Positions 1 to 28,801 of a stretch of DNA of 28,801 bases are shown piece by piece. A program made the position numbers and the translations under genes. The notes below the pieces were generated by a model. The model worked only from the letters and a program-made list of their open reading frames with translations. It ran no database searches and had not been told where the DNA came from. Source of the stretch: a virus; the IMG/VR virus record IMGVR_UViG_3300046697_000085, positions 1 through 28,801 of that record; one strand, 5' to 3'. Within the stretch, counting starts at the first letter, position 1; every line of letters begins with the position of its first letter.

Positions 1-281
1 TCCCACGAGTATTGAGTGAAGGGGGCGTTTCCTTCTCCGGACGGAAGACCGTAGTCTTGTCCGGAACGACGAAGCACGGCGACGTTGGCATTGGTGTCTA
101 TGGGAGCCCGGGCTCCCGAACCGTAAGCCCCGCGAGGAATGGGGAGAAAGAAGTTGCCGGTTCCCGTGTCAGTGCTGATAGTCAGTTGGGTCTCCGCCGC
201 TGTTGAGACGGTTTGGGCCTGAAACTGATTTCGTGCCGTGCCGCTCCGAGAAAACCCGACGATAGAATTTGCGTTTGCCAT
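1..281 (-). CDS. Virion protein paralogue 1 (3' part cut by window edge)
   Basis: The ATG is at 279-281 and 93 codons are visible before the window ends, so the C-terminus is missing. The N-terminus (MANANSIVGFSRSGTARNQF) aligns through its whole visible length with the next gene upstream: both start MANxN, share SGTA(R/K)NQF, a TVxTxxET segment, D(T/V)NANxAV and a YGLPSGE motif. The two genes are therefore tandem duplicates separated by 34 bases. The composition is rich in small and polar residues with no membrane segment, as in phage head-surface or fibre proteins. The exact role is not recognised. An AAAGGATAAAAA ribosome binding region precedes the start. Confidence 0.8.
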   Translation of the reverse strand, partial: MANANSIVGFSRSGTARNQFQAQTVSTAAETQLTISTDTGTGNFFLPIPRGAYGSGARAPIDTNANVAVLRRSGQDYGLPSGEGNAPFTQYSW

Positions 282-315
282 TTTTTATCCTTTGTCCTTG
301 ATTTTCAAAGAGTTA

Positions 316-1029
316 CTAGAGCTTGTCCACCACAAATTCCCGAATCGAGATAGTGCTGGAGGCGGCGTTGCCGAGAGTTACGGAGGCGAGGAAAGACAGA
401 GTTGCGCTGGTCATAGAGCCTACAACGTTCGTAACAACTGTGGGACCTGTGAATTGAGACGTGGTGCCTCCCGCGATGTTGGACGTGTAGCTTCCGGTCA
501 GAACGCCGGAGGTCAAATCCCACACCAAGGTCGCTTCGATCATAAAGTTAAAGCTGACATTAGAGCTACTTTGCGCAATGGCGTAAGCCGCGCCCGTGGT
601 TCCGATAGCGTGATCGCTGGCCAAGGAGGCAGAAGTTCCCTGATACAAATTGAAGATCAGAGTCTGGGCCGCGTTGTGGCCCGCCGTTCCTACGCCGCAG
701 ATACGCACCCTAAACGGACGACCGTCCCACGAACCGACAGCGCCAGAGGCGTTGCTGGACGAGAATTGATCGTTAGTTTCTCCCGAAGGCAGCCCGTATT
801 CGCGGGCGGAGCGTTCGATGACGGCGAAGTTAGCATTGACATCCAAGCCCGTGCTGGACCCCAGAATGGACCCGCCGCCGGGAACAACCACGAAGCAAGT
901 TGTGGTTCCGGCATCGGTGTTAAGGAGCAACGCGGTTTCAACGGTCGTTGCTACTGTTTGAGTTACTGGGAATTGATTCTTGGCGGTTCCGCTTGCGGTA
1001 TAGCCCGCACAAGTATTAACGTTTGCCAT
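316..1029 (-). CDS. Virion protein paralogue 2, 237 aa
   Basis: A 237-residue Ser/Thr/Ala/Gly-rich protein with no signal peptide and no transmembrane segment. Its N-terminal half matches the partial gene that follows it. Its C-terminal half matches the protein at 16278-16910: WDGRPFRV against FDGHLFEV, LIFNLYQG against LLVDLYNA, an x-LVWD/FLWD strand, and the final ISIREFVVDKL against INFKEFVINRI. The three form one family of beta-rich proteins, most plausibly decoration or fibre components, though the function is inferred only from location and composition. The start ATG (1027-1029) has AAAAGGATAAAAA upstream. A hairpin repeat and a second hairpin lie in the leader. Confidence 0.85.
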   Translation of the reverse strand: MANVNTCAGYTASGTAKNQFPVTQTVATTVETALLLNTDAGTTTCFVVVPGGGSILGSSTGLDVNANFAVIERSAREYGLPSGETNDQFSSSNASGAVGSWDGRPFRVRICGVGTAGHNAAQTLIFNLYQGTSASLASDHAIGTTGAAYAIAQSSSNVSFNFMIEATLVWDLTSGVLTGSYTSNIAGGTTSQFTGPTVVTNVVGSMTSATLSFLASVTLGNAASSTISIREFVVDKL

Positions 1030-1060
1030 GTTTTTATCCTTTTGTGATTTGGGTTACACC

Positions 1061-1074
1061 CGGCGGAAATGCCG
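1061..1074 (-). promoter_or_regulatory. Leader hairpin near ribosome binding site (variant copy)
   Basis: Read on the minus strand, CGGCATTTCCGCCG lies 11 bases after the 15-mer repeat and upstream of the start of paralogue 2. It resembles the CGGAGGATTTCCG hairpins found in the same relative place before the scaffold gene and the 110-aa gene, but its arms are less regular. It is listed as a probable third member of that composite leader. Confidence 0.4.
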
Positions 1075-1085
1075 AGGAAAACGTT

Positions 1086-1100
1086 GTCCATTATCCGGAC
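1086..1100 (-). repeat. 15-mer hairpin repeat, copy 1
   Basis: GTCCATTATCCGGAC. This is the copy with the longest stem: the flanks extend pairing to GTTGTCC/GGACAAC (1083-1089 with 1097-1103), seven base pairs around a seven-base loop. It sits between the phosphatase stop (1108) and the paralogue 2 start. Confidence 0.9.
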
Positions 1101-1107
1101 AACTAGC

Positions 1108-1752
1108 TTAGGTGATTGTTTCGGCGTGGGTCTTCGAAGTCGTCAGAGGTTTGAAGATGGGCTCTGCGTCGAGCTTGGACCCGTTGAAGAAAATTGCAAT
1201 AGCTCCACCAGGCGACACAAGGAGATTTTTATGCCCACCCTTTAAGAGTGCGCCTACTTCATGTACAATCGAAGAGTGGGCTACTAAAAGAGGAGGAACT
1301 CCGGTTTTGCTAAACATCTCTACCGCTTGTTGCAGACAGGGGCCAATTCTTTGTTTGAATTCATTGAGGGATTCGCCCCCGGGAATCTGAGTATCCGGAG
1401 ACTCCAAATATGTCTGAAGGTTAGCTTCTGCCTCGGGAGTGCGCTTCTGTCCTGAGAACTCTCCGACATCTAGTGCTCGAAGACTCTCGACTGGGTGAAC
1501 GGACGCCCCGTGAGCCTTGCCCACGATCTCGGCGGTCTTCGTCGCTCGTTGTTTGTCTGAGCAGAATATATGAGACAGTTCGACGTGCTCGAAGAGCTTG
1601 GCCAGTTCCCCCGCTTCTTTTATCCCTACTTTGTCCAAAGGAGGGTTGGCGTTCCCCCGGAACGAGTTAGAAGCATTCAAAGCGGTCTGACCGTGTCGTG
1701 CGACATAAACACACACGGTTCCGGAGCTAGACGGGTTCGGGTCGAGGGGCAT
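1108..1752 (-). CDS. Histidine phosphatase superfamily protein
   Basis: A 214-residue protein of the histidine phosphatase (phosphoglycerate mutase-like) family, whose catalytic His takes up phosphate from small phosphoesters or phosphoproteins. The signature RHG is at residues 19-21 (VYVARHGQTALN). The second Arg is in SDKQRATKTAEIV (R69) and the second His in LLVAHSSIVHEV (H159). The usual family context LxE...GxxEG is present as LRALDVGEFSG (91-101), so the Glu that normally donates a proton is Ala93. D95 or E98 might replace it. The ATG lies inside the end of the preceding gene (26-base overlap), implying coupled translation. Substrate unknown; the gene sits among virion genes. Confidence 0.85.
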   Translation of the reverse strand: MPLDPNPSSSGTVCVYVARHGQTALNASNSFRGNANPPLDKVGIKEAGELAKLFEHVELSHIFCSDKQRATKTAEIVGKAHGASVHPVESLRALDVGEFSGQKRTPEAEANLQTYLESPDTQIPGGESLNEFKQRIGPCLQQAVEMFSKTGVPPLLVAHSSIVHEVGALLKGGHKNLLVSPGGAIAIFFNGSKLDAEPIFKPLTTSKTHAETIT

Positions 1753-2071
1753 TCAGTTCTTCCTTTACTTGGGATGGTCCGTCAGAGAACATGGTGGCTG
1801 TGGTAATGCTTGTGGTCAGGGGCCCGGGCCCAGGTTCGGGAGCGGGGAACTCGAACTGAATCCCATCCAACTCTACTTCCAACTCCTGGACAAGCCCGAA
1901 CAAGTCCGCGTGCTTGACGAAGGGCGACTTTCTGTCTACAAGCAATTCGACAGCGGCCTTTCGGTAGTCCCGGGGGGCGCACTCGTTGCGGGCTAGGTCC
2001 CTGAGAATTTCACTAGACAAAGGCCGCAAATGCCTGTAGCCATCGAAAAACGGGTCAAATGTTTTGGACAT
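1727..2071 (-). CDS. Hypothetical protein, 114 aa
   Basis: Not recognised. The N-terminal two thirds is charged and probably helical (residues 15-75, with acidic stretch VQELEVELDGIQFEF). The C-terminal third is Pro/Thr-rich and likely disordered. The ATG at 2069-2071 is preceded by GAGGAATC, a fair ribosome binding site. It is the first gene after a 320-base non-coding stretch with strong hairpins, and its end overlaps the phosphatase gene, so the two probably form a unit. Confidence 0.7.
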   Translation of the reverse strand: MSKTFDPFFDGYRHLRPLSSEILRDLARNECAPRDYRKAAVELLVDRKSPFVKHADLFGLVQELEVELDGIQFEFPAPEPGPGPLTTSITTATMFSDGPSQVKEELNAPRPEPV

Positions 2072-2290
2072 GATTCCTCAAAAGAGCGAAGATTTGTGTG
2101 GAGAAAAATACAGGCCGGAGATTCTCTCAGTGTTAGATCGGCTTGCCCGGCTTGTTCTCTGGATAGTTAGGCTAAGGGATCACCTGTCGCCCAACCGGCC
2201 TTCGATACAAACCAGCCAAAATAGTCTCCACGTCTCCTCGGGGCTAACGAGAACACGCTTCGGCTCCTGCTGAAACTACGGCCTGCGGAA

Positions 2291-2305
2291 GTCCATTATC
2301 TGGAC
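2291..2305 (-). repeat. 15-mer hairpin repeat, copy 2
   Basis: GTCCATTATCTGGAC, flanked by A and T so that the stem is five base pairs. It lies 90 bases after the KTSC stop codon, just beyond the GC-rich hairpins. Confidence 0.85.
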
Positions 2306-2306
2306 T

Positions 2307-2388
2307 AAAATTGAAGGGTCCCGGCGCGGCGAAAGGAGGAGAACTCCGCGCCGGGCGACCGCTGCAAAATAAGAAGGTATAGCAGCGG
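2307..2388 (-). terminator. Double hairpin after KTSC gene, possible terminator
   Basis: On the minus strand the KTSC stop is followed by a CCGCTGC/GCAGCGG stem and then by a CCCGGCGCGG/CCGCGCCGGG stem with a 16-base loop. ACCCTTCAATTTTAG follows, a weak T-rich tail. It could be an intrinsic terminator, an mRNA-stabilising 3' structure or a leader element of the next unit. Confidence 0.45.
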
Positions 2389-2395
2389 CCAATTT

Positions 2396-2617
2396 TTAAC
2401 TTACTCTAGTGAACTCGTGTTTGCCCCGGATGTTGGCGTGGAAGAAATCTCCATGACTGTCCGCTTCTCCGAAGGCTATGGCTTTATCTTGAGGAACGTT
2501 GTGATATGCGTATTTGCCGCCGGAGTTCAAAGTCAAGACCAGGCGCTCGGCTTGCGGGTCATACGTGGCGGCCTGTACCTGGGTACTCGGTTTCAAACGG
2601 AAGGGGATGTCGGCCAT
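2396..2617 (-). CDS. KTSC domain protein, 73 aa
   Basis: Nearly the whole protein is a KTSC domain: TQVQAATYDPQAERLVLTL, then SGGKYAYHNVP, then the characteristic SHGDFFHANIRGKHEF end. KTSC domains are found in phage and plasmid proteins and are linked to lysyl-tRNA synthetase-like and nucleic-acid contexts; the biochemical role is not settled. The ATG at 2615-2617 is chosen because GGAAGGAACAAA precedes it. A longer frame to 2659 has no such site. It overlaps the preceding micro-gene by 25 bases and closes a run of coupled small genes. Confidence 0.85.
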   Translation of the reverse strand: MADIPFRLKPSTQVQAATYDPQAERLVLTLNSGGKYAYHNVPQDKAIAFGEADSHGDFFHANIRGKHEFTRVS

Positions 2618-2769
2618 TTTGTTCCTTCCGGGACCATTTCGTCCAGGATTAAATTGCATCCGCCTTCTCGACAGATTTTGAAAAGAATTTGTTGGTGTGG
2701 GGGAAGTTCTTCCAAAATCTCGTCAAATTCTTTTTCAGAAGCAGTTTGTAGCAATGGTGTTAGGTCCAT
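2593..2769 (-). CDS. Small acidic protein, 58 aa
   Basis: The reading frame starts MDLTPLLQTASEKEFDEILE and continues with an amphipathic, probably helical segment and a Cys pair (residues 33 and 39). The start codon overlaps the stop of the upstream micro-gene (TAATG), and the end overlaps the KTSC start, so translation is probably coupled. ATAATGGAC at its start repeats half of the 15-mer repeat. Function unknown. Confidence 0.65.
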   Translation of the reverse strand: MDLTPLLQTASEKEFDEILEELPPHQQILFKICREGGCNLILDEMVPEGTKWPTSPSV

Positions 2770-2891
2770 TATTTCTCTGCTTTCTTGTCAACTTTTCGGA
2801 CAACAATACTCCCATCTGAGTTCCGCAGAGCAATTCCTTTGTGCTGGGGAAGGGGACGGAAGTCGGGAGGAAAGAGGACGTAATAGTCCAT
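2769..2891 (-). CDS. Small protein, 40 aa, start codon inside a repeat copy
   Basis: Forty codons beginning MDYYVLFPPDF, ending basic (VRKVDKKAEK). The ATG lies within repeat copy 3 and is preceded by AAAGGAG at a normal distance, so the repeat arm fills the gap between ribosome binding site and start. The stop of the upstream gene and this start overlap as TAATG, and so do its own stop and the next start. Function unknown. Confidence 0.65.
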   Translation of the reverse strand: MDYYVLFPPDFRPLPQHKGIALRNSDGSIVVRKVDKKAEK

Positions 2892-2900
2892 TATCCGGAC
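2886..2900 (-). repeat. 15-mer hairpin repeat, copy 3 (stop/start overlap)
   Basis: GTCCATTATCCGGAC with A/T flanks. Read on the minus strand it supplies the TAA of one micro-gene and the ATG of the next (GGATAATGGAC). Confidence 0.9.
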
Positions 2901-2983
2901 TCCTTTATATTGGCACCAAAGGCCAGGTAGATCAGACAGCTAAAAGCGACGGACAGCCCGAGGATGGTTAAGAAAAACTTCAT
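2891..2983 (-). CDS. Single-pass membrane micro-protein, 30 aa
   Basis: MKFFLTILGLSVAFSCLIYL is followed by ten more residues: one hydrophobic transmembrane segment after a Lys. The start overlaps the upstream stop as TGATG, and the stop lies in repeat copy 3. It might be a lysis accessory or inner-membrane protein, but size and hydrophobicity alone do not decide this. Confidence 0.6.
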   Translation of the reverse strand: MKFFLTILGLSVAFSCLIYLAFGANIKESG

Positions 2984-3087
2984 CACTTTTTCTTCGGCTT
3001 CTTCTTGGTCTTGGGCCTGGGTTTGGCCCCGTAGTAGGTGGCTGTCGTATTGGGGAGGGCCGGGCCGGTTGTTACTGAGGCTTGCAT
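2983..3087 (-). CDS. Lys-rich micro-protein, 34 aa
   Basis: The start ATG (3085-3087) follows AAGGAGACTAA, a strong ribosome binding site, which supports the gene despite its size. The last 13 residues are nearly all Lys, Pro and Arg (KPRPKTKKKPKKK), typical of a nucleic-acid-binding tail. It overlaps the gene upstream by 16 bases and the membrane micro-protein downstream by one base. Confidence 0.7.
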   Translation of the reverse strand: MQASVTTGPALPNTTATYYGAKPRPKTKKKPKKK

Positions 3088-3230
3088 TTAGTCTCCTTCA
3101 AAAGCTCTTCGGCATCGGCAAGTAGCTCTTCGCACGCAGAGCAGGTACAACCACAATCTTCGTCAAGCCAAAGGTGGACCAGGAACCGGAGTTTCTCCGC
3201 TGCTAGTTTGTATTTTTCAAGGTCGGTCAC
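3072..3230 (-). CDS. Small Cys-containing protein, 52 aa, GTG start
   Basis: The GTG at 3228-3230 is chosen because CCAAGGAG lies six bases before it and because GTGA overlaps the stop of the endonuclease gene. The body is helical and acidic with a CGCTCSAC cluster (residues 28-35) that could bind a metal. Function unknown. Confidence 0.7.
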   Translation of the reverse strand: MTDLEKYKLAAEKLRFLVHLWLDEDCGCTCSACEELLADAEELLKETKCKPQ

Positions 3231-3766
3231 GCAGGCTCCTTGGAAAAGGTGTCCATCCAATCGGCTATAAGGCGGTGCTCGGCGGCCAAACCTTCATTCT
3301 TGATTCTGTTGGCTCGATATGAAATTACGGCCACATTCCCAGGAACATAGCCAAAAGCCGGATTGAGACGGTCAAGGCTGGGAGAGCTATTTCGGGTCTC
3401 CATATCTCCAAACTCTAAACGAAGTCCCAGGATAGGACAGAACTCTGGAATCTTTATGTCGGATTCCGTAATCGTACAGGAAACTCCAGATTTCTTGCAA
3501 CGCTGCTTGGCCAACTTAAGAAGACCCTTGGCCGGATTATCTTTCAAGGCTTGCTTCTGTCGGGCCATCTGCTGTTTGGCCTGCTTGGGGTAAGAAAGAT
3601 TCTGACGTTGGCGGATGACCTTTTGATTGGCCGCGTAGTGTTCTTGGCCATATTTTTTCGTGCATTCTCGGCACCAAGATTGAAGGCCACCAAGTTTCTT
3701 TCCAAATTCGTTTGTGGATTTTTCCAATCCACACTTCTTACAAATCTTTGTTTCCATTTTGCTCAT
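3227..3766 (-). CDS. HNH/endonuclease VII-like mobile endonuclease, 179 aa
   Basis: The N-terminus carries a four-Cys zinc module (CKKCG at about residue 9 and CRECTKKYG at about 33). The C-terminal half has FCPILGLRLEF and then SLDRLNPAFGYVPGNVAVISYRANRIKNE. That Asp-Arg/Gly-Tyr-Val-Pro-Gly-Asn arrangement is known from phage HNH-related nucleases. It lies immediately after the capsid gene, behind its own promoter and a strong leader hairpin, like a mobile gene inserted between structural genes. The start at 3766 is ATG with GGAGAG close by; a second ATG nine bases later is possible. Confidence 0.75.
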   Translation of the reverse strand: MSKMETKICKKCGLEKSTNEFGKKLGGLQSWCRECTKKYGQEHYAANQKVIRQRQNLSYPKQAKQQMARQKQALKDNPAKGLLKLAKQRCKKSGVSCTITESDIKIPEFCPILGLRLEFGDMETRNSSPSLDRLNPAFGYVPGNVAVISYRANRIKNEGLAAEHRLIADWMDTFSKEPA

Positions 3767-3790
3767 CTCTCCATGAGGTTAGGGGCCTCC

Positions 3791-3816
3791 GGGGCCTGCG
3801 GGAGAGCGCAAGCCCC
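3791..3816 (-). promoter_or_regulatory. Strong leader hairpin before the endonuclease gene
   Basis: On the minus strand GGGGCTTGCG pairs with CGCAGGCCCC across a six-base loop: ten pairs, one a T-G wobble. It lies between promoter P1 and the endonuclease start, with no T tract after it. It could reduce read-through or translation or stabilise the 5' end. Confidence 0.65.
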
Positions 3817-3841
3817 TTTGACCGTTATTCCAACTAAAACC

Positions 3842-3871
3842 ATTGTACCACAGTCGCCTGCGATATGTCAA
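3842..3871 (-). promoter_or_regulatory. Promoter P1 (sigma70, extended -10)
   Basis: Minus strand: -35 TTGACA (3866-3871), 18-bp spacer, TGG-TACAAT -10 (3842-3847). TGTGGTACAATG recurs at four other promoters here. Transcription would begin near 3834 and read the endonuclease and the micro-genes. Confidence 0.85.
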
Positions 3872-3901
3872 GCCTCAGTTGAAATTATTTTCACAGGTTC
3901 C

Positions 3902-4885
3902 TTAGCTGCTGGAAGTCTGTGATTGCAAACGTCTTAGGGTCATTACGCTGCCCGGACGAAGCGTGTTGGTGTAACGGACGTTGTAAGAAACCCAGCCGCC
4001 AATTTGCCGTGCTGGATCGCTCACACTTCCCTGCTCAGGAGCGGCCTGTATAAAAAGCTTATAATTTTTGGAGCCATCGGCTGGATTCTTCCCGAGGAAC
4101 ACGGAGAAGATAGCGTCTTCGCCGAAAATATAGGTGTTGTAGTACGTATTTCCGGAGATCGTCACTGATGGAGCGGTCGTACTTTGTTTGAACGTCACGC
4201 CAGCAAACGAGATAACATCCTCGTTCTTCGGCAGTTCAAACAGCATCGCACGCATTGAGTCGTCACGCTTGATAATGTCAGTCAGACCATTGTAAGACGT
4301 GTCGTTCAAAATGTCGCGTACAACCGAGGGGTGAATAATTCCACCGAACTTGTTGTCCACGAGGGGCCGTGCGTTTACGGCAACCAGAGACTGCGCAGCA
4401 GAACGAACGTTGTTGGCAGTCAGGTAGGAGCCGTTTGCGAGTTGGATGTTGACCAGGGCGTCAACCGCAACTGCCGAGTCAGCGGTAAGCTGGACAAGGG
4501 TGTTGAGGGTGAGGGCCAGACGGTAGTTCAACTCATTCGCCAGATTCTGAAGCAGACCCGGGTCGTCGATGGCCACGTCAAGCGCCAAGTCCGAGCTATT
4601 GATAAAGTCAGCGTACTGACCAATCGTAGCCACGATCTTGTTGCTGGACTCGGAAATTGGCGAGCCCACTGTGCCTTCAGCGGCCTGGTTCAGGTTAGCT
4701 GCAAGCAGAGCGTAGGTGTAGAACTGAATCTGGTTTCCTTGGCGCAACGGCAGCGGACGCTGCTTGGTCATGCTAAGGTAGGGAGTGTTTGCCTTCAGGT
4801 TTGGAATCGCTTCCCGCTCGTAGTGAATTGCAACCAAGTTGGGAAGTGCGCCCGAAGTAAGAATTGATGCTGGTGAATAGCTCAT
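3902..4885 (-). CDS. Major capsid protein, N4-gp56-like
   Basis: A 327-residue protein with the pattern of HK97-fold coat proteins of the N4-gp56 type. It has a hydrophobic N-terminus followed by a Gln/Gly turn (LPLRQGNQIQFYTY), a long central alpha segment (about 85-135), a mid region with IIHPSVVRDIL, and the closing GGWVSYNVRYTNTLRPGSVMTLRR typical of the family. It follows the scaffold-like gene, as in most tailed phages. The ATG has AAAGGAG upstream. It forms the capsid shell. Family assignment is from recalled motifs. Confidence 0.85.
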   Translation of the reverse strand: MSYSPASILTSGALPNLVAIHYEREAIPNLKANTPYLSMTKQRPLPLRQGNQIQFYTYALLAANLNQAAEGTVGSPISESSNKIVATIGQYADFINSSDLALDVAIDDPGLLQNLANELNYRLALTLNTLVQLTADSAVAVDALVNIQLANGSYLTANNVRSAAQSLVAVNARPLVDNKFGGIIHPSVVRDILNDTSYNGLTDIIKRDDSMRAMLFELPKNEDVISFAGVTFKQSTTAPSVTISGNTYYNTYIFGEDAIFSVFLGKNPADGSKNYKLFIQAAPEQGSVSDPARQIGGWVSYNVRYTNTLRPGSVMTLRRLQSQTSSS

Positions 4886-4903
4886 ATAAGCTACTCCTTT
4901 GTT

Positions 4904-6052
4904 TTAGTTAGAGCGCCGAGCTTTCGACATCTCCCGAGAAACACCACCAAGTAATTGCTTGATCTGTGCGTCGGACATGTTTTCTAGCTCCTCGGCTGAG
5001 GGCGCTTTGGGGGCTTCCGGGGGTGCGACGGGTGTTACGTCGGTGTTCCGGAGTCCCATAGCCGCTCTCGGGCGCGTCACCACTTGAACAATCCGTTCGT
5101 TGGGGCGCGGCGCAGGCAGTGCCGGTTCGTTGGGTTGAACCGCTACCGGCGGAGGGGTTTCCACTTGTGGTGGAGCTTGTTTGGGAAGTCTGGGGGCCTG
5201 AACCATTAAATCGTCGCTGCTCAGGTCTTCAAAAGCTTCCTCAATATTTTCGACAGTCCATTGTCCGTTCGTGTGTAATTCGAACATATCGGCATCGGAC
5301 TTGCCGAGCTTAAATTTGCTTAGCCACTGGACTAGCCGGTTGAAATTCTTGGCTTCTCTGTCCGGATAGTAGTCCGGATTCTTCCGCAGAAAGTCTTGAC
5401 AAACTAAATCGGTTTGAATCTGCGCTTCGGCCAGGGACCCTCTTTGTGCGCGGGAAAGAACGTCGTCCATTGTTACGCCGCGAGTTTTCAGAAGCAAGAA
5501 GTCTTGCGCCGCTTCCGGGTCGGATTCCAGCAAGGTCTTGTACTCAAAAATCTCGTCGGCAGTCAGTCTCCTCTTGGACGTAGCTTGCTGAGACGGGGCG
5601 AGAACCGGGGCCGCTGGAGTAGAACTGAACTTCAGCTTTGCATTCTGCTCTCGAATTTTCTTTGTGGCGTTCGCCTGCGCCTTCAAGATATTGAGCACCA
5701 ATTCGTTCTTGGTCTTTCCCCAGTAAATCTGAGGGCTGCCTGTGGGCCCCGCAACAGAGCCTTTCCACTGCCCCTTGTCTTTCTCCAAGGAGAGCAAGGT
5801 GCCGTCCTCCAGTTCCAGAGTTTCTGGAACATCGGGCTCTTGGGGTGGCGGGGGCGGAACAACCGGCTCTTCCTCCAAGGGCTCCGGCTGCGGGTAGTTT
5901 GTAACTATATTCGGAACAAGGAGCGGGTGTTCTTCGAGAAGGTCGGGGTCGATTTCGTCCAGACGTTGCGATCTTAGATCAACGTTAGTGAAGGGGTCAA
6001 CGCTTCCATCGGGGTTTAATGCCCAGGGATCAAGGGTTAATTGCTGTGCCAT
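4904..6052 (-). CDS. Scaffold-like head morphogenesis protein, 382 aa
   Basis: No enzyme motif is seen. The protein has a Pro-rich acidic region (about residues 50-80), a Lys/Gln-rich central helical part, further Pro/Val-rich linkers and a short basic C-terminal helix (LLGGVSREMSKARRSN). Acidic/helical composition with a basic C-terminus, directly upstream of the capsid gene and downstream of the portal, is the usual profile of a scaffolding protein. The start is ATG with TAGGAGACAG before it, preceded by two conserved leader hairpins. Confidence 0.65.
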   Translation of the reverse strand: MAQQLTLDPWALNPDGSVDPFTNVDLRSQRLDEIDPDLLEEHPLLVPNIVTNYPQPEPLEEEPVVPPPPPQEPDVPETLELEDGTLLSLEKDKGQWKGSVAGPTGSPQIYWGKTKNELVLNILKAQANATKKIREQNAKLKFSSTPAAPVLAPSQQATSKRRLTADEIFEYKTLLESDPEAAQDFLLLKTRGVTMDDVLSRAQRGSLAEAQIQTDLVCQDFLRKNPDYYPDREAKNFNRLVQWLSKFKLGKSDADMFELHTNGQWTVENIEEAFEDLSSDDLMVQAPRLPKQAPPQVETPPPVAVQPNEPALPAPRPNERIVQVVTRPRAAMGLRNTDVTPVAPPEAPKAPSAEELENMSDAQIKQLLGGVSREMSKARRSN

Positions 6053-6063
6053 TCTGTCTCCTA

Positions 6064-6078
6064 CCGGAAATCCTCCGG
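6064..6078 (-). promoter_or_regulatory. Hairpin abutting the scaffold gene ribosome binding site
   Basis: On the minus strand CCGGAGGATTTCCGG folds to a five-base-pair stem with a GGATT loop, directly before TAGGAG and the ATG. Part of the stem-loop (GGAGG) is itself a good ribosome binding sequence, so folding could hide it. The same hairpin occurs before the gene at 12167-12499. Confidence 0.6.
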
Positions 6079-6092
6079 CACGGGTTGGGTTT

Positions 6093-6107
6093 GTCCATTA
6101 TCCGGAC
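6093..6107 (-). repeat. 15-mer hairpin repeat, copy 4
   Basis: GTCCATTATCCGGAC, three bases after the stop codon of the 74-aa gene and 14 bases before the RBS hairpin of the scaffold gene. Confidence 0.9.
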
Positions 6108-6110
6108 GGG

Positions 6111-6335
6111 TTAGTAATTAGAACAGGTAACTGTCCAAGGGTAAGGAGACGGGTCCCAAATATTCGGCGATGGGTAGCCCGGCCACGGTGGATAAGAAGG
6201 AACCGGCACTGCGTTTTTGCGCCCGCAGCATGGGCAGTATCCGCAAGCAGGACAAACGTGTTGCGCTTGCTGAGAGAGGTCTAAGCCCCACAAAGATTGC
6301 GCCCCGCTTGCGTTTCCTACTAAATTCTCGTCCAT
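6111..6335 (-). CDS. Small Cys-rich zinc-binding-like protein, 74 aa
   Basis: A CPACGYCPCCGR cluster at about residues 28-39 gives two overlapping CxxC knuckles, enough for a zinc site. The rest is Pro/Trp/Tyr-rich and probably unstructured. Start and upstream stop overlap as TAATG. The gene sits in the head-gene block between the portal and the scaffold. Function unknown. Confidence 0.65.
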   Translation of the reverse strand: MDENLVGNASGAQSLWGLDLSQQAQHVCPACGYCPCCGRKNAVPVPSYPPWPGYPSPNIWDPSPYPWTVTCSNY

Positions 6336-6745
6336 TACACTCCCCCTATCGCAGCTTTGACATCTGCCGCTTTATAGGCACCCTTCAACCAGAGAGTAAC
6401 TTCCTCGGAAGGGTTCGCAGCAAACTCAATTGCCTTCTCTATGTCTTGCTGAAATTTAACGAACTGGTCGTCCAAAGCAGAGGCTGCGGCGTGGACAGTA
6501 GGAACTGTTGGGTCTCCCGGCGGAAGATCGACCAGGGTTTGAACCGCTTTGTCTCGGTAGTCCTGCAAGGTCTGTATTACCGTGTTCCAGCCGGGATGAT
6601 TGACCACCGTCCGAAGTTCGCGGCCTTTGTTGTATAACTCCAACTCTCCTTCGATGTTGGAAAAGTCTGCGTCGGGTTCGGTTGGAAAGTCGCTGGTTAC
6701 TGGACCGTAAGTTGCGTACCCGGAGAAAGGAATCTTAGGAGGCAT
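6335..6745 (-). CDS. Hypothetical head-region protein, 136 aa
   Basis: Not recognised. It is acidic, soluble and probably helical from about residue 30 onward (QTLQDYRDKAVQTLVDL; KFQQDIEKAIEFAAN). It overlaps its neighbours by one base downstream and eleven upstream, so it is co-translated with the portal-proximal genes. Confidence 0.65.
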   Translation of the reverse strand: MPPKIPFSGYATYGPVTSDFPTEPDADFSNIEGELELYNKGRELRTVVNHPGWNTVIQTLQDYRDKAVQTLVDLPPGDPTVPTVHAAASALDDQFVKFQQDIEKAIEFAANPSEEVTLWLKGAYKAADVKAAIGGV

Positions 6746-6941
6746 ACAATCCCCCCAGGATGTGGTCGAGGTTAACTGTTCTCTTCGCTTGTGGAGGGGT
6801 GGCAGTTCTCATTTGTCCCCGGCCCGTTATGGAGTTGAGCAGCTTGTCCAACTCCTCGGGAGAAAGCCTGTCAAACTCGGTGGATGGAATTCCACCCGTG
6901 ATTGCAGTTTGGAAGTTTGGTTGATACGGAGCGGTAGCCAT
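6735..6941 (-). CDS. Hypothetical protein, 68 aa
   Basis: A short protein with a helical core LSPEELDKLLNSITGRG (about 26-42) and basic C-terminal part. The ATG is preceded by AGGAGAATAA. The whole gap to the portal stop is 30 bases and is filled by a repeat copy plus this ribosome binding site. Function unknown. Confidence 0.65.
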   Translation of the reverse strand: MATAPYQPNFQTAITGGIPSTEFDRLSPEELDKLLNSITGRGQMRTATPPQAKRTVNLDHILGGLYAS

Positions 6942-6952
6942 TTATTCTCCTG

Positions 6953-6967
6953 GTCCATTACCCGGAC
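6953..6967 (-). repeat. 15-mer hairpin repeat, copy 5
   Basis: GTCCATTACCCGGAC, between the portal stop and the next ribosome binding site. Confidence 0.9.
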
Positions 6968-6971
6968 GATA

Positions 6972-9044
6972 TTACGCCGCCGAGCCAAAGCCGGTAGACG
7001 CCGAAGCCTCTCCAGTAAGCTCGTTGGGTTCTGTTACTTTTTCGAAACCAACTCGTAGGGCGTGTCTTGCGGCCTGAGCGATATTATTAGCATCGTCGGC
7101 TTGTTCTTTGGCCGCCGCTTTCTGCGCGATCAAAGCTTGCTGTTGCTGGAACTTCTGCTGGTTGAGTCCGCCCATGCTCTGCTGTTGATGTCTCTGCATA
7201 TCTTGCTGAGTCATTGGGACGATAACATCATTCAAGTTCTTCCAGTCTGAAGATTCAAACCACATTCTTACGACCTCGTTCACGTCTACCTTCTTTCCTT
7301 CGATGGAAAGCTGTTCGACGATTGCGGGGTTGGACAGGAATTGCGTTAGCATAGGCAATCCCTGGGCCATGTTCCTTCGGGTCTGCATCTTGGACCCGGC
7401 CAGGATCGAGAACTTGACTTTGGCGTTCAGGATGTCCACCAGGTCGCCACCCTGCGTCAAATACTCATGTTTGAGTTCTTGGGACATGATGTAGTCTAGC
7501 TGCGACAAAGGCAACATAGTGTAATTCATTTCCTGCATATCGTACAGGAACGGAACGATAACCTGGTTGGCAAGCTTGTCCACGGCCTCGGAGATTACGT
7601 TTGAAGCTCCTTGCAGCAGCCCTTGGGCCCCGGCAGACGACCGAGCAATGTTTGAGTGACCGCTGGACCCAGCAATACCTTGTCCACTCATGGGGCTGTT
7701 ACCCGAAACGGAGTCTACTCGGCCTTGGGATGCCATCAGAATTTGCTGCGCTTCTACAACGGGATCGCCAAACTTGAGAACAGCCAGGTCGTCTTTGTTA
7801 TCAACCTCAATCATCTTGCTGGGACTGATGCGAACGCTTTGCGTTGGTATGCTCTTGCCCCGAACCCGGACCAGAGGAGCATTCAGCTTCATGTTGGCCT
7901 GATTCAATAGCAGGTTTGTGGTGCCGGTTTGCAGGCGCTGCTCTGTGCCAATTGTGCGGCCCAGACCCATAGACCAGAAAGCACCAGGCACATCCCACCA
8001 ACCTATGGACAGGAACGGGATTCTGCCGTAGATGTTCGTGTCGTTGTAGATAACCAGTTTCTTTTGGACAACAACGATGTAGGTTTTATTATCCCACCGC
8101 TCCAAAACCTCTAGGGGTTTTTGGAATGGATCGGCAGTGGTTTCTTCCCAACGAGGTTCGGCCCTGGCGTCCCACAAGGGGTTGCGTCCACCGTCTTCCG
8201 AGACGTTGGCCTCGACAGGTTCCTGCGGGGGAAGGAATAACTCAAGCAGCTTTTCTCTCGACGGAATGGTATATCCGTCTCGTTCGCGCAGCTTGTCGAT
8301 GTCGTCGAACGTCATGTAACGCCGACGAATAACGTACTTTGCCTTGCGAACGTCCGGCACGTTTAGTCCCGGGTCTACCAAGACTTCCCGCAGATTAACG
8401 ATATGCTCAAAGGTGGGTCGGTCTACGACCTCTTCTGTGACTTCTTCTTCAAGCTCGTCGTCGGTAATACTGGTGTCCGGGGCTCCGGGAATTGTGCTTT
8501 TGATTACAACCGCAGGGCTCTTTCTCTTCAAAACCTTGCGTTCACGAGTAAACTTTTCCCACCCTTCTTGGAACATTGCTGTTCCGAAGAGCAGGAAGTT
8601 CATTACACCCAACCGCAGTTCTTCCCTGAAGTTAATGTCGTCCAGTTGAAACGCAAGCAAAGCGCTGGTAGCCCGAGCGCACTGTGCAGTCGTGCCCGGT
8701 CTTTCCTGCGCTATAAATGGAGGATTTTCGTAAAACAATCCGGCAAGAATCTGGGGATTTATTCCGTTGACGGCAGTAGCCACCGTAAAGAAATTTACGG
8801 ACGCGGCTTCGATCTGGGTACCTGGCCAATAGTTTGGCGAGTAGAGCGAGGAATAAAGGTCTCTGCTAGATTCCCATGAAGTTACGAACGCCCGACGATT
8901 TGCCTCTTGCTCGGCCCGCATAGTGTCCTGAAGAACTAAGCGCAAACCAGGATCGTCTTCCCATACTTGCGCGGACAAAAAGGCTTTGGCCTCTTCGGGC
9001 TTTATGGCCTCATACGGGTTAAGGACGGGTTCGGGAAGAATCAT
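6972..9044 (-). CDS. Portal protein, 690 aa
   Basis: This large protein has portal-type architecture of podovirus-like phages. The N-terminal half is mixed alpha/beta with DLYSSLYSPNYWPGTQIEAASVNFFT and a 'lower clip' region. A central segment FLSIGWWDVPGAFWSMGLGRTIG precedes a QRLQTGTTNLLLNQANMKLNAP helix like the portal stem. The C-terminal part is Gln-rich and coiled (about 600-665). It is placed between the terminase side and the scaffold/capsid. It forms the ring through which DNA enters the head. Start ATG with GAGGATATAA. Confidence 0.85.
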   Translation of the reverse strand: MILPEPVLNPYEAIKPEEAKAFLSAQVWEDDPGLRLVLQDTMRAEQEANRRAFVTSWESSRDLYSSLYSPNYWPGTQIEAASVNFFTVATAVNGINPQILAGLFYENPPFIAQERPGTTAQCARATSALLAFQLDDINFREELRLGVMNFLLFGTAMFQEGWEKFTRERKVLKRKSPAVVIKSTIPGAPDTSITDDELEEEVTEEVVDRPTFEHIVNLREVLVDPGLNVPDVRKAKYVIRRRYMTFDDIDKLRERDGYTIPSREKLLELFLPPQEPVEANVSEDGGRNPLWDARAEPRWEETTADPFQKPLEVLERWDNKTYIVVVQKKLVIYNDTNIYGRIPFLSIGWWDVPGAFWSMGLGRTIGTEQRLQTGTTNLLLNQANMKLNAPLVRVRGKSIPTQSVRISPSKMIEVDNKDDLAVLKFGDPVVEAQQILMASQGRVDSVSGNSPMSGQGIAGSSGHSNIARSSAGAQGLLQGASNVISEAVDKLANQVIVPFLYDMQEMNYTMLPLSQLDYIMSQELKHEYLTQGGDLVDILNAKVKFSILAGSKMQTRRNMAQGLPMLTQFLSNPAIVEQLSIEGKKVDVNEVVRMWFESSDWKNLNDVIVPMTQQDMQRHQQQSMGGLNQQKFQQQQALIAQKAAAKEQADDANNIAQAARHALRVGFEKVTEPNELTGEASASTGFGSAA

Positions 9045-9132
9045 TTATATCCTCTGATTTCGGTACGGAAGACCAACACTCTTTATGTGGAAATTCTAAA
9101 ACAAGAAGCGTTACCGACGCCGCTTTGTCCAT
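9019..9132 (-). CDS. Possible leader ORF upstream of portal, 37 aa
   Basis: The frame begins at the ATG inside repeat copy 6 (MDKAASVTLLVLEFPHKE) and ends 26 bases inside the portal gene. No clear ribosome binding site is seen, so it may be chance. It is listed because the same arrangement (ATG of the repeat opening a short frame) is well supported at 2769-2891. Confidence 0.25.
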   Translation of the reverse strand: MDKAASVTLLVLEFPHKECWSSVPKSEDINDSSRTRP

Positions 9133-9141
9133 TACCCGGAC
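9127..9141 (-). repeat. 15-mer hairpin repeat, copy 6
   Basis: GTCCATTACCCGGAC, three bases after the stop codon of the 94-aa gene. Confidence 0.9.
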
Positions 9142-9144
9142 TAA

Positions 9145-9429
9145 TTAGTAGGGCTTTGTCCGAACATCAGGAACCACGAACCCGTCCTTCAAATCGACAG
9201 ATACCGGGCAAGAAACCGAGGTTCCGGCGGCGGAGGACTGTCCGACTTTGAAGTCCGAAGCTTTGATGTCGTTGTTAACAATCTGCGTTGGAGATTGTTT
9301 GACAAGTTGACCCTCGCCCGAGGAAGAACCTTCGGCCCCGGTTGGGCCTACGGCAGAATAGTCAGACGGCTTGGAATCACGTGGATTTTCGAGATTGCCG
9401 CCGAGCGAAATGAGAGTTCCAACAGCCAT
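9145..9429 (-). CDS. Hypothetical protein, 94 aa
   Basis: The ATG at 9427-9429 is chosen because AAGAGG precedes it and a longer frame would overlap the upstream gene deeply. The sequence is Gly/Ser-rich, polar and probably flexible (AVGPTGAEGSSSGEGQ), without recognisable domain. It lies between the terminase and the portal, where small head or connector proteins are common. Confidence 0.65.
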   Translation of the reverse strand: MAVGTLISLGGNLENPRDSKPSDYSAVGPTGAEGSSSGEGQLVKQSPTQIVNNDIKASDFKVGQSSAAGTSVSCPVSVDLKDGFVVPDVRTKPY

Positions 9430-9434
9430 GATGA

Positions 9435-9803
9435 TTAACCTCTTGATGTAGGCGCGAAGCCTGCGGGTTGGTTTAGATTTTGTTGTTTCGTCGGGGAAGA
9501 CGTTCCCCACATTGATTGTGGTGTGAGAGAAGGTGGAAAGTTTTGGGGGTATGTTGGCCTGGCGTTCGGACCTGGAACAGGAGTTATCCAACCGTTTGGC
9601 CTATCGACTCTTACTATAGGCTGAAAAGTAATCCCAAACAGTTCGTAGGTTCCGTTGTTGACCACGTCAGAAGCGTTCTGTGGCATCTTGCTGAGAAACC
9701 TTCGGGCCGAAGGGGCCGTCCAGCGGCTGGGGGTTGAAGCGTCCGCCGTATGCTCGGCTTGGACTAATCCCTCGTCATCCAGAATTTCTACGTGAATTTT
9801 CAT
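9435..9803 (-). CDS. Hypothetical protein, 122 aa
   Basis: The start is taken at 9803, where ATGA overlaps the stop of the upstream gene and AAAGGGAAAG precedes it. The N-terminal part is a small alpha/beta region (KIHVEILDDEGLVQAEH). The C-terminal half is Pro/Asn/Gln-rich and probably disordered. No family recognised. Confidence 0.65.
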   Translation of the reverse strand: MKIHVEILDDEGLVQAEHTADASTPSRWTAPSARRFLSKMPQNASDVVNNGTYELFGITFQPIVRVDRPNGWITPVPGPNARPTYPQNFPPSLTPQSMWGTSSPTKQQNLNQPAGFAPTSRG

Positions 9804-9985
9804 TGCTTTCCCTTTACAGCTTGGTATTTGGTCAACAACTCGGTAAACAGTTTTTGAACCGTACAGGAAAAAGCAAACTCTCGGTTGTATCCCCTGCGCC
9901 ACTTTCTAACCTCAGCGCGTAAAGATCGGTTTTCCCAACCAAGGCAAACCGCGAGCCAGAAAGACAAGGCGAAAAGCAACAACAT
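9800..9985 (-). CDS. Membrane-anchored small protein, 61 aa
   Basis: MLLLFALSFWLAVCLGW forms one N-terminal membrane segment, followed by a basic, helical cytoplasm- or periplasm-facing part (NRSLRAEVRKWRRGYNREF). The start at 9985 is preferred because ATAGGAGACAAT precedes it; an earlier ATG at 10003 overlaps the terminase end. Topology is that of small i-spanins or tail accessory proteins, but the length is short for a spanin. Confidence 0.65.
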   Translation of the reverse strand: MLLLFALSFWLAVCLGWENRSLRAEVRKWRRGYNREFAFSCTVQKLFTELLTKYQAVKGKQ

Positions 9986-9993
9986 ATTGTCTC

Positions 9994-12162
9994 CTATCCC
10001 CACATTCCAGCACCCAGGATATTGTTCATCCCCGAGGGAACTCCACTGGTTTCCGGTTCTGACGAGGATGAGAAGAAGTCAGTGGGCTCGGGCGTCGGAC
10101 CGTCAATCGGAACCAAAGTTCCGTCTGCTGCATAGGTCCACCGGGTTGGGCCCGTTTGCTGAATAGGAACCATCTGGCCATCGTCTCCCAAGTAATACCC
10201 ACCCCGGGAGTTAGGCCGATAATTTTCGTCGAACACCTCGCCCCAGCCTTGCCGGTCTATGCTGAAGAACATATCCGTGTTATTTTCGACTATGGCTTGG
10301 GTGGCCCGGGGGGCGTATCGAAGCTGATAAGCCAGGCAGTCTGGTATATCCTCGTGGTGATGGCTTGTCTGGCACTTTTCGAACTCTGTATAAAGAATCT
10401 CTATTCGAAGGGGGTCCATACAAGCATTGAGGAAGAACCACTGTCCGTTTACCATCCACGGATACAACTGCCCGATTCGAAGTTTCTTAGCGTCGTTCTG
10501 GTTGTCTACCGGAATCCATTCAATGTGGGCACACAATTCCATGATATAGGGGTCACCTGTTTTGGCGGCCTCCGTTAGAATTGTATATTCCATGTAGCGG
10601 ACACCCGGGGAGTCCTCAATTCCGATGATGAAAGGTCGAGTTTCTTGCGCCAGACGGATAACAGCTTGGGGTCCCGTTAGATTGTTGAAACGATCCCTCA
10701 CAACTTTGAGTGTGCTTCCGACCGTCTTCTTTCTTCGGGTCTTGGTTCCGTTCGGCATTATTATTTCAACTGGTTTACCGTTTGGTCCGATTTCGTCAGC
10801 TTCGCTCCACATAACAGCGGAGCCCGTGGTGTAGTCCAATCCCTTCTTCTGCTTGCCCCCGTTAAAGTCCCACATATTTGACACGGGGCCGCTGCGGGGA
10901 AGCATTTGATAGGGGATAGTACACCGAAGGAGGAGGGGCCTATCGAACGTCACGCTTCCGGCGGATCGGGGGTTCTGATTTCTCTGTCCTTCGAAAGACT
11001 TCTCATCCTTGGCGAGATCGTTCATCAGCCAGGAGAAGGACATGATGTGGGGAAGAAGCAGAATACAACCCGCTTCGCCCGCTTCTTGGTAGGTTACTTT
11101 TCGTCCCTCAGACTGAAGACGTTCTACAATCTCGGGTTTGATCGTGATCGCTCGGCCCACCAAGATGTTCATATTGGTGGTTTTGTTGTGGACAAAGAAC
11201 CAGCCGGGTCCCTCTCGACGTTCCACTTCTCCGAAGTTCTCGTTCTTCTCTAGGAGTTCGCCGTAATGGTCTTCGTCCGCATACCGAGTGCCTATGTAAT
11301 CTACATAATATCCTCCGGGAATAATCAACTTCTCGGCGAGGAACAATTTATGGGAAATGCTGGAACACTGCTCGGATGACTCTGTGTTCACGTCCGAGAC
11401 GGCGTCATCCATTTTAATAAGTTCGTAGTGCCAACCGGACTTGGTTTTGCCTACGGACGATCCGACGACGGTCGGCTCCTTGCGCCTGATCTTCTTTGCT
11501 TTCCACACCGGGCAGGTAAAGACTTCCATCTTTTCCCGCTGACCCTTGACCTTAACCCCGTTTTCATCTTCTTCGGAGGCAACATCAACGAAGCAGAATT
11601 CGGGGAAGAAGAGTTCCATCAACGTGGGCTCGTCTTCGCTGCGTTGAAAATGGCCCTTAACCTCGTCCACGAAACCTTTGGACAGACTGACTTCCGCCGT
11701 CAGATAAAGAATACGAATGGAAGGGAAATTGAGAATCCATTGGACAGTGTCTACGTGGTCGATTGTGCTCTTAAACCCAGACCTGGGCCAGAGGAGGAGC
11801 CTAGTCTTGACTGTGGACTGCTGGTTAAGGGGTTTGGATTTGTCTTTCTTGACGAACAGGTCGCAGACTGTTTGATAGTATTCCTCGGTGATGAGGTTTT
11901 CCGAAAGGGGTTTAGTTCCTTTTTCGCTGTGCGCGTTCGTTTCCCAGGTAAAATACCGAGCTAACCACAGAAGGTCTGCCTCACTTCTACGCCTGACTTC
12001 TCTCCCCAATTTGGAATTTGGAATGTGATCCGAGCCCAACTTGGCCATGTTGGCCAGGTCCTGTCTCCCGTCTTGGAGGCAGGAGTAGAGGGCGTCGTTG
12101 GGTATTAGTTCGTAGCCGCCGTATTGGTCGTAAAGTGCGTCTACCTGCTCGGAGATCGACAT
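9994..12162 (-). CDS. terL: Terminase large subunit
   Basis: A 722-residue DNA-packaging motor with ATPase and nuclease. The ATPase domain has a Walker A-type P-loop WPRSGFKST (residues 125-133, Lys131) after LLL, a Walker B LIKMDD (248-253), and the motif III-like YVDYIGTRY at about 290. The nuclease half (about 450-660) has AVMWSEADE, FIIGIEDSP and HHEDIPDCLAYQ, supplying the acidic residues of the RNase H-like fold. The C-terminal 60 residues are Gly/Pro/Ser-rich. It pumps DNA through the portal and cuts it. No small subunit is recognised in this window. Confidence 0.93.
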   Translation of the reverse strand: MSISEQVDALYDQYGGYELIPNDALYSCLQDGRQDLANMAKLGSDHIPNSKLGREVRRRSEADLLWLARYFTWETNAHSEKGTKPLSENLITEEYYQTVCDLFVKKDKSKPLNQQSTVKTRLLLWPRSGFKSTIDHVDTVQWILNFPSIRILYLTAEVSLSKGFVDEVKGHFQRSEDEPTLMELFFPEFCFVDVASEEDENGVKVKGQREKMEVFTCPVWKAKKIRRKEPTVVGSSVGKTKSGWHYELIKMDDAVSDVNTESSEQCSSISHKLFLAEKLIIPGGYYVDYIGTRYADEDHYGELLEKNENFGEVERREGPGWFFVHNKTTNMNILVGRAITIKPEIVERLQSEGRKVTYQEAGEAGCILLLPHIMSFSWLMNDLAKDEKSFEGQRNQNPRSAGSVTFDRPLLLRCTIPYQMLPRSGPVSNMWDFNGGKQKKGLDYTTGSAVMWSEADEIGPNGKPVEIIMPNGTKTRRKKTVGSTLKVVRDRFNNLTGPQAVIRLAQETRPFIIGIEDSPGVRYMEYTILTEAAKTGDPYIMELCAHIEWIPVDNQNDAKKLRIGQLYPWMVNGQWFFLNACMDPLRIEILYTEFEKCQTSHHHEDIPDCLAYQLRYAPRATQAIVENNTDMFFSIDRQGWGEVFDENYRPNSRGGYYLGDDGQMVPIQQTGPTRWTYAADGTLVPIDGPTPEPTDFFSSSSEPETSGVPSGMNNILGAGMWG

Positions 12163-12166
12163 AAGT

Positions 12167-12499
12167 CTATTTGTCCAGCTTCTGCGGAGGAATCCTATTT
12201 AGTGACCATCTCCAGATAATTTCGTGTTGCCTTCCGTGGTCATACATTTCGTGAGCCATGCGGACCGGAACTCCGTCTCCGCAAGGCCATTCAGATTCTT
12301 CTGCTAGAGACGTTTGAAAAATATCTTCTATTTCTCCCCCGGCGGACAAACAACCGAGGCATAGGTAGTAGTAATGCTCACCGTCGCCTTTCACCAGTCG
12401 AAATCTAAGGGGAACTTCGGACTCTTCTTCGCTCTCCTCTACATACGGAGGCGTCCAAGAACTTGGCTTGAGCAGAGTAACCTCAAAAATTGTTTGCAT
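12167..12499 (-). CDS. Hypothetical protein, 110 aa
   Basis: An acidic protein with a single CLGC pair (about residue 48-51), possibly half of a metal site, and a C-terminal Trp-rich end (IIWRWSLNRIP). No family recognised. The ATG is preceded by AGGAGCTACG and by the composite leader of repeat copy 7 plus a GC hairpin, the same arrangement as before the scaffold gene. Confidence 0.65.
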   Translation of the reverse strand: MQTIFEVTLLKPSSWTPPYVEESEEESEVPLRFRLVKGDGEHYYYLCLGCLSAGGEIEDIFQTSLAEESEWPCGDGVPVRMAHEMYDHGRQHEIIWRWSLNRIPPQKLDK

Positions 12500-12509
12500 C
12501 GTAGCTCCT

Positions 12510-12524
12510 GCGGAAATCCTCCGC
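12510..12524 (-). promoter_or_regulatory. Hairpin abutting the ribosome binding site of the 110-aa gene
   Basis: On the minus strand GCGGAGGATTTCCGC forms a five-base-pair stem with loop GGATT directly before AGGAG. The GGAGGATTTCC core is identical to the hairpin before the scaffold gene, while the outer pairs differ but still match (GC..GC against CC..GG), so the structure, not only sequence, is kept. Confidence 0.6.
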
Positions 12525-12537
12525 GACGGGCATTTGT

Positions 12538-12552
12538 GTCCGGATAATGGAC
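12538..12552 (-). repeat. 15-mer hairpin repeat, copy 7 (inverted)
   Basis: GTCCGGATAATGGAC on the plus strand. In the sense of transcription its first G is the last base of the TAG stop codon of the DUF6496-like gene. Confidence 0.9.
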
Positions 12553-12728
12553 TACTTCTTTCGGCTTTGCCCCGATTCGGAGAGGGAGATTGCTATTGCT
12601 TGCTTCTGAGATGTAACCTTCGGACCTTTCGCCGAACCGGAGTGCAGCTTTCCCGCTTTCCATTCTCCCATAACTTGCTTGACAGCTTTTTGTTTTCCAG
12701 CTTTAGTCGTTGGTTTTGTGAGAGGCAC
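12552..12728 (-). CDS. DUF6496-like small basic protein, 58 aa, GTG start
   Basis: The C-terminal two thirds, VMGEWKAGKLHSGS then KVTSQKQAIAISLSESG followed by SRKK, is the signature of a small family that I know as DUF6496. It is common in phages and bacteria, and its role is unknown to me. The GTG at 12726-12728 is chosen because AACAAGGAG lies six bases before it; an ATG 105 bases earlier has no such site. It overlaps the upstream gene by 26 bases. The N-terminal 15 residues are Lys/Thr-rich. Confidence 0.75.
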   Translation of the reverse strand: MPLTKPTTKAGKQKAVKQVMGEWKAGKLHSGSAKGPKVTSQKQAIAISLSESGQSRKK

Positions 12729-12909
12729 AGGGTTCTCCTTGTTCTTGTGACAAGTCTTGAAGGATGAGAGAAGCAAAAGCCGCCTCGTTCTCGTGCCCCA
12801 GGGAAACAGCTTTGTATCCATTTTCTCGGGCATAGACAGAAGCCACTAACGATTTGTGACGGTGTCCAAGAACAAATAGTCTGATTCTTTCCAAAGACTC
12901 AGATGTCAT
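12703..12909 (-). CDS. Hypothetical protein, 68 aa
   Basis: A mixed alpha/beta small protein with no recognised motif. The ATG has AAGAGGCGT upstream. The end overlaps the GTG-started gene. Function unknown. Confidence 0.6.
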   Translation of the reverse strand: MTSESLERIRLFVLGHRHKSLVASVYARENGYKAVSLGHENEAAFASLILQDLSQEQGEPCASHKTND

Positions 12910-12924
12910 ACGCCTCTTATTTTG

Positions 12925-13080
12925 TTAGAGCTTCTTTGTAACCGCTGTTTCGATGCCCTTCAAACGGGCTTCAATGGTGGTTTCCAAACTGGCAACGGCG
13001 GCGGCCAACTGCTTCGAAAAGTAGTGTCCCCCGACGAAACCAACGATAGCCGACAATACTGCTGTGTAGACGTAGTCCAT
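12925..13080 (-). CDS. Small membrane protein, 51 aa
   Basis: MDYVYTAVLSAIVGFVGGHY gives one N-terminal membrane segment. It is followed by an amphipathic helix (SKQLAAAVASLETTIEARLK). ATTGGAGAACAA precedes the ATG. It sits directly after a holin-like gene and may be a second lysis or antiholin-type component; this is inference from position and topology. Confidence 0.65.
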   Translation of the reverse strand: MDYVYTAVLSAIVGFVGGHYFSKQLAAAVASLETTIEARLKGIETAVTKKL

Positions 13081-13093
13081 TTGTTCTCCAATA

Positions 13094-13420
13094 CTACGGG
13101 CAGGGTGTTGTGGGTGGTTGAACCTGCGGGGAAGCGTTGGGTGCCCTGTTGTTCACCGCATCCGCTGTGTATTTCATTCCCGCCATAGTTCCGACTATCA
13201 AAGCCGTGAAGGTTCCAGCAGCCCCTATGAAGGTTACAATATCGGTAACCGTGACGGGGGTGTGCAGCTTCCACAGCAAACAAGATACCCAGGTCAAGAC
13301 GGATGTTACCGTCATCAGGATACAGACCTTGGTGTTGCTGACCGTCCCGTCTTTATCTGACAACTGCGACCGCATAAACCCAGCAGCCCAATTGCCGCCT
13401 AAAACTGAAGATACGTTCAT
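13094..13420 (-). CDS. Holin-like membrane protein, 108 aa
   Basis: Two hydrophobic stretches, about residues 33-51 (CILMTVTSVLTWVSCLLW) and 57-82, are separated by a short KLHTPVTVTD turn, with soluble N- and C-terminal tails. The N-terminal GTVSNTKVCILM resembles the start of the membrane region in class II holin-like phage proteins. The start overlaps the stop of the spanin-like gene as TAATG. It is likely the pore former of lysis. The family is recalled rather than proven. Confidence 0.6.
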   Translation of the reverse strand: MNVSSVLGGNWAAGFMRSQLSDKDGTVSNTKVCILMTVTSVLTWVSCLLWKLHTPVTVTDIVTFIGAAGTFTALIVGTMAGMKYTADAVNNRAPNASPQVQPPTTPCP

Positions 13421-14052
13421 TACTTTTTCCCCAGGGCATAGGCCGTGCCGCCCGCGACGACAGCCGTAATTCCAATAATTTTTGCATCGTGCCGGAACCT
13501 TTGCCAGAACGTTCCGCCCTTGAGTTCCGCTTTATAGGCATCTCGTTGAGTGGTTGTTGCTTTCAACTCGTCCACTGTCGTCGCCTGAGTCAGAGTACAC
13601 GCTCCGAGTTTCGCGTTGTTTTCTTCACAAGTGATTGCATAGTCTTGGAGAGTTTTCAAGTCTGCTGCGGGAACCTGAACGAAAGCGGCGCTCGGAACTT
13701 CCGTTGGTTTTCCGTTCACGACTTGTTGCGTTGGGGGCGGAGTAACCACTTGCAGGGGTTGGGGAAGATTGGGAAACAACTTGGCTGCCGAAATAACAAT
13801 CTGCTGCGGAGTTGCTGGTTGGCTTCGCGCCGCTTCCAAAGTGGACAGTCGTGCCGCCAGGTCCGTTTGGGCTTTGGCCACTGTGGCTTTGTCCGCTTGA
13901 ATCTGCGTCTGAGCAGCCGTTACCGTCGCTTCAGCTTTGATGCGGGCGTCGTGTTCTTGGGACCATTCGTAGGCACTAAAGATCAGAACCGCAGCGATAA
14001 CAGCGGTAACGATCCAACCTATCTTCGAACTCGGAACGATGGCAATTGTCAT
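13420..14052 (-). CDS. Membrane-anchored coiled-coil protein, spanin-like, 210 aa
   Basis: An N-terminal membrane anchor (about 12-29) is followed by a long Ala/Gln-rich coiled coil (about 38-75), a Pro-rich linker, a second helical part with two Cys (CEENNAKLGAC), and a C-terminal hydrophobic segment (IIGITAVVAGGTAYAL). Anchor plus periplasmic coiled coil upstream of a holin-like gene suggests an Rz-type inner-membrane spanin, although the C-terminal hydrophobic segment is not typical. Its ATG follows the upstream TAA directly. Confidence 0.6.
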   Translation of the reverse strand: MTIAIVPSSKIGWIVTAVIAAVLIFSAYEWSQEHDARIKAEATVTAAQTQIQADKATVAKAQTDLAARLSTLEAARSQPATPQQIVISAAKLFPNLPQPLQVVTPPPTQQVVNGKPTEVPSAAFVQVPAADLKTLQDYAITCEENNAKLGACTLTQATTVDELKATTTQRDAYKAELKGGTFWQRFRHDAKIIGITAVVAGGTAYALGKK

Positions 14053-14409
14053 TTACATTCCTTGCTGCGGCTGTGGAGGACCACCAGGGCCCGGACCGGC
14101 TGCTGCTACTGCGGGGCCAGCTTGCTGAGACGGGTCGGGAGGTGCCGCTTGGGGGGCCGCCTGATCGTCCGTATTGGCCGCTATGTGCTGAAGGAGGGAC
14201 GCCTGGTCCGGCATCACGTGCTCTTCGGGGTCGGTAGCGACTCCGCTCTCGTCGGGGAGTTCGTGGTGGGTAACAATGTGCCCGCCGCTCTTTCCTTTGC
14301 GGATACGAATTTCATGCGGGTGACTCTTGCTCTTTGAATGAGAGGAGGACTTTTTCTTGCCGCCCCCACTCATCGAGCTTTTCGCCCTGGATGCCTTTTC
14401 CTCGGCCAT
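14053..14409 (-). CDS. Disordered Ser/Lys- and Pro/Gln-rich protein, 118 aa
   Basis: The N-terminal 30 residues are Ser/Lys/Gly. The only folded-looking part is HEIRIRKGKSGGHIVTHHEL (about 32-51). The rest is acidic and then Pro/Ala/Gly/Gln-rich. The start is ATG. The HIRKGKSGG-type core is seen in other phage proteins I recall only as hypothetical. Confidence 0.6.
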   Translation of the reverse strand: MAEEKASRAKSSMSGGGKKKSSSHSKSKSHPHEIRIRKGKSGGHIVTHHELPDESGVATDPEEHVMPDQASLLQHIAANTDDQAAPQAAPPDPSQQAGPAVAAAGPGPGGPPQPQQGM

Positions 14410-14425
14410 GTTAAATCTCGATTCT

Positions 14426-14441
14426 GTCCAAGTTAATGGAC
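14426..14441 (-). repeat. Hairpin repeat, copy 8 (16-base variant)
   Basis: GTCCAAGTTAATGGAC on the plus strand: GTCC/GGAC arms are kept but the loop has one extra base. Its sense-strand G is the last base of the TAG stop codon of the 36-aa gene. Confidence 0.7.
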
Positions 14442-14551
14442 TACTTGATGGCCTTTTTCAAGGCGTTCTTTGCTGCTTCTGGAGTGCTGGCTTTAACTTT
14501 GATCTTGATCTTGGTTTCGCCAGACTTCTTTTCCGGTTTCTTCGTGGTCAT
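14441..14551 (-). CDS. Lys-rich micro-protein, 36 aa
   Basis: A very strong ribosome binding site, AAAGGAGAAAAC, precedes the ATG. The product (MTTKKPEKKSGETKIKIKVK, then ASTPEAAKNALKKAIK) has a basic N-terminal half and an Ala/Lys helix at the end. The TAG stop merges with a repeat copy. Function unknown. Confidence 0.7.
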   Translation of the reverse strand: MTTKKPEKKSGETKIKIKVKASTPEAAKNALKKAIK

Positions 14552-14605
14552 GTTTTCTCCTTTGGTTAAATTTTATTGCCGTGTCCTATTACTGACCCCA
14601 CAAGC

Positions 14606-15655
14606 CTATTTCAGCCGAATCAAAGAGAACTGCCAAGTGTAAACGCCCCCACCAGCAAGAGTGCCTGATGTGTACGCGGAAATTAGCGTACTGGCATCTG
14701 CGCTGATTTGTTTGCAGTTAGAGGCTCCACTGGACCCATCCATGCCAATATCATACGTTCCGGTCGCAGTCGTTGCCGCTCCCATTGAGGCCGAGTGCCA
14801 ATGGCCGAGCCAATACGCATAGCCGTAAGGGTTGAGCGTTCCGGTTCCTGCGGTCGTCATGGTCGCATCGCCACACATCTCATATTGGCCAGTCAGCCCG
14901 CTCGGAGTCGCATAAAGCGGTACGTAGCCTCCATTTGCTCCTGTGATCACGGTCAACCCGCTAATAAGCCCCGCTGCCACTGTGCAGGGATATTGAAGAC
15001 ACCCCGCCGGAAGCCCCGTAGTCTGTGGAACCCAGCTTGCATAGAAGGGCGGAACCCCGCTGGCCGCTCCGCCAACATCGTTGTAACTGGTCGTCTGGCA
15101 GGACGCAAGTAATCCCTGAGAGTACACGGTCCCAAGCCGCACCATCACATATACATCAAAGCAGTTTGCGTTTGTTGGCAGCGTTGGAAAAGTGACGATG
15201 TTATAGTTCGTGCCATTGACCGTGGCTGGTCCTGTCGTGGTCAGAGCTAAAGGGGAGAGTGCCGTGTAGATCGTCCCCGCCGTATTTCGCGCTACTACCC
15301 CATAGACGTAGCTCGCAGTGCCAGGAGTGCCGCCCTGCGTGATTGCGGGGCCGGTCGCAAGGTTGGCAATGGCCATGCTCGGAGCCGACAAAGTTAGTTG
15401 TGAGCCCGCCGTCAGCCCCGCTGCTGTGCCGGTCGTATTATTCGCTATCGTCCCAGCCGGGGATACGCTCCAAGTTCCATTATCACAGGAGTAAATAACA
15501 CCCGTAGAGATTACAACTTCAATAGGGGGAGAAGCAGGACAAGCTCCCGAGGGGGCGGATGGAACATAGATAACTTGATTGTTCACCGGCAATTGAGCGG
15601 AAGCTGTCCAGATAATGGACAATCCGAGAACGGCAAGGGAAAGGAGTTTCTTCAT
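14606..15655 (-). CDS. Secreted-type structural-like protein with signal peptide, 349 aa
   Basis: MKKLLSLAVLGLSIIWTASA followed by Gln is a classic Sec signal peptide, unusual for a gene in a virion block. The mature part is Gly/Thr/Ser/Ala-rich and beta-predicted. From about residue 115 to 200 there is an Ig- or fibronectin-like module (TASYVYGVVARNTAGTIYTALSP, then a tyrosine-corner-like YVMVRLGT). Four or more Cys could form disulphides outside the cytoplasm. It may be a lipid- or wall-exposed lysis or superinfection factor, or a host-derived protein. Repeat copy 9 lies within the signal-peptide codons. TAAATG joins it to the upstream gene. Confidence 0.7.
   Translation of the reverse strand: MKKLLSLAVLGLSIIWTASAQLPVNNQVIYVPSAPSGACPASPPIEVVISTGVIYSCDNGTWSVSPAGTIANNTTGTAAGLTAGSQLTLSAPSMAIANLATGPAITQGGTPGTASYVYGVVARNTAGTIYTALSPLALTTTGPATVNGTNYNIVTFPTLPTNANCFDVYVMVRLGTVYSQGLLASCQTTSYNDVGGAASGVPPFYASWVPQTTGLPAGCLQYPCTVAAGLISGLTVITGANGGYVPLYATPSGLTGQYEMCGDATMTTAGTGTLNPYGYAYWLGHWHSASMGAATTATGTYDIGMDGSSGASNCKQISADASTLISAYTSGTLAGGGVYTWQFSLIRLK
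15606..15620 (-). repeat. Hairpin repeat, copy 9, inside a coding region
   Basis: GTCCAGATAATGGAC on the plus strand. In sense it encodes the Ser-Ile-Ile-Trp-Thr part of the signal peptide, the only copy found wholly inside a good gene. Confidence 0.85.
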
Positions 15656-16003
15656 TTAGACTGTCCACCAAATCCAGAGTTTTGTTCCTGTTGCCGTCAA
15701 ACCCGTCACCGCAAAATCTCGCCAAGTCAAAGCACCTGTTGTATCAGTTGGGCTGTCGAGAAATAGTTCCGTATTGGCGGCTGTTGAAGCCGCAACGGAC
15801 AGTATGGGATATAGCGGGGCACTATCAGAGGGTGCGGTAATCGCTACCGTTCCCAAACTGGCCGCGCTGGCTCCGACAATGAGTAGAAGTTTTTGGACGC
15901 GGATTCCCGTGGTATAACCAGCAGACACAACCGTCGCGGCGTTGCGCCAAGTTGTGATGTCTCCAGCCAAAATCATGGGTTGTGAAACAAGAGAATTCGC
16001 CAC
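15656..16003 (-). CDS. Small virion-like protein, 115 aa, GTG start
   Basis: A GTG start (16001-16003) follows AGGAGCCCAAC. The protein is Ala/Thr/Ser-rich with alternating hydrophobic strands (RVQKLLLIVGASAASLGTVAI; LTATGTKLWIWWTV), beta-predicted and soluble, resembling small head-decoration or joining proteins. No family recognised. Confidence 0.65.
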   Translation of the reverse strand: MANSLVSQPMILAGDITTWRNAATVVSAGYTTGIRVQKLLLIVGASAASLGTVAITAPSDSAPLYPILSVAASTAANTELFLDSPTDTTGALTWRDFAVTGLTATGTKLWIWWTV

Positions 16004-16012
16004 GTTGGGCTC

Positions 16013-16231
16013 CTATAGCTTGAAATGCTTTTTGATTAAGGTTCTGAGAGCAGCAACCTGCGCCTGGTAGTGAACCTTTATTGATTTTTCTGCGGCGTCT
16101 CGGGCAACCATTGAATCGCCCAAGAACTCTTTCAGGTCCTTTTCGATTTCCTTGATCCACAACTGCCGATCAGCAGCGAAAATCACCGTCAAGACGAAAA
16201 CCACAGCAAGTATCCAAAGTATGGCTTCCAT
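16013..16231 (-). CDS. Membrane-anchored helical protein, 72 aa
   Basis: The start at 16231 is chosen for AAGGAGATCAAT upstream; a longer frame overlaps the gene before it. MEAILWILAVVFVLTVIFAA is one membrane segment. The rest is a charged helix (about 22-72). This one-anchor-plus-coil layout resembles small spanin or holin partners. Confidence 0.65.
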   Translation of the reverse strand: MEAILWILAVVFVLTVIFAADRQLWIKEIEKDLKEFLGDSMVARDAAEKSIKVHYQAQVAALRTLIKKHFKL

Positions 16232-16277
16232 ATTGATCTCCTTGTAGGGGCCTTGCGGCCCCCATAAGTTGTTGATT

Positions 16278-16910
16278 TTATATCCGGTTAATGACAAATT
16301 CCTTGAAGTTGATTGTCGTGGTGGCCGCCGAAGCAAGAGTGAAAGACGGAATGAAATTCAAATCGGTAATGGCAACGGAAGTGGCGTTGGCATTTGCCGC
16401 GTTGGAAATCAACACACCGTTCTGATACTGAGAAGTTCCGGCCCAAGACAGAATCTTGGTGAGGCTATCCCACAGGAACTGAGCCTTCATCACGTAGTTG
16501 ACAGTAACGCTCGAAGTCAGGTTTGCGGTCGCCGTACCCGTAACAACCTTGGTACATCCCGTGCTGAGAGTACCCAAGGTGTATCCCGAGGCCGCAGGGC
16601 CTCCCGCAAACGTTGAGGCTTTGGCGTTGTATAGATCGACTAACAAGTTGGTTGTGGCCGTGCTTGACGCCGTGAAGGCCAGAACAACCTCAAACAAGTG
16701 ACCGTCGAAAGCGCCGCCAGCGATGTCAGCCGAAACACCAACATATACGCCGGACGGATAGGTCGAAGTCGAAAGAGGAAATTCGGGGGAGGGGAAGTAC
16801 GGAGATACTCCAGCGGCGGTAGGGGCAAGCAGGGGGACTTCAGTAGTTACTGCAATCACCTGCGAGTAGTTAAAATTGGGGTAGCCTGCAACTGTGTCTT
16901 GATGAGCCAT
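16278..16910 (-). CDS. Virion protein paralogue 3, 210 aa
   Basis: The start is taken at 16910 (MAHQDTVAGYPNF), with AAAGGACAAACATC upstream; a longer open frame lacks a site. The C-terminal 130 residues align with paralogue 2: FDGHLFEVVLAF, LLVDLYNAKAST, YVMKAQFLWDS and INFKEFVINRI. The N-terminal part differs, lacking the YGLPSGE motif. It lies about 15 kb from the tandem pair, so the family has both a dispersed and a tandem copy. Confidence 0.8.
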   Translation of the reverse strand: MAHQDTVAGYPNFNYSQVIAVTTEVPLLAPTAAGVSPYFPSPEFPLSTSTYPSGVYVGVSADIAGGAFDGHLFEVVLAFTASSTATTNLLVDLYNAKASTFAGGPAASGYTLGTLSTGCTKVVTGTATANLTSSVTVNYVMKAQFLWDSLTKILSWAGTSQYQNGVLISNAANANATSVAITDLNFIPSFTLASAATTTINFKEFVINRI

Positions 16911-16929
16911 GATGTTTGTCCTTTGGAGG

Positions 16930-17178
16930 CTAAAGAGCCTCGATTGTGATCTTGAGTTTTCCGATGGAAGGAAGAACGGGATGTCCGGGAGGAGTGGTAA
17001 AGTGGAGGGAAATAGGATACGGAATTTCTGATTTCCAAATCCCTTCGGCTTTGATCTCCCAAACCTCTTCTGTTTTCTCATTCCAGTAAGGAGGAGCTTT
17101 TTTCGGAGGCTTGGGAAACTGACTAACCACGCAGCTTTTTATGCGCAGTTCGGCAACAATTTTGGATTCATCTGTCAT
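16930..17178 (-). CDS. Hypothetical protein, 82 aa
   Basis: A soluble beta-rich protein with a Pro/Lys-rich middle and LKITIEAL end. It is the first gene downstream of the tRNA array in the direction of transcription. No family recognised. No strong ribosome binding site is visible (AGAGAGCC before the ATG). Confidence 0.6.
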   Translation of the reverse strand: MTDESKIVAELRIKSCVVSQFPKPPKKAPPYWNEKTEEVWEIKAEGIWKSEIPYPISLHFTTPPGHPVLPSIGKLKITIEAL

Positions 17179-17224
17179 TTTTGGCTCTCTGAGATTCCGG
17201 CGCTCTGGCTCGGATCGGCGATTA

Positions 17225-17239
17225 GTCCATTACCCGGAC
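17225..17239 (-). repeat. 15-mer hairpin repeat, copy 10
   Basis: GTCCATTACCCGGAC, between the last tRNA of the array and the structural genes. Confidence 0.9.
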
Positions 17240-17252
17240 TAAAACTTAAATA

Positions 17253-17326
17253 TGGAGCGGACAGTCGGATTTCAACCGACATGACAAACTTGGAAGGATT
17301 GCATCCTAGCATTGGATGATGCCCGC
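17253..17326 (-). tRNA. tRNA-Gly(TCC), altered elbow
   Basis: Seven-pair acceptor stem, encoded TCCA end. The anticodon loop CTTCCAA reads GGA. D-loop AATGCTA and T-loop TTGAAAT give C19-G56 instead of G19-C56. One mismatch in the anticodon stem. Confidence 0.85.
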
Positions 17327-17331
17327 AAACT

Positions 17332-17405
17332 TGGTAGGCGACCACGGATTCGCGCCGTGATTATTCCTTAATCGGAGGAATTTCCTGCTATTGGAAGAGT
17401 CGCCC
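17332..17405 (-). tRNA. tRNA-Ile(GAT)-like with aberrant anticodon loop
   Basis: Complete cloverleaf with CCA. The anticodon loop CCGATTA has C33 and T37 instead of T33 and a purine. D-loop AATAGCA lacks GG, and T-loop CGCGAAT lacks T54-T55, though G19-C56 can form. Functional status is less sure than for its neighbours. Confidence 0.65.
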
Positions 17406-17410
17406 ATAAA

Positions 17411-17484
17411 TGGTGCCCGGTGAGGGAGTCAAACCCCCGTCGCTATCGTGTAAAGGTAGCAGTCTATCGTTAACCTAACCAGGC
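17411..17484 (-). tRNA. tRNA-Val(TAC), altered elbow
   Basis: Acceptor GCCTGGT/ACCGGGC, CCA encoded, anticodon loop TTTACAC (codon GTA). D-loop AACGATA with T-loop TTTGACT predicts A19-U56. Confidence 0.82.
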
Positions 17485-17571
17485 AAAACTTTAAGCTTCA
17501 AGATCACGGCTCTCAAGAAGCGTCCTCGGGATTACGACCGTCTGCTGGGCATCAAAGTACCCGAGGTAACA
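17485..17571 (-). other. Gap A in tRNA array: structured, not a tRNA
   Basis: This 87-base gap has no CCA or cloverleaf. A CCTCGGG/CCCGAGG stem (seven pairs, 29-base interior) and a GCTTC/GAAGC stem can form on the minus strand. On the plus strand one frame reads without stop through the gap (FKITALKKRPRDYDRLLGIK), protein-like but without start. It may be a remnant of a gene or of a tRNA. Confidence 0.35.
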
Positions 17572-17646
17572 TGGGGCGCGTAGCCGGAATCGAGCCGACA
17601 TCCTGACCTTCGGAGGGTCGAGTTCTGTCCTTTGAACTATACGCGC
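17572..17646 (-). tRNA. tRNA-Arg(CCG)
   Basis: Acceptor GCGCGTA/TACGCGC, CCCA end. Loop CTCCGAA (codon CGG). D-loop AAAGGACA and T-loop CTCGATT keep G19-C56, though T54 is C. Confidence 0.88.
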
Positions 17647-17651
17647 AAACT

Positions 17652-17752
17652 TTGTGCGAGCCGGATTTCTACCGGAAAATCTCTACTGACAGGCTGAAGA
17701 GGTCTTTCGACCTAAGTCAATATCCCGTTCGCCCGGATTTCAGATTCTCGCA
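17652..17752 (-). ncRNA. tRNA-like RNA of unresolved type (gap B)
   Basis: About 100 bases closed by TGCGAG/CTCGCA, without CCA. It contains a TCCGG-TAGAAAT-CCGG arm that looks like a T-arm with a non-standard loop. A TTGAC/GTCAG stem encloses 25 bases including a GAAA-capped hairpin. Read in normal order it would be a tRNA with an insert in the anticodon loop. Read as permuted, ATCCG-GGCGAAC-GGGAT would be the T-arm and the CCGGTAGA segment the D-loop. Neither fits cleanly. Confidence 0.4.
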
Positions 17753-17755
17753 ACT

Positions 17756-17830
17756 TGGGAGTCCCGTCCGGACACGATCCGGAATCTTTGCTTTAGGGGA
17801 GCATTGCTCTGTCCTTTGAGCTACGGGACC
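17756..17830 (-). tRNA. tRNA-Arg(CCT), C33
   Basis: Acceptor GGTCCCG/CGGGACT with CCCA. The anticodon loop CCCCTAA reads AGG but has C33. D-loop AAAGGACA, T-loop ATCGTGT: G19-C56 is kept, T54 lost. Confidence 0.83.
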
Positions 17831-17838
17831 AAAACTTA

Positions 17839-17913
17839 TGGAGAGCGCACGGAGAATTCAACTCCGATTCTTGGTTTAGAGGACCAGTGCCTTCTGCATT
17901 AGACGATGCGCTC
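17839..17913 (-). tRNA. tRNA-Arg(TCT), C33, altered elbow
   Basis: Acceptor GAGCGCA/TGCGCTC with TCCA. Loop CCTCTAA (codon AGA) has C33. D-loop AATGCAGA with T-loop TTGAATT predicts C19-G56. Confidence 0.83.
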
Positions 17914-17914
17914 T

Positions 17915-17989
17915 TGGTGGGGCGTCGGGGTAACCATCCCCGTTCTTCCGGTTAAAGGCCGGTTGCTTCAGCATTAAAGCTTACACCCC
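17915..17989 (-). tRNA. tRNA-Lys(TTT), C33, altered elbow
   Basis: Acceptor GGGGTGT/ACGCCCC with ACCA. Loop CCTTTAA (codon AAA) has C33. The D-loop contains ATGCTG and the T-loop is ATGGTTA, predicting C19-G56. A canonical Lys(CTT) follows in the array. Confidence 0.8.
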
Positions 17990-17994
17990 TAAAC

Positions 17995-18071
17995 TGGTGG
18001 GTCGCCAGGAACTCGAATCCTGCTCTGTCGGGTAAGAGCCGACTGCTTCAAACCATCAAAGCTTGCAACCC
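17995..18071 (-). tRNA. tRNA-Lys(CTT)
   Basis: Fully canonical: acceptor GGGTTGC/GCGACCC, loop CTCTTAC (codon AAG), D-loop with GG, T-loop TTCGAGT, ACCA encoded. Confidence 0.93.
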
Positions 18072-18072
18072 G

Positions 18073-18167
18073 TGGAACCGGAAGAGGGGCCTGAGCCCTC
18101 GCGCACCAGCAATCTACTGGCAACTGCCGGGGTTATAAATCCCAACGCCTCACCCGAGGATTCCGGC
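18073..18167 (-). tRNA. Class II-like tRNA, anticodon uncertain (TAT?)
   Basis: Acceptor GCCGGAA/TTCCGGT with TCCA, T-arm GAGGG-CTCAGGC-CCCTC. The anticodon arm is best read as TGGGA-TTTATAA-CCCCG, giving TAT (Ile, codon ATA), with a mismatch closing the loop. The 27-base variable region holds a stem GCCAG/CTGGT. Leu, Ser and Tyr normally have such arms, so anticodon and class disagree. The D-arm is reduced to CCTC-GGGT-GAGG. Confidence 0.55.
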
Positions 18168-18173
18168 AAAACT

Positions 18174-18246
18174 TGGTGCCGCGTGAGGGACTTTAACCCT
18201 ACGCCAAACGCTTTATGAGGGCGTTGTCCAAACTCTGGTGCGCGGC
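18174..18246 (-). tRNA. tRNA-Met(CAT), elongator-like, reduced D-arm
   Basis: Acceptor GCCGCGC/ACGCGGC (one mismatch) with ACCA, loop CTCATAA. Only 73 bases: the D-arm is short (CCA-GAGTT-TGG). T-loop TTAAAGT has A56, and the GT in the D region would allow U19-A56. Could also be an Ile(CAU) tRNA after modification. Confidence 0.7.
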
Positions 18247-18251
18247 GAAAC

Positions 18252-18321
18252 TGGCAGGGAATCGGGGAGTCTAACCCCGCTAAAAGGTTTTGGAGACCGA
18301 TGTGATCTCGGATCATTCCCT
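18252..18321 (-). tRNA. tRNA-Trp(CCA), short D region
   Basis: Acceptor AGGGAAT/ATTCCCT with GCCA, loop CTCCAAA (codon TGG), T-arm CGGGG-TTAGACT-CCCCG with A56. At 70 bases it lacks a normal D-arm; GATC-CGA-GATC is the only hairpin possible there. Confidence 0.7.
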
Positions 18322-18327
18322 GTAAAA

Positions 18328-18402
18328 TGGTAGCCCCGTGCGGACTCAAACCGCAATAACTAGTTTCGAAGACTAGTGCCCTGTTCTTTGGACGACGGGG
18401 CC
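18328..18402 (-). tRNA. tRNA-Arg(TCG), altered elbow
   Basis: Acceptor GGCCCCG/CGGGGCT with ACCA, loop CTTCGAA (codon CGA). D-loop AAAGAACA and T-loop TTTGAGT predict A19-U56. Compare Arg(CCG), whose D-loop AAAGGACA differs at exactly that base. Confidence 0.87.
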
Positions 18403-18408
18403 GTGAAA

Positions 18409-18484
18409 TGGTGTGCCCGGTCGGACTTCAACCGACGACCTCTTCCTTCGCAGGGAAGCGTTCTATGCGCTGAACTACGGGTAC
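18409..18484 (-). tRNA. tRNA-Arg(GCG), altered elbow, overlapped by endonuclease ORF
   Basis: Loop CTGCGAA (codon CGC), CCA encoded, one acceptor mismatch. D-loop AGCGCATA with T-loop TTGAAGT predicts C19-G56. The upstream endonuclease reading frame continues through its first 57 bases. Confidence 0.85.
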
Positions 18485-19294
18485 AAAAACTTTCAGAAGT
18501 TCCACAAAATGTTGCACTTGTTCATTAGTTTTGATGAATCTGTCTTTTCCGAGAGGCCACCGATAACGAACGACTCGTATTCCAACCCCGGTAAGTAGTC
18601 GATCTCTTTCTTGGTCCGAATCTTTTCTGTCGTCGTGTTGGCGGCCATCTACTTCCAAATCCAACAACAAAGAAGGAAAGTAGAAATCTAAGAAGTAGTT
18701 GCCCTTCTTGTCTGAGCCAAGTTCCTTCTTTCTGACCTTGAATTCTTGAACGTACTCTTGGTCCGTTTGGCTCCCCAGACGCTCTCTCCAGAACCTCTCG
18801 GCGAAAGACTCTTTACCTTTCGGACGAGTTTGCCATCCGGGGTGCTTCCCTACCGAGGAAGCAAGAATTTTCTTTACGAACTCTGGGTCCTGCCATTTCA
18901 CGATACCAGAACAAGCAATTGAACAATACCTTTGCTTTCGCTTGGGTCTCTCAATAACGGACCCGCAGTTTTCGCAAGGTCGAGGAAGATTATTGGTCTT
19001 GGATCGTAAAGACAGACTGAGTTTGTCTTTCGACTCCTCGCTTCTCTTCTCCCCAGGAACCCCTATCTTACTGTTTCCGTAGCACCGAGAATCACAAAAT
19101 TTTTGGTCGTATGAACAAAGTACCCCGCACCACTCACAAGGACTATCGGGAATCTTCTTTCTTCGTTCGCTAGTACAAGCCGCACTACAATAGAACTCGG
19201 TCTGTCCTGCTTTTGTTGCAAACACATAATGCTTCAGTTGCTTGAGAAATTTGCTCTTACAAACGCAGCACTCAAGTTCAATCTTCTTCGGCAT
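18428..19294 (-). CDS. VSR/EDxHD-like homing endonuclease with zinc fingers, 288 aa
   Basis: The N-terminal 135 residues hold repeated Cys pairs (CCVCKSKF, FYCSAAC, CEWCG, FCDSRC, CENCG, YCSIAC), a string of zinc knuckles for DNA binding. The C-terminal catalytic part, LDFYFPSLLLDLEVDGRQHD then DQERDRLLTGVGIRVVRYRW, is the VSR/DUF559-like PD-(D/E)XK fold seen in EDxHD homing enzymes. It lies between tRNA-Pro(TGG) and tRNA-Arg(GCG). No stop occurs before the tRNA: the last 18 codons and the TGA are tRNA sequence. ATG with AGGAAGACACA. Confidence 0.8.
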   Translation of the reverse strand: MPKKIELECCVCKSKFLKQLKHYVFATKAGQTEFYCSAACTSERRKKIPDSPCEWCGVLCSYDQKFCDSRCYGNSKIGVPGEKRSEESKDKLSLSLRSKTNNLPRPCENCGSVIERPKRKQRYCSIACSGIVKWQDPEFVKKILASSVGKHPGWQTRPKGKESFAERFWRERLGSQTDQEYVQEFKVRKKELGSDKKGNYFLDFYFPSLLLDLEVDGRQHDDRKDSDQERDRLLTGVGIRVVRYRWPLGKDRFIKTNEQVQHFVELLKVFVPVVQRIERFPAKEEVVG

Positions 19295-19309
19295 TGTGTC
19301 TTCCTAACA

Positions 19310-19386
19310 TGGTCGGGAGGGTGAGAATCGAACTCACTTGATAGCTCGCTTCCAGAGCGAGAGGCTAACCTTTTGCCCACCCCCCG
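19310..19386 (-). tRNA. tRNA-Pro(TGG), C33
   Basis: Acceptor CGGGGGG/CCTCCCG with ACCA. Loop TCTGGAA (codon CCA) has C33. D-loop with GG and T-loop TTCGATT are normal. Confidence 0.88.
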
Positions 19387-19393
19387 ATAAATT

Positions 19394-19470
19394 TGGTCGG
19401 GACCCGGCGAGTCGAACGCCGCTCGTCCTGTATCCGAAACAGGTGCCTGAAACCGCTAGGCTAGACCCCG
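19394..19470 (-). tRNA. tRNA-Pro(CGG)
   Basis: Acceptor CGGGGTC/GGTCCCG with ACCA, loop TTCGGAT (codon CCG), canonical D-loop (GG) and T-loop TTCGACT. Confidence 0.92.
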
Positions 19471-19471
19471 A

Positions 19472-19547
19472 TGGTGCGGATTCCCAGAATCGAACTGGAC
19501 TGAACGGCTTTTCAAACCGCCGCAAAGACCACTCTTGCTCAATCCGC
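19472..19547 (-). tRNA. tRNA-Phe(GAA)
   Basis: Acceptor GCGGATT/AATCCGC with ACCA, loop TTGAAAA (codon TTC/TTT), D-loop with GG, T-loop TTCGATT. A T-run from the preceding segment abuts its 5' end. Confidence 0.92.
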
Positions 19548-19629
19548 AAAAAGTCGGGGTACTCTCACCCCCTGTCAAACCACTCGCCGAACGTTACGAC
19601 GCTGCCGCAGGTTTCGCGGTTCTCAGCTT
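19548..19629 (-). other. Gap D in tRNA array: structured, ends like a terminator
   Basis: No cloverleaf or CCA. Minus-strand stems: CCGC-GAAACCT-GCGG, AGCGT-CGTA-ACGTT, and a GGGGT/ACCCC stem followed by GACTTTTT, which resembles an intrinsic terminator touching tRNA-Phe. A GGCGAGTGGTTTGA segment looks like a class II D-loop, so a decayed tRNA-Ser or -Leu is possible. Confidence 0.35.
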
Positions 19630-19705
19630 TGGTGGAGACGGAGGGATTGCAACCCTCAAAACTACGGTGCAGACGTAGTATGATCGCGTGTTTCATCACG
19701 CCCCC
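19630..19705 (-). tRNA. tRNA-Ala(TGC), C33, altered elbow
   Basis: Acceptor GGGGGCG/CGTCTCC with ACCA. Loop TCTGCAC (codon GCA) has C33. T-loop TTGCAAT has G56, and the long D-loop AAACACGCGAT offers C19. Confidence 0.82.
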
Positions 19706-19706
19706 A

Positions 19707-19800
19707 CATTTCAAACTTACGCCGAGGTCCTATCCTTTAGATGATGGTGCGGAACTCACCGCATATTCCAGCGGGAGTCGAACCCGCGTTTCTCGGCTGC
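19707..19800 (-). ncRNA. Circularly permuted tRNA-like gene
   Basis: On the minus strand a consensus T-arm (GCGGG-TTCGACT-CCCGC) comes first and a consensus D-arm segment (TCATCTAAAGGATAGGAC) comes after it. The outer ends pair as an anticodon stem (TCGGC with GCCGA). The region between pairs as an acceptor (CCGCACCA with TGG..TGCGG, an AATA bulge), closed by a short loop. Rejoined, the order acceptor, D-arm, anticodon stem, five-base variable loop and T-arm is normal. The flanks GTAAG and AAGCA share AAG and would give loop GTAAGCA. No CCA is encoded. Confidence 0.55.
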
Positions 19801-19801
19801 T

Positions 19802-19877
19802 TGGGGCGGGGTAGGAGGTTCGAACTCCTGTTACTGGGGTCACAGTCCAGCGCCTAAGCCACTCGGCCAACCTCGCC
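19802..19877 (-). tRNA. tRNA-His(GTG)
   Basis: The 5' end has the extra G(-1) opposite C73 that marks tRNA-His. Loop CTGTGAC (codon CAC/CAT), T-loop TTCGAAC, D-loop with GG, CCA encoded. Confidence 0.92.
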
Positions 19878-19893
19878 ATAAACTTTCCGAGCT

Positions 19894-19992
19894 TTAGGTC
19901 AACCGGCTGGCCAGCAAAAGGGCTATGCCCACGATCAACTTTTCACTGCATCCTATTTCTAGGAGGTACTCGGTGTAGGACTTGCTGTCCAT
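19894..19992 (-). CDS. Possible small membrane protein, 32 aa, start in repeat
   Basis: The ATG within repeat copy 11 opens MDSKSYTEYLLEIGCSEKLI followed by VGIALLLASRLT, with a C-terminal hydrophobic segment. The frame extends upstream without stop (ATPAWFYQTKWRDFSTGL...) into tRNA-Thr(TGT), so a longer product with a non-ATG start cannot be excluded. The ribosome binding site is weak. Confidence 0.4.
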   Translation of the reverse strand: MDSKSYTEYLLEIGCSEKLIVGIALLLASRLT

Positions 19993-20001
19993 TACCTGGA
20001 C
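19987..20001 (-). repeat. 15-mer hairpin repeat, copy 11
   Basis: GTCCATTACCTGGAC, preceded by CTTGCT and followed by GAA. The flanks are shared with copy 14. Confidence 0.88.
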
Positions 20002-20084
20002 GAATCGGAAACAGGGTTTACTCTGAAGCCCCGTTGAAAAGTCGCGCCACTTCGTTTGGTAGAACCAGGCAGGTGTCGCCTGTA

Positions 20085-20159
20085 TGGAGCGCCCGGACAG
20101 ATTCAAACTGCCTTCTCCCGGGTACAGGCCGGGCGAATCTTCTGGTATTCTTCAGGCGC
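20085..20159 (-). tRNA. tRNA-Thr(TGT), C33, altered elbow
   Basis: Acceptor GCGCCTG/CGGGCGC with TCCA. Loop CCTGTAC (codon ACA) has C33. D-loop ACCAGAAG with T-loop TTTGAAT predicts A19-U56. First gene after promoter P2. Confidence 0.85.
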
Positions 20160-20176
20160 AAATCTCAACTAAAGAC

Positions 20177-20206
20177 ATTGTACCACAACCGTCTTCAGCT
20201 TGTCAA
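20177..20206 (-). promoter_or_regulatory. Promoter P2 (sigma70) inside the tRNA array
   Basis: Minus strand TTGACA (20201-20206), 18 bp, TGG-TACAAT (20177-20182). The endonuclease stop codon TGA lies inside the -35 hexamer. Confidence 0.88.
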
Positions 20207-20964
20207 CTAAAATCTTTTGGAGCCGGAAGGGAGGATTTAACTCCCGCTTTTCCCGTACCGGGGGAAGGTTCTGACAACTGAACTATTCCGGCTTTCTTGC
20301 GTCGAACTCCGCCAACATCTCGTCCTCGCCCTCTGTTTAACCCCATATATGTGGAAGTTAAAGAATGGCAATTTGGGCAGAGGATAGTCAAATTCTCTGG
20401 TCTACAGTTTCTGAAGTCTCCGTCGATGTGCTCAACCTGGATCGGAATGTGTCCGCTGGTTGGATTAACTTCACACCACCCACAGCGAGAACATTTCTTT
20501 CCATAAGTCCTGTAAAGGTAAACCCGTACTTGTTGACACAAAGCCCCGGCGGGTGTCAATCCCGATTCTTCCCCGAGGAGCCAAGCCTCTATGTACTTTT
20601 CTTCCTCGTACAAACGATGACAGACTTTGCTGCAAAAAAGTCGATTATCAGTTTCTCTTCCGCACCTTTTGCAGACTCTTAGAGGGGACCGACGCTTACC
20701 AGTAAGATTAAAAATTGCAGCACACCGTTGGGAACAAAACTTACTTTTAGTATCATCCCCACAATTAAGACAAGGACGAATATCCGTTTCTAGAGAGTTG
20801 GACAAACATCTTCGGGAGCAGTAGCAGAAACCTTCTCCCCTCTTGGCACTCTTCATTGCGTGGTGCTTGAGGCGCATAAAATCAACGTCACAATAATCAC
20901 AGTAAAGATGGACGGGTTCTCGACTTTTCGCTAGATCGAAATCTTCCTGAGAAACCAATCTCAT
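20203..20964 (-). CDS. HNH homing endonuclease with zinc knuckles, 253 aa
   Basis: N-terminal Cys-pair repeats (YCDYCDVDF, FCYCSRRC, CLNCGDD, FCSQRC, CKRCGRE, FCSKVC) lead into an HNH core: KCSRCGWC, then IQVEHIDGDFRNCRPENLTILCPNCHSL, giving His-Asn-His plus the zinc site. It lies between tRNA-Thr(CGT) and tRNA-Thr(GGT). The frame runs through the whole of Thr(GGT): about 25 codons are tRNA sequence. It stops in the -35 box of P2. ATG with TTAGGAGTAAGC. Likely a mobile gene that homes into tRNA sequence. Confidence 0.85.
   Translation of the reverse strand: MRLVSQEDFDLAKSREPVHLYCDYCDVDFMRLKHHAMKSAKRGEGFCYCSRRCLSNSLETDIRPCLNCGDDTKSKFCSQRCAAIFNLTGKRRSPLRVCKRCGRETDNRLFCSKVCHRLYEEEKYIEAWLLGEESGLTPAGALCQQVRVYLYRTYGKKCSRCGWCEVNPTSGHIPIQVEHIDGDFRNCRPENLTILCPNCHSLTSTYMGLNRGRGRDVGGVRRKKAGIVQLSEPSPGTGKAGVKSSLPAPKDFS
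20218..20292 (-). tRNA. tRNA-Thr(GGT), C33, altered elbow, inside endonuclease ORF
   Basis: Acceptor GCCGGAA/TTCCGGC with TCCA. Loop CCGGTAC (codon ACC) has C33. D-loop AGTTGTCA with T-loop TTAAATC predicts U19-A56. Wholly contained in the HNH reading frame. Confidence 0.87.
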
Positions 20965-20978
20965 GCTTACTCCTAACT

Positions 20979-21052
20979 TGGAGCCCGGTCGGGGAATTCA
21001 ACCCCGGTCTTCGCGGTACGAAGGCGAAAGTCTAGCACTGACCTAACCAGGC
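20979..21052 (-). tRNA. tRNA-Thr(CGT), altered elbow
   Basis: Acceptor GCCTGGT/ACCGGGC with TCCA, loop TTCGTAC (codon ACG). D-loop AGTGCTA with T-loop TTGAATT predicts C19-G56. Confidence 0.85.
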
Positions 21053-21060
21053 TTGCGGTT

Positions 21061-21099
21061 CATATATGGGTCCTAAAGTCGGTTAACGACCCATATATG
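21061..21099. repeat. Perfect 12-bp inverted repeat
   Basis: CATATATGGGTC (21061-21072) and GACCCATATATG (21088-21099) around a 15-base loop. Each arm also contains the self-complementary CATATATG. There is no T-run, so it is not a simple terminator. It lies ten bases from repeat copy 12. Confidence 0.85.
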
Positions 21100-21108
21100 T
21101 AACATGTT

Positions 21109-21123
21109 GTCCATTACCTGGAC
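21109..21123 (-). repeat. 15-mer hairpin repeat, copy 12
   Basis: GTCCATTACCTGGAC beside the 12-bp inverted repeat; TGTCC...GGACG flanks. Confidence 0.88.
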
Positions 21124-21131
21124 GAAACATT

Positions 21132-21216
21132 GCCGCTTGAGGGCCGGATGCTTCCCCGGCTTTTACAACCCCCGATGTAGGCCGGGGGCAACCTCGGAGC
21201 GTACGTCTCCTGCGGC
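21132..21216 (-). ncRNA. Three-arm structured RNA in tRNA array (gap E)
   Basis: 85 bases closed by GCCGC/GCGGC. On the minus strand three hairpins follow: GGAG-ACGTACG-CTCC, CCCCCG-GCCTACAT-CGGGGG and GCCGG-GGAAGCAT-CCGGC, the last two inside GAGG/CCTC. It has the size and outline of a cloverleaf but eight-base loops, no T-loop consensus and no CCA. Identity unknown. Confidence 0.45.
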
Positions 21217-21220
21217 AAAA

Positions 21221-21295
21221 TGGAGCGAAGGACCAGACTCGAACTGGCGTCTACGGACTGGCAATCCGAGGTACTGGCCGCTGTACGACCTTCGC
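21221..21295 (-). tRNA. tRNA-Gly(GCC)
   Basis: Acceptor GCGAAGG/CCTTCGC with TCCA, loop TTGCCAG (codon GGC), D-loop with GG, T-loop TTCGAGT. Confidence 0.93.
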
Positions 21296-21299
21296 AATG

Positions 21300-21374
21300 T
21301 GGCACCCGAGGAGCGAGTTGAACGCTGCGTCTGGGGCTTCAAAGACCCCGGTCCTACCGTTGAACGACTCGGGC
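21300..21374 (-). tRNA. tRNA-Gln(TTG)
   Basis: Acceptor GCCCGAG/CTCGGGT with GCCA, loop CTTTGAA (codon CAA), D-loop AACGGTA, T-loop TTCAACT. Confidence 0.93.
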
Positions 21375-21379
21375 AAAAC

Positions 21380-21456
21380 TGGCTGGACCTACAGGTCTCG
21401 AACCTGTCTTAGTCTTCGTTCAGAGCGAAGTGCCATACCTGCTAGGCGAAGGTCCA
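21380..21456 (-). tRNA. tRNA-Gln(CTG)
   Basis: Acceptor TGGACCT/AGGTCCA with GCCA, loop CTCTGAA (codon CAG), D-loop with GG, T-loop TTCGAGA. Confidence 0.93.
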
Positions 21457-21462
21457 TTAAAA

Positions 21463-21593
21463 TTTGGCGGTCCTCAATAAAACCCAGCCTCAAAGCGCGT
21501 AAGTCCCGCTACTCTCTTTGAGGTCTTGCTGCTAGGTTTTACCCGTTGGTGTTTAGCCACAGTGTTTAGAGTCGCAGCCCGTTACGACTATTT
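21463..21593 (-). other. Gap F in tRNA array: long hairpin region
   Basis: 131 bases without a tRNA. On the minus strand CCTCAAAG pairs with CTTTGAGG, and outside it TAAAACCTAG with CTGGGTTTTA, a long interrupted hairpin at about 21477-21542. GTCGTAACGGGCTGCGAC at the other end is a separate hairpin. A lone CGCCA at 21463-21467 may be the 3' end of a lost tRNA. Confidence 0.4.
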
Positions 21594-21668
21594 TGGCTCC
21601 ACAGGCGCGAGTCGAACGCGCATCTTACTCGTTAACAGCGAGGCATAATACCATTATACGACCGTGGA
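21594..21668 (-). tRNA. tRNA-Asn(GTT)
   Basis: Acceptor TCCACGG/CTGTGGA with GCCA, loop CTGTTAA (codon AAC/AAT), D-loop with GG, T-loop TTCGACT. Confidence 0.93.
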
Positions 21669-21674
21669 ACAACT

Positions 21675-21755
21675 TGGCGTGGGTGACCGGAATCGAACCG
21701 GCGACATCACCTGATTGAAAGTCAGGGCACATTCACCAACAATGTGAACACCCAC
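21675..21755 (-). tRNA. tRNA-Glu(TTC)
   Basis: Acceptor GTGGGTG/CACCCAC with GCCA, loop CTTTCAA (codon GAA), long D-loop with GG, T-loop TTCGATT. Confidence 0.92.
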
Positions 21756-21759
21756 AAAA

Positions 21760-21837
21760 TGGTAGGGTAGCTCGGGTTCGAACCGAGGCGTAACCACGGT
21801 GAGAACGTGGTGGCTTAACCAACTTGCCAACTACCCC
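21760..21837 (-). tRNA. tRNA-Glu(CTC)
   Basis: Acceptor GGGGTAG/CTACCCT with ACCA, loop TTCTCAC (codon GAG), D-loop with GG, T-loop TTCGAAC. Confidence 0.92.
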
Positions 21838-21842
21838 ATAAA

Positions 21843-21918
21843 TGGCGCGACGAAGGGGATTTGAACCCCTGTAAACTTGATCGACAATCAAGGACATTTG
21901 CCGCTATGCTACCGTCGC
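21843..21918 (-). tRNA. tRNA-Asp(GTC)
   Basis: Acceptor GCGACGG/TCGTCGC with GCCA, loop TTGTCGA (codon GAC/GAT), D-loop with GG, T-loop TTCAAAT. Confidence 0.93.
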
Positions 21919-21922
21919 AAAA

Positions 21923-21998
21923 TGGTTGCCAGGGGAGGACTTGAACCTCCGGTCTCCAACTTATGAGGATGGCGAGATGGCCGCTTCTCTACCCGGCG
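21923..21998 (-). tRNA. Initiator tRNA-fMet(CAT)
   Basis: The end pair is C1-A72 (CGCCGGG against CCTGGCA), the mismatch that marks bacterial initiator tRNA, and the D-stem has A11-T24. Loop CTCATAA, T-loop TTCAAGT, ACCA. The three G-C pairs of a typical initiator anticodon stem are not fully present (CCATC/GTTGG). First gene after P3. Confidence 0.85.
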
Positions 21999-22007
21999 TC
22001 AAACTTC

Positions 22008-22013
22008 ATTGTA
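22008..22013 (-). promoter_or_regulatory. Promoter P3 (extended -10)
   Basis: TGTGGTACAATG as in P1 and P2, but no TTGACA upstream. Repeat copy 13 (22019-22033) occupies the spacer between -10 and the expected -35, the position of an operator. Confidence 0.65.
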
Positions 22014-22018
22014 CCACA

Positions 22019-22033
22019 GTCCGGATAATGGAC
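22019..22033 (-). repeat. 15-mer hairpin repeat, copy 13 (inverted), in promoter spacer
   Basis: GTCCGGATAATGGAC on the plus strand, five bases upstream of the -10 box of P3. Confidence 0.9.
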
Positions 22034-22045
22034 TTGTGGAAAACT

Positions 22046-22074
22046 GCACAATAACATCGAAAATGTTACCGTGC
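22046..22074 (-). terminator. Probable intrinsic terminator in tRNA array
   Basis: Minus strand: GCAC...GTGC enclosing AACAT/ATGTT, then AGTTTTCC. It ends the tRNA unit transcribed from P4, immediately before P3. Confidence 0.55.
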
Positions 22075-22079
22075 GAAAC

Positions 22080-22163
22080 TGGTGCACGCAGCAAGAATCG
22101 AACTTGCTATCCCCGAAGAGGGCTCTTTTACAGAGAGCCTGGCTACCTTAGCGCGTTACGTGC
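22080..22163 (-). tRNA. tRNA-Tyr(GTA)
   Basis: Acceptor GCACGTA/TGCGTGC with ACCA, anticodon stem GCTCT/AGAGC, loop CTGTAAA (codon TAC/TAT), long variable arm, T-loop TTCGATT. Confidence 0.9.
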
Positions 22164-22164
22164 G

Positions 22165-22251
22165 TGGCGGAAAGCGAAGGTAACGATCCCTCATCCCTTG
22201 CGGGAGCCCCGGTTTTCAGGACCGGCTGTCTCACCATCGACGGCGCTTTCC
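22165..22251 (-). tRNA. tRNA-Ser(TGA), C33
   Basis: Acceptor GGAAAGC/GCTTTCC with GCCA. Loop CCTGAAA (codon TCA) has C33. Variable arm TCCC-GCAA-GGGA. T-loop ATCGTTA lacks T54, D-loop has GG. Confidence 0.87.
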
Positions 22252-22388
22252 AAAACTTAACTCCCCGACTTCTACGCGACACCTTGCTGAGCTTGTCAGG
22301 GCCAGCCGGGCTCGGGGAACCGGATCATATTCCAACCCTTTGACAAGGGAATAAGGAACAGCGGACGACCGGCGGCACACGTCAAACA
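22252..22388 (-). other. Gap G in tRNA array: two structured blocks
   Basis: 137 bases without cloverleaf. TCCCCGA/TCGGGGA closes a 57-base block (22261-22317) that contains CTGA-CAAGC-TCAG. A second block (about 22321-22380) holds CCCTT-GTCA-AAGGG inside ATTCC/GGAAT. No CCA. Identity unknown. Confidence 0.35.
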
Positions 22389-22476
22389 TGGCGGACGGGG
22401 TGAGATTTCAACTCACGACACCCGAAGGTGTACTGGTTTTCGGGACCAGCGCGATAAAGCACTCTGCCACCCGTCC
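22389..22476 (-). tRNA. tRNA-Ser(CGA), C33, altered elbow
   Basis: Acceptor GGACGGG/CCCGTCC with GCCA. Loop CCCGAAA (codon TCG) has C33. Variable arm ACACC-TTCG-GGTGT. D-loop with GTGC and T-loop TTGAAAT predict C19-G56. Confidence 0.87.
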
Positions 22477-22477
22477 G

Positions 22478-22563
22478 TGGAGGAAAGCAGTGAACACGAT
22501 CCACAGTCCCGAAGGACCCAACTGGTTTCCGGCCAGTGCCCAGCCCCGCCGGGTTTACTTTCC
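22478..22563 (-). tRNA. tRNA-Ser(GGA), C33
   Basis: Acceptor GGAAAGT/GCTTTCC with TCCA. Loop CCGGAAA (codon TCC) has C33. Variable arm GGTCC-TTCG-GGACT. T-loop ATCGTGT, the same as Arg(CCT). Confidence 0.86.
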
Positions 22564-22566
22564 ATT

Positions 22567-22591
22567 AAGGAAAAACTACCTACTTTTCCTT
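22567..22591. repeat. Inverted repeat AAGGAAAA/TTTTCCTT
   Basis: A perfect 8-bp inverted repeat with a nine-base loop between two Ser tRNAs; possible processing or termination hairpin. Confidence 0.6.
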
Positions 22592-22607
22592 GCACAAAAC
22601 TTGACAT

Positions 22608-22693
22608 TGGCGGATCGTGCTTGAGTCGAACAAGCTCAACCTTTCGGTTGTACAGTTTAGCAAACTGCTCCGTTACCGTCCCGGCCACGATCC
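22608..22693 (-). tRNA. tRNA-Ser(GCT)
   Basis: Acceptor GGATCGT/ACGATCC with GCCA, loop TTGCTAA (codon AGC/AGT), variable arm CAACC-GAAA-GGTTG, T-loop TTCGACT; canonical. Confidence 0.92.
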
Positions 22694-22822
22694 GTGAAAC
22701 TTACGTCCCTCTTGTTTCAGAGTTGAAGGAGTTGACAATCTCTGACCAACTTACCGACAGTTTGTCTTCGGCAGGGCTACTTTGCTTTATGGTCATCAGT
22801 GGGAGTTGACACCCACAACATT
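22694..22822 (-). other. Gap J in tRNA array: tRNA-like pieces
   Basis: 129 bases. A GTGGG-TGTCAACT-CCCAC arm resembles a T-arm with one extra loop base, a D-loop-like AGTTGGTCAGAG follows about 55 bases later, and TGACCA/TGGTCA can pair between them. The T-before-D order recalls the permuted locus at 19707-19800, but the other stems do not fit. GAGTTGACA occurs twice on the plus strand. Confidence 0.35.
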
Positions 22823-22905
22823 TGGTGCCGATGAGGGGGATCGAACCCCTACCCCGAAGGACTAGGTTTTGAATCTAGCGTGGCTTCCAATTACACCACA
22901 TCGGC
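22823..22905 (-). tRNA. tRNA-Leu(CAA)
   Basis: Acceptor GCCGATG/CATCGGC with ACCA, loop TTCAAAA (codon TTG), D-loop with GG, variable arm with TTCG, T-loop TTCGATC. Confidence 0.91.
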
Positions 22906-22911
22906 AAAACT

Positions 22912-22994
22912 TGGTGCAGGTAGAGGGAGTCGAACCCCCACCCCTAGAGACTGGTTTCTAAAACCAGCGCGGCTGCCAATTACGCCATACCTGC
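22912..22994 (-). tRNA. tRNA-Leu(TAG)
   Basis: Acceptor GCAGGTA/TACCTGC with ACCA, anticodon stem CTGGT/ACCAG, loop TTTAGAA (codon CTA), long variable arm, T-loop TTCGACT. Confidence 0.92.
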
Positions 22995-23006
22995 ACAACT
23001 TAAACT

Positions 23007-23082
23007 TGGAGGTCGAGATCGGAATCGAACCGACGATTAACAGTTTTGCAGACTGTCGCTTTACCGTCTTAGCTACTCGACC
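23007..23082 (-). tRNA. tRNA-Cys(GCA)
   Basis: Acceptor GGTCGAG/CTCGACC with TCCA, loop CTGCAAA (codon TGC/TGT), D-loop with GG, T-loop TTCGATT. Confidence 0.93.
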
Positions 23083-23083
23083 G

Positions 23084-23160
23084 TGGTGCGGGCGACCGGA
23101 TTCGAGCCGGTAGAACCGAGGGTTTAAGCCTCAGATGTCTTCCTGTTGCATCACGCCCGC
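23084..23160 (-). tRNA. tRNA with anticodon TAA (Leu codon TTA) but short variable loop
   Basis: Acceptor GCGGGCG/CGCCCGC with ACCA, anticodon stem TGAGG/CCTCG, loop CTTAAAC, D-stem ATG/CAT, T-arm ACCGG-CTCGAAT-CCGGT. The variable loop is about five bases, so this is a class I body with a Leu anticodon. Confidence 0.8.
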
Positions 23161-23526
23161 AAATTCTTAACTGATCCCCTGCTTAACCGATCCAGGTTTC
23201 AACTACAGGCCGTAGGTCCCGCAGTCCTCAGCATAACGCGCCGGATTTTTACCGGACTCCCTCCCCGGGGGAGATGGTCAGAGAGTTGTGGCTGGCCTAT
23301 CCACAGCCCTTCGGACTCAACCGCCTGATCCCATTGGGTCTATTAAGCAAGCGCCAGATGCACCCCAACGTCACGTATTACTTGCTGTCCATTAACTGGA
23401 CGAAACTTGCCGGGGAGTTTTTAAGACCGGCAATCTCCACCTGGCTTTCTTTCGAGGACGGCTCCCTAGTGTCTTTCGACTCCGTCTATACCAGGAAAAG
23501 GGAGAGCTTTTCTACCACCAAAATCA
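23161..23526 (-). other. 366-base transcribed leader without gene
   Basis: Between promoter P4 and the first tRNA of its unit. No cloverleaf or reading frame is convincing. It contains TTGCCGG/CCGGCAA enclosing 13 bases, a TCCGG-TAAAAAT-CCGG arm matching the odd arm in the tRNA-like RNA at 17652-17752, a CTAC/GTAG hairpin, and repeat copy 14. Confidence 0.5.
23387..23401 (-). repeat. 15-mer hairpin repeat, copy 14
   Basis: GTCCATTAACTGGAC with the same CTTGCT/GAA flanks as copy 11. Confidence 0.88.
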
Positions 23527-23556
23527 TTGTACTACCGGAGGGTTTTGCTTGTCAAG
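23527..23556 (-). promoter_or_regulatory. Promoter P4 (sigma70) of the first tRNA unit
   Basis: Minus strand TTGACA (23551-23556), 18 bp, TACAAT (23527-23532). The HNH stop codon TGA lies in the -35, as at P2, and both share TTGACAAGC. Confidence 0.85.
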
Positions 23557-24094
23557 CAAATAAGTAAGGGGCCCACCGAGCGTCCTCTTCCAGCCCCACA
23601 AGTCTCAACAACATTCGGCTTGTGTGTATGGTCAACCGGCCAGGAACGTGCAGCAGCTTCATGCCCGCTTCTTCTGGTGTCCGGTCGCCCTTCTTTCGGT
23701 TACATTCCCGGCAGGCCGACGCCAAATTATCCCAGACCCAGGGACCACCCCGGGACGAGGGAAGAATGTGGTCTAAAGTCAGAATAACCTTGACCGGCTT
23801 CCCGTTGATGATCCGGGTTGATCCTTCTTTCGCCCCGCAATACTGACAAAGGTAATGGTCGCGTGCATAGATGTTGGGGCGCGTAAGCTGGTTGATCCTG
23901 ATCGGTATTTTTTTGTAGTTCCGCAACCGGATGACACACGGAAGTGGAATTCCCGGGTAGACATCGACCCCATAATCCTCTTCCGCGACTGCCGACCCTT
24001 TGACCAGGAGCTTGATCGCGTTCTTGGCCCGACAGATGGACACGGGTTCGAACGAAGCATTGAGTACGAGAACGGCTTTGTTGATCATCGACAT
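23552..24094 (-). CDS. HNH endonuclease, McrA-like, 180 aa
   Basis: The N-terminal half (AVLVLNASFEPVSICRAKNAIKLLVKG, then IPLPCVIRLRNY) and the C-terminal HNH core (CQYCGAKEG, LTLDHILPSSRGGPWVWDNL, ACRECNRKKGDRTPEEAG) match a widespread family of HNH proteins. Zinc Cys pairs and the catalytic His and Asn are present. It cuts DNA and may be mobile or protective. The start is placed at the ATG after GGGAGTTACTCCC; in-frame ATG codons at 24088 and further upstream are possible. It stands in front of the tRNA array behind promoter P5. Confidence 0.82.
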   Translation of the reverse strand: MSMINKAVLVLNASFEPVSICRAKNAIKLLVKGSAVAEEDYGVDVYPGIPLPCVIRLRNYKKIPIRINQLTRPNIYARDHYLCQYCGAKEGSTRIINGKPVKVILTLDHILPSSRGGPWVWDNLASACRECNRKKGDRTPEEAGMKLLHVPGRLTIHTSRMLLRLVGLEEDARWAPYLFA

Positions 24095-24249
24095 GGGAGT
24101 AACTCCCGCGTTTGTAGACATCTCCAGCAGCACCAACCGTCGGAGCACTCGAACCATTTGTGACCCCATATCCTACACCAGAACGGTGCATCGAATTTGG
24201 GGGGCTTTACCGAACGAAACGGAACCGGACTGTATCCACTCATAAAACC

Positions 24250-24277
24250 ATTATACCACAGATTGTTCCACGTGCAA
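24250..24277 (-). promoter_or_regulatory. Promoter P5
   Basis: Minus strand TGTGG-TATAAT (-10 at 24250-24255) with TTGCAC 16 bp upstream or GTTGCA at 17 bp. TGTGGTATAATGGTTTTA closely matches P1 beyond the -10. It reads the HNH gene. Confidence 0.75.
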
Positions 24278-24280
24278 CAA

Positions 24281-24730
24281 TTATTTTTGCAAAGCGGAGT
24301 TAGACGAGGATTCGGGGCTGGGGGGCTTTTGAGCCAAAGTCATCAGCCTCTTGACCTCATCTTTGAGACGTTTAATTTCTTTCTGTTGTTTGGTTTCCAG
24401 TTTCGTTCGAGCAAACAGTCGGATCGGCTCTCCAACCACAGCCCCTTGGTGTTCCTCTTTTGGACCGCCACAAGTACAGGGGTAATTGACTCCCTTGCGA
24501 TATAAACAATCTTGATCGTGGTACTTAGATTCTAATCCGGTTTCCCGCTCGGTATAAAGAACGGCATCGCCTTTGGGATCGAACCACAGAATCCATTGGG
24601 GGTTATCGCAAGCGGGCTCAATCCACCCCAGGGTTCCCCCACCGTCTGCGGTATCCGTCTTTTTGTCTTGCGGCCTAGAGAATCCGTACTCCCCGATTAA
24701 AACACCTTGCTTACCTTTTCCTATTTGCAT
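24281..24730 (-). CDS. Hypothetical protein, 149 aa
   Basis: Not recognised. The first 80 residues look folded (PACDNPQWILWFDPKGDAVLYTERETGLESKY). CLYRKGVNYPCTC holds three Cys. From about residue 105 a charged coiled coil follows (KLETKQQKEIKRLKDEVKRL), then a Ser/Pro tail. ATG with AAGGAAAACA. Confidence 0.6.
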   Translation of the reverse strand: MQIGKGKQGVLIGEYGFSRPQDKKTDTADGGGTLGWIEPACDNPQWILWFDPKGDAVLYTERETGLESKYHDQDCLYRKGVNYPCTCGGPKEEHQGAVVGEPIRLFARTKLETKQQKEIKRLKDEVKRLMTLAQKPPSPESSSNSALQK

Positions 24731-24788
24731 TGTTTTCCTTCCGTCTCGTAGTGGTCGTTGTTATTCTACGAAGACCGTACAACACTTT

Positions 24789-24802
24789 GTCCATTTCCGG
24801 AC
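24789..24802 (-). repeat. Hairpin repeat, copy 15 (14-base variant)
   Basis: GTCCATTTCCGGAC: one loop base shorter, arms intact. Between the SprT-like gene stop and the next start. Confidence 0.75.
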
Positions 24803-24829
24803 TGTCATTTTAGTTCCAAGACGGAACGA

Positions 24830-25183
24830 TTACCACAACCCATTGAAGGCCCCGAGGGCGGCCAATTGCTTCATCCTTTTTTGGAACTTGCGCCCGTGTG
24901 CTTGTTTCTCGGGAACTCGCCACTGTTGGACATGCACCATTTCGTGAAGCAGGGTCCCAATCCAAATCCGGGACTGCTTTCGGTACAGAGGGTTGAGGCT
25001 AATCCGGACAGGTCGCCCCGTTTCGTGGTCGGACCAGGTACTCCCCAAGACCATTCTGGCTCTTCCTCCCGCGAACGATCTTTTGTCGAAGCCGACGCGA
25101 AGGTCTTTTGGTAGCCGGTTCCCGAAGTACCGAGAGTTTAGAAGATGGTAGAGTTCTTTTGGGGTCGGCGGTTTTTCCTTCAT
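24830..25183 (-). CDS. SprT-like zinc metallopeptidase, 117 aa
   Basis: The zinc motif is LLHEMVHVQQW (HEMVH, residues 80-84), with a third ligand likely at H96 in QAHGRKFQKRM. The N-terminal part (ELYHLLNSRYFGNRLPKDLRVGFD) matches the SprT-like fold start. The family includes Spartan-type proteases acting on DNA-protein crosslinks; phage versions are of unknown target. It overlaps the next metallopeptidase gene by ATGA. Confidence 0.85.
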   Translation of the reverse strand: MKEKPPTPKELYHLLNSRYFGNRLPKDLRVGFDKRSFAGGRARMVLGSTWSDHETGRPVRISLNPLYRKQSRIWIGTLLHEMVHVQQWRVPEKQAHGRKFQKRMKQLAALGAFNGLW

Positions 25184-25494
25184 TTCGTCAAATACTCCAC
25201 CAACTCCGGGTTGTCTCCCAAAACCTGCAAAAGGGCGGGGGCCGTTACATCCACGAAATCTTCATCCGTCTTGTTCTGAACGGAAGCCATTATCGGGTAT
25301 GTACAGGCGTGGAGAACTTCGTGTAAAAGAACTTCTTTGGCTTTGGAGCGCCGGAGCCCCGACTGAATAATGATTTGTACTTCGTTCCAATCACAAAGAC
25401 CGTGGTCGGACATGGCGGACTTTGGTTTTCGAATGATGGGGTAGACATGCGGCCCAACCTTAACGCTGCTCGGCATCGGAACGGGCTTAGGCAT
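25180..25494 (-). CDS. Small HExxH metallopeptidase-like protein, 104 aa
   Basis: VLLHEVLHACTYP gives HEVLH at residues 58-62. The end ALLQVLGDNPELVEYLTK is typical of a phage family of short HExxH proteins. The zinc site is visible but the third ligand is not certain (Glu or Asp near 79). Function in phage unknown; possibly cleaves a host or phage protein. Confidence 0.75.
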   Translation of the reverse strand: MPKPVPMPSSVKVGPHVYPIIRKPKSAMSDHGLCDWNEVQIIIQSGLRRSKAKEVLLHEVLHACTYPIMASVQNKTDEDFVDVTAPALLQVLGDNPELVEYLTK

Positions 25495-25501
25495 CAGTCT
25501 C

Positions 25502-25684
25502 CTACTTGCTAAAACAACGGCCCAAGAAAAAGGCCACCCAGAGAATCAGAAACACAGGCCATAGCAAAGCCCAGAGAGCGGGGGGCCAAAACCATAAACA
25601 ATCCATCTTAATGCCGTCCGTCATCACAGAGAAAGACACGGCACAACCGGCGGCATAAACAATCAACAGGGAGACTAAGAGCAT
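25502..25684 (-). CDS. Two-pass membrane protein, 60 aa
   Basis: Hydrophobic stretches at about 1-18 and 31-54 (FWPPALWALLWPVFLILWVAFF) are separated by a short polar loop with Asp and Lys, and the C-terminus is basic. This is holin-like topology, next to a transglycosylase gene. CCGGAG precedes the ATG. Confidence 0.65.
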   Translation of the reverse strand: MLLVSLLIVYAAGCAVSFSVMTDGIKMDCLWFWPPALWALLWPVFLILWVAFFLGRCFSK

Positions 25685-25690
25685 ATTACA

Positions 25691-26185
25691 TTACTCCGGT
25701 ATTGCGACTTGGTAGTTGGCCGTCAGTTTCTGAACGTAGGAAGCAACCCCGGGGGAAAGATTCACCATCGGATGTCCGGCGTTCCAACACTCGCCGATTC
25801 CCGCTAGGTTCGAAGGGTGCCAGTGGGTCAGTAGTTTCTCCAGGAACAGAACGGTCGCCCGGGCCGCCAATTTGAGATCGGATAAGTCCGTTGGTGAAAA
25901 CCCGGGGGGACAGTTGCAGAACATTATCTGCCAGGGACCATACGAGCAGGCGGCGGCTGAACCGTACTTCTTCAGAAGCGGGGCCATTACCGGGCCCGAA
26001 CCATAAACACCGCCCAAGTCAAAAGCAGGTTCGTGCCTGGGGGTACAATTCACACCGAAGCTCGATTCATTCCCGCTCATAGCCCACAAGAGTTGTGTGC
26101 CGTCTATTCCCGGGGGGAGCCCGATCAGACTTGGTCCCGAGGTTCGGCATTGACCCGCTATCTGTTGGGGAGTGAAGCCTGTCAA
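25691..26185 (-). CDS. Lytic transglycosylase / lysozyme-like protein, TTG start
   Basis: A 164-residue goose-lysozyme/SLT-like protein: the catalytic Glu in WAMSGNESSFG (E40), the fold motif SYGPWQIMF (residues 81-89), and GECWNAGHP (131-139). It would cleave the glycan strand of peptidoglycan, as endolysin or entry enzyme. No signal peptide. The TTG start at 26183-26185 follows AAAGGAACCAAC. Several Cys are present. It is the first gene of the leftward accessory block, near palindromic operators. Confidence 0.8.
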   Translation of the reverse strand: MTGFTPQQIAGQCRTSGPSLIGLPPGIDGTQLLWAMSGNESSFGVNCTPRHEPAFDLGGVYGSGPVMAPLLKKYGSAAACSYGPWQIMFCNCPPGFSPTDLSDLKLAARATVLFLEKLLTHWHPSNLAGIGECWNAGHPMVNLSPGVASYVQKLTANYQVAIPE

Positions 26186-26674
26186 GTTGGTTCCTTTCTG
26201 CTGGGGTGTTGATTATTTAATCAACAATAAGTCCTGTATCCGTGTGGTGGAGGGGGGTAAACTAAGTTGTTGATTCCAAAGAAAGAGATGTTTACTACTT
26301 AATCAACATTTCTTGAGAAATCTCTGTTTCCGAAAAGAAGAAGAGGGTTACTAGGTCACGTAGCCACCTCACAGCAGACCCTAGGGGGACACCGCCACCC
26401 CCGGTCCAACCGTTCACTTGGGTCCCCTATGTACTTGATTCTAAACACTCTATCCCTCGTTCTCTTCTACTATTCTAGCTCTTGGGATAGCTGATCTTGG
26501 CTGCTCTTGTCACGTCTGAGTCACAGTCTACTCGTAAGTTATTGATTATAAAGATAAGATCACAATGCGTGCATTGCACTCTAAGGATTACCAGCCTGAT
26601 TTATGTCAAGTTTGCTTTACATTTAGACAAGGGCTTCGGCCATGTAATCCCCTTAGATTGATACAGGTCGCAGT
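26186..26674. other. Non-coding divergence region, left part
   Basis: No gene is supported. It carries palindromic GTTGATT sites near the transglycosylase start and a GGGGG/CCCCC hairpin (about 26384-26402). The rest is unstructured to my eye. Replication origin or control region are the likeliest uses. Confidence 0.5.
26208..26307. promoter_or_regulatory. Operator-like GTTGATT palindromes
   Basis: A perfect 18-bp palindrome, GTTGATTATTTAATCAAC (26208-26225), and an inverted pair GTTGATT (26269-26275)/AATCAAC (26301-26307) with a 25-base spacing. Four equal half-sites in 100 bases upstream of the transglycosylase gene suggest a repressor or initiator binding site. Confidence 0.6.
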
Positions 26675-26860
26675 TTACCTAGTCCCTAACACTGGCGGCG
26701 ACTTCTTACTCGGCTTATACCGGACAGGATTAAACGTCTTCGCCTTCAATAGCTTATCAGTTGCTTCCAGCTTTTCCTTCACTGTTGCCTCGCTTCCCTC
26801 TATCAACTGTATTAGAGCGCGTTGCAGCCGTTTAGCGATAGTATGTGACGGGCTGGGCAT
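26675..26860 (-). CDS. Small basic helical protein, 61 aa
   Basis: MPSPSHTIAKRLQRALIQLI is followed by a helical EGSEATVKEKLEATDKLLKA and a basic Pro-rich tail. The pattern resembles small DNA-binding phage proteins but is not assigned. No good ribosome binding site is seen, so the start is unsure. The plus-strand frame across it looks less protein-like. Confidence 0.5.
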   Translation of the reverse strand: MPSPSHTIAKRLQRALIQLIEGSEATVKEKLEATDKLLKAKTFNPVRYKPSKKSPPVLGTR

Positions 26861-26898
26861 AGGCTAGATCAGCGTATCCTGTTAGGTCTGAAATGTGG

Positions 26899-26974
26899 GA
26901 GGCCAGTACATCTATTGCAGATGGGCGTCGAATGACAGATAGCACAGAGCGTGCTTAGCGCGTATGCTGGCCTC
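26899..26974. ncRNA. 76-base cloverleaf-like element, not a tRNA
   Basis: GAGGCCAG pairs with CTGGCCTC (eight pairs) at the ends. Inside are CATCT-ATTGC-AGATG, GTC-GAAT-GAC and GCG-TGCTTAG-CGC. Length and layout are tRNA-like on either strand, but T-loop and anticodon rules fail and no CCA follows. Which strand is transcribed is unknown. Confidence 0.4.
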
Positions 26975-27014
26975 TATTCACTATAGAGCGGATTCTCCGG
27001 GAATATGTAGCACA

Positions 27015-27029
27015 GTCCATTAGCCGGAC
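27015..27029 (+). repeat. 15-mer hairpin repeat, copy 16
   Basis: GTCCATTAGCCGGAC with A/T flanks, in the leader of the plus-strand genes. Confidence 0.9.
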
Positions 27030-27187
27030 TGTTTTCAGACAAGAATAAAATAATTATTCACCGCGTATTCATTGACTGGAATTGAGTTTTGCACAGGCTG
27101 GGACTAAAATACCGCTTGACACGTTTCGAGAATAGGCGCAGTCTCGAATATGTAAGCAGTTGAGCAGCAGGACAGGGGGACAAAACA

Positions 27188-27394
27188 ATGAGCGACAATG
27201 CAGCGGTATTACAAGGATTCACGCGGGAAGTGGTTGCTTCCAATGCAGCGATGGACCTGTTTTTGCTCGTCAAGCCAGATACAGACTTTGATGATACGTT
27301 CCGGGCTTGGGATACAGACGGGCAGGAGTTTGTCAACGTAAACGGTTGGCTGTTCTCAGTTGAGGATACAGACGCATACTGGCTCAATCGCTAG
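27188..27394 (+). CDS. Small acidic early-type protein, 68 aa
   Basis: First gene of the plus-strand block, ATG after GGGGGACAAAACA. Acidic alpha/beta composition (DTDFDDTFRAWDTDGQEFVNVNGWLFSV). No family recognised. Small proteins like this in phage early regions are often host-interaction factors, which is only a guess here. Confidence 0.65.
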   Translation: MSDNAAVLQGFTREVVASNAAMDLFLLVKPDTDFDDTFRAWDTDGQEFVNVNGWLFSVEDTDAYWLNR

Positions 27395-27484
27395 ACTTTC
27401 ACCGCGCCGTGACGATTCACGGCATACAGGAAAGTGTCCCAGTGAGTTTTCTACCTCATGGCAAGGGACAGGAAAGGGTTTATC

Positions 27485-27652
27485 ATGGACCAGCTTAACG
27501 CTATGATCGCCTGGGAGCAAGGCGACCTGGATGAAGACGGCACGATTGAACTGTTTCAATCACTTGTGAATTCCGGCCTGGCCTGGCAGTTGCAAGGCTG
27601 CTACGGCAGAATGGCCGCGAACCTGATCGAAGCCGGATTGGTTACACGCTAG
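27485..27652 (+). CDS. Conserved small phage protein, 55 aa (DUF7417-like)
   Basis: The sequence MDQLNAMIAWEQGDLDEDGT, then LFQSLVNSGLAWQLQGCYGRMAANLIEAG, matches a family very common in phages (I believe DUF7417). Its role is unknown. The start at 27485 is chosen from family length and AGGAAAGGG upstream; an ATG 27 bases earlier is possible. Its TAG stop merges with repeat copy 17. Confidence 0.8.
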   Translation: MDQLNAMIAWEQGDLDEDGTIELFQSLVNSGLAWQLQGCYGRMAANLIEAGLVTR

Positions 27653-27666
27653 TCCATTAACCGGAC
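27652..27666 (+). repeat. 15-mer hairpin repeat, copy 17
   Basis: GTCCATTAACCGGAC. The first G is the last base of the preceding TAG stop codon, the same layout as copies 7 and 8 on the other strand. Confidence 0.9.
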
Positions 27667-27814
27667 TGCCCGTTCCGGTGATCGCGGGAATTCATACCAG
27701 CATTATCAATCTACCCTGGCCCGGATGGGCGGCAAAGTTGGCCTGGAACGGCTCAGGGTTTACCGTAACACGTTGATTGCTAGGAATTCAATCTCACGGC
27801 GAAAGGAAAAACCC

Positions 27815-28069
27815 ATGTATCGCATCTACACCGAAGACGTAAACCCGGCGGCAGTTCGCGCTATTCTCGATTCTCACGTCACAGGGTACACCATCATCGA
27901 AGCTATCGGCTCGTGGAAGGGCCAGCTTGAAGATTCGCTGATCATCGAACTAATCGACGTTCCGGCCTCTACCGTTACGGCAATTGCTCGGACAATTCGC
28001 ACGGCTAACAGGCAACAGTCTGTGCTGGTCGTGGTCGTGCCTGAATCCCACGTTTTTATCACGGATTGA
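27815..28069 (+). CDS. Conserved-type phage protein, 84 aa
   Basis: MYRIYTEDVNPAAVRAILDS is followed by beta/alpha repeats (YTIIEAIGSWKGQLEDSLIIELI; QQSVLVVVVPES). Similar short proteins beginning MYRIYTE occur in other phages as hypothetical. CGAAAGGAAAAACCC precedes the ATG; a longer frame upstream lacks support. Confidence 0.7.
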   Translation: MYRIYTEDVNPAAVRAILDSHVTGYTIIEAIGSWKGQLEDSLIIELIDVPASTVTAIARTIRTANRQQSVLVVVVPESHVFITD

Positions 28070-28141
28070 TCTAGCGGGTTGGCCGGTCCCGGTAAACTGG
28101 CCATTCATACCGGCATTTTATCTCACGGCATTGGAGGATGT

Positions 28142-28786
28142 ATGGAACGGATTGGAAACAAAGTGGTCTTGGGCTTGAAAGAATGTTCTTGCACTTGGCG
28201 CGGCACCCCCGGATTAGTTGCAAAAACAGTATCCTGCCCGGTTTGCAATGGAACAGGACGCGGACCAAAGGGCGGCGCTCGTGGATGCAAAAAATGCTAC
28301 GGTTTTGGCACTGCTTACAGTAAGACAGAGAGCGTAACCTGCTCGGCTTGCAACGGTACGGCGCAAGTGCCTGAAAATTCATGTGATACCATGCCGGATG
28401 AAATGTATCTGGCCTTGCCGTTCAAAGTGTATCGGCATAACCGGAACCTGACCTACGGCGAGGAGTTGTTGGGCTGGAACTGCGTTTACTCTTGCACAGA
28501 TTATGGCCGCTCGTTCTCAGCCTCCGATGACTCAGTGATTGCCGATGTAAGATCGCACCGGAGTACGCAACTTTGCAAAGTCGCCAGCAAGAGTCTGGAA
28601 CTGTGCGACCACGTAGGCATTTTTGTCGCGGCAAACGGGTACAGTGTGCGGCCTGTTTTTCGGCCTGACGGTTTAGACGCGCTGGCAACTATCGCCAGTG
28701 AACGGCCTTATAACGAGGGAATGGCCGTTGGAATGAAGATCGCGGCGGCAGGCGGCAACGGCACTTTGGGCGCTATCTTTCGCTAG
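28142..28786 (+). CDS. DnaJ-type zinc-finger protein without J domain, 214 aa
   Basis: After a 30-residue lead with CSC, three Cys pairs follow in DnaJ style: CPVCNGTG (32-39), CKKCYGFG (49-56) and CSACNGT (67-73), the layout of the DnaJ Cys-rich domain with two zinc sites, one pair incomplete. No HPD J-domain is present. The C-terminal 140 residues are not recognised (FKVYRHNRNLTYGEELLGW; GRSFSASDDSVIADVRSHR). GGAGGATGT precedes the ATG at 28142. It may bind unfolded protein or nucleic acid. Confidence 0.75.
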   Translation: MERIGNKVVLGLKECSCTWRGTPGLVAKTVSCPVCNGTGRGPKGGARGCKKCYGFGTAYSKTESVTCSACNGTAQVPENSCDTMPDEMYLALPFKVYRHNRNLTYGEELLGWNCVYSCTDYGRSFSASDDSVIADVRSHRSTQLCKVASKSLELCDHVGIFVAANGYSVRPVFRPDGLDALATIASERPYNEGMAVGMKIAAAGGNGTLGAIFR

Positions 28787-28793
28787 TAAACCT

Positions 28794-28801
28794 GTCCGGA
28801 T
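28794..28801 (+). repeat. Hairpin repeat, copy 18 (cut by window edge)
   Basis: GTCCGGAT at the very end matches the first eight bases of the inverted form of the repeat. It follows the zinc-finger gene stop by a few bases. Confidence 0.6.

Follow-up and report, generated by a model that had tools for sequence, protein, structure and literature searches.

Background

In nearly every known tRNA the corner of the molecule is capped by the base pair G19-C56, which is usually treated as fixed in cytosolic tRNA and docks RNase P, the ribosomal L1 stalk, L5 and T-boxes. Elbow positions were reportedly also dealt with in older work on the selection of suppressor tRNAs. The docking surface is the exposed face of the 19-56 pair (PMC4810234), and single, uncompensated changes of C56 cost one protein-only RNase P most of its activity (PMC5039416). 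A laboratory tRNA carrying G19C/C56G is reported to be aminoacylated like the wild type, whereas disruption of the pair abolishes activity (PMC3602588). In bacteria G19-C56 is regarded as conserved, and the sequence accepted by TruB is 53-GUUYRANYC-61 (PMC7912444).

The tRNAs described here resemble canonical elongator tRNAs (RF00005) in their cloverleaf, loop sizes, encoded CCA, G18, U54/A58 and, in most genes, U55, and most of those in the window (the whole analyzed stretch of 28,801 nucleotides) exceed the Rfam cut-off. They differ in that about a third of the genes in the phage lineage have C-G, A-U or U-A at 19-56, and some have A18/G55, A54/U58 or A8/U14. The engineered G19C/C56G tRNA, for which normal aminoacylation was reported, has the identical compensated swap, but it is a single laboratory mutant, whereas the phage swaps are natural, affect many isoacceptors and include all pair types (PMC3602588). 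Natural departures from G18G19 and TPsiC likewise occur in mitochondrial type II tRNAs and tRNA-Pyl (PMC7609411); these lose D-loop/T-loop motifs or pairing, whereas the phage tRNAs keep the pair in rewritten form. Defence-escaping phage tRNAs also come in arrays with sequences unlike those of the host, but their known changes lie in the anticodon or variable loop rather than in the elbow (PMC10264068, PMC11555353, PMC13096335). Our necessarily incomplete search of open-access papers yielded no description of a natural C19-G56 tRNA or of 19-56 covariation, in agreement with the sequence-only reading, which knew of no described tRNA set like this one.

The tRNA array and its swapped elbows

Terminase, portal and capsid genes lie on the minus strand of the window, a viral contig of 28.8 kb. 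Its tRNA array (17253..23160, minus strand) holds at least 34 genes, every one with an encoded CCA, which cover 18-19 amino acids. Within this interval ARAGORN reports 28 tRNA genes and misses six good ones (Ile GAT, Arg TCT, Lys TTT, Phe GAA, Thr TGT and Ser TGA), four of which have altered elbows; annotation programs thus overlook phage tRNAs of this kind. These six are added by a parser of our own, which bases its score on the stems, the CCA and a small number of conserved bases and does not depend on GG in the D-loop or TTC in the T-loop. With the score set at 20, it had no match in more than 300 kb of sequence lying outside the related-phage arrays and in Tunturi_3. The Rfam tRNA model RF00005 has 26 matches of at least 29 bits in the array, which reach its gathering score. 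Between the array genes there are several degenerate stretches that resemble tRNAs. As further context outside the elbow feature, an ORF with a DUF559 match (18428..19294, minus strand) overlaps tRNA-Arg(GCG), and an HNH endonuclease ORF (20203..20964, minus strand) overlaps tRNA-Thr(GGT).

All 11 definite swaps claimed in the sequence-only reading were recovered at the named genes by the stem-only parse, and all four Watson-Crick combinations occur at 19-56 as it had stated. In the following, genes are on the minus strand and loops are given as D-loop / T-loop. C19-G56 is present in seven genes: tRNA-Gly(TCC) (17253..17326; AATGCTA / TTGAAAT), tRNA-Arg(TCT) (17839..17913; AATGCAGA / TTGAATT), tRNA-Lys(TTT) (17915..17989; TAATGCTG / ATGGTTA), which additionally has A8/U14 and A54/U58, tRNA-Arg(GCG) (18409..18484; AGCGCATA / TTGAAGT), tRNA-Ala(TGC) (19630..19705; AACACGCGA / TTGCAAT), tRNA-Thr(CGT) (20979..21052; AGTGCTA / TTGAATT) and tRNA-Ser(CGA) (22389..22476; AGTGCTTTA / TTGAAAT). 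A19-U56 is found in three, namely tRNA-Val(TAC) (17411..17484; AACGATA / TTTGACT), tRNA-Arg(TCG) (18328..18402; AAAGAACA / TTTGAGT) and tRNA-Thr(TGT) (20085..20159; ACCAGAAG / TTTGAAT), the parsed sequence of the last being identical in the relative G003. U19-A56 occurs in one, tRNA-Thr(GGT) (20218..20292; AGTTGTCA / TTAAATC). Arg(TCT), Lys(TTT) and Thr(TGT) are among the genes not found by ARAGORN. The covariance-model check proposed earlier agrees with the parser: the Rfam alignment, printed for the swapped genes Gly TCC, Val TAC, Arg TCG, Arg GCG, Thr GGT and Thr CGT, puts the same bases in the GG/UUC columns. The contrast drawn earlier between Arg(TCG) and Arg(CCG) also holds, as the loops of both match the earlier quotation; tRNA-Arg(CCG) (17572..17646; AAAGGACA / CTCGATT) has the canonical G19-C56 in both the parser and the Rfam alignment. 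Two swaps offered as possible did not survive: the Met(CAT) gene at 21923-21998 is G19-C56, and a convincing Trp gene is absent, the one candidate given by the Rfam model (18255-18321) scoring 21.7 bits, below the gathering score.

Three further genes retain G19-C56 and have other elbow or core changes. tRNA-Ile(GAT) (17332..17405; AATAGCA / CGCGAAT), which ARAGORN does not find, has A18/G55, a second type of swap; tRNA-Arg(CCT) (17756..17830; T-loop ATCGTGT) has A54/U58 in place of U54/A58 in both the parser and the Rfam alignment; and tRNA-Lys(CTT) (17995..18071) has A8/U14 in place of U8/A14. Besides the window Ile(GAT), tRNAs for Pro, Glu, Asn, Gly and His in the relatives have A18/G55. 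Positions 18 and 55 also covary in environmental tRNAs: of 705 whose D-loop has 7 bases, all 35 with G55 have A18, and 649 of the 651 with U55 have G18.

Covariation of positions 19 and 56 in the phage lineage

The lineage was assembled by searches of IMG/VR with the terminase large subunit of the window (9994..12162, minus strand) as query. tRNA arrays are carried by relatives whose terminase is 75% (G002), 55% (G003 and G005) and about 50-53% (G011, G012, G015 and G020) identical to that of the window; the more distant G018 and G022 (40-41%) have only a few tRNAs each. The same parser gave 168 distinct tRNAs from eight related phage contigs after removal of duplicates, and the 159 with an assignable G18 were used for the 19-56 counts. 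These comprise 99 GC, 26 CG, 20 AU and 10 UA pairs and 4 other combinations; 56 of the 159 (~35%) are thus swapped. Covariation in related phages, the absence of which had been named as a possible refutation, is therefore present: 155/159 are Watson-Crick, against a mean of 72 when base 56 is shuffled and 76 when it is shuffled within phages, and none of 20,000 shuffles attained 155, which rejects chance. A register-free pairing test gave 165/168 against 84.7 expected. Three of the four non-pairing tRNAs reflect register choice or belong to the A18/G55 class, leaving Pro TGG of G002. The pair found in a given isoacceptor changes from phage to phage, Thr(GGT) having UA, AU, CG, CG and GC.

It is conceivable that pseudogenes or a wrong D-loop register mimic compensation, as two registers are possible in a few D-loops and degenerate tRNA-like stretches accompany the array genes. 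To this we attach hardly any probability. In a gap-free set of 29 lineage tRNAs, in which the D-loop has 7 bases and the variable loop 4, so that each is 74 bases long and has no register freedom, 29/29 pair at 19-56 (GC 11, AU 10, CG 7, UA 1), whereas 46% pair in shuffles and 10-66% with slid columns; register error is rejected on this ground. The mutual-information test suggested earlier, carried out with correction on this set, gives 19-56 the second rank among 2,701 column pairs; the rest of the top 20 are helix pairs and 15-48 (rank 19), and 18-55 has rank 22. The covariance-model alignment agrees. Stems, anticodons and CCA ends are intact in the swapped genes, which average 0.70 stem mismatches (20 pairs) against 0.82 in canonical ones, all with CCA, so that pseudogene decay is likewise rejected. 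The pattern repeats in independent contigs, by which sequencing error is rejected as well.

Distribution in other viruses

As a control we applied the same parser to 19 INPHARED phage records chosen by tRNA gene similarity (18 regions of other records and one single-tRNA record). Here 254/260 tRNAs are G19-C56, a handful are uncompensated or ambiguous, and no compensated swap occurs among the 260. The difference between 56/159 in the lineage and 0/259 in INPHARED has a Fisher p of 2e-27, which is indicative only, as tRNAs of the same lineage are non-independent. The matches inspected in BLAST searches of INPHARED with the swapped tRNAs were canonical. In an environmental control of 119 virus contigs, picked solely by the canonical D-arm pattern, 717 of ~751 tRNAs are GC at 19-56, and three of the four with A-U share one contig.

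We also scanned IMG/VR with a single common D-arm, TAGCTCARYGxNAGAGC, then read base 56 and removed duplicates. G19 was accompanied by C56 in 163/163, A19 by U56 in 47/61, U19 by A56 in 12/26 and C19 by G56 in 4/9. Twenty-one of the contigs had no terminase match to the lineage, so that unrelated viruses, too, have compensated swaps sporadically; the lineage is a hot spot for them.

Evolution and probable function of the swapped elbow

Pairing is maintained through repeated two-sided changes, while the letters are free. Among orthologues the 19-56 pair differs about as often as stem pairs, at 0.26 versus 0.22 (at least 70% identical), 0.46 versus 0.42 (60-70%) and 0.54 versus 0.53 (50-60%); this comparison is coarse, being pairwise and tree-free, with related pairs counted repeatedly. 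The last T-stem pair, 53-61, differs far less (0.02-0.06 in the two more divergent classes). G-U is absent at 19-56 from the 155 lineage pairs but makes up 7% of stem pairs (p about 1e-5). We consider it rather probable that in this lineage of uncultured tailed phages 19-56 is selected only for strict Watson-Crick pairing and not for G-C. As selection retains a strict Watson-Crick elbow, the swapped tRNAs are probably functional, and as G-C is still the commonest pair (99/155), some preference for the letters remains.

Such a state could be understood if 19-56 acted as a flat stacking cap that supports RNase P, the ribosomal L1 stalk and L5, since any Watson-Crick pair would then serve. This view accords with recognition of the pair by its exposed face (PMC4810234) and with the aminoacylation reported for the engineered G19C/C56G tRNA (PMC3602588). 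During infection the tRNAs would be transcribed, processed by enzymes of the host and then serve in translation. Factors that read the letters of the cellular G19-C56, such as the T-loop consensus of TruB, might matter little for tRNAs needed in a single infection, and with the letters of such low importance compensated changes would build up at the ordinary rate of stem pairs. The pairing-only reading does not account for the contrast between about 35% swapped tRNAs in the lineage and none in the 19 INPHARED records.

The sequence-only reading had proposed selection for a functional elbow that looks different, perhaps one that evades a nuclease or modifying enzyme of the host. Selection for a paired elbow is strongly supported, as the relatives covary, stem mismatches are not in excess and G-U intermediates are absent. 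The proposed escape appears unlikely; here the swaps would keep the phage tRNAs from a tRNase or modifying enzyme of the host for which the letters of G19-C56 or the T-loop consensus are the signal, and the phage tRNAs would replace the destroyed host pool. It would fit with tRNA sets that are nearly complete, four lineage phages covering 17-18 amino acids, and with RNA-repair genes in the lineage, namely RNA ligase PF09414 (G020 and G018), RtcB (G018) and HAD_SAK_2 (G005). Phage tRNAs are also described that evade tRNA-cutting defences via the anticodon loop (PMC10264068) or the variable loop (PMC13096335), and G56 and A56 break the TruB sequence (PMC7912444). However, A19-U56 still fits that sequence, 19-56 changes no faster than the stems, and most tRNAs of each array (~60%) retain G19-C56, so that the whole set would not escape. 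We know of no elbow-reading nuclease. That the compensated 19-56, 18-55 and 54-58 changes across viruses are together an adaptive change of identity against unrecognized elbow-reading host nucleases or modifying enzymes seems distinctly unlikely to us. Among the Pfam families listed for sampled non-structural ORFs of G020, G005 and G018 (for G018 the best 25 of 37), there was no pseudouridine synthase, RNase P, synthetase or tRNA methyltransferase; an elbow enzyme borne by the phages is thus not supported in this sample.

The host tRNAs might themselves be swapped and their genes have been acquired by the phages, which we regard as improbable: the same isoacceptor varies among related phages, orthologous phage tRNAs switch, and bacterial tRNAs are regarded as conserving G19-C56 (PMC7912444). 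Moreover, Tunturi_3, a distant relative with an Acidobacteriota host and a terminase 25% identical, has tRNAs with GG and TTC loops. No relative in a prophage or host came to light when genome contigs were scanned with profiles of the terminase and the portal.

With selection primarily for strict pairing, these phages offer a natural experiment in which the match is retained and not the letters: a natural set of bacterial-style tRNAs with all four Watson-Crick types separates the shape that is needed, a flat pair, from the letters that are read. The elbow letters might also be a site of phage-host conflict. Judging from the TruB sequence, tRNAs with G56 or A56 may lack pseudouridine 55. Base 57 follows the orientation of the pair, being mostly G next to C56 or U56 and A in about half of the tRNAs with G56 or A56.

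Rewiring of tertiary contacts in these tRNAs also involves pairs other than 19-56. In the window Arg(CCT) and Lys(TTT) have A54/U58 in place of U54/A58, and Lys(TTT) and Lys(CTT) have A8/U14 in place of U8/A14 (all at 17756-18071). Comparable swaps occur in the relatives: across the 168 distinct tRNAs of the lineage set, pair 54-58 is AT in 11 and pair 8-14 is AT in 10. The phage contig IMGVR_UViG_3300005288_000001, which has an A18/G55 elbow in about nine of the 27 tRNAs of its tRNA region (7458-11879), may represent a second hot-spot lineage of elbow rewiring; most of these A18/G55 tRNAs additionally show A54/U58, with T-loops reading AGCGTTA or AGCGTAA. A single 211 kb viral contig, IMGVR_UViG_3300037087_000760, yields at least 74 tRNA matches, several of them with A19-U56.

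Within the window's array, good genes are separated at 18072-18325 and 22478-22563 by degenerate tRNA-like stretches, namely a Met-like one (near 18170-18240), a Trp-like one (18255-18321; 21.7 bits) and a Ser(GGA)-like one (22478-22563), which are possibly remnants of tRNA genes. The array also houses a DUF559 ORF (18428-19294) and an HNH endonuclease ORF (20203-20964), which resemble free-standing homing endonucleases in their placement there and in each overlapping a tRNA gene. In the relative G003 a LAGLIDADG-like ORF adjoins an incomplete capsid-gene reading frame (17524-19023 of its sequence, L006), which suggests that this capsid gene is interrupted by an intron or insertion.

The nearest isolated phage, Tunturiibacter phage Tunturi_3 (L045), contains a permuted tmRNA match (38172-38396) and tRNAs with GG and TTC loops, both lacking annotation in its record.

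What the first reader, a model, noticed from the sequence alone, without database searches (positions are those of the whole stretch)
19707..19800. Candidate circularly permuted tRNA gene
A consensus T-arm precedes a consensus D-arm. The two outer segments pair as an anticodon stem (TCGGC/GCCGA) and the middle pairs as an acceptor stem with an AATA bulge and closing loop. The flanks GTAAG and AAGCA share AAG, as expected if the unit came from a tandem copy or a circle. Permuted tRNA genes are known in some archaea and algae; I know of none established in a phage.
Basis: partly seen in the sequence, partly recalled or inferred. Interest (0 to 1): 0.8.

Follow-up and report, generated by a model that had tools for sequence, protein, structure and literature searches.

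The report
Permuted tRNA-like RNA in phage array
A phage hides, between two ordinary tRNA genes, a small RNA that folds like a tRNA turned inside out (amino-acid end closed, anticodon end open); related phages keep one to three of these, so it is real, but it looks like a tRNA mimic rather than a working tRNA gene.

Summary
Minus strand 19721-19797, between tRNA-His and tRNA-Ala, reads closing stem - T-arm - hairpin - D-arm - closing stem: a cloverleaf circularly permuted in the anticodon loop. Nine related phage arrays carry 18 such units (1-3 in tandem), all lying 3' of tRNA-His and most running up to tRNA-Ala. All 18 close with 5-6 bp, against 2 of 175 junctions between ordinary neighbouring tRNAs. 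Three orthologues of the window unit show compensatory changes: T-stem C-G/G-C/A-U and acceptor U-A/C-G. It is not two decayed tRNAs.

The reading as a permuted tRNA gene is weaker. None of the units encodes CCA in the tRNA position (224 of 228 ordinary tRNAs here do). The acceptor arm is a closed hairpin of 4-8 bp, often bulged or extended. No consistent U33-anticodon register appears, and there is no room for a splicing motif.

The same arm order is that of the tRNA-like module of Y RNA (YrlA). One phage of the set encodes Ro60 plus true Y RNAs immediately before its tRNA array. The units lack the Ro60-binding stem and score below Rfam's cutoff, so they are not YrlA members. Best reading: stand-alone YrlA-like tRNA mimics, probably decoying a tRNA-handling factor; function untested.

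The parts
19721..19797 (-). permuted tRNA-like unit, closing stem to closing stem
19792..19797 (-). 5' strand of closing stem (anticodon-stem 3' strand position), GCCGAG
   Evidence: pairs 6/6 with 19721-19726; 18 of 18 units close, with 11 distinct stem sequences
19771..19787 (-). T-arm GCGGG TTCGACT CCCGC
   Evidence: compensatory changes C-G/G-C/A-U and G-C/A-U in orthologues
19745..19770 (-). closed 'acceptor' arm: TGG-AATA-TGCGG-TGAGTT-CCGCA-CCA; no CCA end
   Evidence: U-A to C-G compensation at the base pair next to the T-arm in L081 unit B
19727..19744 (-). D-arm TCATCTAAAGGATAGGAC with GG in the loop
   Evidence: GG kept in 15 of 18 units
19721..19726 (-). 3' strand of closing stem (anticodon-stem 5' strand position), CTCGGC
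19706..19720 (-). linker GTAAGTTTGAAATGT up to tRNA-Ala, shared with two related arrays
19802..19876 (-). tRNA-His(GTG) just upstream; its CCA ends 4 nt before the unit
19630..19705 (-). tRNA-Ala(TGC) just downstream
20177..20206 (-). promoter-like site TTGACA-18-TACAAT upstream of the Thr-His-unit-Ala stretch
   Evidence: consensus scan only, (6 found, 4.5 expected by chance)
17253..23160 (-). tRNA array holding the unit

Best explanation
The unit is a stand-alone tRNA-mimic RNA: a cloverleaf whose 5' and 3' ends sit in the anticodon stem and whose acceptor arm is closed by a hairpin loop, as in the tRNA-like module of bacterial and phage Y RNA (YrlA). Here it lacks the Ro60-binding stem and is made inside the polycistronic tRNA transcript. 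Proposed mechanism: processing of tRNA-His (3' end) and tRNA-Ala (5' end) releases a short RNA capped by a 6-bp stem. Its T-loop/D-loop elbow is recognised by factors that bind tRNA elbows, but it cannot be charged or decode and has no anticodon loop to cut. It would therefore act as a binding platform or competitive decoy for a tRNA-handling factor (for example an anticodon nuclease, PNPase or a tRNA-modifying enzyme). Shown: permuted fold, conservation, covariation, lack of CCA and of the Ro stem, position. Inferred: release by tRNA processing, elbow recognition, decoy or platform role. Approximate confidence: fold 0.9, likeness to the YrlA module 0.65, decoy/platform role 0.35.
For: 18 units in nine arrays 3' of tRNA-His. 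Closing stem 18/18 against 2/175 ordinary junctions. Compensatory changes in W, G4_P1 and L081_B; L047_C and L084_C covary in T-stem and hairpin. T-loop TTCRA and D-loop GG each kept in 15 of 18, so the elbow is conserved while acceptor length varies. No unit has CCA in the tRNA position, against 224/228 ordinary tRNAs. Rfam YrlA aligns arm for arm to several units, including the window's (19.1 bits, model 1-114), with L047_B best at 27.8 bits. A phage carrying a unit (G013) has Ro60/TROVE followed by three Y RNAs right before its tRNA array, and a relative (G014) has Ro60 with Y RNAs. Published: YrlA's tRNA-like domain resembles D, T and acceptor arms, is modified by DusA and TruB and binds PNPase (PMC8394870); it is not cut by a tRNA-cleaving nuclease and was proposed as its competitive inhibitor (PMC7790460).
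Against: YrlA scores (15-28 bits) lie far below gathering (69), and junctions of ordinary tRNAs can score as high (28.7 bits in L113), so the model does not discriminate. The Ro60-binding arm is absent. G024 (104,680 bases, three units) has no Ro60 hit. No expression data. The decoy role has no direct evidence. Units found by eye or by a pairing-based scan carry an ascertainment bias, only partly offset by the orthologue covariation.
Confidence: 0.6

Rival explanations
1. A true circularly permuted tRNA gene: ends joined in the anticodon loop to a circle, acceptor loop cut out by RNase P and tRNase Z, CCA added, giving a normal tRNA.
For: [quoted passage not shown] Some units (L047 A and B) have clean 7-bp acceptor stems; joining the window's flanks could give the 7-nt loop GTAAGCA with T at position 33. 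One unit-bearing phage encodes an RNA ligase.
Against: No CCA, acceptor 4-8 bp and often bulged, T at position 33 not consistent between units, 4-nt leader after tRNA-His leaves no room for a bulge-helix-bulge motif, RtcB absent from the unit-bearing records searched, some units lack a D-arm altogether (L047_C, L084_C), no missing isotype identified for the units to supply.
Confidence: 0.08
2. A two-piece RNA like permuted tmRNA: the hairpin is opened by tRNA-processing enzymes and the two halves stay paired, without ligation.
For: Same order of halves as permuted tmRNA, and a permuted tmRNA lies in the array of a related phage (RF04321, 94.4 bits; ARAGORN tmRNA*).
Against: Acceptor loops are as short as 4 nt and no CCA is encoded, unlike the permuted tmRNA of the same array; the split anticodon could not decode.
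Confidence: 0.07
3. A passive structured spacer, or relic of a tandem tRNA duplication, kept only for proper folding of the tRNA precursor.
For: Number of units varies from 1 to 3 and one array (L077) has none; acceptor arms vary widely; tandem units resemble products of tandem duplication.
Against: T-loop and D-loop elbow bases are kept in most units, and stems change in a compensatory way over wide divergence.
Confidence: 0.2
4. Two decayed neighbouring tRNAs (3' half of one, 5' half of the next) that pair by chance.
For: Such junctions look alike to a covariance model.
Against: 2/175 pairing at real junctions against 18/18 here, and conserved order in nine phages.
Confidence: 0.02

Closest known systems
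YrlA (Y RNA-like A, Rfam RF02553), tRNA-like module of bacterial/phage Y RNAs
   Same: Order closing stem - T-arm - closed acceptor hairpin - D-arm - closing stem; conserved elbow; no anticodon loop; also found in phages, and present beside Ro60 directly before the tRNA array of a phage in this set.
   Different: No Ro60-binding stem or its recurrent strings, score below gathering, lies inside the tRNA array between ordinary tRNAs, tandem copies, no Ro60 in some carriers.
Circularly permuted tRNA genes of Cyanidioschyzon merolae, prasinophytes and Thermofilum pendens
   Same: 3' half upstream of 5' half, junction in the anticodon loop, intervening sequence in the acceptor arm.
   Different: No splicing motif, no usable anticodon loop, variable closed acceptor, bacterial-type virus without a known tRNA-splicing endonuclease.
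Permuted (two-piece) tmRNA, Rfam RF04321
   Same: Permuted order of halves; occurs in the same tRNA array of a related phage.
   Different: Has CCA, a long intervening segment and a tag reading frame; these units have none of these, and most have D-arms.

Membership tests
YrlA (Y RNA with tRNA-like module) | T-arm, closed acceptor arm, D-arm inside a closing stem, in that order | tested here: met
YrlA (Y RNA with tRNA-like module) | Rfam RF02553 gathering score (69 bits) | tested here: not met
   window 19.1 bits, best unit 27.8; Ro60-adjacent phage loci score 26-50 and miss it too
YrlA (Y RNA with tRNA-like module) | Ro60-binding stem outside the module | tested here: not met
   In the window only 4 and 15 nt separate the unit from mature tRNAs; the Ro-arm strings shared by the Y RNAs of G013 and G014 occur in no unit and not in the window
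YrlA (Y RNA with tRNA-like module) | Ro60/TROVE gene nearby | tested here: inconclusive
   Present just before the array in G013; absent from the 28.8-kb window fragment and from 104.7-kb G024
Circularly permuted tRNA gene | 3' half encoded upstream of 5' half | tested here: met
Circularly permuted tRNA gene | complete tRNA on rejoining (7-bp acceptor, U33-anticodon loop) | tested here: not met
   acceptor 3+5 bp with a 4-nt bulge in the window, 4-8 bp elsewhere; T at position 33 not consistent across units
Circularly permuted tRNA gene | bulge-helix-bulge motif at the termini | tested here: not met
   4-nt leader after the tRNA-His CCA, flanks belong to tRNAs
Circularly permuted tRNA gene | circular intermediate and aminoacylated product | not testable with these tools
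   needs RNA
Ordinary tRNA | ARAGORN or Rfam RF00005 match | tested here: not met
Permuted tmRNA | Rfam RF04321 match | tested here: not met
   no match in the window

The most novel reading that the evidence does not exclude
These are the first permuted tRNAs of a bacterial virus that mature into working RNA (circular, ligated or two-piece), encoded singly or in tandem inside a tRNA array and lacking CCA.
Probability: 0.08. Interest if true: 0.9.

Novelty: new variant of a known kind. Interest (0 to 1): 0.6.

Why it matters
Phage tRNA arrays are usually read as codon supply or as replacements for tRNAs cut by host defences. A conserved, uncharged, anticodon-less tRNA mimic inside such an array would be a different device: a decoy or platform aimed at proteins that handle tRNA. 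It would also show that the tRNA-like module of Y RNAs can live without its Ro60 arm, and it gives a clear, small target for a deletion or pull-down test.

Tried and rejected
Exact search for the window's T-arm/hairpin string in viral contigs: none. BLAST to cultured phages: only a 50-nt match over tRNA-His, and no near match. Distant terminase relatives are Tunturiibacter phage Tunturi_3 and cyanophages; Tunturi_3 has no tRNA array in the stretch read. T-arm/D-arm pattern scan mostly hit 23S-rRNA-like stretches in unrelated phages; the likeness of the window's D-arm to 23S 'CCATCATTTAAAG' follows from the query and was dropped. Genome-contig scan: no relative. YrlA covariance scores were tried as a discriminator and dropped, because ordinary tRNA-tRNA junctions score similarly. 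Near identity of the window unit and G4_P1 was not counted as selection, since a neighbouring protein is also 96% identical between these two phages. Origin from one particular tRNA isotype: no consistent best match. RNA ligases: RtcB absent from the unit-bearing records searched, RNA_ligase only in G013 among them.

Full report
WHAT IS THERE. The window is a 28.8-kb virus record with an SU10-type portal, a terminase and a major head protein and an array of about 30 tRNA genes on the minus strand, 17253-23160. Between tRNA-His (19802-19876) and tRNA-Ala (19630-19705) lie 96 nt, read on the minus strand as AGCA-GCCGAG-AAAC-GCGGG-TTCGACT-CCCGC-TGG-AATA-TGCGG-TGAGTT-CCGCA-CCA-TCATCTAAAGGATAGGAC-CTCGGC-GTAAGTTTGAAATGT. 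The order is closing stem, T-arm, closed hairpin, D-arm, closing stem: a tRNA cloverleaf opened in the anticodon loop and closed at the acceptor end. No tool calls an ordinary tRNA there.

RELATED PHAGES. Terminase relatives and relatives of the protein next to the array gave further arrays. Permuted units lie 3' of tRNA-His in nine of them: the window (1), IMGVR_UViG_3300048772_000133 = G4 (2, L005), 3300028268_000006 = G3 (3, L019), 3300050034_000172 (2, L050), 3300043788_000060 (1, L057), 3300049215_000074 (3, L047), 3300048778_000111 (2, L081), 3300031240_000013 (1, L083) and 3300037258_000147 (3, L084). In L081 the tRNA-His itself was not called by ARAGORN; the units there directly precede tRNA-Ala. 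Contig 3300049729_000104 (L035) repeats the G4 sequence. In L084 an HNH gene lies between the last unit and tRNA-Ala. One array (L077) has an HNH insertion in this interval and no unit.

IS IT MORE THAN CHANCE. A permuted-cloverleaf descriptor finds 3 hits per 1.07 Mb of shuffled sequence. The sharper control is the set of junctions between neighbouring ordinary tRNAs, which also place a T-arm before a D-arm: only 2 of 175 pair 5/5 in the 'anticodon' strands, against 18 of 18 units. The units were picked by pairing, so the stronger evidence is orthologue covariation. In W, G4_P1 and L081_B, one T-stem pair is C-G, G-C and A-U, another is G-C or A-U, and the base pair of the acceptor arm next to the T-arm is U-A or C-G. 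98.4% of cells pair, and sliding the partners by 1 to 3 columns gives 40-57% with no double changes. L047_C and L084_C covary likewise in T-stem and hairpin. The near identity of the window and G4 copies is not used as evidence, because a neighbouring protein is also 96% identical.

WHY NOT AN ORDINARY PERMUTED tRNA GENE. None of the units has CCA in the tRNA position after its 3' acceptor strand (sequences), against 224 of 228 ordinary tRNAs in these arrays. The acceptor arm runs from 4 bp with a tetraloop (G3_P2) to 7-8 bp with long extensions (L050_B, L084_A). In the window it is 3 + 5 bp around an AATA bulge. L047_C and L084_C lack a D-arm. After the closing stem the bases vary (GTAA, GAGA, ATAA, AAAC, TGTA, TTGA), so no single U33-anticodon register exists. 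The known permuted genes of algae and archaea depend on a bulge-helix-bulge motif and splicing endonuclease, and a 2014 review lists none in bacteria (PMC3978253, PMC4033280). Here the unit starts 4 nt after the tRNA-His CCA. RtcB is absent from the unit-bearing records searched; an RNA_ligase domain occurs, among them, only in G013.

WHAT IT RESEMBLES. The Rfam model of YrlA, the Y RNA with a tRNA-like domain, has the same arm order. It aligns arm for arm with the window unit (19.1 bits) and several others (best 27.8), all under the gathering score of 69. Ro60-adjacent loci in Xanthomonas phage Olaya and Caulobacter phage CcrColossus score 26-50 bits, and junctions of ordinary tRNAs reach 28.7, so the score itself is not decisive. 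In G013, the phage of L057, a Ro60/TROVE gene and three Y RNAs sharing Ro-arm strings (TTACTT...CGCTTGTTC) sit directly before the tRNA array, the first with a T-arm, closed acceptor and D-arm. G014 has Ro60 with two such Y RNAs. None of the units, nor the window, has those strings. G024 carries three units and no Ro60 hit in 104.7 kb. The units therefore look like the tRNA-like module of a Y RNA on its own. They are not filed as YrlA, because the Ro60-binding stem is missing.

HOW IT MIGHT WORK. Shown: fold, conservation, lack of CCA, lack of the Ro arm, place in the array. Inferred: release from the precursor by tRNA processing at both sides, and binding of elbow-recognising proteins. YrlA is modified by DusA and TruB, and its module binds PNPase (PMC8394870). 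It is not cut by a tRNA-cleaving nuclease in Salmonella and was proposed as that nuclease's competitive inhibitor (PMC7790460). A phage with a large tRNA array, in a world of tRNA-cleaving defences (PMC10264068 and PMC11555353, seen as abstracts), would profit from such a decoy. This step is a hypothesis.

NOVELTY. Permuted tRNA-shaped modules are known in Y RNAs, including those of phages (PMC7765460; from memory also Chen et al. 2014, which was not held). Not found in the literature searched: Ro-less units, in tandem, inside a tRNA array between tRNA-His and tRNA-Ala (open-access papers only). Hence a new variant of a known kind.

Noticed in passing
L035 3742-3928 and L020 5832-6141 (minus): A related phage encodes a permuted tmRNA (RF04321, 94.4 bits; ARAGORN tag peptide AVPFELPMAA) in the same tRNA array.
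   Followed up: no
L023, L025, L026, L027, L028, L031, L033, L036, just downstream of a tRNA: Unrelated phage contigs carry a stretch like the 23S rRNA GTPase-associated centre (e.g. GGATGTGGGCTTAGAAGTAACCATCATCTAAGGAGTG) beside tRNAs: possibly an rRNA mimic.
   Followed up: no
L088 904-2286 and 2290-2610; L089: Ro60/TROVE gene followed by two or three Y RNAs in two of these phages, directly before the tRNA array in G013.
   Followed up: partly
window 19880-20060: A stretch between the Thr(TGT)-like tRNA and tRNA-His that has a recognisable counterpart in L005 (about 900-1035) and is not a tRNA; possibly another structured RNA.
   Followed up: no
window 19580-19630: GCTGAGAACCGCG-AAACCTGCGGCAGC-like hairpin after tRNA-Ala, 91% identical over 45 nt to L005 1738-1782.
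   Followed up: no
window 20080-20170, 22169-22251, 17842-17913, 19475-19547: tRNA-like genes that ARAGORN misses: a Thr(TGT)-like one by eye, a tRNA-Sec-model match below cutoff, and two above cutoff in Rfam only.
   Followed up: no
window 18428-19294 and 20203-20964: DUF559 and HNH nuclease genes lie between tRNAs; L077 and L084 have HNH genes with a shared upstream stretch (GGATGCTAAACTC...) inside the His-Ala interval.
   Followed up: no
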